Shown here: piece by piece, positions 1 through 62,949 of the stretch
Layout: every line of letters starts with the position of its first letter
How positions within the stretch are numbered: position 1 is the first letter of the stretch
Assembly (NCBI RefSeq): GCF_001590835.1
Contig: NZ_LTAQ01000067.1
Coordinates: 99,879 to 162,827 of the forward strand
Direction of reading: 5' to 3'
DNA length: 62,949 nt
Source: Bacillus gaemokensis
GTDB taxonomy: Bacteria; Bacillota; Bacilli; Bacillales; Bacillaceae_G
Translations under genes and position numbers: made by a program
Notes under the pieces: generated by a model
Database searches by the model: none
What the model was told of the DNA's origin: nothing
The model's input: the letters and a program-made list of their open reading frames with translations, nothing else

Positions 1-2
1 TT

Positions 3-314
3 GTAGGAGTGGAAGATTTGCAAGTATCTAACATGGTCAAGAAGCACAAACTTGCGAAAGCCATTAATGAGGTATCATGGTCTAAATTTCGCGACATGCT
101 TGCGTACAAAGCGAAATGGTACGACAAACAAGTGGTGGTTGTATCCAAGACATTTGCTTCTTCTCAACTCTGTTCTTGTTGCGGATACCAAAACAAAGAC
201 GTTAAGAATCTTAAGTTGCGTGAATGGGACTGCCCTTCCTGTGGTGTTCATCACGACAGAGATATTAATGCAGGACAAAACTTAAAAAATGAAGCCATAA
301 GACTTCTATCTTAA
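3..314 (+). pseudogene. tnpB: 3' end of tnpB (RNA-guided nuclease of IS605 elements), altered C-terminus
   Basis: The reading frame is open to the left window edge. The protein has the TnpB C-terminal signature: the [16 protein letters not shown] zinc-finger half, then the second Cys pair CPSCG, then [11 protein letters not shown], which holds the last acidic residue of the RuvC-like site. TnpB is the nuclease that uses an RNA made from the element's right end. Here a 100-bp duplication starting at 308 replaces the end of the protein: the frame now stops after RLLS. In the second copy the same frame reads on through [11 protein letters not shown] to a stop at 433-435, which I take to be the original C-terminus. 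Catalytic motifs upstream are not visible, so activity cannot be judged. Confidence 0.8.
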
Positions 315-407
315 GTTGCGTGAATGGGACTGCCCTTCCTGTGGTGTTCATCACGACAGAGATATTAATGCAGGACAAAACTTAAAAAATGAAGCCATAA
401 GACTTCT
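208..407 (+). repeat. Exact tandem duplication, 2 x 100 bp, at the end of tnpB
   Basis: Positions 208-307 and 308-407 are identical base for base. Flanking bases differ (a207 versus t307; t309 versus a409), which fixes the period at 100 bp. The repeat copies the tnpB codons from KNLKLREWD to RLL and introduces the early stop at 312-314. It is either a recent slippage duplication or an assembly artefact; the second duplication nearby also has a period of exactly 100 bp. Confidence 0.95.
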
Positions 408-415
408 AACCGTAG

Positions 416-615
416 GGACTACGGGGTTAGCCTAATGAATTAGAAACCGATAGGTTTCCGTACTTAGGAATCCCCTTCTTCAATCAGACCGTATGGCTGA
501 TAAGGAGGGGTAGTTGGACTACGGGGTTAGCCTAATGAATTAGAAACCGATAGGTTTCCGTACTTAGGAATCCCCTTCTTCAATCAGACCGTATGGCTGA
601 TAAGGAGGGGTAGTT
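416..615 (+). repeat. Exact tandem duplication, 2 x 100 bp, of the IS right end
   Basis: Positions 416-515 and 516-615 are identical. The flanks differ at g415 versus t515 and g516 versus c616. The duplicated unit contains the tnpB stop region and both right-end hairpins, so the element appears to have two tandem right ends. Confidence 0.95.
516..615 (+). ncRNA. Candidate omega-RNA scaffold / right-end hairpins of the IS605-type element
   Basis: Two stems are visible in this copy (and in 416-515): GAAACC at 543-548 with GGTTTC at 553-558, and a long bulged stem CCCCTT at 572 with AAGGAGGGG at 602-610 enclosing ATCAGACC/GGCTGAT. In IS605 elements the RNA guiding TnpB comes from the tnpB 3' end and right end, with the guide just outside the element. 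By that rule the guide here would start at 616. Role inferred from family knowledge; no transcript evidence is available. Confidence 0.4.
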
Positions 616-669
616 CAATATTCGTTACACTAACAAACCTAGACAAAAAATTTACTATGGGGTGAAAAA

Positions 670-942
670 ATGAACAAAACCGAATTAATTAAAACTGTAG
701 CCCAAACAGCTGATATCTCACAAAAGGAAGCTTCAGCAGCTGTTCAATCTGTATTTGACGCAATTTCCAATTCTTTACAAAATGGCGACAAAGTACAACT
801 TATTGGCTTTGGAACATTCGAGGTACGTGAAAGAGCTGCACGTACAGGAAGAAACCCACAAACAGGTGAAGAAATTCAAATTGCAGCTGGAAAAGTTCCA
901 GCCTTTAAAGCAGGAAAAGAATTAAAAGAAGCTGTAAAATAA
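670..942 (+). CDS. hup: HU family histone-like DNA-binding protein
   Basis: This 90-residue protein is a full-length HU: it opens [11 protein letters not shown], contains the DNA-binding arm region [21 protein letters not shown], and ends [16 protein letters not shown] bends and coats DNA without sequence preference, usually as a homodimer. The start is set by GGGGTGAAAAA just before the ATG. The gene is monocistronic, with a strong terminator directly after the stop. The remnant IS end lies only 55 bp upstream, so its native promoter may be lost or replaced. B. cereus group genomes carry more than one HU gene; which paralogue this is cannot be told from the window. Confidence 0.95.
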
Positions 943-977
943 TAATAAACCAGCCTTGAATTAGGCTGGTTTATTAT
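941..977 (+). terminator. Rho-independent terminator of the HU gene
   Basis: Inverted repeat AATAATAAACCAGCC / GGCTGGTTTATTATT with a loop of about 8 bases. The stem overlaps the stop codon region and is flanked by A and T tracts, so it may also serve the opposite-strand gene ending at 992. Confidence 0.85.
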
Positions 978-991
978 TATTTTAATGGAAT

Positions 992-1540
992 TTATTTCAT
1001 TACCTCATATATATTATCTGCATGATATACTTCACAAACATAAAATAAGCATCTACAGTTACTTACAATTTGATATTTTCTCGTTGGATATACACTAGAT
1101 TGTAATAAGCATCCATCAAACAATTCAATAATATTTCCAGAAGGCTGATATCCTTGATATAACATATTCTTTCTTACTTCCATGTGCTCTACTAGTTTTT
1201 CAATAGGGACGTTTCCGTCTTCTAATTCTTTCGTAATTTCATTTGATAAAAGTGAGGTATCAGCAAAAATTAAATTCTCAGATAACACCTTTCCTTTATA
1301 ACTAACGGAAGAAACTCGGTACAGGAATGCTCCCTTTTTATCAAAGAAGGTTTTTGCTTCTTTTGGAATATATTTTCTATCTATCATTTCTTGTTCAACA
1401 ACATTGAATTGCACTGTATCTTTCACAATATTTTCTAACGATGTAATTGAGGATGTTTCTGTAGAAAACAATAAATCTTTAACCACTTTAACTGCTGTAG
1501 CATCAGCCAATTCTCTTCTTCTATTTTCCATTACTAACAT
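992..1540 (-). CDS. Possible chorismate-lyase-like / UTRA-fold protein downstream of the bacillibactin operon
   Basis: A 182-residue protein that I do not recognise with certainty. The second half (a segment around VEHMEVRKNMLY, then GNIIELFDG, then TRKYQIVSNCRCLFYVCEVYHAD) resembles the layout of chorismate pyruvate-lyases and UTRA domains, where an Arg-x-Tyr strand is followed by a conserved Glu strand. The start at 1540 is preferred over an upstream GTG because AGAGGTG sits at the right distance. It reads in the same direction as the siderophore genes and lies 141 bp beyond the phosphopantetheinyl transferase gene. If it is a chorismate lyase it would use the substrate that DhbC also consumes. 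It could equally be an unrelated protein. Confidence 0.5.
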   Translation of the reverse strand: MLVMENRRRELADATAVKVVKDLLFSTETSSITSLENIVKDTVQFNVVEQEMIDRKYIPKEAKTFFDKKGAFLYRVSSVSYKGKVLSENLIFADTSLLSNEITKELEDGNVPIEKLVEHMEVRKNMLYQGYQPSGNIIELFDGCLLQSSVYPTRKYQIVSNCRCLFYVCEVYHADNIYEVMK

Positions 1541-1681
1541 GACTAACACCTCTTCTATATTTATATAATCTAGCAGCCACTCAAGCGAACATATTCCTAA
1601 ACTTATTTCATACGAAAAATATCAGTAGGTAACTATTCTATTATCGATACACACCTTCGTCAATTGAAGAATTACTATCCA

Positions 1682-2446
1682 TTAATGAAGGAGAAGTCTA
1701 CTACTTTGCAAAAGCGTTCCTGCATCAAACTGCTTCATTTCTGTTACATCTTTGTTTAATAAAGCTACTGAAGCAATATACCCCAACCCAGGTTGCAAAT
1801 TCATCATGGTTGTAGTTTCAACAAGCTTTGGCTTATCCTTAAAAACAAATAGTTCCGGTAACTGCTCTGGAGTCGATACAGTAAGATTAGATGGTGAAAT
1901 CATTAGCCCTTCTCCAGTCGCCTTAAGTATAGCCTCCTTCCGAGTCCAATACGTTAAGAATCCTTCAACCTGCCTTTCAACAGGCATCTGCATGAGCTGA
2001 GCAATTTCTATATCTGTTAATACCCCTGTTGCCATTTTAAGCACATCAATATTAGAATTTATTTGTTCCACATCTATACCGACCAGTGTGGATGTTGTAA
2101 ATGCGACAGCCACTCGCTTTCCTGAGTGTGAGACAGATAACTGCGGCATACCTACAGGTAATTGCGGGCGTCCATGGGCTAATTTACACACTGAACAAGT
2201 TCGATCGATTGGTACTTGAAGCGGTGACATTGAAAGCAGTTTTCCCAGTACCAATCGACTAATTGCACATCCAATAATAAATCTTACTCGATCCTCGGAA
2301 TGATGAAATAAATTTGCTTTTTCACGTTCCGTTTCATTTAGTAAACGATAATGCCAAGATTGTAAGTCTGAAATTCGTGCCCACCATACTTGACATTGAT
2401 GACCGCTTAGCTCTGGTACTGAATCTACAATCTCCCAGCCTTTCAT
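1682..2446 (-). CDS. 4'-phosphopantetheinyl transferase, Sfp/EntD type
   Basis: The protein (254 residues) has the Sfp-family signatures: HGRPQLPVG, then SVSHSGKRVAVAF, the metal-binding GIDVEQI, and WTRKEAILKATGEGL near residue 170. Sfp-type enzymes transfer phosphopantetheine from CoA to carrier domains. The obvious local clients are the aryl-carrier domain of DhbB and the two peptidyl-carrier domains of DhbF. It is the last gene of the siderophore block, after the MFS exporter and a gap of 176 bp. GGGGAGAAG precedes the ATG. It is slightly longer than B. subtilis Sfp. The name sfp or entD would fit. Confidence 0.9.
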   Translation of the reverse strand: MKGWEIVDSVPELSGHQCQVWWARISDLQSWHYRLLNETEREKANLFHHSEDRVRFIIGCAISRLVLGKLLSMSPLQVPIDRTCSVCKLAHGRPQLPVGMPQLSVSHSGKRVAVAFTTSTLVGIDVEQINSNIDVLKMATGVLTDIEIAQLMQMPVERQVEGFLTYWTRKEAILKATGEGLMISPSNLTVSTPEQLPELFVFKDKPKLVETTTMMNLQPGLGYIASVALLNKDVTEMKQFDAGTLLQSSRLLLH

Positions 2447-2578
2447 AAAACTTCTCCCCTTTTATAACCCATATCTCATACAAAGAAAGGTATGGAATCT
2501 ATCCCAATTATTTTTTAAAAAACCTACTAGCATGTAAGAATAGTATTCTATTTTTTACGCTTACTATATTTGGAAAAG

Positions 2579-2612
2579 CCTACCCAGATTTCCTATTACA
2601 TCTGGGCGGACT
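2579..2612 (-). terminator. Hairpin after the exporter gene, possible weak terminator
   Basis: GCCCAGAT and ATCTGGGT pair around a loop of about 10 bases on the minus strand just after the exporter stop. The T tract is short (GGCTTTTCC), so partial read-through into the phosphopantetheinyl transferase gene is likely. Confidence 0.5.
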
Positions 2613-2622
2613 CTTCATTCTG

Positions 2623-4077
2623 TTATTCACCTGCAACTGCTTTTGACGGATCTTGATTTAATTGATCTGAATGTTTCTTTTTTGTAACAGATATCGCATC
2701 CTCATCACGAATACGTAATGCAAATAATAATGCTACGAATAGAAATACAGCTGCACCAATTAAAGCAATTTGATAGGCTACAATACTAGCGTTCTCACTT
2801 CCCGCTTCACCTACAGTATTATTTCCAAAAGCAGCTAGAAGACTTGCAAGAATCGCAACACCGATGGCAGAACCTAATCGATTTTGCACATTAAAAATGG
2901 TTGTCGCTCTCCCCATTGAAGATGGATGAATATTACTGAAAGCTGAAAATTGTACAGCGCCTACAGAATGACCTAAGAAAAATCCTATGCCGAACAATAG
3001 CATGCGAATCATCCAAGGGTTTGTCTCCTGATTCACGAAGCTTAACAAAACAAATATGATTGCTGAGCATAGTAAGCCGATAGAAATTAGCTTACGTGGT
3101 CCAAGCCTTTTATACGACCAAGGCACAATTTGTGAAGAAATCATTAGTCCAATCGCTTCTGGAAATGTAGTAAGACCTGTTTCTAGTGCTGACGCATGTA
3201 ATACATTTTGATACATAAGCGGGAATACAAATAACATTCCGAGTAACCCAGCAGCTGAAAATAGCGAAATAAGACTCATATTCCGAAATAGACGATCTTG
3301 TAGTAAACGTAAATCCAGCATCGGCTGACTCACACGAAGTTCTACAAAAATAAAGAGAATGATAAGTAAAAGCCCGCCTAATCCTGCCCCTATTATTTCT
3401 GGAGAACCCCAACCTTTCGATGGGCCTTGACTCATCGCATATATCAACATTGCAAAACCTGGTGCTGAAAGGAGAAAACCAGGTAAATCTAACCGACCAG
3501 CAGCTTTTTCAATATGCTCTGCCAAAAACAACAAGCCAAACAGTAAAGCCAATATTCCAAACGGTAGATTAATATAAAAAGCCCAGCGCCAAGACATATG
3601 CTCCACAAAGAACCCACCAATAATTGGCCCTATTGCTGGTGCAACAGCAATAGGCAGGACAATGAATCGCGAAATTTTCGGCCTTTCTTGCGGCGAAAAC
3701 GTTCGAAACAACATTGCCATTCCTACTGGAGTCAATAGTCCCCCGCCAGCCCCTTGTATAACGCGAAATATATTTAATGCAGTTATATTATCAGCAATTC
3801 CGCATAACGCAGAAGCAGCTGTAAATACAGAAAGAGCAAGTAAGAAAACTCGCTTCGTACCAAACCGATCTCCAAGCCACCCAGAAATAGGTAAAAACAC
3901 AGCGAGACTAACTAAGTAACCAACATTGACTGTCCCCATTGCTGAAGGTGGAACCTGCAGTTCATGACTAATCGTTTGCAAGGCTACATTTACAATTGTC
4001 GCATCCATAGCAGCCATAAACATAGCGGTTACATATACAATACTAACAACAATTTTTGGATTCAGCTTCAAATTCAT
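2623..4077 (-). CDS. MFS drug/siderophore exporter, DHA2 (EmrB/QacA) 14-TM type
   Basis: A 484-residue membrane protein with motif A-like GWLGDRFGTKRVFL between TM2 and TM3, AMDATIVNVAL in TM1, and GAGGGLLTPVGMAMLFR with RPKISR later, typical of the DHA2 (EmrB/QacA) proton antiporters. The start at 4077 is chosen because AGGGGAGT precedes it; the frame can be extended 8 codons upstream without a ribosome site. The stop of mbtH overlaps this ribosome site, so the genes look translationally coupled. Its place in the dhb operon makes bacillibactin export the likely job. This is inferred from context. Confidence 0.88.
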   Translation of the reverse strand: MNLKLNPKIVVSIVYVTAMFMAAMDATIVNVALQTISHELQVPPSAMGTVNVGYLVSLAVFLPISGWLGDRFGTKRVFLLALSVFTAASALCGIADNITALNIFRVIQGAGGGLLTPVGMAMLFRTFSPQERPKISRFIVLPIAVAPAIGPIIGGFFVEHMSWRWAFYINLPFGILALLFGLLFLAEHIEKAAGRLDLPGFLLSAPGFAMLIYAMSQGPSKGWGSPEIIGAGLGGLLLIILFIFVELRVSQPMLDLRLLQDRLFRNMSLISLFSAAGLLGMLFVFPLMYQNVLHASALETGLTTFPEAIGLMISSQIVPWSYKRLGPRKLISIGLLCSAIIFVLLSFVNQETNPWMIRMLLFGIGFFLGHSVGAVQFSAFSNIHPSSMGRATTIFNVQNRLGSAIGVAILASLLAAFGNNTVGEAGSENASIVAYQIALIGAAVFLFVALLFALRIRDEDAISVTKKKHSDQLNQDPSKAVAGE

Positions 4078-4079
4078 TG

Positions 4080-4301
4080 CTACTCCCCTGCTGGAACGCA
4101 TGCAAGCGAGCGAAGACGATTTGGCTGCATATCACTCCAATGTAATTCGATATACGCAAGACAAGCTTGTCTACTATCTTGTTCATGAACAACATCCCAG
4201 CCGGCTGGTACATCGAGAAAGGCTGGCCAGATAGAGTGCTGGCCTTCCTCATTTACTAACACTTTATACATAAAATTATCGTTTTCAAATGGATTCGTCA
4301 T
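4080..4301 (-). CDS. mbtH: MbtH-like protein, NRPS adenylation-domain chaperone
   Basis: This 73-residue protein shows the MbtH signature: NPFENDN at the start, [12 protein letters not shown] and VPAGWDVV, and the C-terminal [10 protein letters not shown]. MbtH-like proteins bind adenylation domains of nonribosomal peptide synthetases and are often needed for solubility or activity. Here the partner is DhbF, whose stop codon overlaps this start (ATGA, 4298-4301), which implies translational coupling and a near-fixed ratio. In B. subtilis the equivalent small gene also follows dhbF. Confidence 0.95.
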
Positions 4302-7300
4302 ACTTTACTTACCCCTCTCATCCCGTGCAGTCTATTCGCTAACACTTGTCCAATTTCTGTAAGTGGTCCTGGCTGACATAAATCTTTATGTCGACAATCA
4401 ATCTCATACTGTTCAAGCTCTCCATCTATATAGCTATGCCATGTGTCCGGAGAAATTGGGTCAAACCATTCTGGTATGATTGTTGATCTAAAGAATACAA
4501 TGTTTCCACGGAATAACTTTGGAACGTACTTCCCTAAAAGACCAACGGAATTTACGTATGTTTCTTTTAAGTTCAAGATTGTCTCCTCTTCAAGGCTCGC
4601 TAATGCACTTCCATCCCTGCGAAGTATATCAATAGCGTTTGCCATATCAAGCGGTTTACCATCCATGTTATCTGGGTCATAGCCACCTAATGCAAGTAGT
4701 GCAATAAGCGCTTCTTCCTCACTAGGCGCTTCTGTATTTGGTAAAAAGTGACCAGGATAAGAGTCTAGCATAACAAGTAATTCAACTTCTTCTCCTTGAT
4801 TTTGCAGCTGAGTTGCCATTGCATGAACAACATTCCCTCCAAGAGACCAACCTAATAATCGATAAGGCCCATGCGGCTGAATCTCACGAACGTGCTTCAG
4901 ATAATCAGTCGCCATCTCTTCTAATGATTTTGGAAGCTCTTCATTTTTCGCAATACCACGTGCTTGCACGCCATAAATTGGATAATCGGTTCCTAAAGAT
5001 TTCATTAATCCTGCATAGCACCAGCTCAGTCCACCTGCTGGATGTACACAAAACATAGGTAGTTCTTCACCACTCGTTCTTAATGGCAAGATTACATCCA
5101 GTGCACTTTGGCTCGTCCCCATCTCAAGTCTTTCGGCAAGCCCAGCAACTGTCGGTGCCGCAAATAAACTACCAATACTTAGTTCTACCCCTAGCGCTTC
5201 CTTGATCCGGCTCATTAACTGCACAGCAAGTAATGAATGACCGCCAAGATCAAAGAAACCATCATCAATACCAATTCGAGGTAAATTCAAAACTTCTGTA
5301 AATAAATCACATAAAATTTCCTCTTTTGGTGTTCTTGGTCCTCGGCTTATCGTAGATACTGTAAATTCAGGTGCTGGTAATGCTTTACGATCTAACTTAC
5401 CATTTGGAGTTAGAGGTAGTTCGCCTATCATAACAAAAGCATATGGTACCATATAATCAGGTAAGCTAAGCCCTACATACTGGCGCATTTCGGCTGTATC
5501 AACGCCCCGATTTTCTGATGAAACAATATAGGCAACTAATCGCTTATCACCAGGTTGATCTTCACGTACAATGACAGCTACTTGTTCAACATGAGGATGC
5601 TGCATAATAACCGCTTCAATTTCACCTAGTTCAATTCGGAAACCTCGAATCTTAATTTGATGATCTGCACGTCCTATATAATCTAATGTGCCATCTTGAC
5701 GCCAACGTGCCAAATCTCCTGTACGATACATTCGCGTACCAGGTTTACCATATGGATCTGCTATAAAACGTTCTGCCGTTAACCCTGCACGTCCTAAATA
5801 ACCACGTGCAAGACCTGCTCCTGCAACATACATTTCGCCTACCACTCCCGGTGGTACAGGCTGTAAATAGTTATCTAATACGTATACTTTAAGATCTGGT
5901 ATACTGCATCCAATTAAACTGTTTGCTCGCAAGGATACAATATTTTGATCCAGTTCAATATAACTCACATGTACGGTTGTTTCTGTAATACCGTACATAT
6001 TAATAAGTTTCGGTGAATTTTCTGGATGACGACTATACCAATCTTCTAGACGACTTAATTCAAGTGCTTCACCACCAAAAACAACATAACGTAAGGAAAG
6101 CTTCTGCCCCACTTCAACATTTTCACGATCCGCTTGCATAAGTTGATAAAATGCTGACGGTGTCTGGTTTAAAACTGTTACCTTTTCCTGAACAAGCAGA
6201 TTTAAAAATTCTCTAGGTGAGCGACTCACAGTGTGCGGTACGACAACAAGACGTCCTCCATACAATAGTGGTCCCCAAATTTCCCAAACTGAGAAATCAA
6301 AAGCATAAGAATGGAACATTGTCCAAACATCTTCCGAATCAAATTGGAACCAATGATCAGTTGCCCCAAGCAACCTTATAACATTTTGATGTGGAATCAT
6401 TACACCTTTTGGTCTACCTGTTGAACCTGATGTATAAATCACATAAGCAATGTGTAAAGGTGACAGAGATTGCATTCGTTCCGTATCTTCTATATTCTCT
6501 TCACCATATTTGTCTAATTCTTCAATTGTCTTTAGATCATCTACTACAATCTTTAACGTCTCTTCACTTTCTATGGCTACTTGTCTGTTCATAATCATAC
6601 AAACAGGCTTAGCATCACTTAACATAAATGAAATTCGGTCCGATGGATAGTCAGGATCTAACGGTAAATATCCCGCTCCCGCTTTAAGAACTGCTAATAA
6701 ACTAACAACCATATCGAGGGACCTTGGCATCGCTAAAGCAACCATTTGTTCTGGCCCTACACCTTTTGCAATTAACAGACGAGCAAGTTTATTTGCTCTT
6801 TTATTTAACTCTTCATAACTCAGTGTAGCATCCTCAAATACTACAGCGATTGCATCTGGAGTCGTACGAACTTGTTTCTCAAACAATTCCGGTAAGGTCA
6901 TTTCAGGCCCAATTTGAAAACCACCATTCCATTTCTCTAGCACTGTTTGGCGCTCTTCCGTCTCTAAGATTTCCAAACGTCCAATAGATTGGTCTGGATT
7001 TTCTACTGCATCTTCTAATAGTCGAATTAACCGGCTCGCAAGTTTCTGAGCTGTATCACGCTTAAATAAATCTGTACTAAATTCAAGTAAACCATGCAAT
7101 CCATTTGGCTCACCTTCAGATGTACTATGTTCACTTAGCTCTATAGTCATATCAAATTTTGAAGAACCAACGCTCTTAATTTCAAGGCTCGTTTCTAAAT
7201 TAGGCATATCAAGTGTAGCCTCAGGTGTGTTTTGAAAAGCTAACATAATTTGAAATAGCGGATGACTATTTCTCGAACGGACAGGATTCAATACCTCAAC

Positions 7301-10300
7301 AAGTCGTTCAAATGGAACATCTTGATGTTCATATGCTGAAAGGTTGACCTTACGTACCCGACTTAGAAGCTCATTAAAGCTAGGATCTCCAGATGTATCT
7401 GTACGTAGAACAAGTGTATTCACAAACAATCCAACAATATCTCCAAGTGCATCATCATTACGTCCAGCTATCGGGCTACCTATTGGAATATCGGTTCCCG
7501 CCCCTAATCGTGTAAGTAAGGCAGCAAGTCCTGATTGCAGTACCATAAACAAACTAACACCATTTTTACGAGCAAGCGCTAATAACCGTTCATGTAACTC
7601 TGGGTTGACATGAAAATCTAAAGTTTCTCCACGATAGCTCGTTTCTACTGGTCGTTGGTAATCTGTGGGTAACTCAAGTTGATCTGGTAACCCCTTCAGT
7701 TCTTCTTTCCAAAAATCAATTTGTTGTGAAATGAGACTATCTTGCGTATTCTCATTTCCTAGTAGTTCTTGCTGCCAAAGAGCATAATCCGCATACTGTA
7801 CCGGAAGTGACTTCCACTGAACAGATTCACCTTTACAATGTGCTTGATAAGCAGCTTCTAGATCTCGTGTCAACGGGTTTAAAGACCATCCATCCCCTAC
7901 AATATGATGTAACAATACAAGCAGTACATGTTCATCCGGCTTTATTTCAAAAAGCTCCATACGAATAGCTGGCTCTTCTGCAAGTTTAAAGCTATATCTT
8001 ACAGCTTCAGCAAGTAACTCAGGCAATTCAGACTCAGTTGTATGTGTAACGATTAGATTCGGATTTACCTTAGCAGTCTCTACAATCTGCTGGTATGACG
8101 TACCAAGCTTGTCTGGGAATATTGTTCGTAGCGTCTCGTGTCGATCGACAATATCGTAGATCGCAGATTGTAAAGCTCCTCTATTTAATTCTCCAGACAT
8201 GCGAATAACTACTGGAATATTGTAAGTTGGACTTGGACCTTCTAAGCAGTTCAAGAACCATAAACGACGCTGCGCAAAAGAAAGCGGCACTTCTTTTGGA
8301 CGTTTCACTTTCTGAATAGCTGGTCTTGCACTCTGAGCGCTATCTAATTGTTTAGCAAGCTCAGCGACCGTTGGCGATTCAAATAGTTTTCCAATTCCTA
8401 ATTCGACACCTAATGTTTCACGAATACGTCCCATTAAACGAGCAGCAAGAAGAGAATGTCCACCTATTTCAAAGAAATTATCATCGATTCCGATTCGCGC
8501 CAGACTAAGTACTTCCGCAAACAGATCACATAAAATTTCTTCTTTTGGATTTCTAGCTACTCGTTCACTAACAAGCAAATTAAAATCAGGTGCTGGTAAT
8601 GCTTTACGGTTAATTTTCCCGTTTGGTGTCATTGGCAATTCAGATAACATCATGATTGCCGAAGGTATCATGTAACCTGGTAGACTTTCTGCTGCATATG
8701 TTCGAACTTCTGTAGAATCAATAATCCCCTCAGCATGAGGTACAATATAAGCGACCAAACGTTTATCACCAGGTCGATCTTCACGAACAATTACAACGAC
8801 TTGTTCAATACGAGGATGCTGGTGCAATACAGCCTCCACTTCAGATAGTTCGATACGAAATCCACGGATCTTAATTTGGTGATCTGCACGGCTCACATAA
8901 TCTAACGAACCATCTTTGCGCCATTTAACAAGGTCACCTGTACGATACATGCGCGTACCTGGTGTTCCAAACGGATTGGCAACAAAGCGTTCCGCTGTTA
9001 ATTCTGGCCTTCCTAAATATCCATTAGCAAGTCCAGTACCAGCAATATATAATTCACCAATTACTCCAGGCGGCACTGGTCGTAATCCTGCATCTAGTAC
9101 ATACACTTCTGTATTCCAAATTGGCTTTCCAATTGAGGGTATACCCGTCTCTTCTTCGTTTATGTGCATAGAAGTTGACCAAATTGTTGTCTCGGTTGGT
9201 CCATAAAGGTTTGTAATATGGCAATTTAATTCTTTTAACCTAGATGCTAGATTAGAAGGAAGTGCCTCACCACCCACAAGAACTTTAAGTCCTATCAACC
9301 TTTCCGGATAATCCGTTACAAGTGCATGCCAAAGTGTCGGTGTAGCTTGCATAATTGTAATATTTTCCTTTTGGATGATCTCTGTTAATGCAGATGAATC
9401 TTGAACTACTTCCTTTTGAGCAACTTGAACACTCGCTCCACTAATAAGTGGCAAATAAATCTCTAACGCAGAAATATCAAACGCAAAAGTTGTAACAGCT
9501 AACAAACGGTCATTTGCATGTAATGAGAATTGATCTTGCATTGCCAATAAAAAGTTACTTAAACTTTGCATTGGCACAACGACACCTTTTGGCTTACCTG
9601 TTGATCCCGAAGTATAGATTGTATATGCAGGATTTAAAAACGATCCCCCATCAAATGAATCTATATTGTTTTTCGGATATCCTCTTAACTCCTCTTTTGT
9701 ATCCTCATTATCAAGTACAAACCTTTGTGTATGATCCGTATTCGGTAAATTAGCCGAAATAGAAGAATGTGTTAAGATACAAGCTGGCTGAGCATCGCTT
9801 AGTATATATGTAATTCGATCCTCTGGATATTCTGGGTCGATTGGTAAATACGCCGCACCCGTCTTAAGAACTGCTAACATCCCGATGACCATTTCTACAG
9901 ATCTTGGAAATACTAACGCTACAAATTGTTTAGGTTGAACTCCTCGCTCTAACAATAAGTGAGCAAGTCGATTTGCCTGTTCATTTAATTCTCTATAAGT
10001 AAGTTCAATCTCATCACATACGACAGCAATAGTATCAGGAGATTTACTTACTTGATTTTCAATAAGAGCAGGTAAACTTACTAATGTATTTTCTTTCGTA
10101 GTTTGATTCCATTCGACTAGAACTTGCTTACGTTCCTCATGAAGTAAAAGTTCTATTTTTCCAATTGGTGAATTTACCTGAAGATCCGAAACATTTTCCA
10201 GAATATTCATAAATCTCTTTTTATGAGTTAGTAGCTCTTCCAATGTATATACCTCAGGATTTGCGTCAAAATTAATCCTTAAACCATTTCCACCAAACTC

Positions 10301-11455
10301 GTTTGACACATTTATTGAAAGATCCTCAACCGGTCCTGCAGAAAGATTATGCTTAACCCCATGATTTCCCGCAAAACTCAAAGCATAATCAAATGGCAGT
10401 ACATTAACCATTGGACCAAATAATCTTTGGTTTTCTCCCAACAATTTGAGATCTCGGCGCAATTCTTCATGACGATACTTATGATGACGACGTATATCAC
10501 GAACCTCATTAGAAACTTGCTTTACAACCTCAGCAAAACTCATATTAGAGCTTATAGACAATCTAAGCGGAACTACATTCATAACCATACCAGGAATATT
10601 AATTGATGCAGATCCTAAACGTCCCATCATTGGTAAACCTAGAACTACATCCTGTGCACTTGTTAGTTTGTGTATATAGATGGCAGTTGCAGCGATGATA
10701 AGCTCTGGCCAATTCGCATTACAATCTTTTGCTGCCTTCTGCAAAGATTCTGTACTTAAACGAGACAAATACGCTGTTTGGCGAAGAAATGTCTTTGACG
10801 TTCTAGGAGCACGTTCTGCTAAACTTACTACTTCCGGTTGATCTTGGAATCGTCCTAACCAAAAGCTACGGTCTTTCTCAAATTGCTCCGATGCGCGATA
10901 CGCAGCATCCTCCTCTAAAATAGTATTTAGTGTTCCAAATGGTCTCTCATCATACGATTGATTATTCATTAATGCCGTATACACTTTCGCTACTCGCTCT
11001 GCAAGTAACGAAAAACCGTAGCCATCCATTACAATGTGATGGATGCGCTGATACCAAAAGAAACGATTAGACGCGACTTTAAAAAGTGCCTCTGTATACA
11101 ACTTGTCTTTTTTCAGATTAACTGGCGTAGATAAATCTAATTCCATCCACGCCTCAGCTGCTTTTTGAGGATTTTCTTCTGCACGAACATCAATAATATG
11201 CATATGAAATTCAGGAGTGGCATCAATAACTTGCCATGCTCCATTCTCATCTTCTTCAAAGTGAACATGTAAAGATTCAGCTTCCATTACAACCTTACGC
11301 ACAGCTAATTCAAATATTTCCGTATCAACTGCACCATGTATTTCTATGTACTCACCAGTATTATAAATTGGATTTTCTGGATCAAGTTGCTGCGCAAACC
11401 ACATACCCGTTTGCGCACCTGACAATAAATGACGAACCTTTTGACAATGAGACAT
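4298..11455 (-). CDS. dhbF: DhbF, dimodular bacillibactin NRPS (C-A-T-C-A-T-TE)
   Basis: 2385 residues, matching the size of B. subtilis DhbF. Domain order: condensation (HHIVMDG near 140), adenylation 1 ([11 protein letters not shown] near 590), carrier (GGHSLL near 990), condensation 2 ([11 protein letters not shown]), adenylation 2 ([11 protein letters not shown]), carrier 2 (GGHSLL near 2070) and thioesterase (GWSLGGN). The pocket residues I can place in A1 agree with the published DhbF glycine code DILQLGLIWK; those in A2 ([25 protein letters not shown]) agree with the threonine code DFWNIGMVHK. The enzyme joins DHB-Gly-Thr units, and the thioesterase cyclises three into bacillibactin. 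AAGGGG precedes the start; mbtH overlaps the stop by 4 bp. Confidence 0.97.
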
Positions 11456-11469
11456 TCGTATTTACCCCT

Positions 11470-12390
11470 TTATCTATCTGTATTTGACAGCACCTTTTCT
11501 GATTGGGAAGACACCAAATTAAACCAGTCATTAATTGTTGGACGCTCAGCCAAATCGGCGAATGTAACTTCTACACCTATCTGGCGCCATTTCTCTACTA
11601 AACTCATAATTCTAACTGAGTCGAGCCCTCTATTTAATAAATCTTCATCATCTCCAATATCCGTTGGTGATTCACGGAGCAATTCAGCAACTTGTTCACG
11701 TACCGACTGTAATGTGAAGCCTGTATCTTCTTCTGTTGCAGAAATTTCTTTTCCACTCTGTAAATCTGTTACTAATAAATTCGTTGTCATAGTCACTGCA
11801 CATCGATCAGATGCATACTGCAAAGCTTGTTTATGATGTTCTTGTGAAAAATCAGCAACCGCATCCGCGATGAAGAATGGCTGTATCCCGTCCATAAATG
11901 CCTCACATGCTGTTAAAAGACATCCAATATGCGCATACACTCCGCAAATAATAAGCTGATCGCGCCCTTGTTCATGTAAAATCTCTAAAAGGTTTGTTTT
12001 CTTAAAAGCACTGTATCTCCATTTTGTAAGGAAAATATCATCCTCATCTGGCGTAAGTTCATCTACAATTCTTTTCTTATGAGGCCCATCAGGAATGCCT
12101 GCTCCCCAAAAATCTTGCAATAATCCTCTTTGCTCTAACGTTTGTCCACCTGGTTGCGCAGTATAGACCACAGGAACCCCAAGGTCCTTACATGTTTTTC
12201 TGATCAATTGAATATTTGAAATAAGTTCTACTCTTGGTGATTCCTCTGCATGATATGCATCAAGAAAATACTCTTGCATGTCATGAATAAGAAGCACTGC
12301 ACGTTTCGGGTCTGGTTTCCACGTTACTTTATTATTTGGTAAATCTGACTCTAATGGCATTGGGTATACTGAGATAGCTGGAATAGCCAT
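11470..12390 (-). CDS. dhbB: DhbB, isochorismatase with C-terminal aryl carrier domain
   Basis: Residues 1-205 are an isochorismatase domain ([40 protein letters not shown]). It hydrolyses isochorismate to 2,3-dihydro-2,3-dihydroxybenzoate and pyruvate. Residues 225-306 form an aryl carrier domain with [10 protein letters not shown]; the Ser takes the phosphopantetheine arm and is then loaded with DHB by DhbE. The length (306 residues) is usual for the family. It lies 14 bp before dhbF and 43 bp after dhbE on the minus strand. Confidence 0.96.
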
Positions 12391-12433
12391 CTAATCACTT
12401 CCTTCCGAATTATTAAAAATATTTATTTAAAAT

Positions 12434-14056
12434 CTATGAATTAATAGTAGCTTTCATTTTTTCAGCGATTGCTTTTCGTAATTCTTTCTTGCTCACTTTT
12501 CCGACACCAGTTTGTGGAAACGATTCAATGAATTCGATTCGATCTGGAATTTTATATGCCGCAATCCCCCGATTTCTCAAGAACATTTTCAGCTCTCCTA
12601 CAGTTGGTGTTTGCCCACGTGCTATTACGAAAGCACATGTACGTTCACCTAGATAATCGTCTGGCATAGATACAATTGCTACATCATGTACCGCTGAATG
12701 AGCTAACAGATGATTTTCAACTTCTTCAGCTGCAACTTTCTCACCACCACGATTAATCTGATCCTTATCGCGCCCTTCAACTACTAAGTAACCTTGCTCA
12801 TTTATTTTGACAAGATCACCCGTGCGATAAAAACCATCAGAAGTAAATGATTTAGCGTTATGTTCTTCAGCTTTATAATATCCACGAATTGTATATGGTC
12901 CACGAGTTAATAAACTCCCCACTTGACCTGGCTCCACGTCATTATCATCTTCATCAACTACACGAACTTCATCGAACTCCGACATTGGTCTTCCTTGCGT
13001 ATGAATAATGATTTCCTCTGAATCATCGAGTCTCGTATAATTCACTAATCCTTCAGCCATACCAAAAACTTGTTGCAGTGTACAATCGAATGTCGGGCGT
13101 ATACGTTTAGCAACTTCAGCACTAAATTTCGCGCCCCCCACTTGTATAACTTCAAGGCTTGATAAATCATTATGGCGTGATGCTTTCGCATCAAGCCATA
13201 CCATCGCAAGTGGTGGTACAAGCGCTGTAATTGTGACACGCTCCTTCTCAATAAGAGAAAATGCTTCATCAGGGCTTCCTCCAGAAGCTAGAACAACTCT
13301 TCCTCCGGCATATAACGTTCCGAGAATCCCTGGTGAACTAAGTGGATAGTTATGTGCAACAGGAAGTACAGCAAGATACACACTATCTTGATCCAATTCA
13401 CAAATTTTAGCACTTACTCGTAAGCTATAAATATAGTCATCATGCGTTCTGGGAATTAATTTAGATAATCCCGTTGTTCCGCCTGATAATTGCAAGAAAG
13501 CTACATCACTAGATTTAACTTCTGGCTGCTCAATCGGATCCATATAAAGATCATGTATACCGACAAATTCCTCTTCCTCTCCTACAACAATGACATGTTG
13601 CAATGTCGGAACTTTCTCCTTCACTTCTCTAGCAAGTTTGCGGTAATCAAATCCAAGCTGTTTATCCGAGATAATATAAGCAGTTGCTTCAGCAAATTCA
13701 CAGAAATAACTTATCTCACTGCTTCGATGTGACGGCAGCGCAAAGACTGGAAGTGCCCCAATTCGAAAGAGTGCAAAACATACTTCAAAAAATTCCGTAA
13801 TATTAGGCAACTGAAGGACAATTCGGTCTTCTTGTTTTATCCCTAATTTGCGGAGCCCTGCAGCTAAACGGTCTACTCTTGTATCAAGTTCAGCATAGCT
13901 TACATGCTTTTCTCCGCTTGTAACAGCAATTCGATCACCATACTTTTCAGCACGTTCTCTTAACATTGCTCCAAACGTTTCTCCGCGCCAACAATCTTTC
14001 TCTCTATAGCGATTTGCAAACTCTTTTGGCCACTCACGGCATCCTGTTAACATCAT
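12434..14056 (-). CDS. dhbE: DhbE, 2,3-dihydroxybenzoate-AMP ligase
   Basis: With the start at 14056 the protein has 540 residues, within one residue of B. subtilis DhbE. GGAGGG lies four bases before this ATG, so the TTG four codons upstream is unlikely. ANL-superfamily motifs: [18 protein letters not shown] (P-loop), [21 protein letters not shown] and [14 protein letters not shown], with the catalytic Lys near the C-terminus ([11 protein letters not shown]). It activates DHB with ATP and loads the carrier domain of DhbB. Confidence 0.96.
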
Positions 14057-14071
14057 TTGTCCCTCCAACTT

Positions 14072-15289
14072 TTATTTCAGCGATTCATCATTCAATCCCA
14101 TAGCTCGAAGCATCGTACGAAACTTAGCCGATGTTTCAGCTAACTCATCTTCAGGTTTTGACTCCGCAACAATACCAGCTCCTGCAAATAAACGAAGTGA
14201 ATTCTCTTCAACTTCTGCGCAGCGAATCGTAACAATCCATTCACCGTCACCGTTTAGATCACTCCAGCCAAGCATACCAGTGAAAAATTCTCGATCAAAT
14301 GGTTCAATTTCTTTAATAGCTTCCCGGGCTTTTTCTGTTGGCGTCCCGCACACAGCTGGTGTTGGATGAAGCGCAAGCGCTAGTTCTACTGAAGAAACGG
14401 ATGCATCTAGCAGTTCTCCTTTTACTTCTGTAGATAGGTGCCACATCGCTTCACTATTTATTAATGATGGTTTTTCCGGAACATGTAACGTACGACAGTA
14501 TGGACGAAGTGCTGTAGCTACCGCTTCAACCACAACAGCATGTTCATGTAAATCTTTAGCAGAAGAAAGTAACTCCTCTGCTCTCCTCTTATCTTCTACA
14601 GGGTCTTCACTTCGAGGTCTAGATCCTGCAAGCGGATTAGAAATCACCTGCATTCCACTACGAGAAACAAGTAGCTCAGGACTCGCTCCTATGAGTGTAC
14701 GACTACGTTGCTTTGAAGCATCATCATTTTCTTCTTGGCTCTTTGGTAAATCTACCGCAAACGTATACCCGTGTTTATTATGCTCAGCTAAATCACGAAG
14801 CAGCTTTTGAATGTCAACCTTTTCTGGAGATTTTAAATCTAATGATCTAGATAGAACGATTTTTTTTAGGTCACCACTCTTTATTTTAGCTACTCCTTGC
14901 TCTACACCACGCATATATTCTGAAGGTGCTGGAACAGGTTTCATTTCATATGTAAGTGCAGGTGATTGTTGGACTCGATCTGTAGAATCCAATTGCAGAC
15001 GATCAGCAAATCTGCTCTCCTGGGGTACAACGAGCTGGACAGCTTTTGTTCGATCAAAAGGCAGTGCTCCTACAACAATCGGATTCGGGCGGCCAGCTTG
15101 CTTCGCGTTATTTAGTACAGCATGAACCAGCTCAGGAAAATTTTCTGCCTGACTATGTTGCACCGTAGCAAATGTTCCTTCAGCAAGTATTGTACGGTAT
15201 GGTGAAGCAAAGAAGAATGAAGATCCAGCTTTATAGTCATCTAGTAATTTTGTTGCTAACTCCTTTAAAGCAGTTGTATGATTCATCAT
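14072..15289 (-). CDS. dhbC: DhbC, isochorismate synthase
   Basis: This 405-residue protein has the chorismate-binding fold of MenF/EntC enzymes: [10 protein letters not shown], the [10 protein letters not shown] and NPLAGSRPR segments, [22 protein letters not shown]-like [13 protein letters not shown] and [12 protein letters not shown]. It isomerises chorismate to isochorismate, the committed step toward 2,3-dihydroxybenzoate. AGGAGG precedes the start. It sits 23 bp after dhbA and 15 bp before the DhbE start, a tight operon arrangement. Confidence 0.96.
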
Positions 15290-15312
15290 TTTAAAGCCTC
15301 CTAATATGTAAT

Positions 15313-16098
15313 TTAAATTCCTAAAGTAGCACCGCCATCAATACATAAATTATGCATTGTAATATGACTTGCTTTATCTGACGCTAAAAATAGAACTGCT
15401 TCAGCAATCTCTGAAGGCGTTGCTATTTTTTTCAATGGAATTCCTAATCTATATGTATCTTGCGAACCCGCAATAATTTTTTCAGCACCATTTTCATCAG
15501 CCCAAAGTAATCGCTGCATGTCTGTCTCAGTTGAACCAGGAGAAACTAAATTACAGCGAATACCATATTCCGCAAGCTCAAGACCAAGACATTTTGTAAA
15601 CATCGTTGCAGCAGCTTTCGATGCTACATAAGCAGCCATTTCCATTCTAGGTACACTCGCAGCGTTTGATCCTACAGTCACAATTGCACCAGATTTACGT
15701 GACATCATACGTTTACTTACTGATCGAGAGACATAAAACACACCTGTAGCATTTACAGAAAACGTCTTATCCCAATCTTCATCACTTAAAGAGTGAATGG
15801 CACTCATCTTCAACACACCAGCAACGTTAACTAAAATATCAATTGGGCCCATTGTATCCTCGACCTGATTTACTGTATCTTCCACCGCAGAACTATCACT
15901 CACATCTAAAGGGAACGCTTTCAGGAGACCGCCTCTTGTTGCATGATAATCCGAAAGTTTATTGAGACCTAACATATTCTGATCAACCGCTGCGACCTTT
16001 GCCCCTCTTTCCGCAAGCATGTTTGCTACAGTTTCACCAATTCCTTGTGCTGCTCCAGTAACTAAAGCAACCTTCCCATCAAATTCCCCAAAGTTCAT
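15313..16098 (-). CDS. dhbA: DhbA, 2,3-dihydro-2,3-dihydroxybenzoate dehydrogenase
   Basis: A classical short-chain dehydrogenase of 261 residues: [10 protein letters not shown] (NAD-binding glycine motif), NVAGVLK, the catalytic Ser in TVGSNAA, and YVASK near residue 157. It oxidises the DhbB product to 2,3-dihydroxybenzoate. It is the first gene of the operon. AAGGAAAGG lies upstream of the ATG, and the untranslated leader from promoter P2 would be about 150 bases. Confidence 0.96.
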
Positions 16099-16221
16099 AT
16101 TTTCAATTCCTTTCCTTACAACGAATTGATTCTCTTTATCTTGTATGTTCTCAATGGTAGATTAATAAAGTTAACTTGATTAATCTATAAAAACATTTGA
16201 ACGAATATCACCAATCAATAA

Positions 16222-16242
16222 TGATATTGAAAATCATTATCA
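16222..16242 (-). promoter_or_regulatory. Fur box 1, just downstream of dhb promoter P2
   Basis: On the minus strand it reads TGATAATGATTTTCA, then ATATCA. The 15-base part differs from the 7-1-7 Fur consensus TGATAATnATTATCA at one position. It lies across the expected start of transcription from the promoter at 16257-16285, where Fe-Fur would block the operon. Confidence 0.85.
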
Positions 16243-16256
16243 ATTAATTCACAAAA

Positions 16257-16285
16257 ATCATACACATATTAAACTGATCAGTCAA
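16257..16285 (-). promoter_or_regulatory. dhb operon promoter P2 (sigma-A type)
   Basis: TTGACT (16285-16280) and TATGAT (16262-16257) are separated by 17 bases on the minus strand. The transcript would run through Fur box 1 into dhbA. The match is close to consensus; use as the main promoter is inferred. Confidence 0.7.
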
Positions 16286-16344
16286 GTACAGTTTAAAAGT
16301 AATTTCATCTTCACTTATCTAGATAATACTAACCGCACAAACTA

Positions 16345-16359
16345 TGAGAATGATTTTCA
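16345..16359. promoter_or_regulatory. Fur box 2 upstream of dhb
   Basis: TGAGAATGATTTTCA, two mismatches to the 7-1-7 Fur consensus. It lies between promoters P1 and P2. Confidence 0.7.
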
Positions 16360-16379
16360 TTTTCTTTCGCTACAACGAA

Positions 16380-16408
16380 ATGATAATGTTTCTCAATGTT
16401 CTTGTCAA
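16380..16408 (-). promoter_or_regulatory. Second upstream dhb promoter P1 with overlapping Fur box 3
   Basis: TTGACA (16408-16403), a 17-base spacer and TATCAT (16385-16380) on the minus strand form a strong sigma-A promoter. Positions 16381-16395 read TGATAATGTTTCTCA, a third Fur-like box covering the -10 and spacer. The leader to dhbA would be about 280 bases. Confidence 0.65.
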
Positions 16409-16409
16409 T

Positions 16410-16772
16410 CTTTTTTTATTTTTCAGATAAAATATTTTACTATCGTAACATACCAACTCACAGAAAAAATCTTTAATTTTATTATAAATACAGACTTTTC
16501 TTCTGTAATTTCTATAAAAATCTTACATAAAAAAATTTAAATTAAAGCTTTAAAATTTCCTTACAATCTATTGTAAAATTTATTATATTTTACATAAAAA
16601 TCTTTTTTATGAAATAAACTGCATTTATACCGATGTTAATTTTCTCAATAAATTTCTAAAAAATTATTAGAAAAAATTTAAAACTAGATCATGAATATAC
16701 ATCTAAATAGATGGGGTTTTTTGTAATTTTCGTTAACATTCACTATAAATATAAAATAAGAGAAGATGACTT
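16410..16772. other. AT-rich intergenic stretch without recognised gene
   Basis: Between the Fur region and the small membrane gene at 16773 I see only AT-rich DNA. A short stem CATCT/AGATG followed by GGGGTTTTTT at about 16699-16722 could be a weak plus-strand terminator. No convincing reading frame is present. Confidence 0.5.
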
Positions 16773-16952
16773 ATGAGTGATTTTTGGAGAATTGTAATCC
16801 TATTAATAGCTATAGCATTCCTTATACTCTTCGTATTCTTAATATTAAGAACTTTATTCCCAGAGAAAAAATTTGAAAAGAAAGTCGGGATATCTCTAGT
16901 TGTGTTAAGTATCCTAACTATACTAATCAATATTTTTTTGATAGGCGGATAG
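16773..16952 (+). CDS. Small membrane protein, 59 residues, unknown function
   Basis: Not recognised. The protein opens MSDFWRIVILLIAIAFLIL and has two hydrophobic segments (about residues 6-26 and 40-58) separated by a charged loop FPEKKFEKK, so a two-span membrane hairpin is likely. The ribosome site is weak (AGAAGA). A second small hydrophobic frame follows three bases after the stop. The pair resembles tandem small membrane proteins, but no family can be named. Confidence 0.55.
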   Translation: MSDFWRIVILLIAIAFLILFVFLILRTLFPEKKFEKKVGISLVVLSILTILINIFLIGG

Positions 16953-16954
16953 GA

Positions 16955-17072
16955 ATGTCTGGGAATTAGATTTATTGCTGCTTTTGTCCTAGGCGGAACA
17001 CTCTTAGCCATGCTTGCAAATACAATCATCAATTTATTCTTATCCAAGAAAGATAAGCCCAAGACATACTAA
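16955..17072 (+). pseudogene. Second small membrane protein, frameshifted in a G run
   Basis: AGGCGGATAGGA precedes an ATG at 16955, but this frame stops after four codons. If one G of the run at 16961-16963 is removed, the frame reads MSGIRFIAAFVLGG onward to the stop at 17070-17072, giving about 38 residues with one hydrophobic span and a basic tail (SKKDKPKTY). Either a one-base insertion inactivated the gene or the run is miscalled. Confidence 0.5.
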
Positions 17073-17117
17073 TGCCCCTCCCCTTCTGCCAAAAGAAAAT
17101 TTGATATGATTTAAAAA

Positions 17118-17160
17118 TAAAAACGTTCATTAATTATAAAAATAATTAGTGAACGTTTTT
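17118..17160. terminator. Bidirectional terminator
   Basis: AAAAACGTTCA(C)T pairs with A(G)TGAACGTTTTT around an AT-rich inner stem. A and T tracts flank both sides. It closes the small membrane gene pair. Confidence 0.8.
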
Positions 17161-17363
17161 ATTTAAGCAACTGAGTTCGCCAAATGGCTGTAATTAATAT
17201 AGACCTTCTAACACAGGAAGCAATAACATATCCATAGACAAAAAAACTATTTTAATTTGATAAACAGGTTTTTACTTTTCGTTCAATATTAGATATTAAT
17301 CTTTATCGCAACTATACATTTTTAATTTAGCATTTAAAACATTAAGAACATATCTACACAAAA

Positions 17364-17407
17364 AAGGTAAGCAAACATATTAAACATAAATAATATGTGC
17401 TTACCTT
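17364..17407 (-). terminator. Terminator of the gene ending at 17448
   Basis: AAGGTAAGCAAACATATTA pairs with TAATATGTGCTTACCTT, with a short loop and an A tract on the plus strand that becomes a T tract on the minus strand. The 200 bases between this and the previous terminator hold nothing I can identify. Confidence 0.75.
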
Positions 17408-17447
17408 CTATTTTTAAGATTTTATAACATTGCTAAAACTCTTTCTC

Positions 17448-17765
17448 TTATACTCTTACAACTGTTTCCTCAAAAGTAATTGTCGGTTCTGCAAGCTCCA
17501 TCATATCAAAGGAGTTTTTCACACGTCTTATAATTGTTTCTTTCAATTCATCACATTTATGTTGATCTAGTGATTTTACAAAAACAAAATTCTTGTAATA
17601 TAACACATCAGAACCTTTATCTAAAGGGTTTAAAAACATCCCCTCTTTTGTAACAAAAGCGTTAGAGTGTCCAGATAAAGTAGAAATAAATGCTTCTAAA
17701 ATTCTAGATTCTCTATCTGAAAATTCTTCTTCACATACTACTTTTAAATTCATTTCTGTTATCAT
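17448..17765 (-). CDS. Hypothetical protein, 105 residues
   Basis: Not recognised. The protein is soluble and acidic at the N-terminus (EEEFSDRESRI) with alternating strand and helix character; it has no signal peptide or membrane span. AGGAGATTGTGTAA before the ATG is a good ribosome site, and the gene has its own terminator, so it is likely real and monocistronic. The neighbours give no clue. Confidence 0.65.
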   Translation of the reverse strand: MITEMNLKVVCEEEFSDRESRILEAFISTLSGHSNAFVTKEGMFLNPLDKGSDVLYYKNFVFVKSLDQHKCDELKETIIRRVKNSFDMMELAEPTITFEETVVRV

Positions 17766-18016
17766 TTACACAATCTCCTAACCAAAGTTTTTCCACAAGG
17801 AGTCATTTGGCTAGCGTATTTATTACACTTCACTTTTTAAATGAATGTCTTTTTGCAGTTCATAGAACTCACCCGAAAAACTGTAGTAACACTTACTTTC
17901 ATTACATGATCTTTTTTATCCATAACAAATCTCTTCTTTCGTAATATTATAATTCTGCATTATATTTATAATTCCTTTTTAAAATCCAAAGTTTTTTTAT
18001 ATGTTTTGTACACTTT

Positions 18017-18054
18017 CTTAACATTCGTATTTTTTGTATACTTTAAATGTTAAG
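18017..18054 (+). promoter_or_regulatory. Inverted repeat flanking the probable -10 of the peptide transporter gene
   Basis: CTTAACATT (18017-18025) and AATGTTAAG (18046-18054) form a perfect 9-base inverted repeat 20 bases apart. TATACT at 18037-18042 between the arms could be the -10. The arrangement suggests an operator, but the regulator is unknown. The rest of 17766-18086 is AT-rich without a gene. Confidence 0.45.
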
Positions 18055-18086
18055 ATAATTCGATTTTCTAGGAGGTTATTTTTTTT

Positions 18087-19580
18087 ATGTCTACATTAGA
18101 TAAAAGATCCATTGTTGAAAGTGTTCCACAAAAAGGATTCTTTGGCCATCCCAAAGGCCTATTCACGCTTTTCTTTACAGAATTTTGGGAGCGCTTTTCT
18201 TATTATGGAATGAGAGCAATTTTGCTCTTTTATATGTATTATGAGGTTTCAAAAGGTGGTTTAGGGATTGATAAGGCAACAGCCGCTTCGATTATGGCTA
18301 TTTACGGTTCACTTGTATATATGTCTGGTATTATTGGCGGCTGGATCGCCGATCGTCTATTAGGGACAAGCCGAACTGTTTTTTACGGCGGCGTTTTAGT
18401 TATGTTTGGTCATATTGTTCTATCTTTCCCTGGCAGCATAACTGCATTTTTTGTATCTATGGCACTTATTGTCATTGGTACAGGATTATTAAAACCAAAT
18501 GTATCTAGTGTTGTAGGAGACTTATATAGCGATGAAGATACAAGACGTGATTCAGGATTTAGTATCTTTTATATGGGAATTAATTTAGGTGGACTTCTCT
18601 CTCCTTTAGTTGTTGGTACACTCGGACAACAATATAATTTCCATCTTGGTTTTGGTGTAGCAGCTATCGGAATGCTGATTGGTCTTATTGTATTTGTTGC
18701 TACAAAAAAGAAAAATCTTGGTTTAGCAGGAACACAAGTACCTAATCCATTAGCACCTCAAGAACGAACAAAAGTATTTGGAAGAATCGGTATTGGTGCT
18801 CTTATTATCATTGTCATTGGTGCAATTACGATTACAACTGGTATTTTAACAATAAAACGTTTTACTATGGTAGTGAGTGTGTTAGGTATCATCATCCCAA
18901 CTTGTTATTTTTATGTGATGTATCGTAGTCCTAAAACGACTGAAGTAGAGCGCTCTCGTCTTCTTGCATACATACCTCTTTTTATCGCAGGTATTATGTT
19001 CTGGTCTATTCAAGAACAAGGATCAATTATTTTGGCGAGATATGCAGATGAACGTACACAATTGCAATTTGCTGGCCTAGAATTACAATCTTCTTGGTTC
19101 CAATCTCTTAATCCATTATTCGTTGTATTATTCGCACCTGTATTCGCATGGTTATGGGTGAAACTCGGAAACCGCCAACCATCGACTTCTAAGAAATTTT
19201 CTATTGGACTATTCTTTGCTGGAATCTCTTTTTTAATCATGATTATTCCTGCTTATGTAAATGGAACTGAATCACTAGTAAACCCAATCTGGCTAGTACT
19301 TAGCTTCTTCCTTGTTGTAATTGGAGAATTATGCTTATCACCAGTTGGACTTTCTGCAACAACAAAATTAGCACCGGCTGCATTCTCTGCCCAAACGATG
19401 AGCCTATGGTTTTTATCTAACGCATCAGCTCAAGCGATTAACGCTCAAATTGTTCCACTATACAAACCAGAAACAGAAATTATATATTTTGGTGTAATTG
19501 GTAGCATTTCTATTATTCTAAGTGCACTTTTATTTTTACTTTCACCAAAGATTCAAGGATTTATGAAAGGTGTACGTTAA
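18087..19580 (+). CDS. dtpT: POT/PTR2 family proton-coupled di-/tripeptide transporter
   Basis: 497 residues, about 14 membrane spans. The N-terminal FFTEFWERFSYYGMRAIL carries the POT ExxER-type signature; IGGWIADRLLGTSRTVFYGG and FSIFYMGINLGGLLSPLVVG match the two PTR2 family signatures. These carriers import di- and tripeptides with protons. AGGAGG lies before the ATG. The gene stands alone between an upstream inverted repeat and a terminator. It is closest in layout to B. subtilis DtpT (YclF); the symbol is given on that basis. Confidence 0.9.
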   Translation: MSTLDKRSIVESVPQKGFFGHPKGLFTLFFTEFWERFSYYGMRAILLFYMYYEVSKGGLGIDKATAASIMAIYGSLVYMSGIIGGWIADRLLGTSRTVFYGGVLVMFGHIVLSFPGSITAFFVSMALIVIGTGLLKPNVSSVVGDLYSDEDTRRDSGFSIFYMGINLGGLLSPLVVGTLGQQYNFHLGFGVAAIGMLIGLIVFVATKKKNLGLAGTQVPNPLAPQERTKVFGRIGIGALIIIVIGAITITTGILTIKRFTMVVSVLGIIIPTCYFYVMYRSPKTTEVERSRLLAYIPLFIAGIMFWSIQEQGSIILARYADERTQLQFAGLELQSSWFQSLNPLFVVLFAPVFAWLWVKLGNRQPSTSKKFSIGLFFAGISFLIMIIPAYVNGTESLVNPIWLVLSFFLVVIGELCLSPVGLSATTKLAPAAFSAQTMSLWFLSNASAQAINAQIVPLYKPETEIIYFGVIGSISIILSALLFLLSPKIQGFMKGVR

Positions 19581-19602
19581 TTCTGTTATATAGCACAATA
19601 AG

Positions 19603-19630
19603 AGAGACTAGTTGCTTGCTAGTCTCTTTT
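19603..19630 (+). terminator. Terminator of the peptide transporter gene
   Basis: AGAGACTAG and CTAGTCTCTTTT pair around TTGCTTG, followed by a T tract. Confidence 0.9.
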
Positions 19631-19720
19631 ATTCTTCCTTTTTCTAAATACTTGTTTTTCCTGTACGTAGAGAGAAAAGAGTGGTTATGGTAAAATATAA
19701 CTATCGGGAGGTAAAGAACA

Positions 19721-20029
19721 ATGCAACTACCAAAATGTACGAATTGTAGTCTCAATCTTTCTTGGACACAGACATGTAAGCAAACGATGATTGTAAAGAA
19801 AGACCCTTTACAATGCCCACATTGCAGCCACGAATTATTTTTTACTGCCAAATCGAAAAAGAGATTGTTTTTCTTAGTCGTACTTTTTCCTATCTTATTT
19901 GTGGCTTTAACAGCCTTTCAAGCTCCAACAAGTATATCTCTTCCTTCTTTCATTATCTATCCTACTGTAGTTGTGTTCATTACACCATTTCTTATTGAAG
20001 TAACAAAAAATGAAGAAGCTCTATTTTAA
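19721..20029 (+). CDS. CxxC_20_CxxC family membrane protein
   Basis: 102 residues. Two CxxC pairs (KCTNC near residue 7-10 and QCPHC near 32-36) with an extra Cys between them match the small family named after the CxxC-about 20-CxxC spacing. Two hydrophobic spans follow (about 49-66 and 74-92). A zinc-ribbon head on a membrane anchor is likely; the function is unknown. GGGAGG precedes the ATG. It is convergent with the next gene and shares a terminator with it. Confidence 0.8.
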   Translation: MQLPKCTNCSLNLSWTQTCKQTMIVKKDPLQCPHCSHELFFTAKSKKRLFFLVVLFPILFVALTAFQAPTSISLPSFIIYPTVVVFITPFLIEVTKNEEALF

Positions 20030-20030
20030 A

Positions 20031-20052
20031 AAGGACGAATCATCTCGTCCTT
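20031..20052. terminator. Bidirectional terminator between convergent genes
   Basis: AAGGACGA and TCGTCCTT pair around a 6-base loop, with A and T tracts outside. Confidence 0.85.
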
Positions 20053-20055
20053 ATT

Positions 20056-20298
20056 CTAAGTTAACCAAACTTTATAAACGATAGACTTCGGTGTGATATA
20101 CTCCTCATCAGCATGAATTTTATAATTTGCTGTAGACGATGTACTTGCTTTAACTAATTCATAAACCAATGCGTAAGCAATTTTGGCATCAGTCGTCCTA
20201 TATCCATCATATAGATTGCCAATTTCATTATAAGCCCACTCATGTGCTTCGCGCTGTGTTTCAAATGTTATTCCATCTTCATGCCAACGGATATTCAT
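20056..20298 (-). CDS. Hypothetical protein, 80 residues
   Basis: Not recognised. The protein starts MNIRWHEDGITFETQREAHEWAYNEIG and is soluble with aromatic residues spread through it. GGGGGAGG before the ATG and the shared terminator support a real gene. Nothing in the context indicates function. Confidence 0.65.
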   Translation of the reverse strand: MNIRWHEDGITFETQREAHEWAYNEIGNLYDGYRTTDAKIAYALVYELVKASTSSTANYKIHADEEYITPKSIVYKVWLT

Positions 20299-20623
20299 GA
20301 ATAAACCTCCCCCGTTTTAAACGCAAATTTTATATTATTTTTTTTCTTCTCTCCCACATAATCTTTGCTTCCAACAACCTCTTTACACACAGAATATATA
20401 TTCCTATTGTACAAATATTACGGCTCTCGGATAGTTTCTTAATCGTATATTAGCTACAGTTGACATACATTTGTTACACTAAAAATCATTATGATGAGTA
20501 ATACGTGTATCAAAGAAAGACACCTTTCATTTTTTAGCATGCTACATCTTTCTACAATCCAATTATATATTTATAAATAAGTAAATACAGATCTTTGCTT
20601 TAAAACCTCTACTCCATTATTCT
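20299..20623. other. Intergenic stretch, nothing identified
   Basis: 325 AT-rich bases between two minus-strand genes. I see no reading frame with a ribosome site, no strong terminator and no repeat. Confidence 0.5.
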
Positions 20624-21517
20624 TCATTCGAACTCTAGTCTCTCAATAAACCGTTTTAAAATTTGGGAAGGCTGTTTCTCCTTACGAAGTACCCACCCAT
20701 AAGAAAGTGGCTTAAGATTAGGAACTACTAAATCAATAGAGACAATTTCTTTTTGATCATTCAATGGATTATTTGCGAATGAATAATCTACACCAATCGT
20801 AATGGCTAACTCTTGCTTTACTGCATTATGTATCGCCTGCGCATTATTGGAAATGAACAATATATCCGCTTTTCCATACTTAGAAAACAAATCATTGATA
20901 CTATCTCGAATATATTCATCGTCATATAGGACCAAGGTCTGGTTTACCAATTGTTCTGGTATAACTGTTCTCTCTAAGGCTAGTGGCGAATTCTTATTTA
21001 CACCGACAACGATTTTCACCTCTAATAACCGTTCAAATATAAAACGAGTATGTTTTTCCCTCAGCTTTTCTGATAATGCAATAAATCCAATATCAATCTT
21101 ACCTTGCTGAAGATCGTCTAATATTTCTTTATGTCCCTTTTCATATATTTTTATGTTTACGTGCGGATGATCCTTTTTAAACTTTGCTACGATATCTATT
21201 AATACATGCATAGGCCCTGGTATCGTCGCAATTTTTAATTCTCCGCTTAATGTATTGTTGTAGATTTGCGCTTCTTCTTTTAAATCCTTCACTTGCAGTA
21301 AAATATCATTGGCTCTCCGAATAATCGTTTTCCCTTCTGCGGTTGGAATCGCACCTAAACCACGCGAACGAGTAAAAAGCATCACTCCGAGTTCTGTTTC
21401 AAGTAAAGAAATAGATTGACTAATTGCAGATAACGTAACGTGAGATTGTTGAGCCGCTTTCGTAAAAGAGCCGGTTTTTGCTACTTCAACAATATACGCC
21501 ATTTGTTCAAAATTCAT
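20624..21517 (-). CDS. LysR family transcriptional regulator
   Basis: 297 residues. Residues 1-60 form the winged helix-turn-helix (FEQMAYIVEVAKTGSFTKAAQQSHVTLSAISQSI), followed by the linker helix and a substrate-binding domain. Such regulators usually control a divergent neighbour and bind between the two genes. Upstream of this one lies a perfect 17-bp palindrome, but the divergent SDR gene survives only as its last 40 codons. The present plus-strand neighbour is asparagine synthetase, which may or may not be a target. Ligand unknown. Confidence 0.92.
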   Translation of the reverse strand: MNFEQMAYIVEVAKTGSFTKAAQQSHVTLSAISQSISLLETELGVMLFTRSRGLGAIPTAEGKTIIRRANDILLQVKDLKEEAQIYNNTLSGELKIATIPGPMHVLIDIVAKFKKDHPHVNIKIYEKGHKEILDDLQQGKIDIGFIALSEKLREKHTRFIFERLLEVKIVVGVNKNSPLALERTVIPEQLVNQTLVLYDDEYIRDSINDLFSKYGKADILFISNNAQAIHNAVKQELAITIGVDYSFANNPLNDQKEIVSIDLVVPNLKPLSYGWVLRKEKQPSQILKRFIERLEFE

Positions 21518-21531
21518 TGTACTATCCCCTT

Positions 21532-21548
21532 ATTAAGTATTACTTAAT
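21532..21548. promoter_or_regulatory. Likely LysR operator (perfect palindrome)
   Basis: The site is ATTAAGTA-T-TACTTAAT, 14 bases before the LysR start. Its symmetry and T-N11-A form fit a LysR binding site, so autoregulation is likely. Confidence 0.6.
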
Positions 21549-21630
21549 TATTAGTAAATATATCTAAATTTTAATGAATTACAAATAGCGTTACAATACA
21601 GATAGTTATTATTTTTCTATGAAATAGTAA

Positions 21631-21750
21631 CTTGCATCAACACATCCTAAACAAATTGCAGATTCTGTTTATTTACTTTCTTTAGAGGAAGCAAGTGCAG
21701 TAAATGGCAGTGTTGTTATGGTTGACCAAGGATATGCATCTTTTAAATAA
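21631..21750 (+). pseudogene. C-terminal remnant of a short-chain dehydrogenase
   Basis: The frame reads PKQIADSVYFLSLEEASAVN and then GSVVMVDQGYASFK before a stop at 21748. This is the standard end of a classical SDR (VNG..x..DGGY). The first 200 or so codons are missing: the frame is closed by a stop at 21628-21630 and no start is present. Its position, divergent from the LysR gene, suggests it was that regulator's original target, lost by an internal deletion. Confidence 0.75.
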
Positions 21751-21853
21751 AGGTTACCTGTAAAACTATAAAAGATTTTTTAGTTTACTTTCTTTGAAAT
21801 TACAAATGAAATCAATAGCTAGTTACTAATCTATTTAAAGGTAGGTATAAAAC

Positions 21854-23677
21854 ATGTGCGGAATTGCAGGATGGGTAGATTGGTCAATGGACCTTTCCAA
21901 TCAAAAAGAAACTTTAAAAAATATGACGGATGCTATCGTTCATCGCGGACCAGACGCAGAAGGTTTTTGGTTCTCAGAGCGCGCTGCATTGGGGCACCGT
22001 CGTCTCATCGTCATCGATCCAGAAGGTGGCCTTCAACCAATGTTGTATAAAGAGGGAATAGCTACAATTGCTCTAACTTTTAATGGGGAAATCTATAACT
22101 ATCAAGAACTTCGTATTGAACTCGAAGAAAAAGGTCATGTATTTCAAACAAAATCAGATACAGAAGTATTACTTCATGCCTATCTAGAATGGCATGAAGA
22201 CTGTGTGCAACATTTAAATGGGATCTTCGCCTTCGGTATTTGGGATGAGAGATTACAACGTCTGATGTTGGGCCGTGATCATTTAGGAGTAAAACCTCTC
22301 TTTTTTGCTCAGCGTGGTGACGCCATTCTCTTCGGATCTGAATTAAAAGTATTACTTTCTCATCCACTTGTAAAAGCAGAAGTAGATACAGAAGGGCTTG
22401 CCGAAATCTTTTGTCTTGGACCGATGCGTACACCTGGTCATGCCATTTTCAAGGATATACATGAAGTACGTGGTGGTCATTATATGCTATTTACTTCTAA
22501 TAAAACAAAAACAATACAGTACTGGACACTTAAAAGTAAAACACATACAGATGATCTCGATACTACTGTCGAAACAATCCGTTCTATTTTACAAGATACA
22601 GTGAAACGACAATTAGTCGCTGATAGACCTGTAGTATCTATGCTTTCTGGTGGATTAGATTCTAGTGGTTTAACAAGCCTAGCAGGTAATGAATTTATAA
22701 GGAATAGGAAGACGCTTCATACCTATTCCCTTACTTTTACGAATGAAGAACAAGACTTTAAAGAAGACTTCCTTCGCCGCGACCGTGATGAACCTTGGGT
22801 AAAACGTGTAGCTGAACATGTGGGAACAAAGCATCACTCTATCGAATTAGGTTCAGAAAAATTAATGAAAAATTTATTAATTCCAATGAGAGCGCGCGAT
22901 TTACCAGGTGTAGGAGAACTGGAAACTTCCCTATATCTTTTGTTTAAAGAAATGAAAAAAGATGCCACGGTCGCTCTTTCTGGAGAATCAGCAGATGAAG
23001 TATTTTCTGGATACCCATGGTTCCATCAAGAACAATTCTTAAATGCGGAGATTTTCCCTTGGCTTGTAAACTATTCTTCTATTGCAGATATTTTATCAGA
23101 AGATTTAAAAGCAAAAATCAACCCAAATCGCTATCAAAAACAACGCTTCCAAGAAGCAGTTCATGAAATTCCCTTTTTAGAAGGAGAAAATGATCTACAA
23201 ACGAAACAACGTAAAATGTCTTATATGTTTATAACACGTTTCTTACCATTTATGTTAGAACGTAAAGATCGTACCAGTATGATGACAGGCTTCGAAGTAC
23301 GCGTTCCATTTTGTGATTATCGCTTAGTAGAATACCTTTGGAATGTTCCATTTGACATGAAAAGCATTGATAATATTGAAAAAGGGATTTTACGCCGCGC
23401 TTTCCAACCTGTACTCCCAGAAGATGTGTGTTATCGTAAGAAAAGTGCGTATCCAAGTACAAAGGATGACACGTATTTACAAGGAATTAGTGATTGGATG
23501 CTGAATGTGTTAAATGATGCTACATCCCCTATCCTGCCACTAATTAATGTGGAAAAATTGCGAGCGATCGCAAAAGGAAAAGATGAAGTTATCTTCGGTA
23601 ATGAAGCAAGAGGTTTAATAGATTACCTCCTTCAATTGAATAGCTGGCTTCAAGAATACCAAATTAAAATCGTTTAA
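21854..23677 (+). CDS. asnB: Asparagine synthetase (glutamine-hydrolysing)
   Basis: 607 residues. MCGIAGWVD supplies the N-terminal Cys nucleophile of the class II glutaminase domain (to about residue 210); HRGPDAEG and the FNGEIYNY segment complete its site. The synthetase domain begins near 215, with the PP-loop MLSGGLDSSGL and LSGESADEVFSGYPWF. It makes asparagine from aspartate, ATP and glutamine. The size is close to B. subtilis AsnO (YisO). AGGTAGGTATAAA precedes the ATG, a moderate ribosome site. The gene is single, with its own terminator. I see no T-box leader. Some homologues act in secondary metabolism, which cannot be excluded. Confidence 0.93.
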   Translation: MCGIAGWVDWSMDLSNQKETLKNMTDAIVHRGPDAEGFWFSERAALGHRRLIVIDPEGGLQPMLYKEGIATIALTFNGEIYNYQELRIELEEKGHVFQTKSDTEVLLHAYLEWHEDCVQHLNGIFAFGIWDERLQRLMLGRDHLGVKPLFFAQRGDAILFGSELKVLLSHPLVKAEVDTEGLAEIFCLGPMRTPGHAIFKDIHEVRGGHYMLFTSNKTKTIQYWTLKSKTHTDDLDTTVETIRSILQDTVKRQLVADRPVVSMLSGGLDSSGLTSLAGNEFIRNRKTLHTYSLTFTNEEQDFKEDFLRRDRDEPWVKRVAEHVGTKHHSIELGSEKLMKNLLIPMRARDLPGVGELETSLYLLFKEMKKDATVALSGESADEVFSGYPWFHQEQFLNAEIFPWLVNYSSIADILSEDLKAKINPNRYQKQRFQEAVHEIPFLEGENDLQTKQRKMSYMFITRFLPFMLERKDRTSMMTGFEVRVPFCDYRLVEYLWNVPFDMKSIDNIEKGILRRAFQPVLPEDVCYRKKSAYPSTKDDTYLQGISDWMLNVLNDATSPILPLINVEKLRAIAKGKDEVIFGNEARGLIDYLLQLNSWLQEYQIKIV

Positions 23678-23694
23678 ATATATTAAATTACATG

Positions 23695-23733
23695 AAAAAT
23701 CCCATCCGTGATACACAAACAGATGGGATTTTT
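23695..23733 (+). terminator. Terminator of asnB
   Basis: AAAAATCCCATC and GATGGGATTTTT pair around a 15-base loop. Confidence 0.88.
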
Positions 23734-23749
23734 CACTTAAAGAAAGTAA

Positions 23750-23923
23750 TCATTCTTGTTCCAAGCTCATTAAATAGATTATTCCATTTAAGGTAAGCTT
23801 CACTTTCCTTATGCCTTCTTTAGAATATAACAATAGAAATTCGTTATTTAATCTCTTTAATCCGAGAATACTCCCCTCTTCTACTTGCCATATTTGAAAA
23901 CACTCTATCCTTTCAGAATACAA
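23750..23923 (-). CDS. Possible small protein overlapping the glycosyltransferase 3' end
   Basis: The frame encodes up to 57 residues (ECFQIWQVEEGSILGLKRLN, then a basic and hydrophobic second half ending YLMSLEQE) and overlaps the end of the glycosyltransferase gene by 19 bp. No ATG is present; the start would be TTG without a clear ribosome site. The composition looks protein-like, so it is either a translationally coupled small gene or the C-terminal remnant of a lost one. Not recognised. Confidence 0.3.
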   Translation of the reverse strand: MYSERIECFQIWQVEEGSILGLKRLNNEFLLLYSKEGIRKVKLTLNGIIYLMSLEQE

Positions 23924-25059
23924 TCAATACGTCTAATAGCTTCTTCTGGTCCCCCACAAGCTAAGAAACTTTCATTAATTTTTTGTATCCCCTTTTTATA
24001 TTTTTGATTAGAAAGAACTTCCTTTACAGCATCCCTTAAAGAATGAATATTAATATTGTCTTTAGATAATCTATACCCTGCTTCAAGATCTTCTAATCTC
24101 TGTGCTACCATAGGTTGATCTTTATCATGCGGTATAACAACTAATGGTACATGAAAGTGAATTGCTTCATTAACACTATTCATCCCACCGTGTGTAATAA
24201 AGACGTCAGATTGGCTTAATACCTCTAATTGAGGTACATATGAAGAAATTATAATATTTTCTGGTACTTGCTTCAGTTTAGTAAAATCTGTTTTCTCTCC
24301 AACTGCTATTACAACTTTCCCCTCAAAATCAGCAAAAGCATCCATACAAATATTAAAAAATTGCTCTACTTTATCGAGAACTGTTCCCATAGAAATATAA
24401 AGAACTTTCTTGCCTTTTAATTCTTCAAGTGGAAAATGATTTTTTGTCTTTCTTTGTGGAAAGCTTGGTCCAATAAAAATATTATCCTCTCCAAAATCGC
24501 TACTATTTGGCTGAAAATATCGGCTTGTGTATACAATACTTAAAGTACCTGTATTATTCATAAATTGAAGCATATTTTTTGGTGAAACACCGAATTCCTC
24601 ATTCATTTGAGATAATAATTTTTCAGCATTTTCATTACTTTTCAAAGAAAATTTTTCAAAAAATTCTTCCGGCATCAAAAATGATGATGATGATGAAATA
24701 CCCGGAATATTTAAGTAATCTCTTACTAATTCTCCTGCACCGAATTTATCATAAATAACTAAATCAAAATTAATAGTTTCTGATAATTTTTTAGTGATTC
24801 TTAGAATATCCAGAGAAATCTGAATATGGATATTAAAAAATTCTTGAATACCAGAAGGAATTGAAGTATTTATTGATGCTTTTCTAATTAGATCGGAATG
24901 AAGATGAACTATCGCCCCAATCCCTTCAAGTCTTTCTTTAAATTTTTCTGTAGTAATGTAATGTACATGATCCCCTCGTTCAGTAAATGCTTTTACCATA
25001 CCTAGGGTTGGATTGACATGCCCCTCTGCAGGGAAGCCCACTATTAAAATATTTAACAT
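23905..25059 (-). CDS. Macrolide-type UDP-glycosyltransferase (MGT / YjiC-like, GT1)
   Basis: 384 residues with a GT-B fold: VGFPAEGHVNPTLGMVKAF at the N-terminus, and the donor-binding motif near residue 275-310 (SSYVPQLEVLSQSDVFITHG, GMNSVNEAIHFHVPLVVIPH, KDQPMVAQRLED). This is the YjiC/YojK branch of family GT1, whose members glucosylate flavonoids, macrolides and other hydrophobic acceptors; the physiological acceptor here is unknown. The gene is monocistronic or followed by the small frame at 23750. Confidence 0.9.
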   Translation of the reverse strand: MLNILIVGFPAEGHVNPTLGMVKAFTERGDHVHYITTEKFKERLEGIGAIVHLHSDLIRKASINTSIPSGIQEFFNIHIQISLDILRITKKLSETINFDLVIYDKFGAGELVRDYLNIPGISSSSSFLMPEEFFEKFSLKSNENAEKLLSQMNEEFGVSPKNMLQFMNNTGTLSIVYTSRYFQPNSSDFGEDNIFIGPSFPQRKTKNHFPLEELKGKKVLYISMGTVLDKVEQFFNICMDAFADFEGKVVIAVGEKTDFTKLKQVPENIIISSYVPQLEVLSQSDVFITHGGMNSVNEAIHFHVPLVVIPHDKDQPMVAQRLEDLEAGYRLSKDNINIHSLRDAVKEVLSNQKYKKGIQKINESFLACGGPEEAIRRIDCILKG

Positions 25060-25230
25060 CGGTTATTCACTCTCCTTACATTTCCAAATAATTTAATTGT
25101 TATCTAGTGGCTGTTCATTATGTTCCACATTTCTCATTTTAACTGTATCTATATCACTTATCTTCATACAAAAGTCGAAACACTCTCTACAACTTTAGAC
25201 TCATACGAATTTTGTACGATCCAAAAAGCT

Positions 25231-25389
25231 GCCTTCAACTTTGGAAGGTGTATTTTTTCTTTTCAACCCTATCAGACCTACACAGGACATTTCATTCAAA
25301 TATTTTTAGTCATACAATATCAGGTTCAATACTTTAGAGAAAATCAAAAAAACTGTAACTTCTCTCAAAAAGAAGCTACAGTCTTTTCT
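25231..25389. terminator. Two orphan terminator hairpins in a geneless stretch
   Basis: CCTTC/GAAGG followed by TGTATTTTTT lies at about 25231-25257. A longer stem lies at 25349-25389 (ACTGTAACTTC with GAAGCTACAGT), with T tracts usable on both strands. The 25060-25500 stretch contains no supported gene, so these may be left from deleted genes. Confidence 0.55.
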
Positions 25390-25502
25390 ATTCCTAGCTA
25401 TAGTATAAAAGCATCAACATGCCACGATAATAACGGTGATATATAGAACGGAAATACATTAAGATACTTAATTACATTTCATAAAAATATTTCAAATAAC
25501 CC

Positions 25503-25533
25503 TTGACCTCAACTTAGGTTTAGGTTGTATTCT
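25503..25533 (+). promoter_or_regulatory. MerR-type promoter/operator with 19-bp spacer
   Basis: TTGACC (25503-25508), a 19-base spacer and TATTCT (25528-25533). The spacer holds the dyad ACCTCAAC-TTAG-GTTTAGGT (one mismatch in the arms). An over-long spacer with a central dyad is the hallmark of MerR-regulated promoters. The regulator is probably the MerR gene at 25865, which this promoter would also transcribe. Confidence 0.8.
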
Positions 25534-25576
25534 TTCAATTGTAACGTACTTAGTATAGAATTTGGAGGAAATAAAT

Positions 25577-25849
25577 ATGAAAAAATTTGCTTTTGTAACA
25601 GGTGCTAATAAAGGAATTGGATATGAAATTGTCCGTCAATTAGCTGAAAAGGATTATCACGTATTTTTAGGAGCTCGTAATGAAGAACTCGGACAACAAG
25701 CCGTACAATCTTTAAGATTTTCAAATGTTTCGTTTATTCCAGTAGATATTTCTGACACACATTCCATTCAAAACTCTGTATATAAAATTCTTGAAGTAAC
25801 TGATCACTTAGATTTGCTCATTAATAACGCTGGGATAATCCCTTGGTAA
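25577..25849 (+). pseudogene. Truncated short-chain dehydrogenase (N-terminal third)
   Basis: The frame begins MKKFAFVTGANKGIGYEIVR (Rossmann glycine motif) after GGAGGAAAT, reads 90 residues through LDLLINNAG, and stops at 25847-25849. The catalytic Ser-Tyr-Lys part is absent. Carbonyl-reductase-like SDRs are about 230-250 residues, so this is a stub produced by an internal deletion that joined it to the MerR gene 15 bp downstream. The 5' fragment keeps its promoter and ribosome site and is still likely to be expressed. It does not match the C-terminal SDR remnant at 21631 in subfamily, so they are probably separate genes. Confidence 0.8.
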
Positions 25850-25864
25850 TAAAGGATAAATAAT

Positions 25865-26245
25865 ATGAATTATACGATCGGGCAAGTCGCAAAAATGAAT
25901 CATCTAACCATTTCACAATTACATTACTATGATAATCAAGGCCTATTACCATTTCTCAAAAGAACTGAAAAAGACAATCGAGTTTTTGACGAGGAAGCAC
26001 TTAAATATTTAGAAATGATCTTATGTTTAAAAAATACTGGAATGACAATCCAAAAGATTAAACAATTTATTGATTGGTCAATGAATGGGGATGATACGAT
26101 CCCTCAACGATTAAAAATGATGAAACAACAAGAAATCAACGTCCTACAACAAATTCGTGATACTGAAGAAAATCTTAAAAAAATCCAACAAAAAATTGCA
26201 AAATATGAACATGAGCTAACTTCAAAAAATCACGATGAACAGTAA
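25865..26245 (+). CDS. MerR family transcriptional regulator (AdhR/NmlR-like)
   Basis: 126 residues. The N-terminal helix-turn-helix (NYTIGQVAKMNHLTISQLHY, then YDNQGLLPF) is followed by a coiled-coil dimerisation helix rich in Gln and Lys (about 80-118). No metal-binding cysteines occur, which fits the aldehyde- or electrophile-sensing branch. It is co-transcribed with the truncated SDR from a MerR-type promoter, so autoregulation is likely. The reductase would have been the detoxifying target; with that gene broken, the regulator may control only itself or distant genes. Confidence 0.88.
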   Translation: MNYTIGQVAKMNHLTISQLHYYDNQGLLPFLKRTEKDNRVFDEEALKYLEMILCLKNTGMTIQKIKQFIDWSMNGDDTIPQRLKMMKQQEINVLQQIRDTEENLKKIQQKIAKYEHELTSKNHDEQ

Positions 26246-26450
26246 CTAATGATTATTTCCGTAAATTTAAACATAGCAATATAAAAAACTAATGTACAAA
26301 CTTAAAGTAAATCCAATTATTATTCACGTAAGAAAATATTGCATATATTTACCGCTAATACTGCTAGAAAATTCATGTTATCATTCATTTATCGAGTTTA
26401 CATTACTCGAAATGTCTTCCTACACAAAGACATTATACTCTCTTCCCTTT

Positions 26451-26482
26451 GAATCTCTGTCGCTACAGGGGTTCTTTTTTTT
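26451..26482 (+). terminator. Terminator after the merR transcript
   Basis: GAATCTCTGT and ACAGGGGTTC pair around CGCT, followed by eight T. The rest of 26246-26450 has no supported gene. Confidence 0.7.
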
Positions 26483-26569
26483 GGAAACTTAGCTAAGTTA
26501 GATTGATGCCTAGAACATTTGGGTTATTGCCTTCGTATATTGGAGTGTAGTAAAAAAAGGAGGGATTTT

Positions 26570-26965
26570 ATGTATTGGCAATCACAATCTATTCCTAATT
26601 ATACAAATTATTCACATCCATATGAGTATCCTCATCAATTTGCTCATGAGACTGATTTCCGCCAGACACTAACCGGTAGATGGCTATGTGATGACGGTGG
26701 TCTTTACCATATACATCAGCCTAGTGGTACATCAGAAATATATTGGCTTGGATTAAGTGATGGTGGATTAGGAACTAATTTTACAAATGTATTTGTTGGG
26801 GACATTCGACCAGGGGGAATTATAGACGGAAGATGGGGAGATATCCCTATTGGTAATATTATGCAACACGGTAGATTAAGACTACAGGTAGAAGGCGGCG
26901 GCACACGATTAAGAGCCCTACAAAAAACAGGTGGATTCGGTGGATCGATTTGGACTAAACAATAA
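26570..26965 (+). CDS. Hypothetical beta-rich protein, 131 residues
   Basis: The start at 26570 follows AGGAGGG; an upstream in-frame ATG has no ribosome site. The N-terminus is Tyr/Pro/His-rich (the YWQSQSIPNYTN stretch). It is followed by a Gly-rich beta-sandwich-like domain (TGRWLCDDGGLYHIHQ, YWLGLSDGGLGTNF, GRWGDIPIG, LQVEGGGTRLR). No signal peptide is visible. The composition recalls spore or surface proteins of this group, but I cannot name a family. Confidence 0.7.
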   Translation: MYWQSQSIPNYTNYSHPYEYPHQFAHETDFRQTLTGRWLCDDGGLYHIHQPSGTSEIYWLGLSDGGLGTNFTNVFVGDIRPGGIIDGRWGDIPIGNIMQHGRLRLQVEGGGTRLRALQKTGGFGGSIWTKQ

Positions 26966-26992
26966 AACAAGCATACGTATGATTCATCTCCT

Positions 26993-27304
26993 TCATATAT
27001 CAGTAAAAGAACCGAATCTCCCAGATAGTTTATGGCCCGTAAAAAAGCAAGAATGGCACAAACTATATCGATTTAGACTTAGTCCTTTCTTCAAAATATC
27101 GGAAATCTTCAGACTCTCGTTAAAATACAACGAATATAATTCTTTATCAGCCGGCAGTACATGAGATTCGAAATAGTCACATCGTTTACTTTCGAATCTC
27201 ACTTCTTTATCTCGATAATACATCGAATGCAAAAACGGACATTTCGCCTGGTATATACAATTACCTTCTTTCGGAGTGTAGCAAGCACATGTTTCTCGGA
27301 TCAA
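26993..27304 (-). CDS. Cysteine-rich VLP-type protein of mobile elements
   Basis: 103 residues. The segment IRETCACYTPKEGNCIYQAK, CPFLHS, then RCDYFESHVLPADKEL matches the Cys-rich VLP family, named for the VLP tripeptide after a Cys-x-Tyr-Phe element. That family is common in Firmicutes integrative and conjugative elements. The listed start is a TTG; the frame stays open to about 27334, where an ATT follows AAGGAAGCGAG, so translation may begin there. The extra C-terminal half (a basic segment with a CHSCFF motif) is unusual. It lies next to a broken gene and an integrase tail, consistent with a decayed element. Confidence 0.6.
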   Translation of the reverse strand: MIRETCACYTPKEGNCIYQAKCPFLHSMYYRDKEVRFESKRCDYFESHVLPADKELYSLYFNESLKISDILKKGLSLNRYSLCHSCFFTGHKLSGRFGSFTDI

Positions 27305-27321
27305 TCGTTTTACTCGTATTT

Positions 27322-27547
27322 CTACTCTCGTAATCTCGCTTCCTTTCTTCTATAAATAAAAAGACGTGAAATGATATTTGCATTTACACGTCCTAATTTA
27401 TCTGGATATATCTCCACAGTATGCCATTGTCCTCGATTGATCTTACCGCTATCATTTTTCGATAAATGCAGAATAACGCAAAAAATCCGCCCTTTTTTCA
27501 CGATATTGATAAGGAGAATCTCCCTTTGTATATAAAAATAATATCAT
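27322..27547 (-). pseudogene. Frameshifted small gene of a decayed mobile element
   Basis: Two overlapping minus-strand frames both look protein-like. One starts at 27547 and reads KGDSPYQYREKRADFLRYSA, then FIEK and a stop at 27452. The other reads LSKNDSGKINRGQWHTVEIY, PDKLGRVNANIISRLFIYRR and KEARLRE to a stop at 27322. A frameshift near 27450-27470 would join them. The family is not recognised. The end abuts the ribosome site of the Cys-rich VLP gene, as in an operon. Confidence 0.45.
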
Positions 27548-27717
27548 ACATTAGTTTTCAATAAGTTCCATTATTTTAATAGGAGTATTTAAAAAATCTG
27601 TACAGTTGATAACTATTTTTTAATAGTCTAAAAGATGCTTTAGTGGAACACCTATAGAGTTTTCTACAAAAATAGTAGTATTTTTGTTGTAATATAAATA
27701 TTAATTTCAAATCGACA

Positions 27718-28068
27718 TTAGTAACCACAAGCTGTAATAAATTCTTCTATTTTATTGTTCAAGTCACTTACATGCATGTATTTGTTTACATTTGGATTAT
27801 TTTCATCATTAAAGTCGTCTTCTTCAATGATTAATGGTGTAGAAGGTAAATGCGCTAGGTGAAGAAGATATTGTGGATCGAGATTAGCTCCATTCAAGCC
27901 AATTTCTTTAAACATTGCAGTACCTATCGAATGATATCTTGCAAAATCAGCCTTATGTACCCCTTTCATCATATCACTACCAATTCCTCTCATTACTTTT
28001 TCAATAGATGTTTCTAAAACTTTTTGTTTTGGTAAGCAGTTTATACTTAAAATTTTTTCAATATCCAC
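27718..28068 (-). CDS. Hypothetical protein, 116 residues, abutting an integrase remnant
   Basis: Not recognised. It is a soluble, acidic protein (MDIEKILSINCLPKQKVLET; C-terminal EEDDFNDENNPN). The start is within a few bases of the point where integrase-like coding sequence begins on the other strand, so the gene may be cut at its 5' end by the recombination that left the integrase tail. No strong ribosome site precedes the ATG. The 27548-27717 stretch downstream has no gene. Confidence 0.45.
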   Translation of the reverse strand: MDIEKILSINCLPKQKVLETSIEKVMRGIGSDMMKGVHKADFARYHSIGTAMFKEIGLNGANLDPQYLLHLAHLPSTPLIIEEDDFNDENNPNVNKYMHVSDLNNKIEEFITACGY

Positions 28069-28070
28069 AT

Positions 28071-28460
28071 CTCATTCACATTCCGAATGTCTTACTGGAA
28101 GAATTAAAAACTCATCGTCAATTTATTAAATATGAAAAAGAAAAAGCCGGTGATAAATACACCGACTTAGATTTAGTACTTCCTTCAAAATATGGTAATT
28201 CTTTAGATCAACGTAGTATTCGCCGATCATTTTATCATATCAGTGAAAAACTGGGATTGCCTCGAATAAGGTTCCACGATTTAAGACATAGTCATGCTAC
28301 AATGTTGATACAACAGAATGTGAATATCAAGTTAATCTCTGAACGTTTAGGTCATTCGCAAATACAAACAACACTAAATATCTACGCTCATGCAGTACCG
28401 GAGTTACAACGATCCGTAGCAGAAAAAATCGATCAGGTTTTCGAAAATTGTGACCAATAA
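28071..28460 (+). pseudogene. C-terminal fragment of a phage-type tyrosine integrase
   Basis: About 128 codons reading IPNVLLEELKTHRQFI, then the catalytic core RFHDLRHSHATMLIQQ, LGHSQIQTTLNIYAHAV and a stop at 28458. The box II triad HxxR with the H/Tyr end (GHSQ...IYAH) is present; the SAM-like N-terminal domain and the first catalytic Arg are absent. The homology starts abruptly at about 28071. It is the remnant of an integrated element whose other relics lie at 26993-27547. Confidence 0.8.
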
Positions 28461-28483
28461 CTAAAATCGAGCCAATTCGAGGG

Positions 28484-31400
28484 TTACTTCACCACAAACC
28501 TCGTCTCACTACACCCATCCTTCTGCTTCGTTACTTCTAAAACAGCTGGCATTGCGTTCTTCAACTCTTGTACGTGTGAAATAACACCGATAAATCTTCC
28601 TGATTTTTGTAAATCAATCAATGCATCAACTGCTTTTGTTAATGACTCTTCGTCTAATGAGCCGAATCCTTCATCGATAAACATTGTTTCGATAGAAATA
28701 CCGCCTTCATATGCCTGGATGACATCCGCCATACCGAGTGCTAGACAAAGTGATGCATTAAATTTCTCACCGCCGGACAATGTTTTTACGTCACGCGTTT
28801 GGCCTGTGTATGCATCATATACATCTAATCCTAATCCACTTTGACGATTTCGCTTTTCAACTCGTTCACTTCGTTTTAAATAGAATTGTCCGTTTGATAG
28901 TTTACGAAGTCTTTCGTTAGCGATTTGAACAATTTGTTCTAGATACTCAATTAAAATGTAACGTTCAAAGGAAATACGACTTTCATTATCTCCTTTCATT
29001 ACTTCATATAAGTCAACAAGCTCTTGGAAAGCTTTTTCTTCTTCATGAATTTGTTCATCGATTCGTCTAATATTTTCATGTAAATCAGAAATATATACAA
29101 CTGCACTTTGAGCGCGTTGACGCTTTTCTTTTGTAATATCAAGTTGAATTTCTAGCTCTTTCATTTGTTCTTCTAACGATGTAATATCCGTCCATTCTTT
29201 TCCGCTCAATTCACTTGCTAGTTCTTCAATTTGTTTCGCTAATACTTCAAGAGATGAATAATATTTTTGAATTTGCTCGTGTAGATTTTTCATTTCTACA
29301 TCAGTTAATTTTGCTTCTTTATAAGCTTGCTGGTCTATAAATCCGCCCTTTTCAAGCTCTGTCATAAAGCGAAGTAACGTTTCTTCCTTCTTTTCTTTTG
29401 CATGATTTACCTGCTTCACGGATCCATCATATTCAGCTTCCACGCGTATATTTTCATTTTGCCAATGTTGATAAGCTTCTTGGACTTTCTTCCACTCCTC
29501 TTCCATAAAGCGAAGTATGCTAGTAGCTTGATCAAATTGCTGCTTCCACGCTTCTAATGTTTGTAAGTCTTCAGGGATTTTCTGCTGATCATGTTCATAG
29601 GACGTACGAAGTTGCATGCACTCCATTTCAGTACGGTGCTGCGTTACTTCAGCTTCGCGTTTTTGCTTCTGTAACTCTTCTAATTGTTCTTCAAATTCCT
29701 TTAGACTTAGTGCAAGTTGTTTACGCTTTTCTTCACTTGCTTTTAGCGTGTTTACCTCAGCAACCAGTTGCTTTCCATTTTGCACCAACGTACGATATGT
29801 TTCGACTAACTCTTCTGAACGGTATCCACGTTTTACGACTTCTTCTATTACTTGCTCATATTGCAATCTGTAGAAGTTCCATTTCTCTTCTACTTGAACA
29901 TGTAGTTTTTCCGCAACTGTTTTCTTTTCACGCAGTTCATTTAACTGTTTTTCATCAATGGAATCTCCGCGTTCTGTTGCTTTCTTCGGATGATCCACAC
30001 TACCACATACCGGGCAAGATTCGCCTTCGTGAAGATGAAGAGCTAACATTCCTGCTTGTTCGTTTAACCAACGATGTTCCATCTCTTCATATGCTTTAAC
30101 TGCAACTTCCACCTTTTGATTTGCAGTTTCTTTCTCTTGTTCATATTTTTGTTTTTCTTGCCAAACATCACATGCTTGCTTTAATACTTTTGCATCTTCT
30201 CGCATATTCGTTAATTCTTCTACTTTTGTTACGTACTGCTCAAGAGCTGCTTCTAACTGCTGTAATTCTCCAGCAGTTTGTTGTTTTTTAGAAACCTGTC
30301 CTTCTAACTCTTGCTCAAACCTATGAATACCCGCTTTCAGTTTTTCACTCTGAAGTTCGGCCTGTTGTAATTTTGATTTTTTCTCTGCTAATGAAGCAAT
30401 GATTGGCTGTAACTCTTCTAATCTTTGTACAGTTTTCTTACCTTCTTCACGCACAGACTCCTTGCCCTTTAATTCTTCATACTTCTCCTGTGCAAGTCCA
30501 AACGCCTTGGCTGTTTGTTCTTTCTTTACAAATATTTGTTTCAATATTTGCTTTGCATTTTGTTCGCTTTGCACCGCTTCTTCATACCATTGTTCAAATG
30601 GTAATAGTCGTTTTGCTTGTTCTGCACGTTTGAAGCGTTGTTCTGCTGTTTCTATTTGTGCACGATTCTCTTGTAAAACCTTTTGTTGTTCTTCTTTCTG
30701 CTGCAAAGCTTGGAACTTTTCATTAATAGATTTAGCTGCATGGAAATGAACTTCTACTTCTTTTAATTGCTGCGTTTGTACGGTTTGCTGCGTTTGCAAT
30801 TGTTCAACTTCCACCTCATAGCAATTTGTTTCCTGTTCAAGAGCCTCAACTACTTGGTGCGTATTTACATGTTCCTGCTGAACTAATGTCTCTAATAATG
30901 AACCATCTCGAATCGGTAACTTAAAAACATTACGGAAATATACTTCTCTTTCTTTTTGTTTTTCTTGAAGAACATCTTTCCATTGTTTACGTTTTTGATC
31001 TAACAATTCACGCATTAATTTATAACGATCTGTTTTAAAAATACGGCGTAAAATCTCTTCTTTATTTTCTGTTTCAGATGTTAATAACTTTCGGAACTCC
31101 CCTTGCGGAAGCATGACAATTTGACTAAATTGATGTTTGCTAAGTCCGATTAAATCTTCTACTTTTTTATTCACATCTGTCACATGAAAACGATCCACAC
31201 ATGGAACCTTCTCGTCATCTATCACTGCATATAATTCAACAGCATGTCCCGTAATTGTTTTATTCCCTTGTTTTTTATGACCAAGCTGCCTCTTTATTTC
31301 ATATTGTTTTCCTTTCAACTGGAAGGTTAACTCTACACTTGTGTATACATTATCATCAGCAAATTGGCTACGAAGCATACTTGTATCACTACGTTCTTCC

Positions 31401-31573
31401 CCACTCGCTTCTCCATATAATACATAACAAACCGCATCAAATATCGTTGTTTTTCCAGCTCCTGTATTTCCTGAAATCGCAAAAATACGATGGTCACCAA
31501 GATCATTGAAATCGATAACTTCTCGCTGTTTATACGGACCAAACGCCGTCATAATAAGCTGAAGTGGTCTCAT
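28484..31573 (-). CDS. sbcC: SbcC, ATPase/coiled-coil subunit of the SbcCD nuclease
   Basis: 1029 residues. Walker A GNTGAGKTTIFDAV near residue 35, a long coiled coil broken by the zinc hook CPVCGS near residue 500, the ABC signature LSGGEKFNASLCLALGMADV, and Walker B MFIDEGFGSLD near the C-terminus. With SbcD it forms the Mre11-Rad50-type complex that cleaves hairpins and blocked DNA ends. Its start overlaps the sbcD stop by 4 bp. The integrase tail on the other strand ends 24 bp away, with no obvious terminator between. Confidence 0.97.
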   Translation of the reverse strand: MRPLQLIMTAFGPYKQREVIDFNDLGDHRIFAISGNTGAGKTTIFDAVCYVLYGEASGEERSDTSMLRSQFADDNVYTSVELTFQLKGKQYEIKRQLGHKKQGNKTITGHAVELYAVIDDEKVPCVDRFHVTDVNKKVEDLIGLSKHQFSQIVMLPQGEFRKLLTSETENKEEILRRIFKTDRYKLMRELLDQKRKQWKDVLQEKQKEREVYFRNVFKLPIRDGSLLETLVQQEHVNTHQVVEALEQETNCYEVEVEQLQTQQTVQTQQLKEVEVHFHAAKSINEKFQALQQKEEQQKVLQENRAQIETAEQRFKRAEQAKRLLPFEQWYEEAVQSEQNAKQILKQIFVKKEQTAKAFGLAQEKYEELKGKESVREEGKKTVQRLEELQPIIASLAEKKSKLQQAELQSEKLKAGIHRFEQELEGQVSKKQQTAGELQQLEAALEQYVTKVEELTNMREDAKVLKQACDVWQEKQKYEQEKETANQKVEVAVKAYEEMEHRWLNEQAGMLALHLHEGESCPVCGSVDHPKKATERGDSIDEKQLNELREKKTVAEKLHVQVEEKWNFYRLQYEQVIEEVVKRGYRSEELVETYRTLVQNGKQLVAEVNTLKASEEKRKQLALSLKEFEEQLEELQKQKREAEVTQHRTEMECMQLRTSYEHDQQKIPEDLQTLEAWKQQFDQATSILRFMEEEWKKVQEAYQHWQNENIRVEAEYDGSVKQVNHAKEKKEETLLRFMTELEKGGFIDQQAYKEAKLTDVEMKNLHEQIQKYYSSLEVLAKQIEELASELSGKEWTDITSLEEQMKELEIQLDITKEKRQRAQSAVVYISDLHENIRRIDEQIHEEEKAFQELVDLYEVMKGDNESRISFERYILIEYLEQIVQIANERLRKLSNGQFYLKRSERVEKRNRQSGLGLDVYDAYTGQTRDVKTLSGGEKFNASLCLALGMADVIQAYEGGISIETMFIDEGFGSLDEESLTKAVDALIDLQKSGRFIGVISHVQELKNAMPAVLEVTKQKDGCSETRFVVK

Positions 31574-32727
31574 CCTCGTTCACCTTCCCGTTCTTGCACT
31601 GTTTGTAATACGTCTAAGAAAAGACGTTCTTTCTCTTCTGATAAATCTGAGCCCTTCATTTCTCTATAAAAAGCTTTCAAAAGAGATAAGTCATCTGTTT
31701 TATGTCTAGAAATAGTAACTTCATTTGTTTCTGTAAATTCGCGTCTTTGAATAGAACGTTCAACATGCATTGCATTTGGATAGACGGAACGAATTTTCTC
31801 CATCGGTTGCAATACAGGATTCTCATCTAATAGTTTCACGAATACATAATCTTCACTTGTTGGATGCTTTAATAAATCATCTATTTTCGCTTCTACTGTT
31901 CGCATTTGGCGACGAGGTGTAAATAAACGTTTTTCTATTGTCGTTTGACCTGCTTCATCTAGTTCAACAATATAGTATCCTTTTTTATGTCGTTCTTCAG
32001 AAATGGAATACGCAAGTGGCGAACCAGAATAACGAATTGTTTCATTACGTACAAAATGCGCTTGATGTAGGTGACCAAGCGCCGTGTAATGAAACTTGTC
32101 GAAATAGTGACTATTTACATATTCAGCACCGCCGATTGAAAGCGGTCGTTCTGCATCACTCGTATTTTCTTCTGCCTCGCCCGAAGAAGTAACAAATGCG
32201 TGTCCTACAAATACATGTCTTGCTTCTTGATCCATTGTTTCCGAAAGTTCATTCATGAAAATTCGCATCGCATCATCATGAGAACGAATATCTTCATTTT
32301 TCATAACATATCTTACAATACTTGGATCTGCATATGGGACTAAATGAAAATGAACTTCTCCGTGCTTGTCATTTAAAACAACAGGCTCATATGGAAATTG
32401 AAATTGTCCAACAATATGTAATCCTTGTTTCTTCATTAAGCTACTTCCAAAATGAATGCGATCGGGACTATCATGATTCCCTGCCACCGCGATTACTGGC
32501 GTTTGTAAATCAATTACTATCTTTTGTAATACATCATTTAATAAGTCTACTGCTTCTGTTGGTGGAATTGCTCGGTCATATAGATCACCTGCAATAATTA
32601 CAGCATCCGGTTTTTCTTCTTGCACAGCTTGAACAAACTGATCTAACACAATTCGTTGATCTTCTGTCATGTACACGCCGTGAACAAGTTTCCCTAAATG
32701 CCAATCCGCTGTATGAAAAAGCTTCAT
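31570..32727 (-). CDS. sbcD: SbcD, Mre11-type nuclease subunit
   Basis: 385 residues. Metallophosphoesterase motifs in order: HTADWHLGK (residue 5), GDLYDRAIPP, GNHDSPDRIHFG, and GHLHQAHF further on. The C-terminal capping domain follows. It carries the Mn-dependent exo/endonuclease activity of SbcCD. It sits between DUF2584 (21 bp upstream) and sbcC (4-bp overlap), so the three genes are probably one transcript. Confidence 0.97.
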   Translation of the reverse strand: MKLFHTADWHLGKLVHGVYMTEDQRIVLDQFVQAVQEEKPDAVIIAGDLYDRAIPPTEAVDLLNDVLQKIVIDLQTPVIAVAGNHDSPDRIHFGSSLMKKQGLHIVGQFQFPYEPVVLNDKHGEVHFHLVPYADPSIVRYVMKNEDIRSHDDAMRIFMNELSETMDQEARHVFVGHAFVTSSGEAEENTSDAERPLSIGGAEYVNSHYFDKFHYTALGHLHQAHFVRNETIRYSGSPLAYSISEERHKKGYYIVELDEAGQTTIEKRLFTPRRQMRTVEAKIDDLLKHPTSEDYVFVKLLDENPVLQPMEKIRSVYPNAMHVERSIQRREFTETNEVTISRHKTDDLSLLKAFYREMKGSDLSEEKERLFLDVLQTVQEREGERG

Positions 32728-32748
32728 TTTCCCCTTCCTTTCTCTCCT

Positions 32749-32994
32749 CTAATTTACTGATTGTAATGAAACAAGCTGATAGTTAAGTGTTGTTTTTCCA
32801 TTTTCCCACTCTAACTTTTGAATGATTGCACTACCTATTCTTTCTTGATCTGATTTATATAAAGGTAATATTTCATACACAGCAAATAAGTGATAACCAT
32901 CTAATATTAATTGGAATACATTTTCTTCTATATGTAATCTCGTTTCTTGTTCATTTGAAATAATCTTTGTATGCATTTCAAACTTCATATACAT
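32749..32994 (-). CDS. DUF2584 family protein
   Basis: 81 residues. EMHTKIISNEQETRLHIEEN, then DGYHLFAVYEILPLYK, KLEWENGKTTLNYQLVSLQS match my recollection of the DUF2584 family, small Bacillus proteins of unknown role. It is the first gene of the sbcD-sbcC transcript, although a DNA-repair role cannot be concluded from that. AAGGGG precedes the ATG. Confidence 0.7.
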   Translation of the reverse strand: MYMKFEMHTKIISNEQETRLHIEENVFQLILDGYHLFAVYEILPLYKSDQERIGSAIIQKLEWENGKTTLNYQLVSLQSVN

Positions 32995-33138
32995 GCAACC
33001 CCTTTTCTCTACTCGCTATACTTTAATAGTATAGTGGCTATTCCTGATTGACAAGTGAATACATGGTGAAGAATACACTTTTATATTTGTTATCCCTTTT
33101 TTATTTTTTCTATTACAATACGGTATGTGAAATTATGA

Positions 33139-33190
33139 CTATTTACAAAAATAAAAATGCCCTTTCAGGCACTCTTATTTTTGTAAATAG
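33139..33190. terminator. Long terminator hairpin
   Basis: CTATTTACAAAAATAA pairs with TTATTTTTGTAAATAG, with TGCC/GGCA at the top around CTTTCA. It overlaps the 3' end of the gene at 33175 and can act on both strands. Confidence 0.8.
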
Positions 33191-33432
33191 TCCTTCATTA
33201 TATAATACAATACAGTAATTAAAATAATCGCTATAAAAAACGAGAATAATGTCACAATATATCCATCTTTATTTAATATAAAGCACAATGAAATAGATAA
33301 TATAAAAACCGGAAATACGAGACGTACTTTATCCTTAACTTCTTCTGTCGTATCTGTATGATGAAAATACTGTGTAATTCCTACCATGAGAGAAGACAAA
33401 ATAATAACCGATAATAGCAAAGGCCCTGGCAT
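33175..33432 (-). CDS. Small membrane protein, 85 residues
   Basis: Not recognised. Three hydrophobic segments (about residues 3-20, 37-53 and 58-78) separated by a charged loop (HHTDTTEEVKDK), so a three-span membrane protein is likely. AAAGGAGAG precedes the ATG. It is monocistronic, with the terminator overlapping its end. Confidence 0.65.
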   Translation of the reverse strand: MPGPLLLSVIILSSLMVGITQYFHHTDTTEEVKDKVRLVFPVFILSISLCFILNKDGYIVTLFSFFIAIILITVLYYIMKDYLQK

Positions 33433-33713
33433 TCCGATCTCTCCTTTCTCTATTCCCTATTATATACAAACTCTCGCGTCGTTAAAAGTTAGACAATTCA
33501 GCTAATACAATAAAATGAAGTTTCTTTCCCGATCATCCCCATACTAATTAGTCATTTTTCTTTTAGTTAAAGATAATACATATCGTATTCCCTTCGTTTT
33601 CAATAACTGATGTTGTAATATTCCTTTTCATATGTTGAAATCCTGCAAATATAACTCGTCAAAATATGCAATAGTACAAAAACCATTTCACTACACTTTC
33701 TACATGTAAATTT

Positions 33714-33735
33714 GTTTAGACATTTAGACAGTTTA
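33714..33735 (+). promoter_or_regulatory. Candidate activator site upstream of the sigma-54 promoter
   Basis: GTTTAGACA followed by TTTAGACAGTTTAC. The TAGACAGTTT(T)AC part is the same half-site as in the perfect palindrome at 40032-40055, which lies upstream of the other sigma-54 promoter. It ends 36 bp before the -24 element. The probable binder is the enhancer-binding protein encoded at 40075-41835. Confidence 0.65.
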
Positions 33736-33771
33736 CTCCTATCCTTTCTTTTTAATTAAAGGATTCAAACC

Positions 33772-33787
33772 TGGCACATTACTTGCA
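33772..33787 (+). promoter_or_regulatory. Sigma-54 promoter of the hydroxyisobutyryl-CoA hydrolase gene
   Basis: TGGCAC-ATTAC-TTGCA, a full match to the conserved -24 (GG) and -12 (GC) elements of sigma-54 promoters with correct spacing. It lies about 77 bp before the ATG at 33864. Confidence 0.88.
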
Positions 33788-33863
33788 TATTTTAAATGAT
33801 AAAGGACATTTCTACTTTCACCGAGAAATAAGAACTAGACAATATATAAGAGGAGGATTCAAA

Positions 33864-34916
33864 ATGACCGAAAATGTTTTATTTTCCATTGTTGAAAATG
33901 GTATTGCATCGATTACTTTAAACCGTCCAAAAGCACTTAACTCTTTATCTTATGATATGTTAAAACCCATTGGCCAAAAACTAAAAGAATGGGAAAAAGA
34001 TGATCGTATTGCAATTATCGTCTTAAAAGGTGCTGGTACAAAAGGATTTTGTGCTGGCGGTGATATTAAAACATTATATGAAGCTCGCTCTAGTGAAACT
34101 GCATTACAACATGCTGAACAATTCTTTGAAGAAGAGTATGAAATAGATACTTATATATATCATTATCCAAAACCAATTATCGCTTGTTTAGATGGAATTG
34201 TAATGGGTGGTGGTGTCGGCCTTACAAATGGCGCTAAACATCGAATTGTCACAGATCGAACAAAATGGGCCATGCCTGAAATGAACATTGGGTTTTTCCC
34301 AGATGTCGGCGCCGCTTATTTCTTAAATAAAGCACCTGGACAGGCTGGCCGATATGTCGCTTTAACAGCATCCGTTTTAAAAGCTGCTGATGTATTATAT
34401 ATAAATGCTGCTGATTATTATATGGCATCTGAAACATTACCTACTTTCCTTACCGAAGTTAAAAATGTAAATTGGCATAATCAAGATGTACATACAACTT
34501 TAAAAGCACTCATTCATAAATTTGCAACCACTCCTAATACTGAAAGTGAACTTACTTCCTTATTAGAAGAAATTAATCAACATTTTTCATTCCATACCGT
34601 TGAAGATATCATCCATTCATTAGAGAATGACGGAAGATCTTTCGCTTTAAAAACGAAAGAAACATTACTATCAAAATCCCCGTTCTCTTTAAAAATAACA
34701 CTAAAACAATTAATTGATGGAAAAGAAAAATCAATTGAAGAATGCTTTGCGACGGATCTGGTGCTCGCTAAAAATTTCATGCGACACGAAGATTTCTTTG
34801 AAGGAGTACGTTCAGTCGTTGTCGACAAAGATCAAAATCCACAGTACAAATATAAACAATTAAGTGACGTTTCAGATGAAGATGTAAACCGCTTCTTTAA
34901 TCTTCTTAATGCATAG
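33864..34916 (+). CDS. 3-hydroxyisobutyryl-CoA hydrolase (ECH_2 domain)
   Basis: 350 residues. The start at 33864 follows AGAGGAGGA; the upstream 27 in-frame codons lie across the promoter leader. Crotonase-fold features are FCAGGDIKTLYEA and CLDGIVMGGGVGLTNGAKHR, and GFFPDVGAAYFLNKAPG, with the long C-terminal helical extension (to 350) of the hydrolase subgroup rather than ordinary enoyl-CoA hydratase (about 260). It hydrolyses 3-hydroxyisobutyryl-CoA to the free acid in valine breakdown. The product is the substrate of MmsB encoded at 37318. A sigma-54 promoter drives it. Confidence 0.88.
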   Translation: MTENVLFSIVENGIASITLNRPKALNSLSYDMLKPIGQKLKEWEKDDRIAIIVLKGAGTKGFCAGGDIKTLYEARSSETALQHAEQFFEEEYEIDTYIYHYPKPIIACLDGIVMGGGVGLTNGAKHRIVTDRTKWAMPEMNIGFFPDVGAAYFLNKAPGQAGRYVALTASVLKAADVLYINAADYYMASETLPTFLTEVKNVNWHNQDVHTTLKALIHKFATTPNTESELTSLLEEINQHFSFHTVEDIIHSLENDGRSFALKTKETLLSKSPFSLKITLKQLIDGKEKSIEECFATDLVLAKNFMRHEDFFEGVRSVVVDKDQNPQYKYKQLSDVSDEDVNRFFNLLNA

Positions 34917-34918
34917 CG

Positions 34919-34965
34919 AAAAAAGCTAGATGAAGCAGCTTATCCACTGCCTCATCTAGCTTTTT
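34919..34965 (+). terminator. Terminator of the hydrolase gene
   Basis: AAAAAGCTAGATGA and TCATCTAGCTTTTT form a long stem, with AGCAG/CTGCC inside. Confidence 0.88.
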
Positions 34966-35074
34966 CATTCTCATATTATACATTATTAAATTTTCTTTAA
35001 TCCCTATCTTGAATTGTGTTACACTACTTTTAATTCAATTTTCAAAAAAACGAACAAAGAAAGGTGGAGGGATT

Positions 35075-35704
35075 GTGGAGAATTATTTTCTTTTTATTAT
35101 CATGTCTATTTGTCTTATTATTTTACCTGGCCCTGATACTGCAATGGCTACGAAAAACACTCTTACTGCAGGAAAAATAGGAGGAATAAAAACTGTTTTC
35201 GGTACATGTATCGCCCTTTTAATTCATACTTTAGCTGCTGTAATTGGGCTCTCAGCTATTATTGTTAAATCCGCTTTCTTATTTTCTATCTTTAAATATG
35301 TTGGTGCGATTTATCTAGTCTACTTAGGCATAAAAGCACTTTTATCTTTAAAAAACAAAAACAGCATTGATACGAATGAGCTGCCTATGAAACATGCAGT
35401 TGAAAACACATCTTGCTTCCGACAAGGTTTTCTTACGAATCTTTTAAATCCAAAAGTCGCTTTGTTCTTTTTGACCTTTTTACCGCAATTTTTAAATCCT
35501 AACCATAATACATTCATTCAATTTCTCATCATGGGACTTACTTATTTAGTTTTAACTGCAATATGGTTTGCCTTTTATATATTCTTAATTGATAAAATAA
35601 GTGTCTTTATGAAAAAGCCAACTACTCAAAGATACGTTCAAGGACTTACCGGCATTATTTTAATTGGATTTGGTATCAAATTAGCCTTCGAAAAAAATAG
35701 TTAA
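35075..35704 (+). CDS. LysE/RhtB family amino-acid exporter
   Basis: 209 residues from a GTG start preceded by AAAGGTGGAGGG; the 22 codons upstream in frame lack a ribosome site. The family signature ILPGPDTAMATKNTL lies in the first segment, and six membrane spans are predicted, with GFLTNLLNPKVALFFLTFLPQF in the middle. These proteins export amino acids or related small molecules. It sits between two valine-catabolic transcripts but has no sigma-54 site, so co-regulation is not implied. Confidence 0.88.
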   Translation: MENYFLFIIMSICLIILPGPDTAMATKNTLTAGKIGGIKTVFGTCIALLIHTLAAVIGLSAIIVKSAFLFSIFKYVGAIYLVYLGIKALLSLKNKNSIDTNELPMKHAVENTSCFRQGFLTNLLNPKVALFFLTFLPQFLNPNHNTFIQFLIMGLTYLVLTAIWFAFYIFLIDKISVFMKKPTTQRYVQGLTGIILIGFGIKLAFEKNS

Positions 35705-35708
35705 TGAT

Positions 35709-35745
35709 AAAAAATAGACCACTCTCTACTGAGGGGTCTATTTTT
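35709..35745. terminator. Bidirectional terminator between lysE and mmsA
   Basis: AAAAATAGACC and GGTCTATTTTT pair around a 14-base loop. Confidence 0.85.
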
Positions 35746-35781
35746 CGTACATGTAACAAGTTACATATTACTATTTGTCTA

Positions 35782-37242
35782 TTAAAACCAGCGCTCTGTC
35801 ACAACTTTCTTACGTGTATAGAATTGAACGCCATCTGTTCCATTTGTTCCAAGATCACCATAGAAGGACGCTTTATTACCAGCAAATGCGAAGAATGCCA
35901 TCGGTGCTGGAACATTAACATTTACGCCAATCATGCCTGCATCAATATTATCACGGAATGTTTGTGCATGTTTACCACTTGATGTATAAATAACTGCACC
36001 ATTTGCAAATTTTGATTGATTTGTTAGCTTAATTCCCTCTTCTAAATCTTTTACTCTCACAATACTCAGTACTGGAGCAAAGATTTCATCTTGCCAAATT
36101 TTCATATCTTGATTTACTCCATCAAAGATTGTTGCTCCAACAAAATACCCTTCGCCGGCCTCTTCATTAATCTTACGACCATCTACTAATAACGTAGCTC
36201 CATCTGCCACACCGCTATTAATATAGCCTAATACACGCTCTTTATGAGATTCACGAATTAATGGCCCTACGTAATTGTCCTCATGGAAGCCATCGCCTAC
36301 TTTTAATTTACGTGTTTCAGATACTAGTACATCAATAAATTCATCAGCAATTTCATCCACAACAGCTACAACAGAGCATGCCATGCAACGCTCGCCACTG
36401 CTTGCAAAAGCAGAACCAATTACACCTTGCACTGTTTTTTCAAGATTACAATCCGGCATAACAATTGCGTGGTTTTTCGCTCCTGCAAGTGCTTGTACTC
36501 GTTTTCCATATTTCGTTCCTGTTTCATATACATAGCGTGCTACTGGCTCAGAACCAACAAACGAAACAGCTTGAATGTCCTTATTTTCTAGAATGCTATT
36601 TACAACGTCTTTTCCGCCCTGTACTAAGTTTAGGACTCCTTTTGGGAAACCAGCTTCATAGAATAATTCTACAAGTCTCTCAGCTAAAAGCGGTGTTCTT
36701 TCCGATGTTTTCAGTACGAATGTATTACCACAAGCGATTGCCAGTGGGAACATCCATAAAGGAATCATCATCGGGAAGTTAAATGGTGTAATACCAGCAA
36801 CAACTCCGATTGGATAACGCCAAATCGATCCATCAATTCCACCTGCAATATTTGGAAGTGCTTGTCCCATCATTAAGTTTGGTGTTGATGTTGCAAGTTC
36901 TACAGCTTCAATACCACGCTGTACTTCACCGCTCGCATCTTTTAATGTTTTTCCATTTTCTAATGTAATAATTTTTGCAAGCTCATCTTTGTTTTCTTGT
37001 AGAAGTTGTAAATATTTATATAACTGTCTTGAACGATTCGGAACTGGAATTTTTGACCATGTTTCATAAGCCGCTTTGGCAGCTTCTACAGCACGATCCA
37101 CATCTTCTTTTGGAGAAAGCGGAACATAAGCGATGATTTTTCCTGTTGCAGGATTTGGGACAGCTTCGACTTCTGTACCAGTAGATTCTACCCATTCACC
37201 ATTAATATGATTTTTCACTCGTTTAATTTCTGTTGTAATCAT
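35782..37242 (-). CDS. mmsA: Methylmalonate-semialdehyde dehydrogenase (CoA-acylating)
   Basis: 486 residues, the usual length. Aldehyde dehydrogenase motifs: [40 protein letters not shown], and the catalytic Cys in GERCMACS near residue 285. MmsA converts methylmalonate semialdehyde and CoA to propionyl-CoA, CO2 and NADH. B. subtilis IolA is the homologue in inositol catabolism; here the neighbours (mmsB, acyl-CoA dehydrogenase) point to valine. Last gene of its operon, 75 bp after mmsB. Confidence 0.94.
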
Positions 37243-37317
37243 TATATTCGCTCCTTTTTGTTTTTAAAAGTAGAGATTCTTTCGTAATGAAAGTATAATC
37301 AGCGCTAGAACCATTCA

Positions 37318-38208
37318 TTATTCATGACTAGAGATGAGTTGTTCACTTACCTTCTTATATAAAGCAGCCATGTCCTTTTCACCATATCCCGCTTTACCAG
37401 CTTCATCATACAAATTCAATAGCATTTCACTTACTGGCAAGTGAAGTTCACTTTCTTTCGCTAAATCAACTGCAAATCCTAAGTCTTTCTTTAGTAGATT
37501 TACAGTAAATCCTGGCTCATAGCTTTCTGGTGCAATAAAACTTTTATAATTACGCTCGTAAATTCTACTTTGCCCGTAACTAACATTTAAAATATCAAAC
37601 ATTTTATCTAAATCCATATTATTTTTCTTCGCTAAAGTCAAAGCTTCACTTACACCTGCTGTGTAGAAGCCTATTAGTAAGTTATTAATGAGTTTTACAG
37701 TCGTGCCACTATCAATTTGCTCACTGACATGAAAAACATTCGCTCCTAATACTTCCATCACTGGTAAACCCTTTTCATATACTTCTTTCGATCCACCAAC
37801 CATAAAAGTTAATGTGCGATTTTCTGCTCCAATTACACCACCGCTAACTGGTGCAGCTAAGAAATCTACTTTCTTATCATCCGCAGCTTCTGCCAATCTT
37901 TTATTCAATTGCGGTGCTACTGTACTTGTATCAATTAGGACAACATTCGGATGGCTATTTTCAATCAAGCCTTCTGCTCCGAAATAAACACCTTCAACAG
38001 CCCGCGGGGATGGTAAACTTGTAAAAATCAAATCACATGTTTCTGCTAATTTTGCGATGGATAAGCCAATAATTCCTCCTTCTTTCTCAAAGGAAGCTTC
38101 AGCATCTTTATTTAAATCGACACCATACACAGTGAAATTAGATTTAACTAAATTTTTAGACATTGGAAAACCCATATTACCTAAACCAATAAAACCAATC
38201 TTTTTCAT
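37318..38208 (-). CDS. mmsB: 3-hydroxyisobutyrate dehydrogenase
   Basis: 296 residues. N-terminal NAD-binding GFIGLGNMGFPMSKNLVKS, the substrate-binding signature APVSGGVIGAE near residue 121, and the catalytic Lys region GTTVKLINNLLIG near 172. It oxidises 3-hydroxyisobutyrate to methylmalonate semialdehyde, the MmsA substrate. It starts 16 bp after the acyl-CoA dehydrogenase stop, so they share a transcript. Confidence 0.94.
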   Translation of the reverse strand: MKKIGFIGLGNMGFPMSKNLVKSNFTVYGVDLNKDAEASFEKEGGIIGLSIAKLAETCDLIFTSLPSPRAVEGVYFGAEGLIENSHPNVVLIDTSTVAPQLNKRLAEAADDKKVDFLAAPVSGGVIGAENRTLTFMVGGSKEVYEKGLPVMEVLGANVFHVSEQIDSGTTVKLINNLLIGFYTAGVSEALTLAKKNNMDLDKMFDILNVSYGQSRIYERNYKSFIAPESYEPGFTVNLLKKDLGFAVDLAKESELHLPVSEMLLNLYDEAGKAGYGEKDMAALYKKVSEQLISSHE

Positions 38209-38224
38209 ACTGTACTCCTCCTAT

Positions 38225-39934
38225 TTAAACAATATATTTTCCGCGATTTATAATGGCTTTCGCAATTTCTCTCTTTTTCGTAAATAAGTTCGTATATAGA
38301 GGTACTGACAGTTGACGGATTTCATCTAGAATAGCGTTTCTATTTTGTTCTTCTTTTACTGCTGCAGAAAGAAGAACAATTGCTACTGACTCTACTTTGC
38401 GATATCCTTCTTCACAAAGAACATCTGTTATGAATTGTTTTGTACGTTCTTTTTCCTCACCATTTTTACTTACCGCTTTCTTCGTACGTAGAAATGCTGA
38501 TTCCATTACATACACATCTTTCAACATGTCTGCTAATACGCGTGAATATTCTTGTTCTTGTTCAATTTTTAATTCAGGAGTTTGAGATAGCGTTTTCAAA
38601 GATTGTTTCAATAATTGTTTCGATAATAAAATATAACGATGATTTCGCTCGATATTTTCAAAGTTTCCTTCATCTTTGTGATCCTCTATTTGCTTCATTT
38701 GTTTCATTAACATTTTTGCAACTGTTAATCGATTAATTTCATTCGTCCCTTCAAAAATACGACTAATTCTAGCATCTCGGTATAATCGTTCTACCTCATA
38801 CTCTTGCATATAGCCATAACCACCATGAATTTGTACAGCTTCATCTACAATGTGTCCAAGTATTTCTGAAGCGTTTACTTTATTAATGGCACACTCAATT
38901 GCAAATTGAGACATCTTCTGCATGATGCTTTCGTCACTCTCATGAATTGCATCATCAATTACACCCGCTGTCCGATAAGCAGCACTCTCTGCACCATATG
39001 TAGCGATGATCATATCGGCAATTTTCTCTTGAATCATCGTGAAATCCACTAATTCTGTTTGAAACTGTTTTCGTTCTTTGCCGTATTGAACAGATAAACC
39101 AATTGCTTGCTTGGCTGTCCCAATATTTCCAAAAGCAAGTTTCAATCTAGCAAAGTTAAGAATATTGAGAGCTACGTGGTGCCCCTTTGCAACTTCCCCT
39201 AATACATTCTCAGCAGGAATTACGACATCCTCTAAAATAAGTGTCGCAGTCGAAGAACCTTTAATACCCATTTTCTTTTCTTCTAGACCAATTGAAACAC
39301 CTTCACATGTTCTTTCGACAATAAATGCTGTCATTCCTTTATTTGTCTTTGCAAAAACAACATATACATCAGCCATATGAGCATTGGTAATCCACTGCTT
39401 TTCACCATTTAATTTCCAAGCCGTTCCGTCTTCATTTAATACAGCGCTTGTTTTGGCACTTAACGCATCTGATCCAGCATTAGGCTCTGTTAATGCATAA
39501 GCCCCAATCCATTCACCTGATGCGATTTTCGGTAAGTATTTTTCCTTCTGCTTTTCTGTCCCGTAATATATATATGGTAATGTACCTACTCCAGCATGAA
39601 TGTTAAAGGAAACACTAAATGCTCCTGCATATCCCATCTTTTCCGCTACAAGTCCAGAAACTGCTTTTCCTAATTCGAATCCACCATATTCTTCTGGCAC
39701 CTCTACACTTAACAATCCAAGTTCTCCAGCCTTTTCAAATAACCCTCGAGAAACTTGATAATTGTGCTGTTCGATGTTTTCAATTTGAGGAACAATTTCC
39801 TGTTTAACAAATTGTTCCGTTGTTTTTGCGATTAAATCTTCATCACCTGAAAAATCCTCAGGTGTAAAAAAGGTTGTATTAAGCTCCTTATTCAGCGAAA
39901 AAAATTCGTCCCATTGCAACTTTGTTTTCTCCAT
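38225..39934 (-). CDS. Acyl-CoA dehydrogenase, probably isobutyryl-CoA dehydrogenase
   Basis: 569 residues. The FAD-linked acyl-CoA dehydrogenase core occupies about 30-410: VPEEYGGFELG, AYALTEPNAGSDALSAKT, the ITNAHMADVYVVFAKT strand, and QIHGGYGYMQEYEVERLYRD near the C-terminal end. An extra helical domain of about 150 residues follows, as in FadE/VLCAD-like Bacillus enzymes. The first gene of the operon with mmsB and mmsA; that context supports isobutyryl-CoA to methacrylyl-CoA, but substrate range cannot be read from sequence. A sigma-54 promoter and palindrome lie upstream. Confidence 0.9.
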   Translation of the reverse strand: MEKTKLQWDEFFSLNKELNTTFFTPEDFSGDEDLIAKTTEQFVKQEIVPQIENIEQHNYQVSRGLFEKAGELGLLSVEVPEEYGGFELGKAVSGLVAEKMGYAGAFSVSFNIHAGVGTLPYIYYGTEKQKEKYLPKIASGEWIGAYALTEPNAGSDALSAKTSAVLNEDGTAWKLNGEKQWITNAHMADVYVVFAKTNKGMTAFIVERTCEGVSIGLEEKKMGIKGSSTATLILEDVVIPAENVLGEVAKGHHVALNILNFARLKLAFGNIGTAKQAIGLSVQYGKERKQFQTELVDFTMIQEKIADMIIATYGAESAAYRTAGVIDDAIHESDESIMQKMSQFAIECAINKVNASEILGHIVDEAVQIHGGYGYMQEYEVERLYRDARISRIFEGTNEINRLTVAKMLMKQMKQIEDHKDEGNFENIERNHRYILLSKQLLKQSLKTLSQTPELKIEQEQEYSRVLADMLKDVYVMESAFLRTKKAVSKNGEEKERTKQFITDVLCEEGYRKVESVAIVLLSAAVKEEQNRNAILDEIRQLSVPLYTNLFTKKREIAKAIINRGKYIV

Positions 39935-39972
39935 CTGTATCCCCCTATCATTTCGGTCTTCATTTTCTTTAT

Positions 39973-39990
39973 ATGCAAAATCTATGCCAA
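39973..39990 (-). promoter_or_regulatory. Sigma-54 promoter of the acyl-CoA dehydrogenase-mmsB-mmsA operon
   Basis: On the minus strand TTGGCAT-AGATT-TTGCAT: GG and GC of the -24/-12 elements are intact and correctly spaced. It lies about 40 bp before the ATG at 39934. Confidence 0.85.
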
Positions 39991-40031
39991 ACTAAAAACT
40001 CGATAGAACTTGGGCTAAATGAAAAGAAAAC

Positions 40032-40055
40032 GTAAAACTGTCTAGACAGTTTTAC
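40032..40055. promoter_or_regulatory. Perfect 24-bp palindrome, candidate enhancer (UAS)
   Basis: The two 12-base arms GTAAAACTGTCT and AGACAGTTTTAC are exact reverse complements. It lies about 42 bp upstream of the -24 element of the mmsB operon and 20 bp after the stop of the enhancer-binding protein gene. The half-site recurs at 33724-33735 before the second sigma-54 promoter. It has no proper loop or T tract, so a terminator role is unlikely. Confidence 0.75.
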
Positions 40056-40074
40056 ATTGTTTATAATAATTTGT

Positions 40075-41835
40075 TTAGATTTTGAATCGTGACAATTTAT
40101 TATAAAGAGTCGCCCTAGAAATTCCTAACAATGCTGCTGCTTTTGACTTATTCCCTTTTGCTTCTTTTAAAACACGTTCAATTAATCCACGCTCTTCTTC
40201 TTCACGCACGACTTTCATCGCTTCTTGCTTTGCTGGTAGAGACTGAATCATAGGTACTAATTTTTTCTGCTCCATATCTCGATAATAGAACTCTTCTGGT
40301 AAATCTTTAGTCCTTATATGTGCATCGTCTGATAGAGCAAATAACCTTTCTAGCACATTGATTAACTCACGAACATTACCTGGCCAATTGTAATGGAACA
40401 TAAGTCGTAATACTTCCTTGTCCAGTGTCTTTTCCTCAGCACCGTATGTTTGACACAACTTTTGTATATGTTCTTCTACAATGAGCGGAATGTCTTGCTT
40501 TCGAAAACGTAGTGCGGGAATATGAATCGGAATGACGTGAAGACGATGATATAAATCTTCTCTGAATGTACCTTCTTTAACCATTTGTTTTAAATCTTTA
40601 TTGGTCGCTGCGATTAGCCTGAAATCAACAGAAATTGGATGTGTACCACCTATTCTTTCTATCTCTCTTTCTTGCAGGACACGTAAGATTTTCACCTGCG
40701 TTAATAGGGACATATCACCAATTTCATCTAAAAATAACGTTCCATGATTGGCAAGCTCAAACTTCCCTGCCTTTCCATTCTTTTTCGCACCTGTAAAAGC
40801 ACCTTCTGCATAACCAAACAGTTCCGATTCTAATAAATTCTCAGGAATAGCAGCGCAGTTTACACTAATAAATGGACCATTTTTCGTTATACCTGTATCA
40901 TGTATTGCCCGCGCAAATTGTTCTTTACCAACACCACTCTCTCCAGTAATTAACACAGATGCTTTGGTTTGTGCTGCTTTTCGAGCCATTTTTTTCGTCT
41001 CAGAAATTGTTTGACTCTCTCCAAGAATATCTTCAAATCGAATTTGCTTCTTTCTCGGCTTAGAAAACAGTGGTTTTACGGATCCATCCTTTTGATCAAA
41101 TCTCTCTAATATTTTATAAATATCTGAAATACCTTCATGGATAAGCATTCCTACAGCACCGATCACTCTACCTTGCTTCCAGATGGGCATCCGGTGTACG
41201 ACTAAATTTTGACCTTGCAAACGATGTACTTGATTTCGCTCTGGAACACCCGTTTTTAGCACAACTGGAAGCCTCGTATTCTCAATTACATTTTCGGCGA
41301 GCTGTCCAATAGCTTCTTCCTTCGTTACCCCAACAAAGCAGCTATACGTATCATTAAACATTTGAATAACACCACGTTCATCTACAATGGCAATTCCTTC
41401 ATAAGCCGTATCAAAGGAAAGAAGAAACCATTCAATTAAACGCTTTGATTCTTTCAATTGCTGTTCTAAAAATGTTTGAAAAGCAAGCAGCTCAGATTGC
41501 CCTATCACTCCTTCTAGTACTCCACTCTTCTCGTTTATCACATAAAGTGGTAAACACTTCACTTCTTCCATTTGTTTCTCTGTACTTCCCTGACAAAAAT
41601 TTTGCTGAGCAATCATGCAAACTGGGGTACACTCATTACTATTTTCTTTCATCCATTGAACACAATCTAATAGTTTTACAATACCAGCCATTCGATTCCC
41701 CTCTAGTACAGGTAGTTCATGAGTCGCTGATGCAATGAATAGATCGATTGCCTCTGCAACCGTAGTATTCATTTTCACAAACTGAAAATCATCATTCAGC
41801 CATTTTCCTACAGAGTAATCTTCTATAGAGTTCAT
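40075..41835 (-). CDS. Sigma-54-dependent enhancer-binding protein with CBS and PAS sensors
   Basis: 586 residues. The start at 41835 follows AAAGAGGTGG; 21 upstream codons in frame have no ribosome site. Domains: a CBS pair (about 8-115), PAS (about 140-235, with AYEGIAIVDERGVIQMFNDT), AAA+ ATPase (about 275-505) with Walker A GESGVGKEQFAR and the sigma-54 contact loop GAFTGAKK, and a Fis-type helix-turn-helix (NKSKAAALLGISRATLYNKL) at the end. The layout resembles BkdR/AcoR-type Bacillus activators. CBS pairs often bind adenosyl ligands, possibly acyl-CoA or AMP here. Two neighbouring sigma-54 promoters are its likely targets. Confidence 0.93.
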   Translation of the reverse strand: MNSIEDYSVGKWLNDDFQFVKMNTTVAEAIDLFIASATHELPVLEGNRMAGIVKLLDCVQWMKENSNECTPVCMIAQQNFCQGSTEKQMEEVKCLPLYVINEKSGVLEGVIGQSELLAFQTFLEQQLKESKRLIEWFLLSFDTAYEGIAIVDERGVIQMFNDTYSCFVGVTKEEAIGQLAENVIENTRLPVVLKTGVPERNQVHRLQGQNLVVHRMPIWKQGRVIGAVGMLIHEGISDIYKILERFDQKDGSVKPLFSKPRKKQIRFEDILGESQTISETKKMARKAAQTKASVLITGESGVGKEQFARAIHDTGITKNGPFISVNCAAIPENLLESELFGYAEGAFTGAKKNGKAGKFELANHGTLFLDEIGDMSLLTQVKILRVLQEREIERIGGTHPISVDFRLIAATNKDLKQMVKEGTFREDLYHRLHVIPIHIPALRFRKQDIPLIVEEHIQKLCQTYGAEEKTLDKEVLRLMFHYNWPGNVRELINVLERLFALSDDAHIRTKDLPEEFYYRDMEQKKLVPMIQSLPAKQEAMKVVREEEERGLIERVLKEAKGNKSKAAALLGISRATLYNKLSRFKI

Positions 41836-41872
41836 ATGTTTCCACCTCTTTTGCAAAACAATTAGATAATAT

Positions 41873-41937
41873 AAAAAGGCGATGAATCTCCACATCAAGC
41901 AGTTGTTTTTGCCAAAGATGTCTCATCATCGCCTTTT
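41873..41937. terminator. Bidirectional terminator-like hairpin between prpB and the regulator gene
   Basis: AAAAAGGCGATGA and TCATCGCCTTTT pair across about 40 bases of loop. It probably ends the prpC-prpD-prpB transcript before the regulator gene. Confidence 0.7.
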
Positions 41938-41946
41938 CCCATTGTT

Positions 41947-42855
41947 TTATTGATCTTCAGATAATACCGTTTTTGCAATTCCGTTATCTAATTCCTCAAA
42001 ATCATGATACGAAATTGTTTCGTACAATTCACTTCTTGTTTGCATATTAGACAAGCCCTCTTTTTGTGAACCTGTTTCTTTAATCAACGTAAATACGCGC
42101 TCATATGCTTTCGCTGCAACGCGAAGTGATGTAACTGGATAAATCACCATCTGGAAGCCCATGTTTGCAAATTCTTCTGCACTATAATATGGTGTTTTTC
42201 CAAATTCGGTCATGTTCGCAAGTAGTGGAACATTTACTTTACTGTTAAACAAACGGAATTCTTCTTCAGATTGAAGTGCTTCTGGGAAAACAGCATCCGC
42301 ACCTGCTTTTACATAAGCAATTGCCCTTTCAATCGCTGCATCCAATCCTTCTACACCGCGAGCATCTGTACGTGCTACAACAACTAGGGTTGGTGCGACT
42401 TCTTTAATTGCTTTAATCTTTTGGACTAACTCCTCAGTGGAAACAAGTTTTTTCCCATTTAAATGTCCACATTTCTTCGGCAATTGTTGATCTTCAATTT
42501 GGACAGCAGCTACATTCGCTTCTACCATTTCTACCGCAGTACGTGCCACATTTAGTACTCCGCCAAATCCTGTATCAATATCAACAAGAAGAGGTAAATC
42601 CGTTGCTCTAACAAGGTCTCTTGCTCTTTCAGCTACTTCAGTAGACGTTACAATACCTAAATCTGGTAACCCCTTACTTGCTGTATAAGCAGCTCCCGAT
42701 AAATAAAGAGTTGAAAATCCAGTATTTTTTGCAACAAGAGCGGCCATTGCATCATGTGCACCAGGAATTTGTAAAATTTCAGGTGCTTCTACTAAAGCGC
42801 GAAATCGATTGGCAAGCTCTTCTTGTGTTGACTGTTTACTCACAACCCAAGCCAT
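41947..42855 (-). CDS. prpB: 2-methylisocitrate lyase
   Basis: 302 residues. The isocitrate-lyase superfamily signature KKCGHL is at 127-132, preceded by the metal-binding DIDTGFGG and QIEDQ. It splits 2-methylisocitrate into pyruvate and succinate, the last step of the methylcitrate cycle. Third gene of prpC-prpD-prpB, 16 bp after prpD. Confidence 0.95.
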   Translation of the reverse strand: MAWVVSKQSTQEELANRFRALVEAPEILQIPGAHDAMAALVAKNTGFSTLYLSGAAYTASKGLPDLGIVTSTEVAERARDLVRATDLPLLVDIDTGFGGVLNVARTAVEMVEANVAAVQIEDQQLPKKCGHLNGKKLVSTEELVQKIKAIKEVAPTLVVVARTDARGVEGLDAAIERAIAYVKAGADAVFPEALQSEEEFRLFNSKVNVPLLANMTEFGKTPYYSAEEFANMGFQMVIYPVTSLRVAAKAYERVFTLIKETGSQKEGLSNMQTRSELYETISYHDFEELDNGIAKTVLSEDQ

Positions 42856-42871
42856 TCTTATTCCCCCTATC

Positions 42872-44308
42872 TTAAATTAAGAAAAGATCTACAAATTCAT
42901 TTACATTCATATTTTCTAATTTTTCTTCATTTAAACAAACTTCATGGATTGTTTCTTGTTGTTTATTAGAATAATGAACTGCCATGTTCGCAGAAAACTT
43001 CTGAATAACCTTTGGAATTGCTTCATCTCTACGGAAGCGATGACCAAGTGGATATTCACACTCAACATTTTCTGTCACTGTTCCATCTTTGAAATGAATT
43101 TGAACCGCATTGGCGATTGAGCGCTTGTTCGGATCAAGGTAATCTAAACTATATTGTTTGTTTTCTACAACGACCATCTTATTTCGTAATTCATCTACAC
43201 GAGGATCAAATGCAACTTCATCTTCATAGTCATCTGCAACGATATCGCCTTTTAACAGACCAATTGCAGTAATGTATTGCAAGCAATGATCACGATCAGC
43301 TGGATTATTTAACGGACCTTCTTTATCAATAATACGAACTGCTGATTCATGTGTCGTAATTGTAATACGATCAATTTCGTCTAGTCGTTCTTTCACTTCT
43401 GGATGTAATTTCACTGCACATTCTGCAGCTGTTTGTGCATGGAACTCGGCTGGATAAGATACTTTAAACAATACGTTTTCCATTACATAAGACTCTAAAG
43501 GTCTTGCTAATTTTAGTTCTTGCTTATTAAACAATACATCTTGGAATCCCCAGCCTGGTGCAGATAGCGCTGTTGGATAACCCATTTCTCCTTTTAATGC
43601 AGTAAGCGCAAGATGAACACCACGGCTCGTTGCATCTCCCGCTGCCCACGACTTACGAGAGCCTGTATTTGGAGCATGACGATATGTACGAAGACTAGAG
43701 TTATCAATCCACGCATGAGACAATGCATTAAAGATTTCTTCACGCGATCCACCAAGCATTTTCGTAACAACTGCCGTTGTCGCTACTTTTACATATAGTA
43801 CATGGTCAAGACCAACGCGGTTTAAACTATTTTCTAAAGCAAGTACACCTTGAATTTCATGCGCTTTAATCATCATTTCAAGTACATCGCGTACTTTTAA
43901 TGCTTCTTTTCCTTCTGAAACACGAACGCGGCTCACATAATCTGCAACAGCTAAAATTCCACCTAAATTATCAGACGGATGTCCCCATTCTGCCGCAAGC
44001 CATGTATCGTTATAGTCTAGCCAACGAATCATACACCCAATATTAAAAGCACCGCGTACTGGATCAAGTACAAATGATGTTCCTGGTACACGTGTACCAT
44101 TTGGCACAACAGTTCCTGGCACGACTGGTCCTAGTAATTTCGTACACTCTGGATATTGCAATGCTAAAATCCCGCACCCAAGCGTATCAAGTAACACATA
44201 ACGTGCTGTACTGAATGCTTCTGAACTTGTTACCTCTTTATTTAATACATAATCCGTAATCTCTTCTAAAATTGCATCTTTTTGTTTAATTTCATTTGTT
44301 TTAATCAC
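42872..44308 (-). CDS. prpD: 2-methylcitrate dehydratase (MmgE/PrpD family)
   Basis: 478 residues from a GTG start at 44308; AAAGGGA lies 9-10 bases upstream, and the start gives the usual PrpD length. The upstream in-frame codons (to 44392) run through a GC-rich hairpin region and are unlikely to be coding. Family features: [52 protein letters not shown] and [13 protein letters not shown]. It dehydrates 2-methylcitrate to 2-methyl-cis-aconitate. Confidence 0.94.
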
Positions 44309-44406
44309 GCTATCATTCCCTTTCTGTCGAAAATTCGTTATTATTAAGGATGGGTGTCGGTCAAACACCCACCTGGCGGGCGGCCTTAACAACTCCCCAG
44401 TTGTTT
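44309..44406 (-). other. GC-rich intercistronic hairpins between prpC and prpD
   Basis: The 98 bases after the prpC stop hold AACAACT/AGTTGTT closing over GGGG, then a C+G-rich stretch (AAGGCCGCCCGCCAGG) and GGGTGT/ACACCC around TTGACCG. The core (about 44344-44385) is near 70% GC, far above the surrounding DNA. It may set differential expression of prpC and prpD or be an inserted repeat. Confidence 0.55.
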
Positions 44407-45525
44407 TTATTTGCTAAGCACATGTCGCTCGCCGATATAATTTACACGTGGGCGGAACAAGCGATTATTTGTATGCTGTTCAATAACATGCGCACATAGC
44501 CCTACCGTTCTTGAACTGAAAAAGATTGGTGTATACAGTTGAATTGGAATCCCTAACATCCAATATACTGGAGCAGCATAATAATCTAGATTCGGATAAA
44601 TACCTTTTTCTTTCTCCATAATCTTTTCTCCAGCTTCACACATTTCATATAATGTATAATCACCTTTTACATCACATAACTGTTTTAAAGCTTCTTTCAT
44701 CATAAGCGCCCTTGGATCCATCTTCTTCATGTAGACGCGATGTCCAAATCCCATGATTTTCTCTTTGTTGTATAGTTTCTTTTGCAATAACTCTTCAAAT
44801 TTCTCAACAGTTCCTGCTTCTAAAAGCATGTACATAACTGCTTCATTCGCACCGCCATGTAAACTTCCTTTTAAGGATGCAACCGCTCCTGTTAGAGCAC
44901 CGTATAAATCTGATTGCGTAGATGCGATAACGCGAGCTGTGAAAGTAGAGTTTGGCATTTCATGTTCACTATATAAAACAAGAGAGCGGTCAAAGATTTT
45001 TTCTTCAAGCTCAGTTGGTTTTTTTCCAGTTAACATATAGAAAAAGTTTGCACTATACGATAACTCCTGAAGCGGCCCGATCGGCTTTTCGTTATTTAAA
45101 ATGTGATAACTATTTGCTACAATATTTGGCACCTTACTTAACAGTTTATAGCCGCGACTTTTGTTAACCTCTAACGAACGATTTTCAATATCATTATCGT
45201 AACCAGCTAATGCGGATACACCTGTACGTAATCCATCCATAGGATGCGTTTCTTTTGGCAATGCTTTTAAAACATTGAACACACCTTCTGGCACTTCGTA
45301 TTCTTCCTTCAATTTCTTTTCAAGTGTTTCCTTTTCATCCTCACTTGGTAGATGTTCTTCTAATAAAAGGTGCACAATATCTAAATAACTTTTTGTCTTT
45401 GATAACTCAATTAAGTCATATCCTTGAATAACAATTTCACCTTTTACTGTGTCGAGAAACGAGATTTTCGTCTCCGCTGCCACTACACCGTCTAATCCCG
45501 GGGAAAATTTTTCTTCAGCTTTCAT
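44407..45525 (-). CDS. prpC: 2-methylcitrate synthase
   Basis: 372 residues from the ATG at 45525, which follows GGAGGAAATAAT; the upstream GTG extension of 12 codons runs through that ribosome site and is rejected. Citrate-synthase-fold motifs: [48 protein letters not shown], and RPRVNYIG. It condenses propionyl-CoA with oxaloacetate. Distinction from citrate synthase rests on the prpD-prpB context; Bacillus enzymes of this type may use both acyl-CoAs. Confidence 0.93.
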
Positions 45526-45566
45526 TATTATTTCCTCCAATCCTAATAGATCTTCGTGCACATAAT

Positions 45567-45635
45567 TGTAAGCCTTTACAACATTGTGAAACTACATTTC
45601 CATTTCAATGTATCAGAGTTTTTAGAAGATTTCAA
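45567..45635 (-). promoter_or_regulatory. prpC promoter with a cre-like site in the leader
   Basis: TTGAAA (45635-45630), 17 bases, TACATT (45612-45607) on the minus strand is a plausible sigma-A promoter. Positions 45567-45580 read TGTAAGCCTTTACA, 13 of 14 positions of the CcpA cre consensus TGWAARCGYTWNCW. It lies just after the start of transcription, where CcpA would repress. No sigma-54 promoter is visible here. Confidence 0.5.
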
Positions 45636-45844
45636 TTTATTTTATAATGATAAGTTTCCTATGCTTTTCCTACTGTAATAAAACTATTTTTTAAGAATAA
45701 TTTCTAAGTTTTTTATCAAAAAACTCAAAATCCCTTCCTTTTCTTTTGAACCGAAATATATTGATTTTCAACATAATTCCATATAAAGCTTATAACATAA
45801 CCAATTTACTCCGGATATTTATCGCCGTTCTTCAAAACACAAAA

Positions 45845-45873
45845 AAGCGAGTTGTATATATACCCAACTCGCT
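45845..45873. terminator. Terminator hairpin upstream of the prp operon
   Basis: AAGCGAGTTG and CAACTCGCTT pair around an AT-rich loop. It is 74 bp past the end of the HesB-like gene on the minus strand and probably ends that transcript. The rest of 45640-45940 is AT-rich without a gene. Confidence 0.7.
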
Positions 45874-45946
45874 TACACATATTTTATATATCGCTATTAA
45901 TCCAATACAATTTTCATATAAAATATTTTTATTTTTAATAAAGTTA

Positions 45947-46237
45947 TTATTTTACATAATTAAATTCAATTTCGTCCATTTCCATATGATAACTCACAAC
46001 TAAATCATAGTCTTGAAAATACCAAATATCATCGGAATCGACAAAAAATCGGATGCCATCCTGTTCAGTAGACACCGCTATATCTTCCGGTTCCTCAAAA
46101 GCCAATCCTAAGGAATAACCAAATTGAATCGTGCTATTTCCGCCATATCTAACTACAAATCGAACAAAATTACCACTCTGTATATTCAATTCTTCTTTAA
46201 ACCATTTGATAGCTCTAGATTCAACTGTAATTTTCAT
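45947..46237 (-). CDS. HesB/YadR/YfhF (YneR-like) family protein
   Basis: 96 residues. MKITVESRAIKWFKEEL, VRFVVRYGGNSTIQ, SLGLAFEEPED and IWYFQDYDLVV fit the IscA-like beta fold of B. subtilis YneR. The three cysteines that bind iron-sulfur clusters in true IscA proteins are absent, so it is unlikely to be a carrier. Role unknown. Confidence 0.8.
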   Translation of the reverse strand: MKITVESRAIKWFKEELNIQSGNFVRFVVRYGGNSTIQFGYSLGLAFEEPEDIAVSTEQDGIRFFVDSDDIWYFQDYDLVVSYHMEMDEIEFNYVK

Positions 46238-46314
46238 CGTTTTGCTCCAATCAAAAAATTATTATCCTGTATTAATGGGCAGTAAGATCCCATGAAATAA
46301 AAAAGATAGGTAGG

Positions 46315-46380
46315 TTAAAGCCCGATTGGTGAGGGACAACCATCAGCGGAGAATGAAGAAATCTCCTACTGATGGAAGTT
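46315..46380. repeat. Candidate dispersed intergenic repeat of the B. cereus group
   Basis: CCATCAGCGGAGA and TCTCCTACTGATGG form a bulged hairpin (46341-46375), next to GAGGGACAA and CCCGATTGG. I recall closely similar intergenic sequences in many B. cereus group loci, so this may be a copy of a bcr-type repeat. Only one copy occurs in this window. It lacks a T tract on the strand of the neighbouring genes. Confidence 0.4.
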
Positions 46381-46385
46381 TCACT

Positions 46386-47512
46386 TTATGCAATTTCCTT
46401 TTTTGCTAATCGCTGTTTTACAAAAAACATAAAAATTAAGAGAGCTACCACTCCTGAAACCGCACTGGCAGTGAACAAGATACGATAACCAAAAAGTTGT
46501 GAAACAAAACCTAATAAAATAGCACCAAGTCCAATCCCTAAGTCAAACGCCGTAAAAAAAGAGGCATTTGCAATCCCTCTTTTACTCGGATCGACAATTC
46601 TAAGCATTGCTGCCTGTAAGGTTGGCTGCGCTGAACCAAATCCAATACCGTACAAAATTGCTGCTATAATAACCCCGATTAAACCATTAGAGGTAGTTAA
46701 AACAAGTATCGCCAATACTGTTATTAATAAAGCTGGCAAGATTATAAACACCTCTCCGTATTTATCCGATAATTTCCCCGAAATTGGCCGGATAACTGTT
46801 AATGCAGTTGCATACACAAAAAAGAATGTACCTGGATTCACATCAATAGATGCTGCAAACAGTGGTAAAAAAGTTGTAATCCCCCATATGCAAATGATAA
46901 AAAGAAAATAACAATTGCAATAGGTAAAATCGACTTTTCAAATAGCTGAATTTTTCCTTTTCCTTCTTGCGGTGTGAACGGAATTTTCGTCATAAATGTA
47001 AGGAACATTGCCATAAATGACAACAGGGTCGCTAAAAGGAATAACCCATGAAAGGAATAACTTTGTATCATCCACAAACCAATCATCGGTCCAATTGCCA
47101 TCCCATACCATCCCATTCCTTCTCCACGGCGAGAATTTGGAATAATATCCGTAATGGCTGTTCCAACCGCAGTTGTAGAAACTGCCCATGTCAAGCCGTG
47201 AATAATTCGTAAAACGGCTAAAAGTGCAATACTTGCTATCCAATTATATGAATACATCGTAATCCCAAAAAAGATTAGCCCCCAAATGATAAAAGGTCTT
47301 CTTCCATATTTATCTAACAATCCACCGATAACCGGTCGAGCAACAACAGCCGCTATCGTAAACATGCCCATCATAAATCCAACTTGAGATTCACTACCCC
47401 CTAACTCCTTTATAAATAACGGGAGTGTTGGAACAAGTAAATAAAAACCTGTAAATAAAAATAACATTGCAACAGTCATTTGAATAAATGACTTCGTCCA
47501 TAATCGCTCCAT
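46386..47512 (-). pseudogene. MFS transporter, frameshifted in a G run
   Basis: Two minus-strand frames together make one MFS carrier of about 375 residues. The first (47512 to 46838) has the motif-A segment GLLDKYGRRPFIIWG and ends shortly after SFAYGG; the second continues in another frame as ITTFLPLFAASIDVN and runs to 46386 (RPISGKLSDKYGEVF). The frames join if the C5 run at 46881-46885 (G5 on the coding strand) had one more base. Either a natural frameshift or a homopolymer miscall. GGAGG precedes the start. Substrate unknown; resembles Bacillus YfkF/YitG-type drug or sugar efflux carriers. Confidence 0.8.
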
Positions 47513-47774
47513 AAGAATGCCTCCGTATAATCTGTCTCAATACTCATATTTACATTTGTATTGTACATTTTTAATACGAAGTTTCCTTCCGCAAATAGGC
47601 GTATTTTTAAATATAAATGGTCTATCGTCGACAGATTGATTAGGTCTTACGACTTTGTGCTTAGTTCCACTGCACAAGACTTACTTATACATTCCAAAAT
47701 AAGATTACCTGTGCACCTTTATAACGAATACAAGAATATACTGCTACATAATGCAATTTAGGAGTGATTCTTTT

Positions 47775-48041
47775 ATGTATCTATTTCCCCTAAGAATTGC
47801 TGTTGCAGCTCCTTCTGTACATGTTTCTCCCGTCCATACTGGAAGTGCTGGTGTTGGTATTGAACTTCCCGCAATTTGGCAGCAATATCAATTACCTAGT
47901 GAAGCCACGCCTTCATTTTGGCATTATGGAACCCACTCTGGTCATCCATATCCAGCCACTTCTCCATATGCTGCCCCGCAAATTTTCTATCACTTCCCAT
48001 CCATATATTTTCAAAATTTTTATGGGACTTTCAATATCTGA
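47775..48041 (+). CDS. Hypothetical protein, 88 residues, possibly spore-associated
   Basis: The start at 47775 follows TAGGAGTGA. The protein (MYLFPLRIAVAAPSVHVSPV and HTGSAGVGIELPAIWQQYQL at the front, and a Pro/Tyr/Phe/His-rich end) has no charged core, a composition common in spore coat and germination proteins. Not recognised as a family. It has its own terminator. Confidence 0.55.
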   Translation: MYLFPLRIAVAAPSVHVSPVHTGSAGVGIELPAIWQQYQLPSEATPSFWHYGTHSGHPYPATSPYAAPQIFYHFPSIYFQNFYGTFNI

Positions 48042-48090
48042 CTATATTTTCATATATATCACTAAAAACAAATGCAGAAGTGAATAATCA

Positions 48091-48119
48091 AAAAACGACA
48101 GAAGAAATCCTGTCGTTTT
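48091..48119 (+). terminator. Terminator after the 88-residue gene
   Basis: AAAACGACAG and CTGTCGTTTT pair around AAGAAATC. Confidence 0.85.
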
Positions 48120-48148
48120 CATACGGAGTGATAAACTTTAGTAAAAAA

Positions 48149-48182
48149 ACAAAGCCAGCTCTAGAAAAGAGCCGGCTTTGTT
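48149..48182 (-). terminator. Terminator of the penicillin-binding protein gene
   Basis: AAAGCCAGCTCT and AGAGCCGGCTTTG pair around AGAAA; the plus-strand A tract gives a T tract on the minus strand. Confidence 0.85.
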
Positions 48183-48200
48183 TATCTAGTAAAAATATGA

Positions 48201-50711
48201 TTATTGACCACCGTTTTGGTTTGTATTTGTCTCACCTTGACCATTTCCAACGCTCGGTGGGTTCGTACTAACTTGGCCTTCGCCGTTCCCACCACTTGGC
48301 GGATTCGTACCACCTTGGTTATTTTCGTTTCCACCATTTGGTGGATTCGTACCACCTTGGTTATTTTCGTTTCCACCATTTGGTGGATTCGTACCACCTT
48401 GGTTATTTCCGTTTCCACCATTTGGCGGATTCGTACCACCTTGGTTATTTTCGTTTCCACCATTTGGTGGATTCGTACCACCTTGGTTATTTTCGTTTCC
48501 ACTATTTGGTGGATTCGTATTACCTTGCCCTTGGCCATTTTCTCCATTTTGTTTTTGTTCTTGCTCTTGTTTCTTTTTCTCTTCTTCTAGTTGTTGTTTC
48601 TTTTGTTCTTCCTCTAGTTGTTGTTTTTGTTGCTCATCATTTTTCTTTTGTTCGTTTGAATTTGAACCGGAATTTGAGTTTGAATTCGACGTGTTCGTAT
48701 TTGGAGAAGACTCTCGTTTTGCTCCTTTCACACGTAATTCACCACCCTCTGGTATAACACTACTTGGTGCTTTAAAGTGTGATGTATCCGATCCAAATTG
48801 ACTCATCATTTCTTTAAAAATTTGTTGTGCAATTTTCGTATTTTTACTACTTATATAATCTTCAGGACCATTTTTCATATATCCAGTCCACACCGCCATT
48901 GTATATTGCGGTGTATAACCAGCGAACCAACTATCACGTGATGCACTAGCTGGTATACCATATTTCGCTACGTCTGCAGCTGAATAGTTTGTTGTTCCTG
49001 TTTTACCTGCAACATCTAAAGAACCTACATTTGCTGCTGTACCTGTACCTGAGCTAACGACAGAGCGCAACATATCTGTCACCATATATGCTGTGTAGTC
49101 TTCCATCACACGTTTAGATTTCGGCTCAAAACTTTTTGATTTCCCATCAGGATAAACCACTTTTTTAACAAAGTGTGGTTTCGTATATTTCCCATCATTA
49201 CCAAATGCAGCATATGCTCCTGCAATTTCAGTTGGTGATGCTTCATTCGTACCAATTGCTGTTGATTCAGGTACCTCTTTACCGAATTTAATACCTAAAC
49301 CTTCTGCGAAACTTTGAGCTTTGCTAAGCCCTACTTCTTTTGCTGTTTTAATTGCCGGTATGTTGCGAGACATTTTAAGAGCATCACGCATTGTTATCGA
49401 ACCTTTATATTCTCTATCAGCATTTCGAACCTCTTGTCCTGTTGAATATTTAAAAGGTGAGTCATCAAGCTGATGATACGTTGGCCATTTTAAATATTCA
49501 ATTGCTGGACCATAATCAAAGATTGGCTTCATTGTTGATCCTGCTGAACGATCTAGTTCAATTGCCATATTACGTCCTTTAAATGTCGCTTTGTTTTCAC
49601 CACGACCACTACCTATCGCACGAATTTCTCCAGTTTTAGTGTCCATAAATGTGAAAGCACCTTGGAATTTATCATTCGGATAGCTAATAATATTTTTGTT
49701 TAAAAGATCATCCGCATATTGCTGTGCTTTCGGATCTAATGTTGTGTAAATAGATAAACCATCCGATCCAACGTTTGCATCTGGCAATTCTTTCTCTACT
49801 TCTTTCACCACAGCGTCTATGAATGCAGGATATGGCATTTCAGTTACCTCTTTAGGCGGACGCAGCCCTTCTTTTACAGACACTTTAGATGCTTCTTCCA
49901 TTTCCTTCTTAGAAATATATCCATGTCGATTCATTAAATGTAGTACTACGTTTCTACGTTCTGTTGCTCTCTCTACATTTTGTGGTTTTGTTGGATCGTA
50001 AATACTAGGTCCTTTTGGTAACCCTGCAAGCATCGCAGCCTCTGGTAAAGTTAAATCTTTTAACTCTTTTCCATAATAATTTTCTGCTGCTGTTGCGATA
50101 CCATATGAGCGGTTCCCTAAATTAATCTTATTTAAATACATTTCTAATATTTCGTGTTTTGAATACTGCTGTTCTAATTTATAGGCCAAAAATATTTCTT
50201 GTGCTTTACGCTTAGGCGTTTTGTCCATAGATAAGAAATAGTTTTTAATAACCTGCTGCGTAATTGTACTACCACCTTGCGAGCCATAATTTCCAGTGAG
50301 ACTAACTAAAACTGCACGTCCAGTACCTTTAAAATCAACACCACTGTGATCATAAAAGCGCGCATCTTCTGTAGCTAAAAACGCACTTTCTACCAATTTC
50401 GGTACTTGATCATACGTAATATTTGTTCGCTTTTCTTTCCCATATTCATATACTAGCTTTTTATCTTTATCATAGATTTTTGCTGATAATGGATTAACAA
50501 GCTTTGCTTTTTCAAGTTTAGGAGCATCTTTTATCATAATGAAAAAAGTAGTTACTCCCGCTACGAGTGTCACGATTCCAAGTATTAAGCATCCAATTAA
50601 AAATTTACGAAAAATAGATGTTTTACCTTTCGTTTTTTCTTTATTTGCACTTGGCTGCTTTTTCTTTTGTACTTGTCTTCGCTCCTCTCGAGAACGATAA
50701 TTCTCTGACAT
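48201..50711 (-). CDS. Class A penicillin-binding protein (bifunctional GT51/transpeptidase)
   Basis: 836 residues. A basic cytoplasmic head and one membrane anchor (about 33-58) precede a GT51 glycosyltransferase domain with the catalytic Glu in ATEDARFYDHSGVDF and GGSTITQQ. The transpeptidase domain has SxxK as AGSTMKP near residue 400, SxN as MSRNIPA, and KTG as AGKTGTTN. It polymerises and cross-links peptidoglycan outside the membrane. After about residue 650 comes a low-complexity tail: Ser/Asn, then Gln/Glu/Lys coiled coil, then five 14-residue repeats. B. subtilis PonA also has a disordered Asn-rich tail; PonA identity is probable but not proven. Confidence 0.95.
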   Translation of the reverse strand: MSENYRSREERRQVQKKKQPSANKEKTKGKTSIFRKFLIGCLILGIVTLVAGVTTFFIMIKDAPKLEKAKLVNPLSAKIYDKDKKLVYEYGKEKRTNITYDQVPKLVESAFLATEDARFYDHSGVDFKGTGRAVLVSLTGNYGSQGGSTITQQVIKNYFLSMDKTPKRKAQEIFLAYKLEQQYSKHEILEMYLNKINLGNRSYGIATAAENYYGKELKDLTLPEAAMLAGLPKGPSIYDPTKPQNVERATERRNVVLHLMNRHGYISKKEMEEASKVSVKEGLRPPKEVTEMPYPAFIDAVVKEVEKELPDANVGSDGLSIYTTLDPKAQQYADDLLNKNIISYPNDKFQGAFTFMDTKTGEIRAIGSGRGENKATFKGRNMAIELDRSAGSTMKPIFDYGPAIEYLKWPTYHQLDDSPFKYSTGQEVRNADREYKGSITMRDALKMSRNIPAIKTAKEVGLSKAQSFAEGLGIKFGKEVPESTAIGTNEASPTEIAGAYAAFGNDGKYTKPHFVKKVVYPDGKSKSFEPKSKRVMEDYTAYMVTDMLRSVVSSGTGTAANVGSLDVAGKTGTTNYSAADVAKYGIPASASRDSWFAGYTPQYTMAVWTGYMKNGPEDYISSKNTKIAQQIFKEMMSQFGSDTSHFKAPSSVIPEGGELRVKGAKRESSPNTNTSNSNSNSGSNSNEQKKNDEQQKQQLEEEQKKQQLEEEKKKQEQEQKQNGENGQGQGNTNPPNSGNENNQGGTNPPNGGNENNQGGTNPPNGGNGNNQGGTNPPNGGNENNQGGTNPPNGGNENNQGGTNPPSGGNGEGQVSTNPPSVGNGQGETNTNQNGGQ
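48301..48510 (-). repeat. Five tandem 42-bp coding repeats in the PBP C-terminal tail
   Basis: Units begin at 48301, 48343, 48385, 48427 and 48469 and encode GGNENNQGGTNPPN-type repeats (one copy has GNGNNQ). Units are nearly identical at the DNA level, and degenerate versions lie outside (GGTNPPSGGNGEGQ, STNPPSVGNGQG). Copy number is expected to vary between strains by slippage. Confidence 0.9.
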
Positions 50712-50736
50712 GTTGCTTTCTCCTGCCTTTCAATTC

Positions 50737-50904
50737 TCACGCTGATTCATATAAAAATAAAATCAACATATTGATTTCTCCACAATAAATAGGCCTAATT
50801 TTAAAAAAGTAGCTATCAAATCCAGGCTTCAAAAAGTAATATCCGTTTCGCATTTGCACATTACTCCAATCATGCAATGCTTCTAGATATTTAGGACAAA
50901 CCAT
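50737..50904 (-). CDS. Hypothetical protein, 55 residues
   Basis: Starting at 50904, after GGAGGAGAAA, the protein reads MVCPKYLEALHDWSNVQM onward. The longer in-frame version (to 50985) uses a region with no ribosome site. Not recognised; the tail INMLILFLYESA is hydrophobic. It precedes the PBP gene on the same strand by 25 bp, so it may share its transcript. Confidence 0.55.
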   Translation of the reverse strand: MVCPKYLEALHDWSNVQMRNGYYFLKPGFDSYFFKIRPIYCGEINMLILFLYESA

Positions 50905-51253
50905 TTTCTCCTCCATTTTTCTAATATTATTTGCATGTAAAACATAGAATGTAAGAGATGGACTTTCAAAAATCTTATACAGCAAGGTGTAAAAACATAT
51001 GACCTCGTATAAATAATATACTTTTTTTACATTTGGTCAAATTTTTCTATTGGCATAACTATGGCTAGCAAATCAATAGTGAGATAAAAATATCATAACA
51101 ATATGAATTTCATGTGAACTCAAGCTAAAACAAGCACACAAAAAAAGTGCTAGTCATAAACACCATGCAACATCCCCATACTATATTTCTATAAATTAGC
51201 AGGATTTCCCTTTATCAATATCTAAATATATTTAAGAGAGGAGATGAACTAAC

Positions 51254-51460
51254 ATGACTCTATATCCGGTAATTTCTAAAACTTTAGTCGCTGTAGGTTA
51301 TAATCCATCGTCAATGATTTTACGAATTGAATTTAGAAATGGTACATATGATTTCTATGCTGTACCTGAAAGCATTTATACAGGATTATTAAATGCACAA
51401 TCAAAAAGCTACTATCATAATACTTATATTAAAAACTCTTTTCGTCACACTAAAATTTAG
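51254..51460 (+). CDS. KTSC-domain protein
   Basis: 68 residues. SKTLVAVGYNPSSMILRIEF, then GTYDFYAVPESIYTGLLNA, SKSYYHNTYIKNSF match the KTSC domain (also found fused to lysyl-tRNA synthetases), where the F/Y-x-V-P and the S..G..F/Y-N..I elements are typical. Function unknown. AGAGAGGAG precedes the ATG. It is a single gene; no clear terminator is seen. Confidence 0.85.
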   Translation: MTLYPVISKTLVAVGYNPSSMILRIEFRNGTYDFYAVPESIYTGLLNAQSKSYYHNTYIKNSFRHTKI

Positions 51461-51563
51461 TATAACTCATATTATAGGGATAATTTAGGTCGGTTTTATC
51501 CGTATTATATCTACTCATATGTATGACTGGCAAAGAAATTACACATAAGGTCGAATAATAAAA

Positions 51564-51596
51564 TAGCCGACTCCACAAGGAGCTGGCTTTTCTTAT
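51564..51596 (-). terminator. Terminator of the yolD-like gene
   Basis: AGCCGACTCC and GGAGCTGGCT pair around ACAA, with a T tract on the minus strand formed by the AAATA side. Confidence 0.7.
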
Positions 51597-51940
51597 TTAA
51601 CATCAATTATATCATTGAACTTAAAAGTGCTTTTTTGGTAAAAAGCATCCGTACATGTTACATCCTGCTTTATAGGATCAATATTGATAACAGTCATATA
51701 ACTGGTAAGGACATAACCATCTTCATAATATGTAATTAGTATTTCCTCTTCGGATAGTAGCGAACTTATTAATTTACTTTCAATTCGTTCTTTAGCGTCC
51801 TCGGTTACAATCAGTCGTGATACTTTCGTTTTTTCCTCGATAATCTTTCGTATACCAGCGAATTGTTCCGGCATACTTGCAAACGGAGTCCATTTTACCA
51901 TTCCTCTCCCTCTTACTTTTGGCATTTTCGCGTTATTCAT
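51593..51940 (-). CDS. YolD-like family protein
   Basis: 115 residues with GRGMVKWTPFASMPEQFAGI near the start, the conserved (R)GxxKWxPF...E pattern of YolD-like proteins. In Bacillus such genes usually pair with an SOS-induced Y-family polymerase (uvrX/yqjW type); none follows here. AGGGGGACATAAATC precedes the ATG. A short minus-strand frame just upstream (stop at 52007, ending EIRTRFEKKHN) could be the end of a lost partner gene. Confidence 0.8.
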   Translation of the reverse strand: MNNAKMPKVRGRGMVKWTPFASMPEQFAGIRKIIEEKTKVSRLIVTEDAKERIESKLISSLLSEEEILITYYEDGYVLTSYMTVINIDPIKQDVTCTDAFYQKSTFKFNDIIDVK

Positions 51941-52288
51941 GATTTATGTCCCCCTAATAATATGTGTCCATATCTTGCAGTCGTGATACTTGTATAAGAA
52001 GCACCTCTAATTATGCTTTTTTTCGAAGCGAGTACGTATTTCATCCATCATTTTTGTACGTTTCATTTTCTTTTCGCGTTGTATTACATTATCAAAAGCG
52101 AAATTTATTCTTCACCTTTATTCACTAAATTTGTTAACGATATCTGAAATAATCTAATTGACTCCCTTGTATATAATTTCATGCAAAAAATATGTACAAA
52201 TATGATATCCACCTTCAAATGAGTTGGTCTACTTAAAGTATGTGTTTTTCAAAATCCTTCACTATAATTAATTGAGAAATGAATTGTT

Positions 52289-52483
52289 CTAGCAAGTTTC
52301 TTTTGTATGCTCAATCGATCTTTCTTCTGCCATATAATCACGTAAGAATACTTGACTTTCTCCGAGAGAAACTTCAGTTGGAATATGTTTTTCTGAAATA
52401 CGGCTGCAGTCAATGCCGTTACGAGTAACACCCTCACTACTACCAGCTTCGTCCTCAAAGAATCAAGTCTCCTTTTGATACAT
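52289..52483 (-). pseudogene. Small SOS-controlled gene with an early in-frame stop
   Basis: AGGAGTG precedes an ATG at 52483. The frame reads MYQKET, TGA, then FFEDEAGSSEGVTRNGIDCS, RISEKHIPTEVSLGESQVFL, RDYMAEERSIEHTKETC and a stop at 52289. The sense is coherent throughout, so only codon 7 breaks it. A LexA-type box and a TATAAT lie directly upstream, so it was damage-inducible. The family is not recognised; it might once have belonged with the YolD-like gene. Confidence 0.5.
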
Positions 52484-52502
52484 GATACACTCCTAAAAAC
52501 AA

Positions 52503-52522
52503 GAACACTAGTTCTCATTATA
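52503..52522 (-). promoter_or_regulatory. LexA (DinR) box overlapping a -10 region
   Basis: GAAC-TAGT-GTTC on the minus strand (52514-52503) matches the Bacillus SOS box CGAACnnnnGTTCG core. TATAAT (52522-52517) lies next to it. Controls the broken small gene at 52289-52483. Confidence 0.7.
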
Positions 52523-52601
52523 CACGGACTAACGTTCTTTTAGAAGGGGGTTTTTATGAAAATATTGGTTAAAAAAAAAGCGATCGACTAAAAGTGAAAA
52601 G

Positions 52602-52635
52602 TAAAACCGACTCCTATTACAGAGCCGGTTTATTT
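52602..52635 (-). terminator. Terminator of the GH25 endolysin gene
   Basis: AAAACCGACTCCT and AGAGCCGGTTTT pair around ATTAC. Confidence 0.85.
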
Positions 52636-52645
52636 TATTACTATA

Positions 52646-53455
52646 TTATCGTACCTCGTAATGCCAACCTTTTTTATCCATCCATGTTCTGAATTCGCTT
52701 AACTGTGGTTCATAAATACCACCTGTTGTTACAAACGCATAACCATTTGTCGTGAACTCCATTTTAGCCCACCAATTGCGCTCTAGCAGGTATTGAGAAA
52801 TTTCGGTGCATGCCTGTAATCCTAATCCGCCTGTTATAACATATTTTGAACCATCAGATTCTGTTGACTGAGTAGTTTCGCTTACGAACCAGGATAGCGG
52901 TTTATTACCATATAAGTAGTTTAAGTCAACCTTCCCAATACCAGCTATATTTCCTGTTTCAGTATACTGCCATATATCGCACGCATAAGCTGGTTCATTA
53001 CCACCATAACGCGGAATCCAAAGAAAATCTGCTTGTACTCCACCTAATCCATACTTATTATATAGATGGTGACCTACATATAATCCAACCTTCCATCCTG
53101 CATCTTTACAAGTGTTAATAAATGTTTGAGATGCTTCGGCTAATTTTTCAGCCCCACAGCTTTTAAGTGTACCGTCTTCTATATCCAGTACAAGAAACTT
53201 AGCATTCGGGCTTGTTCTTGCCATGAAATCCTTTGCTTCTACAACTGCATCTTTAACAGAAACATAACAGCCATACGCGTATGCCGCATGAGGCACACCA
53301 CGTTGTTCTAAGTTACTCACATAACTTTTATATCTCTCATCTACTGTTCTTGAACCATATTGCACACGACAAATTGCGAGACTAATTTGCGAGGCCGCCA
53401 CATCCCAATTAATATCACCGTTCCACTTTGAAATATCAATGATATGTTTTTCCAC
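52646..53455 (-). CDS. GH25 lysozyme-type endolysin with Amidase02_C wall-binding domain
   Basis: 269 residues from a GTG start preceded by AAAGGAGAATGTGAATA. Residues 1-190 are a GH25 muramidase: Asp7 in IIDISKWNG, the catalytic DIE at 91-93, and DIWQYTETG near 165. Residues about 203-269 (YVITGGLGLQACTEISQYLL, RNWWAKMEF, GWHYEVR) match the cell-wall binding domain seen in Bacillus phage lysin PlyL. The same domain ends the amidase at 59808. No holin, spanin or phage structural gene is nearby, so this is a solitary prophage relic or a domesticated autolysin. No signal peptide. Confidence 0.9.
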   Translation of the reverse strand: MEKHIIDISKWNGDINWDVAASQISLAICRVQYGSRTVDERYKSYVSNLEQRGVPHAAYAYGCYVSVKDAVVEAKDFMARTSPNAKFLVLDIEDGTLKSCGAEKLAEASQTFINTCKDAGWKVGLYVGHHLYNKYGLGGVQADFLWIPRYGGNEPAYACDIWQYTETGNIAGIGKVDLNYLYGNKPLSWFVSETTQSTESDGSKYVITGGLGLQACTEISQYLLERNWWAKMEFTTNGYAFVTTGGIYEPQLSEFRTWMDKKGWHYEVR

Positions 53456-53532
53456 TATTCACATTCTCCTTTCAAAATATCATATTCAAAGCTTGTCTTA
53501 TGGTTTTGTTCCAATACCTATAACAATACAAA
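53456..53532 (-). repeat. 5' flank homologous to that of the amidase endolysin at 60558
   Basis: Aligned without gaps from the two start codons, these 77 bases and 60558-60634 agree at roughly two-thirds of positions. Both carry the end of an upstream frame whose stop overlaps the lysin start (TAGTG here, TAATG there). Here the frame is visible as KGECE before the stop and is degraded further up. The rest of 53533-53782 is AT-rich without a gene. Confidence 0.7.
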
Positions 53533-53732
53533 TCCTTTAACTTAATGCATGATTATCTAACAATATATATATAGCTTAAACTAGCTAAAATAGGTGTTTG
53601 TTTTTCAAATCCAACTTCATACATTTTATATAAACATTAGAACTTCACTATATAAACGAAGTATATACACAGTATTACTTTTAAATCCTTACTTCTTTCA
53701 GCATATTTTTTTATTCTACTAGACCAATAAGA

Positions 53733-53766
53733 AAAAACGACTCCGATTATTCAGAAGTCGCTTTTA
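53733..53766 (-). terminator. Terminator of the YqaE-like gene
   Basis: CGACT(TC) and (GA)AGTCG stems around a loop of about 12 bases, with the plus-strand A run giving a T tract. Confidence 0.7.
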
Positions 53767-53782
53767 TTTTCGTATGTACCAC

Positions 53783-53995
53783 TCAATTTTTATTCCGATT
53801 ATTTATTTTGTCATATGCTTTAATTTGTTTTGTAAGACGTCTATCGGCCTTTTTATCACTTACGACAAGAATCGCATGTATGACTCCTGGCACCCAGACA
53901 ATTAATGTCAAAAAGAAGTTTATGATTGCTTGAAATGGCTTTCCACAAAGTAAAACAGCAAGTGGTGGAAACAAAATTGCTAATAGATACATCAT
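53783..53995 (-). CDS. YqaE/Pmp3 family small membrane protein
   Basis: 70 residues. MYLLAILFPPLAVLLCGKPF, then INFFLTLIVWVPGVIHAILV form the two spans typical of Pmp3/YqaE proteins (FPPLAV...W.PG.IHA). They are linked to membrane potential and cold or salt stress in other organisms. The charged tail KKADRRLTKQIKAYDKI is longer than in the minimal family. Confidence 0.88.
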   Translation of the reverse strand: MMYLLAILFPPLAVLLCGKPFQAIINFFLTLIVWVPGVIHAILVVSDKKADRRLTKQIKAYDKINNRNKN

Positions 53996-54074
53996 TTTTA
54001 TCCACTCCTCTTTATTACTTATCAGCTACCATTATTTATAATAACTTACACTGCTACATATAATAAAAAGCATC

Positions 54075-54392
54075 CTATTGGACGCTTTTCACTTCATAAC
54101 CATTTAATTTTCCAATACCAAACAAATCAATTTCTGTATCACTTAATTGCGGAATAAATTTCACTATTTTTGTCCTACCTTGAAGAACTTCCCCTTCAGT
54201 AGTAATAAATTCAAACATTGGTTGTTCATTCTTTTTCATGATTTCAATAAAAATCATATCCTGATCAGTAGTGCCACGTACAATGACTTTCCAGTCTAAA
54301 TAGTTATCGATACTTACATAAGCTACACGAAAATCTATTTCTTCTTTTCTCTCTCCTAAATAAGTGATTTTTTCTAATTCAAACTGTGCCAT
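54075..54392 (-). CDS. Hypothetical protein, 105 residues
   Basis: Not recognised. A soluble beta-rich protein (MAQFELEKITYLGERKEEID) with a strong ribosome site (GGGAGGTAG). A short hairpin AAGCATCC/GGACGCTT overlaps its 3' end and probably terminates it. The pattern of a small, separate gene suits the surrounding stress and spore genes, but no function is apparent. Confidence 0.65.
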   Translation of the reverse strand: MAQFELEKITYLGERKEEIDFRVAYVSIDNYLDWKVIVRGTTDQDMIFIEIMKKNEQPMFEFITTEGEVLQGRTKIVKFIPQLSDTEIDLFGIGKLNGYEVKSVQ

Positions 54393-54578
54393 TTTACTAC
54401 CTCCCTTTTATTACATATTCGACAGGAAAGAAGAAAAACCTACATGGTATACATATCTACTATTATATTTAAGTATCATATAGATCATGCGAAATAATAA
54501 TTCCTATATTTCTTGTCCTACTTTCAAAAAGCGTATCATCTTCATACAAATAATCCTTTTAATCGCTTTTTTTGTTTT

Positions 54579-55264
54579 CTAAACTTCTCTATTGGCTTCT
54601 ATCATTTCTGTTAGCCCGATTGCTGAAATCACAGTACCAATCGCTTGTATCCAAATACCCGTTAGTCCAATTAATCTCTTATCTTCATTTTCTTTTTCTT
54701 CCTTCTCTTTAGCTGTAGTATTTTCCTTATTTATTTTTTCCTCTTTTGATATATTGCGTATCCCTTGATACGCTTGTAAACCTGCTCCTAAAGTTTGCAA
54801 TGAATTTTCAATTACAATTAGCCATGGAATTTCAGTAATTTCATTCAGTGCCGCTTCCGCTCCAAGAAACGCACCGATAGATTGCAAACTATTTCCTGTA
54901 ATAATTAAATAATCATTCTCTTCCATTTGCCTTTGCCAATTAAAAAATGTTCCTATTACATTTGAAACATTTCCTAAAGCTAATAGCTTAATTCCTGTTT
55001 TCTCTACAGATTCGTTTCTTTTTTTTATTTTCTCCTCTTCGCTACTCACACTCTTTTTTTCCTCTATGCTTTTTTTTCTACCGCATCTTCTTGTTTCACC
55101 AGTTGTAATGTATATCCCAGAGCTTGTAATGAACTACCAACAATAACAAGCGCTGATTCAGCATCTTCCTCCCCTACAAATCCTCTTGTTGTACCGATAG
55201 CCGCTATAAGATTACCACCTACTTGAAATCATGCCCCTGTGACTTTTAAACTTCTTAGGTTCAT
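54579..55264 (-). pseudogene. Repetitive small protein gene (DUF6944-like), broken twice
   Basis: The intact gene would start at 55264 (MNLRSLKVTGA) and encode about 228 residues. It is interrupted by TGA at 55231-55229, where a Trp codon is likely (GA*FQVGGN; compare TGIWIQAIG later). It also shifts frame at an A8 run (55070-55077 on the plus strand); nine A would restore it. The last 156 codons remain open from a GTG at 55049. Internal repeats of the type G(N/S)SLQ(S/A)(I/L)GA occur four to five times, and charged coiled coil separates two of them. I recall the name DUF6944 for such repetitive Bacillus proteins. Function unknown. Confidence 0.6.
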
Positions 55265-55329
55265 ATTTTTTCATCGCCTATATTTAAATCCAATTATTCA
55301 TTTCAGAGTGAAAATTTATAGTGCTCCTA

Positions 55330-55446
55330 TTACAAATTTCTAAACCTCATTACAAAAACTAAACCTTTTTCTGCTATTTTGAAATCCTCGACAATAACAC
55401 CTGCATTTTCCCATTTTATTTTCTGTATGTAATTATGTGCATGAAA
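55330..55446 (-). pseudogene. C-terminal fragment of an unknown protein
   Basis: A minus-strand frame without a start reads YIQKIKWENAGVIVEDFKIA, EKGLVFVMRFRNL to a stop at 55330. The residue pattern is protein-like, and nothing upstream continues it. Not recognised. Confidence 0.3.
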
Positions 55447-55461
55447 ATGTTAGATTTGTAG

Positions 55462-55563
55462 TCAATTACTACTTTTCAAATAAAAAAGAGCACCAATAAG
55501 GCGCTCTATTGTGATAAGGAGTTTTGCGATGAGTATGAAATAAGCTACCTTTGCTTGTTTCAT
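55462..55563 (-). ncRNA. Candidate small RNA or 33-residue hydrophobic peptide gene, ending in a terminator
   Basis: On the minus strand, GTATGAAA...TTTCATAC (55565-55533) folds into a hairpin with an inner AAGC/GCTT stem. GAGCGCC/GGTGCTC plus TTTTTT (55507-55482) then gives a strong terminator. The same strand encodes MKQAKVAYFILIAKLLITIE and a further 13 residues to a stop at 55462. The start lacks a Shine-Dalgarno, so an RNA gene is at least as likely as a peptide. A TATA-rich -10-like stretch lies at 55568-55576. Confidence 0.4.
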
Positions 55564-55663
55564 ACTTCAATATATACTTGTCCTGTTAAAGTGGTGCACG
55601 ATATTTATATTTTTTTCTATTAATTTCAAATGTCGCAAATACTATAGAGAGTTTTAACAAAAT

Positions 55664-55834
55664 TTATAATAAATCTCTTACGTTTTTCCTTGTTTCTTCA
55701 TATAACTCTCGTATTGCACATTCCTTTGCTGTCATCTTCCCTACGTCCAGCAAGTATCTCCCACTGCTTGGGCCATATATTATAACAAATAAGGTATTTC
55801 CCTTTATAAAGATGTTAAGTAGTAAATTTTTCTC
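55664..55834 (-). pseudogene. Remnant of a Nudix hydrolase
   Basis: The frame (57 codons, no start codon) reads YGPSSGRYLLDVGKMTAKEC, AIRELYEETRKNVRDLL and stops at 55664. AIRELYEET is the core of the Nudix box (REUxEE); the usual GxxxxxE part before it is shortened, and everything after it is missing. It is a decayed gene. Confidence 0.55.
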
Positions 55835-55852
55835 TTAATACGAGATAACACT

Positions 55853-56569
55853 CTAGAAAACATGTGGACAAGTCAATGACTTCCCATTTTGATCAGATGT
55901 AATAGCAATCATATAAGGAACCGCTTTATGTGACCATATTTCAGGTGTAGGGGAATCTTTTACATACTGCGGAGCACACGAATGAAGCATTGGCGTATTG
56001 ATACCTCCACCTGGATCTAGCGCAACTACTGCTATTCCTTTCGGTAACTCCAGTGCCATCGATTTCGTAAGACCTTCAATCGCAAATTTTGAAGCACAAT
56101 ACGGCGCAAGTTCAGCCTCACTAGCTCTTCCCCAGCTAGAACTCATATTTATTATAATGCCTTCCTTATTATCGATCATTTCTGGTACAAATGCCCGTAT
56201 AATATGAACCACCCCATTCACATTAACATTCATGATATTTGTAAATTCTTCTGCTGAAATAGCCCAAAGAGGTGCATTTTTATTAACTAAAGAGGCATTA
56301 TTTATAAGTAGATTGGGAGGTCCATATTTTTGTAGAATATCTCTTGCCCAATTATCAACAGCTTTATGATCGGAAACATCAATTACTTGAAAATCATGTA
56401 ACGCATGAAATTGATCTTCAAGTTGTTTAATTTTATTTTGTGAGCGTCCACATCCAGCTACTGTCCAGCCTAACTCATGAAACCTATCAACCATTGCACG
56501 CCCTAACCCTTGCGTCACTCCAGTAATTACAACAAGCTTTCCAATAGATTTTCTTTCCAAGTCCCTCAT
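55853..56569 (-). CDS. Short-chain dehydrogenase/reductase
   Basis: 238 residues. Glycine motif TGVTQGLGRA, NNAS in place of NNAG, the Ser in INMSSSWGR, and YCASKFAIEG with the catalytic Tyr and Lys. The preference for NADPH is suggested by CGRSQNK after the second strand. The substrate is unknown. Decayed Nudix sequence lies immediately downstream. No operon partner is visible. Confidence 0.88.
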   Translation of the reverse strand: MRDLERKSIGKLVVITGVTQGLGRAMVDRFHELGWTVAGCGRSQNKIKQLEDQFHALHDFQVIDVSDHKAVDNWARDILQKYGPPNLLINNASLVNKNAPLWAISAEEFTNIMNVNVNGVVHIIRAFVPEMIDNKEGIIINMSSSWGRASEAELAPYCASKFAIEGLTKSMALELPKGIAVVALDPGGGINTPMLHSCAPQYVKDSPTPEIWSHKAVPYMIAITSDQNGKSLTCPHVF

Positions 56570-56726
56570 CCTTTCATCATTAGTGTGTAGGAATTCCCTA
56601 TCTTATTTTAAGATATCTTCTATTTTACAGATTACAAATTTCTTTTACCTCTAACTTAAGTATTATTTCATCTCCCTCCTTAGAAGGAATTTTTATTTTG
56701 CTACACAATTTAATATCACCGTATAA

Positions 56727-56762
56727 GAAAAAGCCAACTCAATTTTTTTCGTCGGCTTTTTA
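56727..56762 (-). terminator. Terminator of the lipoprotein gene
   Basis: AAAAAGCCAACT and CGTCGGCTTTTT pair around an AT loop. Confidence 0.75.
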
Positions 56763-56794
56763 TCCCCCTAAATCCCCACAATATCAGCACTATT

Positions 56795-57190
56795 TTACTT
56801 AACTTGTTGATACCTACACAATTTTTCTACATCATTAAAATATACTTCTAACGACTCACCATTACGTTTTATATTTTGCTTCGAAATAAAAGAATTATTA
56901 AAATCAAGCGTATAAGCATTTCCATTTTCTTTATTATATGTACCTTTATATAAATCCTCTTTTATTCTATCATTTGTGTACATTTCTACTAAGTAATTTG
57001 TTATGGTTTCTTTTTTTTCTGTTTTCACGACAGTTTCAAACTTATAATATATAGGACACTTATTTTGTTGTTCTTGAGATAACTCCCATTCACCGTCTAT
57101 TCCTTTATTACCACATGCACTTAATAATAAAACACACCCTATAATATAAATTTTTTTATAAGAAGATAAAACCATTACTTTATTCTTCAA
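56795..57190 (-). CDS. Small lipoprotein, 131 residues
   Basis: The start is taken as the TTG at 57190, eight bases after GGGAG; an ATG five codons later is possible. A longer in-frame version upstream runs through the ribosome site and is rejected. The signal peptide (KNKVMVLSSYKKIYIIGCVL) ends in the lipobox LLSAC, so the mature protein would be anchored through the Cys to the outer face of the membrane. The mature part (GNKGIDGEWELSQEQQNKCP) is a small beta domain with two further cysteines. Function unknown. Confidence 0.75.
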   Translation of the reverse strand: MKNKVMVLSSYKKIYIIGCVLLLSACGNKGIDGEWELSQEQQNKCPIYYKFETVVKTEKKETITNYLVEMYTNDRIKEDLYKGTYNKENGNAYTLDFNNSFISKQNIKRNGESLEVYFNDVEKLCRYQQVK

Positions 57191-57440
57191 TTTCAGCCAC
57201 TCCCTTTTACACAAAGAAACGTTCCAATATAAGAGACAATTGGAAATCATTATATAAAATAACATGCATTTGTGTATTTTGTGTGAATTAACAAAAGTCT
57301 TTGTCATGAGACAAAATCACTTGAAATATATCCAATGTTATCTTTTCATAAAATCCCTCAAAAATTATCAAAATAATAATCCTCACTATATCCCAGACAA
57401 CCTGTATTTCTCCATTTTGAGTAAAACGAGATTCCGAAAA

Positions 57441-57473
57441 AAGTCTACATGTAGACTTATAAACCATATGATA
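57441..57473 (+). promoter_or_regulatory. Sigma-K-like promoter with an 18-bp palindrome over the -35
   Basis: AC at 57447-57448, 16 bases, then CATATGATA at 57465-57473 matches the sigma-K pattern (AC...CATAnnnTA). The -35 lies inside the perfect palindrome AAGTCTACATGTAGACTT (57441-57458), which could be an operator. It would drive the gerPF-like gene late in the mother cell. Confidence 0.55.
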
Positions 57474-57507
57474 ATTTAAATACTTTCTAATAAAGCAGGT
57501 GAAAATT

Positions 57508-57723
57508 ATGCCCTCTGTTGTCGGAAACCTTATCGTCCAAAATAGTAATGGTTCTTTTAACTTAGGCGATTTTTATAATGTATCTCCAAAAGAGAATACG
57601 AAAGCTTATAATGGATCAGGAGCATCAAATGTTGCATTTGTCGTGAATACATTTAACGGTGTCAGCGCAACGAATACATTTGATTCTGATCTTGCAGACC
57701 AAAATCAAGTTGGAACAGCTTGA
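57508..57723 (+). CDS. GerPF-like spore germination protein
   Basis: 71 residues from the ATG after GCAGGTG. MPSVVGNLIVQNSNGSFNLG, then DFYNVSPKENTKAYNGSGAS match the GerPA/GerPF family (MP..VG...I....G...N.GD......K....Y.GSG..N). GerP proteins are made in the mother cell and let germinants pass the spore coat. This is a stand-alone copy, not the gerPABCDEF operon. The putative sigma-K promoter fits the family's timing. Confidence 0.88.
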   Translation: MPSVVGNLIVQNSNGSFNLGDFYNVSPKENTKAYNGSGASNVAFVVNTFNGVSATNTFDSDLADQNQVGTA

Positions 57724-57735
57724 AGCGACATACTA

Positions 57736-57936
57736 TCATAAATTATAAACAGTACCATACGGAATTGTTGAAAAATATATCCCATTTTGTGTAACATACG
57801 TCGGATAATAATATTGTACAGACGGATGATACAGCTGCATATCTTGCACCTGTGCTTGTAACGCTTGCTGAATCGTCTGTACAGTTCCTTGTGCAGCAGA
57901 ATACGTTACAGCAGGCATCCTATTATACAAATCCAT
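57736..57936 (-). CDS. Small protein, 66 residues, probably spore-related
   Basis: MDLYNRMPAVTYSAAQGTVQ is followed by a Gln-rich helix and a Tyr-rich end (QYYYPTYVTQNG). The ribosome site AAAGGAAG is good, and a sigma-K-like promoter lies upstream, so late sporulation expression is likely. It converges with the gerPF-like gene 12 bp away. The family is not recognised. Confidence 0.6.
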   Translation of the reverse strand: MDLYNRMPAVTYSAAQGTVQTIQQALQAQVQDMQLYHPSVQYYYPTYVTQNGIYFSTIPYGTVYNL

Positions 57937-57980
57937 AATTATTCAACTTCCTTTCATGTAAATCGTCGCACACTATTATA

Positions 57981-58008
57981 TATACTATGGATCGTGATTT
58001 TACAACGT
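57981..58008 (-). promoter_or_regulatory. Sigma-K-like promoter of the 66-residue gene
   Basis: On the minus strand AC (58008-58007), 17 bases, and CATAGTATA (57989-57981) fit the AC...CATAnnnTA pattern. The start of transcription would lie about 35-45 bp before the ATG. Confidence 0.5.
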
Positions 58009-58099
58009 TCTAGACTACTTCTCTATCTACTATACATTTTGTCCCCGACAAACAAAATGCACCATAAATTTCTTTCCCCCTCTTCTGTATAAAATTTCA

Positions 58100-58229
58100 A
58101 ATCATGTCCATACTGTAACTAGGCTTTAAATAGCTTGAATCCATTTTTCTCAAGAATGGCCTCTGAATTTTTTGTTTTCTCCCATCTCCCTGGGGCTGAG
58201 CAGTTAGCTTTTGCTAGCTGCTCTTTTTT
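58100..58229 (+). ncRNA. Candidate plus-strand small RNA ending in a strong terminator
   Basis: GAGCAGTTAGC and GCTAGCTGCTC pair around TTTT (58198-58223), followed by TTTTTT. No gene precedes it on the plus strand after 57723, apart from this 130-base non-coding stretch, and the gerPF-like gene is 475 bases away. An independent short transcript is therefore possible. No promoter was assigned with confidence. Confidence 0.35.
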
Positions 58230-58279
58230 AGGGCTTATGTATCAAATAACACTTTTATTTACTAACGATCTTATGCAAT

Positions 58280-58395
58280 AAAAAAAGAGCGCATATTAAT
58301 GCACTCTAAAAAGGTGTGTAGTGGCATTTTTAATGGGTATGAATAGAATATCAGCGATTTAAGCTTGTCCTACACTATAATTATATGCTTGTCTT
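58280..58395 (-). ncRNA. Candidate minus-strand small RNA with terminator
   Basis: GAGTGCAT/ATGCGCTC followed by TTTTTTT (58306-58281) is a strong minus-strand terminator. About 80 bases upstream, TATAAT at 58381-58386 may be a -10. The body shares short segments with the candidate at 55462-55563 (ACAAGC, CATACCCAT versus CATACTCAT), so the two may be related. No good reading frame is present. Confidence 0.4.
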
Positions 58396-58411
58396 TCTCA
58401 AAAAGTGCAAT

Positions 58412-58500
58412 AAAAAAAGCACCTCGCCCAGGTGCAATAAAACACGTAGAGGTAACTAACACGTTAGGAACGACCTTTCTTTACTATTGTATGTTGCTCA
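58412..58500 (-). ncRNA. Second minus-strand terminator unit, candidate small RNA
   Basis: GCACCT-GGGCG-AGGTGC with TTTTTTTA (58435-58412) is a compact terminator. AACGTGTTAG and CTACGTGTT lie upstream. It is immediately upstream of the previous unit on the minus strand. No gene is visible between 57937 and 58684 otherwise. Confidence 0.3.
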
Positions 58501-58684
58501 ATTCGAACTATACCTAAAACATTCTTTATATATGTTTATTGTGTAATTATTTTATAACAAAGAAAAAAGTACCCATTTTATAAATACTTGTTAGTCATAA
58601 CTTTGAAAATGGTATCCTTTTTTAACAACCTCAAATAATCTCCTACCGCACATATTAACCCCTTCAATACACCTGACTTAACCC

Positions 58685-58951
58685 TTACTTATTTTTATCA
58701 ATCTTAAATACAGGTGGAATTGCATCATTACCTTTCATATTTACTTTCACCTCTTCGATGGATGAAATATGTTGAGGGTTTAAAAAAACCGATGTTTCCT
58801 TTTCTGTCTCTAAATTTTTTTGTATAAGATGAATGAATGTGTTGTATAATTCTCCTTCCTTATTTGAAATTTGTTCGCTAATAACCTTAATCGGATTCAA
58901 AGGAATAACATACTCTATGCCGCTATTCATAACAACTTTTGTATAAATCAT
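58685..58951 (-). CDS. Hypothetical protein, 88 residues
   Basis: MIYTKVVMNSGIEYVIPLNP starts a small protein with alternating strands, then a helix (GELYNTFIHLIQKNLETEKE), then a strand SVFLNPQHISSIEEVKV that looks like an SH3- or Hfq-like barrel edge. AAGGGG precedes the ATG. The pattern (residue binding site plus IxxI) is seen in small phage and plasmid proteins of unknown role. Not recognised. Confidence 0.6.
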   Translation of the reverse strand: MIYTKVVMNSGIEYVIPLNPIKVISEQISNKEGELYNTFIHLIQKNLETEKETSVFLNPQHISSIEEVKVNMKGNDAIPPVFKIDKNK

Positions 58952-59039
58952 ATGATAACCCCTTCTTACTTTTTAGTAATTTAAAGTGAACAAGATATAT
59001 ATATTCGTTTAAGGGGAACATCATACTAATCATTTTTAT

Positions 59040-59248
59040 TTAAATAATTCCTAACGCATTAGCTTGTCTATGCTCACTCATACTGCTTTTCTTTTCAGGA
59101 AAATCATCACGTTTCATTATCACTTCACTGTAATCATAGGAATCTTTTACTTTCCCATTTCCTAAATACTTCACCTCAATGATTTCGTGTTGGTCGTTGT
59201 CCGTTCAATTTTCTTATAACGTATCTCATGCTTCTTATCATCTTTCAT
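59040..59248 (-). pseudogene. Frameshifted remnant of an unknown small gene
   Basis: One frame starts at 59248 (MKDDKKHEIRYKKIERTTTN). Another continues as DQHEIIEVKYLGNGKVKDSY, DYSEVIMKRDDFPEKKSSMS and EHRQANALGII to a stop at 59040. A one-base change near 59190-59205 joins them into about 68 codons. The upstream end may also be lost. The family is not recognised. Confidence 0.45.
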
Positions 59249-59474
59249 TTTTTGAAAAAAATCTTTTTATACATGAAATTTCCACTCCAGCCTTTCACAA
59301 TTAAATAAAACAAGTTATATACTTATATTACGAACAAAACTCACTTACATTATGAGAATCTTATTTGTACAAATAATAAGATTCTCTTGTATACAGTTTT
59401 CCCCTTTTCATTTCAAATGTAGTTTCCTTTATCTTGAAGCAAAGTTTTTTTCATATGAAGGCAATACTTAAAAA

Positions 59475-59762
59475 TTACTTTTCCCTTAAATCCATACCAT
59501 TTGACCTACCTAAATGGATTCCTTTAGAATTATTTATTCCTGCATGTTCCCCAATTTTAAAATTTACATATCCCATTGCTTAAGAGGTTCTAAATTCGTA
59601 TTGCGATCAAAATCAACATTTAAGCTGTACGGCTTTTTTTAATCCCACATTATCAAACTTATCCATTCGACTTCCTATAGAAGCGAGTTTCACTATAAAG
59701 TTTGACATATGATCTCTGTCTGTAAACCTACGCTTCTCAGCCGCTAAAGATAATTCGTACAT
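59475..59762 (-). pseudogene. Remnant(s) of small genes with two frameshifts
   Basis: From an ATG at 59762 the frame reads MYELSLAAEKRRFTDRDHMS, NFIVKLASIGSRMDKFDNVG, LKKAVQL. One base less would continue it as NVDFDRNTNLEPLKQWDM. An overlapping frame reads MGYVNFKIGEHAGINNSKGI, HLGRSNGMDLREK to the stop at 59475. Each piece looks like real protein. They may be one broken gene or two. Not recognised. Confidence 0.4.
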
Positions 59763-59777
59763 TATCTTTCTAATAGT

Positions 59778-59804
59778 AAAGCCAACTCATAAGAGTCGGC
59801 TTTA
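59778..59804 (-). terminator. Terminator of the amidase endolysin gene
   Basis: TAAAGCCAACTC and GAGTCGGCTTTA pair around ATAA. Confidence 0.85.
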
Positions 59805-59807
59805 CAT

Positions 59808-60557
59808 TTATTGTCTTACTTCATAGTACCAACCACGTGATTTTAACCATGCTTCAAATTTCGCAAGCGCTTCATCACCTAGTCCACCTGTTACTGCAAA
59901 TGGATTTTCTCCTCGCTTTCCTGGGAACTCAATTTTTGCCCACCAATTGTTGTCTAAGAAAAATTGACCAACTTCAACAACTGCATTTAAACTTAAACCA
60001 CCTGTTACAATATATTTACTTGCTGCCATATCTAAATTCACTCCTGTCACATCTGATACCAGCGCACGAGCCGCTTTATCAGCGTTTTGATTATATTTTT
60101 GCATATCATTCTGATTATCTACGAATAACAGCTCAAAGTAATAATCTGTTTTCGTTTTATTCAACCACCCTAGCTCTGGACGAGATTTTACACCACGCCA
60201 ATTTGTCCCAAATGCGTTTGCTACTATTTTCCCTAAGCGTTCACAGTTTGCTGAACTGCCGTAGCTAGGGTGATATAATACCTCTGTGCCATTTGCAGTA
60301 CCATTGAAAGAATTCAGATGAAAAGTCGCATCAAAGCTACTTTTTACTCGCAAATGATTATTTGCGCAGTTTGTCCATATCGCTGTTTGTGTCGTTCCTA
60401 CGTTGTCCGTACAATCAACTACACTCCAACCTGCTTGTCTAAAATAATGTCCAACACGTTCCACAAAATCACGAGCAACTAATTCTTCTCTTCCATATGA
60501 ACTGCTTGCTCCAGTAACAATACTATTGTGCCCGGCTGAAATTGCTGCAATTGGCAT
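59808..60557 (-). CDS. N-acetylmuramoyl-L-alanine amidase endolysin (Amidase_3) with Amidase02_C domain
   Basis: 249 residues after AAGGAGATGATGAATA. The zinc amidase domain covers about 1-170: His10 in SAGHNS, Glu24/25 after YGR, His80 in TFHLNS, and the catalytic Glu142 in YYFELLFVDN. The C-terminal domain (about 180-249: YIVTGGLSLNAVVEVGQFFL, NNWWAKIEF, VTGGLGDEALAKFEAW, GWYYEVR) is paralogous to the tail of the GH25 lysin at 52646. No signal peptide, holin or phage gene is adjacent. The upstream frame ends inside the start (TAATG), implying former translational coupling. Confidence 0.92.
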   Translation of the reverse strand: MPIAAISAGHNSIVTGASSSYGREELVARDFVERVGHYFRQAGWSVVDCTDNVGTTQTAIWTNCANNHLRVKSSFDATFHLNSFNGTANGTEVLYHPSYGSSANCERLGKIVANAFGTNWRGVKSRPELGWLNKTKTDYYFELLFVDNQNDMQKYNQNADKAARALVSDVTGVNLDMAASKYIVTGGLSLNAVVEVGQFFLDNNWWAKIEFPGKRGENPFAVTGGLGDEALAKFEAWLKSRGWYYEVRQ

Positions 60558-60778
60558 TATTCATCATCTCCTTTTCTATTATTGTATGCAAAACTTGTCT
60601 CATGGTCAGACCAAATACCTAACGTAATTCTATCTTTTAATAAAAAGACAGAGAAACTGTCGCATCCCCACGCCCCAACAGACTCATAAGCAATTAAGCT
60701 ATCGTATGAATCTACTATTTCTTGTGTAATCTCGTATTCTTCGACAATATGATTTCTTAATTCTTCCTCACACTTACC
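60557..60778 (-). pseudogene. Phage-type gene remnant coupled to the amidase gene
   Basis: The frame (73 codons, no usable start, closed by TAA at 60781-60779) reads KCEEELRNHIVEEYEITQEI, VDSYDSLIAYESVGAWGCDS, FSVFLLKDRITLGIWSDHET, SFAYNNRKGDDE and stops inside the amidase start. A second frame upstream (NCKYLLFIGNEKNADTKVSL) may be its other half. The YESVGxWGCDSxSxF pattern recalls small phage proteins. The first 77 bases have a counterpart before the GH25 lysin. The rest of 60779-61068 shows no gene. Confidence 0.5.
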
Positions 60779-61068
60779 TTATTGAGAGATACCTTGGTAT
60801 CAGCGTTTTTCTCATTTCCAATGAATAAAAGGTATTTACAATTTTATACATCAGCTTACGAATGCCATTCTCGATAACAAAACCACATTATTTTCTGTAT
60901 GAACTTCACCTTTCTAACTATCTCTATTTTTTTGCGTGGTGTTCGTTTGTTTTACTAGAGTTAGAATAGGACAAATTCATTAATTCTATTAAAACAAACA
61001 ATTCAACTATCACTTATAATTCATTTATTAATATATCGTATTATAAAAACAGGAAGGAGGCAGTAAAC

Positions 61069-61206
61069 ATGACAAGTTGTATTTTATTTGTAAACGGTCA
61101 GCCTTTTTTAGTTGTTTCAGTTGCTGGAATCGAAGTTCTTAGAATTGAGATTACTCTTGAATTAGCATTAGTTCTACAAGTATTAGGTATTCCGATTTGC
61201 TCGTAA
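61069..61206 (+). CDS. Small hydrophobic protein, 45 residues
   Basis: A strong ribosome site (AGGAAGGAGG) lies before the ATG, and a terminator follows. The protein (MTSCILFVNGQPFLVVSVAG, then IEVLRIEITLELALVLQVLG and IPICS) is hydrophobic with Cys at both ends. It has neither a typical signal peptide nor a single clean membrane span; beta structure or assembly into the spore surface is possible. Not recognised, but the signals make it a real gene. Confidence 0.75.
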   Translation: MTSCILFVNGQPFLVVSVAGIEVLRIEITLELALVLQVLGIPICS

Positions 61207-61225
61207 GTCATTGGTATGAATTTAA

Positions 61226-61250
61226 AAAGAGGGCTTCGGCTCTCTTTTTT
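61226..61250 (+). terminator. Terminator of the 45-residue gene
   Basis: AAAGAGGGC-TTCG-GCTCTCTTTT with a stable TTCG loop. Confidence 0.9.
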
Positions 61251-61458
61251 GTTTCAAATCTCACTCCCTCACCCCTTATCTTTCCTTTACAACAGATTAC
61301 ATGAGCTTATAAATCTATCTGCAGTTTTTTTATCCAAATAAAAAAAGTTTGATTTCAAAGCGATAATTCTCTCCACACACTCGAACTAACTGTAAAAGCC
61401 GTCAATATGTTCTCCATTTTCTTTATATTACTTCTTTTTAGATGTCTGATTGCAAAAT

Positions 61459-61482
61459 AAAAAGCACCCGAATGGATGCTGT
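61459..61482 (-). terminator. Terminator of the minus-strand surface-protein transcript
   Basis: AGCATCC-ATTC-GGGTGCT followed by TTTTATTTT on the minus strand, about 65 bases after the stop at 61547. Confidence 0.75.
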
Positions 61483-61546
61483 AATTTCTATTATTCTTAC
61501 CCTTACATATGGGACAGAAAGTTGTAAGCTAACTTTCTCAACGCTA

Positions 61547-61885
61547 TTATACGAAATTTTTTTTAAGTTCTACTAAAATCACATCCGCCACATCATATAA
61601 ATCAGCTTTTGGTTTTGCATAAATAATTTTCGTAAGACCATATTTGTGTGACTCTTGACCTGCTACTTCAAGGCCAGATGGTATTTTCTCACGCAATTCA
61701 AAGGTAATAATACTGTCACCCGTTTTTATTTCTTTAGCTTTTTGCGGTGGAATATTATCAATTCGAAGTACCTGCTTTTCTTTATCATATCCTGTAACAA
61801 ATCCTAAAAAGGATGGATTATTTGGAAAAGTTATTGCCAAACGATTTGTTCTTTCATCTTTAATAATTATATGTGGATTTATCAT
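61547..61885 (-). CDS. Hypothetical protein, 112 residues, co-transcribed with the SHAEG-repeat protein
   Basis: MINPHIIIKDERTNRLAITF is followed by beta-rich sequence (GFVTGYDKEKQVLRIDNIPP, then SIITFELREKIPSGLEVAGQ) and a C-terminal helix. No signal peptide. It starts 38 bp after the stop of the large repeat protein and shares its terminator, so it may be an accessory or chaperone for that protein. Family not recognised. Confidence 0.65.
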   Translation of the reverse strand: MINPHIIIKDERTNRLAITFPNNPSFLGFVTGYDKEKQVLRIDNIPPQKAKEIKTGDSIITFELREKIPSGLEVAGQESHKYGLTKIIYAKPKADLYDVADVILVELKKNFV

Positions 61886-61923
61886 TTACATAATCCTAGT
61901 TATTAAACTAGCACATTCATTTT

Positions 61924-62949
61924 CTATCGAACTAAAATTAGAATTTGATTTGGTCCCGTACGCTTCATAACACGATATCCATTAGTTGTTGCGGTTGCAA
62001 TCCCTGCATTATTAGGATTACAATATCCCCCAACTTGACAAGTACCATCATCACAAACAAGAAGTTTTCCTACTAAACCAACAGCTACCCATTCAGGTCT
62101 ATTGAGACGTGAACTACAAGATATATTTGGGTCCCATGCTGGATTAATTTTCTTTCTTCTTTCTATACGTTTAGGCACAATTACATTTCCTTCATTATCA
62201 GTTATAGCCGCTATGATGACATCTTCATAAACTTCCCTATTCCACTCATCCAATAAGTATTTACTACACGCTGGATCTTCTGTATCCGCCAATACTCCCG
62301 GGCGAGAACTAGTAATACCTAAAATATAATCGTCATTTTTATTTGCTTTTCGTATTTTATCACTTGCACCAGCAAAGGTAACGAAGTATCCAACATCAAT
62401 TGGTTGACCATCTATCGTTTCAAACATTTCTGCATAGTCACAAGCCCCAGCAGAAGTTATATATCCACTAGCTGTTACCAGACTGTCAAAACAAGCGGAT
62501 CCATCATTTAAAATTTTCGCAACTACACCAGTGGTATCACATTGAAATGAGCCATTTACCAAATACCAAGAAAAAGGAAGGTCTACTGCAGGATTAGGCC
62601 CTCCCAGCTGGCCCATAACATGAACACCCGTTAAACCATTTGCACATGTCGCTAAGCCCTCTGTGTGAGAAAAATCCCCATCAGCTATTGTGAGAATCCC
62701 TTCTGCATGCGAGGCTTCTCCAATGGCCTCAGTACTATCTCCTTCCGCATGCGAAAAATCTCCACTCGCTATTGTTAGAGAACCTTCCGCATGTGAGGCA
62801 AATCCACTGGCCTCGATACTATCTCCTTCCGCATGCGAAAAATCTCCACTCGCTATTGTAAGAACACCTTCTGCATGTGAGGCGAATCCACTCGATTCTG
62901 TACTATCTCCTTCCGCATGCGAAAAATCTCCACTCGCTATTGTTAGAGA
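61924..62949 (-). CDS. SHAEG-repeat protein with C-terminal Peptidase_G2 domain (5' end outside window)
   Basis: The frame is open to the right edge; 341 codons are visible. The first part (62949 to about 62640) is a beta-helix-like repeat, SHAEG every 14 residues or so alternating with ASG/ESSG. It resembles the left-handed head repeats of trimeric adhesins such as YadA. After VMGQLGGPNPAVDLPFSWYL come CDYAEMFETIDG, GYFVTFAG, KIRKANKNDDYILGITSSRP and VGLVGKLLVCDDGTCQVGGY, ending GYRVMKRTGPNQILILV. These match the Peptidase_G2 autoproteolytic chaperone domain of phage appendage proteins. Surface or spore-coat fibre of phage origin is the likely role. Confidence 0.85.
   Translation of the reverse strand, partial: SLTIASGDFSHAEGDSTESSGFASHAEGVLTIASGDFSHAEGDSIEASGFASHAEGSLTIASGDFSHAEGDSTEAIGEASHAEGILTIADGDFSHTEGLATCANGLTGVHVMGQLGGPNPAVDLPFSWYLVNGSFQCDTTGVVAKILNDGSACFDSLVTASGYITSAGACDYAEMFETIDGQPIDVGYFVTFAGASDKIRKANKNDDYILGITSSRPGVLADTEDPACSKYLLDEWNREVYEDVIIAAITDNEGNVIVPKRIERRKKINPAWDPNISCSSRLNRPEWVAVGLVGKLLVCDDGTCQVGGYCNPNNAGIATATTNGYRVMKRTGPNQILILVR
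62640..62949 (-). repeat. Coding repeat array (SHAEG motif), 84-bp higher-order unit
   Basis: The codons for TIASGDFSHAEGDS recur with almost identical DNA at spacings of 84 bases (about 62735, 62819 and 62903), alternating with a more variable half-unit (SSGFASHAEGV/S). The array continues past the right edge. Confidence 0.85.

What the first reader, a model, noticed from the sequence alone, without database searches (positions are those of the whole stretch)
33714..41835. A two-promoter sigma-54 regulon with a shared palindromic activator site
Two near-perfect sigma-54 promoters (33772-33787 plus; 39973-39990 minus) face different valine-catabolic transcripts. Each has a TAGACAGTTT(T)AC element about 36-42 bp upstream of the -24; one is a perfect 24-bp palindrome (40032-40055). 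The adjacent enhancer-binding protein has a CBS pair plus PAS input, a sensor combination that suggests sensing of a nucleotide or acyl-CoA ligand. The site-to-promoter distance is unusually short for an enhancer.
Basis: partly seen in the sequence, partly recalled or inferred. Interest (0 to 1): 0.72.

Follow-up and report, generated by a model that had tools for sequence, protein, structure and literature searches.

The report
Valine-breakdown switch with paired DNA sites
Two sets of valine-breakdown genes in a Bacillus cereus-type bacterium each begin with a sigma-54 promoter and the same four-part DNA site at exactly the same distance, most likely bound by the activator protein encoded beside them; the type of switch is known, but this site layout and its near-fixed spacing look like a new variant.

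Summary
Both sigma-54 promoters exist (33772 plus, 39989 minus) and are the two best in the window; the 24-bp palindrome is perfect; the adjacent activator has CBS, PAS, sigma-54 AAA+ and Fis-type HTH domains. The shared site was misread: it is not TAGACAGTTT(T)AC but a 26-bp array of four half-sites, TGT-N5-TGT-N4-ACA-N5-ACA (two overlapping TGT-N12-ACA dyads). Both window copies end exactly 41 bp before TGG. The window and relatives give 13 promoter-array pairs: spacer 39-43 bp in 11, 52 and 63 bp (one and two helical turns more) in two, although spacer sequence has largely diverged. Of 15 ACAD promoters of relatives, 7 carry the full array, 5 a partial one, 3 none. Scanning 397 genomes for array plus promoter gave four hits, each near a related activator gene, and none for the reversed control. 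TGT-N10-12-ACA sites are known for PrdR-type activators (PMC6615313), so this is a new variant of a known kind. Relatives lacking the CBS pair or the PAS domain occur naturally. The palindrome may double as a terminator, in the window only. Ligand, binding and activation are untested.

The parts
33705..33730 (+). Four-half-site array TGTAAATTTGTTTAGACATTTAGACA: predicted activator site of the HIBCH promoter
   Evidence: 12 of 12 fixed bases, spacer 41 bp to TGG; 0 of 500 shuffles reach it
33772..33787 (+). sigma-54 -24/-12 promoter TGGCACATTACTTGCA
   Evidence: 17.4 bits, second best in window
33864..34916 (+). 3-hydroxyisobutyryl-CoA hydrolase (HIBCH)
   Evidence: NCBIfam NF004127 460 bits, cut-off 274
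35782..37242 (-). MmsA, CoA-acylating methylmalonate-semialdehyde dehydrogenase
   Evidence: TIGR01722 598 bits, cut-off 448.5
37318..38208 (-). MmsB-like 3-hydroxyisobutyrate dehydrogenase
   Evidence: TIGR01692 216 bits, below its cut-off 291.6; named by neighbourhood
38225..39934 (-). Acyl-CoA dehydrogenase (ACAD), presumed isobutyryl-CoA dehydrogenase
   Evidence: NF058590 663 bits, cut-off 600; substrate inferred
39974..39989 (-). sigma-54 -24/-12 promoter TGGCATAGATTTTGCA of the ACAD-mmsB-mmsA operon
   Evidence: 20.2 bits, best in window
40031..40056 (-). Four-half-site array TGTAAAACTGTCTAGACAGTTTTACG: predicted activator site of the ACAD promoter
   Evidence: 11 of 12 fixed bases, spacer 41 bp to TGG
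40032..40055 (.). Perfect 24-bp palindrome inside the array; possible terminator of the regulator transcript (minus strand)
   Evidence: palindrome; hairpin -13.2 kcal/mol, z -4.84; terminator-like
40075..41835 (-). Enhancer-binding protein, CBS-CBS-PAS-AAA+-HTH_8, with GAFTGA motif
41873..41938 (-). Strong hairpin with T tail between prpB and the regulator gene, terminator-like
   Evidence: -27.7 kcal/mol, z -5.77
41947..45525 (-). Methylcitrate-cycle genes mmgD, prpD, prpB (context: they would take the propionyl-CoA from valine)
   Evidence: NCBIfam TIGR02317, TIGR02330, NF009004 above cut-offs

Best explanation
The protein encoded at 40075-41835 is a one-component sigma-54 enhancer-binding protein for valine breakdown. 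Through its Fis-type HTH it binds a 26-bp array of four half-sites (two overlapping TGT-N12-ACA dyads offset by 8 bp), centred 54 bp upstream of the TGG of each -24/-12 promoter (by the usual promoter geometry, recalled, about -80 from the start of transcription). When its CBS-PAS input domain senses a pathway signal, its AAA+ domain remodels sigma-54 RNA polymerase and switches on ACAD-mmsB-mmsA and the HIBCH gene together. Shown here by sequence: the promoters, the arrays, their conservation in part of the relatives, their spacing and their genomic link to this regulator family. Inferred: binding, activation, the ligand, and two dimers per array.
For: Array plus promoter in 17 chosen relatives: 8 hits in 7 genomes, 0 with the reversed control; 7 of the 8 adjoin the regulator gene and the eighth lies one gene away, about 1.7 kb (regulator positions). 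In 397 genomes of an order: 4 hits in 4 genomes, 0 control; 3 at valine-type loci already seen, the fourth (G319) beside a divergent 42%-identical regulator and an aldehyde dehydrogenase, with a 62-bp spacer by my count. 13 promoter-array pairs of at least 11 of 12 fixed bases in 19 sources: spacer 39-43 bp in 11, 52 and 63 bp in two; spacer sequence has largely diverged, median identity 0.28 against 0.26 shuffled, in the 10 promoters compared. An array turned up by pattern scan before the enoyl-CoA hydratase-HIBCH pair of G111 (spacer 43), and a near copy in G144, match the window's second promoter. Relatives add enoyl-CoA hydratase and an MbcS-type acyl-CoA synthetase to the neighbourhood. 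Order mmgD-prpD-prpB-regulator-ACAD-mmsB-mmsA-HIBCH is kept in G037, G111, G144. In print: a B. thuringiensis sigL mutant cannot use valine as nitrogen source (PMC4428206), and genes for branched-chain amino acid degradation are down in a B. cereus rpoN mutant (PMC4524646, abstract).
Against: No binding or expression data. The pattern was derived from these same loci, so the 17-genome scan is partly circular; 10 of the 17 had no hit. In the 397 genomes, 51 hold a regulator match at E 1e-130 or better, and only 3 of those 51 have the full array with promoter. Of 20 promoters tested, 10 fall below 11 of 12: five have 9 (L175, L190, L191, L238, L239), one 8 (L177), four 6 (L233, L234 and both of L176). 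The promoters before enoyl-CoA hydratase in L235 and L236 showed no good dyad within 160 bp (best 8 of 10). Single dyads also occur at other distances, for example centred 27 bp (L237), 78 bp (L235), 140 and 145 bp (L234, L233) before TGG, so the spacing rule holds for full arrays only. L174 lacked a promoter match. The HD73 paper lists eight regulators, none described with a CBS domain (PMC4428206), so the locus may be absent or missed there. No near-identical relative turned up in the genomes searched.
Confidence: 0.82

Rival explanations
1. The palindrome is only the intrinsic terminator of the regulator gene, and the resemblance to the element at 33725 is chance.
For: The array begins 18 bp after the regulator's stop codon, folds to -13.2 kcal/mol with z -4.84, and is followed by a T-rich tract.
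Against: The plus-strand copy is no clear hairpin (z -1.68 and -0.38 on the two strands) yet has the same half-sites at the same 41-bp spacing. In relatives the full arrays fold less strongly (-4.3 to -8.8 kcal/mol for the eight; -1.4 to -10.3 for the five 9-of-12 sites). Only 3 GC pairs in the stem.
Confidence: 0.06
2. The palindrome does both jobs in the window: activator site, and terminator that insulates the catabolic operon from readthrough of the regulator gene.
For: As above, plus the array evidence.
Against: Weak GC content; the tail begins with G, then TTTTCTTTTC; a hairpin this strong is not kept in the relatives examined.
Confidence: 0.4
3. The arrays are bound by another regulator, such as BkdR or a repressor, and the neighbouring protein acts elsewhere.
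For: BkdR is the known sigma-54 activator of isoleucine and valine degradation genes in Bacillus (PMC4428206, PMC4524646). No binding test exists.
Against: The genome-scan hits of array plus promoter lie beside or one gene from this regulator family; its HTH recognition segment is near-constant in array-bearing loci, though also in several loci without the full array; TGT-N10-12-ACA is the site class of PrdR (PMC6615313), whose model is its nearest in NCBIfam.
Confidence: 0.07
4. One reading: the site is the TAGACAGTTT(T)AC element, palindromic in its full form.
For: Exact copies at both promoters and nowhere else in the window.
Against: Distances differ (about 36 and 42 bp); the relatives printed keep TGT/ACA half-sites but not TAGACAGTTT as such.
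Confidence: 0.06

Closest known systems
PrdR and related enhancer-binding proteins of Clostridiales (PMC6615313)
   Same: PrdR model aligns over residues 5-584 of the window protein; [quoted passage not shown] for 32 of 39 activator groups target operons have several sites
   Different: Score 500 bits against a cut-off of 795; valine rather than proline genes next to it; sites overlap in a 26-bp array ending about 41 bp from the promoter, while most Clostridiales sites lie 100-250 bp away
SoxR of B. thuringiensis HD73 (PMC4941409, passages)
   Same: sigma-54 activator in the same bacterial group with a short site-promoter distance (54 bp upstream of the transcription start) and two sigma-54 target promoters
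   Different: One 11-bp inverted repeat with 7-bp gap serves both promoters, one of them at least 1.7 kb away; here each promoter has its own array
BkdR of B. subtilis and the B. cereus group
   Same: sigma-54 control of valine and isoleucine breakdown
   Different: Acts on the bkd operon (PMC4428206, PMC4524646), which precedes the steps encoded here (pathway order recalled); has two PAS/PAC domains and no CBS is described
NifA/FhlA-type UAS
   Same: Inverted TGT and ACA, the class to which PMC6615313 likens the PrdR-type sites
   Different: Spacer 12 here, and doubled with an 8-bp offset; NifA's spacer of 10 is recalled
CbrB of Pseudomonas putida (PMC6296734, passages)
   Same: Several subsites per promoter on one face of the helix
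   Different: Three non-palindromic subsites with variable spacing, not an overlapping palindromic array

Membership tests
sigma-54 enhancer-binding proteins | AAA+ sigma-54 interaction domain with GAFTGA loop | tested here: met
   PF00158 8.1e-72; GAFTGA in the translation
sigma-54 enhancer-binding proteins | C-terminal Fis-type HTH | tested here: met
   PF02954 4.7e-14, residues 544-584
sigma-54 enhancer-binding proteins | -24/-12 promoter at the target genes | tested here: met
   counted by eye, a match within about 250 bp of the regulator gene in 33 of 34 relative loci (L174 lacked one)
sigma-54 enhancer-binding proteins | ATP-dependent activation of sigma-54 polymerase | not testable with these tools
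   needs biochemistry
PrdR (NCBIfam NF041552) | score above the curated cut-off | tested here: not met
   500.3 bits against 795
PrdR (NCBIfam NF041552) | control of proline reductase genes | tested here: not met
   the neighbours examined are valine and methylcitrate genes; the rest of the genome was not available
[quoted passage not shown]
   TGT-N12-ACA at 33705-33722, 33713-33730 and 40039-40056
Intrinsic terminator (palindrome 40032-40055) | stable GC-rich stem followed directly by a U run | tested here: inconclusive
   13-pair stem with 3 GC pairs, T-rich tail interrupted by G and C
Distal valine pathway enzymes | HIBCH, MmsA and MmsB above family cut-offs | tested here: inconclusive
   HIBCH and MmsA met; MmsB 216 bits under its 291.6 cut-off

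The most novel reading that the evidence does not exclude
This enhancer is not a loosely placed looping enhancer but a fixed-geometry one: overlapping dyads hold the activator on one face of the helix at a set distance (about 41 bp, or one or two whole turns more), so that it touches polymerase over a short rigid arc without a bending protein, and the input side tolerates loss of either the CBS pair or the PAS domain.
Probability: 0.35. Interest if true: 0.6.

Novelty: new variant of a known kind. Interest (0 to 1): 0.43.

Why it matters
It gives valine breakdown in Bacillaceae a candidate dedicated sigma-54 activator and a precise, testable operator. Enhancers are usually described as tolerant of distance; a spacing kept to a few base pairs or whole helical turns while most of the spacer sequence drifts would be a clean system for asking how close and how rigid an activator-polymerase contact can be. 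Natural orthologues lacking the CBS pair or the PAS domain make the input domains separable without engineering. I saw no description of this regulator or array in the search listings nor in what I read of the seven papers opened; most listed papers were not opened, and the library lacks most subscription journals.

Tried and rejected
Searches of plasmids and viral contigs gave nothing useful on the locus. A first promoter pattern was one base too short and was replaced; one search is used only for gene matches. Reading the palindrome alone as the shared site was rejected because the relatives printed do not keep it. A single-dyad genome search gave many hits, some in the control, and was not used as evidence. 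The HD73 and ATCC 14579 sigma-54 papers showed no mention of this operon in the passages and sections read; their supplements could not be opened. Word searches in two broad sigma-54 surveys gave no relevant passage. Rfam was not searched; an RNA-switch reading was not pursued.
Full report
The region. On the minus strand the window carries mmgD, prpD, prpB (methylcitrate cycle), then an enhancer-binding protein gene (40075-41835), then an operon of acyl-CoA dehydrogenase (ACAD), an mmsB-like dehydrogenase and mmsA; on the plus strand a 3-hydroxyisobutyryl-CoA hydrolase gene (HIBCH, 33864-34916) points towards them. HIBCH and MmsA pass their NCBIfam cut-offs, ACAD passes that of a Bacillus FadE model, MmsB does not pass its own. 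Together they are most of the distal valine pathway, whose product propionyl-CoA feeds the methylcitrate cycle (pathway knowledge recalled). Gene content looks like the Bacillus cereus group (my reading); no whole genome is held.

The promoters. The plus site at 33772 matches the pattern exactly and the minus site at 39989 has one mismatch. Loose matches as such are not enriched. A matrix from 12 published promoters (PMC4428206, Table 2, section 16 read) puts these two on top of the window. In random sequence of the same size (first-order Markov) a site of at least 16 bits turned up in 31 of 100 trials, so the score alone does not prove them. In relatives a -24/-12 match within about 250 bp of the regulator gene is present in 33 of 34 loci, counted by eye (L174 lacked one).

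The activator site. Aligning the two promoters on TGG shows a better match: TGT-N5-TGT-N4-ACA-N5-ACA at 33705-33730 and at 40056-40031, each separated from TGG by exactly 41 bp. This is two TGT-N12-ACA dyads overlapping with an 8-bp offset. The window by itself gives modest statistics: two matches with at most one mismatch, against a mean of 0.22 in shuffles, 3 of 100 shuffles reaching two. Relatives decide. Of 20 promoters tested (2 in the window, 18 in relatives), 10 reach 11 or 12 of the 12 fixed bases, and for each of them none of 500 shuffles of its own upstream DNA did; five have 9, one 8 and four 6. Of the 15 ACAD promoters of relatives among them, 7 have the full array, 5 have 9 of 12, 3 have 6. 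In the ten arrays compared, three positions that were not part of the selection (A at 5, A at 13, T at 20, counting from 0) are also constant, though several of these genomes are close kin.

Spacing. A scan of the window and 18 relative loci for any array of at least 11 of 12 bases within 20-109 bp of a promoter (13 bits or more) found 13 pairs: 11 with spacers of 39-43 bp, one of 52 and one of 63. The two exceptions are close to one and two helical turns longer; G319 (below) has 62 by my count. For the ten promoters compared, spacer sequence is mostly no more alike than shuffled sequence (median 0.28 against 0.26); six of 45 pairs exceed the shuffled 95th percentile of 0.39, led by G037 with G403 (0.81) and the window's ACAD promoter with these two (0.54). 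So length is kept better than letters. The array before the enoyl-CoA hydratase-HIBCH pair in G111 was found only by these scans, and G144 has a near copy with one longer spacer. Against a general rule: single dyads also occur at other distances, centred 27 bp (L237), 78 bp (L235), 140 and 145 bp (L234, L233) before TGG, and in regulators of other clusters at 74-100 bp (L178, L179, L180).

Specificity. A search for promoter plus array in 17 chosen genomes gave eight hits in seven genomes and none for the reversed pattern; ten genomes had none. Seven hits adjoin the regulator gene and the eighth, in G775, lies about 1.7 kb from it with the MbcS-type gene between (positions). These genomes supplied the pattern, so this is not independent. 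In 397 genomes of one order there were four hits and no control hit: three at loci already seen (G403, G037, G718) and one in G319, where the array lies beside a divergent 42%-identical regulator and an aldehyde dehydrogenase. In the same 397 genomes 51 had a regulator match at E 1e-130 or better; only three of these show the full array with promoter, so the array marks a subset of this regulator family. A single-dyad search gave many more hits, with a few in the control, and was not used as evidence.

The regulator. It has a CBS pair (one domain called by Pfam; residues 14-124 align with 5g5r_A), a PAS domain like those of CitA and DcuS, the sigma-54 AAA+ domain and a Fis-type HTH. The nearest NCBIfam model is PrdR, well under its cut-off. 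Relatives at valine-type loci differ in input: G037, G403, G111 and G144 have the CBS part without PAS, G197 and G357 have PAS without CBS (Pfam run on G037, G111, G197, the others by alignment or sequence). So either half may suffice to control the AAA+ domain in nature; which ligand each binds is unknown.

Wider regulon. In relatives full or 11-of-12 arrays also precede an MbcS-type acyl-CoA synthetase (G775), the HIBCH gene (G775) and the enoyl-CoA hydratase-HIBCH pair (G111); MbcS scores 858.5 bits in L232 and 847 in L235 against a cut-off of 850, and the enoyl-CoA hydratases are under theirs. This would complete the pathway from isobutyrate to propionyl-CoA. Exceptions without a good site: L233 and L234 ACAD, L235 and L236 enoyl-CoA hydratase, and both promoters of L176.

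Terminator rival. The minus-strand copy folds strongly, begins 18 bp after the regulator's stop codon and has a T-rich tail. The plus-strand copy does not fold clearly, and relatives' arrays fold less strongly. A double role in the window is plausible; a terminator-only reading is not.

Comparison with print. [quoted passage not shown] PMC4941409 (passages) places a SoxR repeat 54 bp upstream of a start of transcription. PMC4428206 (passages and sections 16-19) lists eight regulators in HD73, none described with a CBS domain, and loss of valine use as nitrogen source without sigL. PMC4524646 (abstract, section 20 and passages) reports lower branched-chain degradation genes in an rpoN mutant; its gene table is in a supplement I could not open. 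PMC6296734 (passages) describes multi-subsite binding by CbrB. I saw no account of this regulator or array in the listings or in what I read of the seven papers opened.

Verdict. A real, probably functional two-promoter sigma-54 regulon of a known kind, with an operator layout and near-locked spacing that make it a new variant. Interest moderate. On checking I lowered the main confidence by 0.01, for the 51-genome result and the dyads at other distances.

Noticed in passing
window 51050-51066 plus: TTGGCATAACTATGGCT, third-best sigma-54-like site of the window (14.8 bits) and one base away from the published HD73 kamA promoter (PMC4428206); followed by a 68-aa ORF at 51254.
   Followed up: partly
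window 46386-47512 minus: Two overlapping ORFs (151 and 224 aa) look like one transporter gene of the major facilitator type split by a frame change (family by my reading).
   Followed up: no
window 41873-41938: Strong hairpin between prpB and the regulator gene (-27.7 kcal/mol), so the regulator may have its own promoter, which I did not locate.
   Followed up: partly
L189, L190, L191, L242 against L174, L177: Relatives of the regulator at valine-type loci lack either the PAS domain or the CBS pair.
   Followed up: partly
L188 upstream of 10887; L192 upstream of 9259: Instead of inverted dyads these regulators' promoters are preceded by TGT half-sites in direct repeat about every 9-11 bp (read by eye).
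   Followed up: no
L237 6619-8074: The mmsA reading frame of G777 is split into two ORFs (146 and 324 aa).
   Followed up: no
window 28008-28460 plus: 150-aa ORF that looks like the C-terminal part of a phage-type integrase, without the rest (family by my reading).
   Followed up: no
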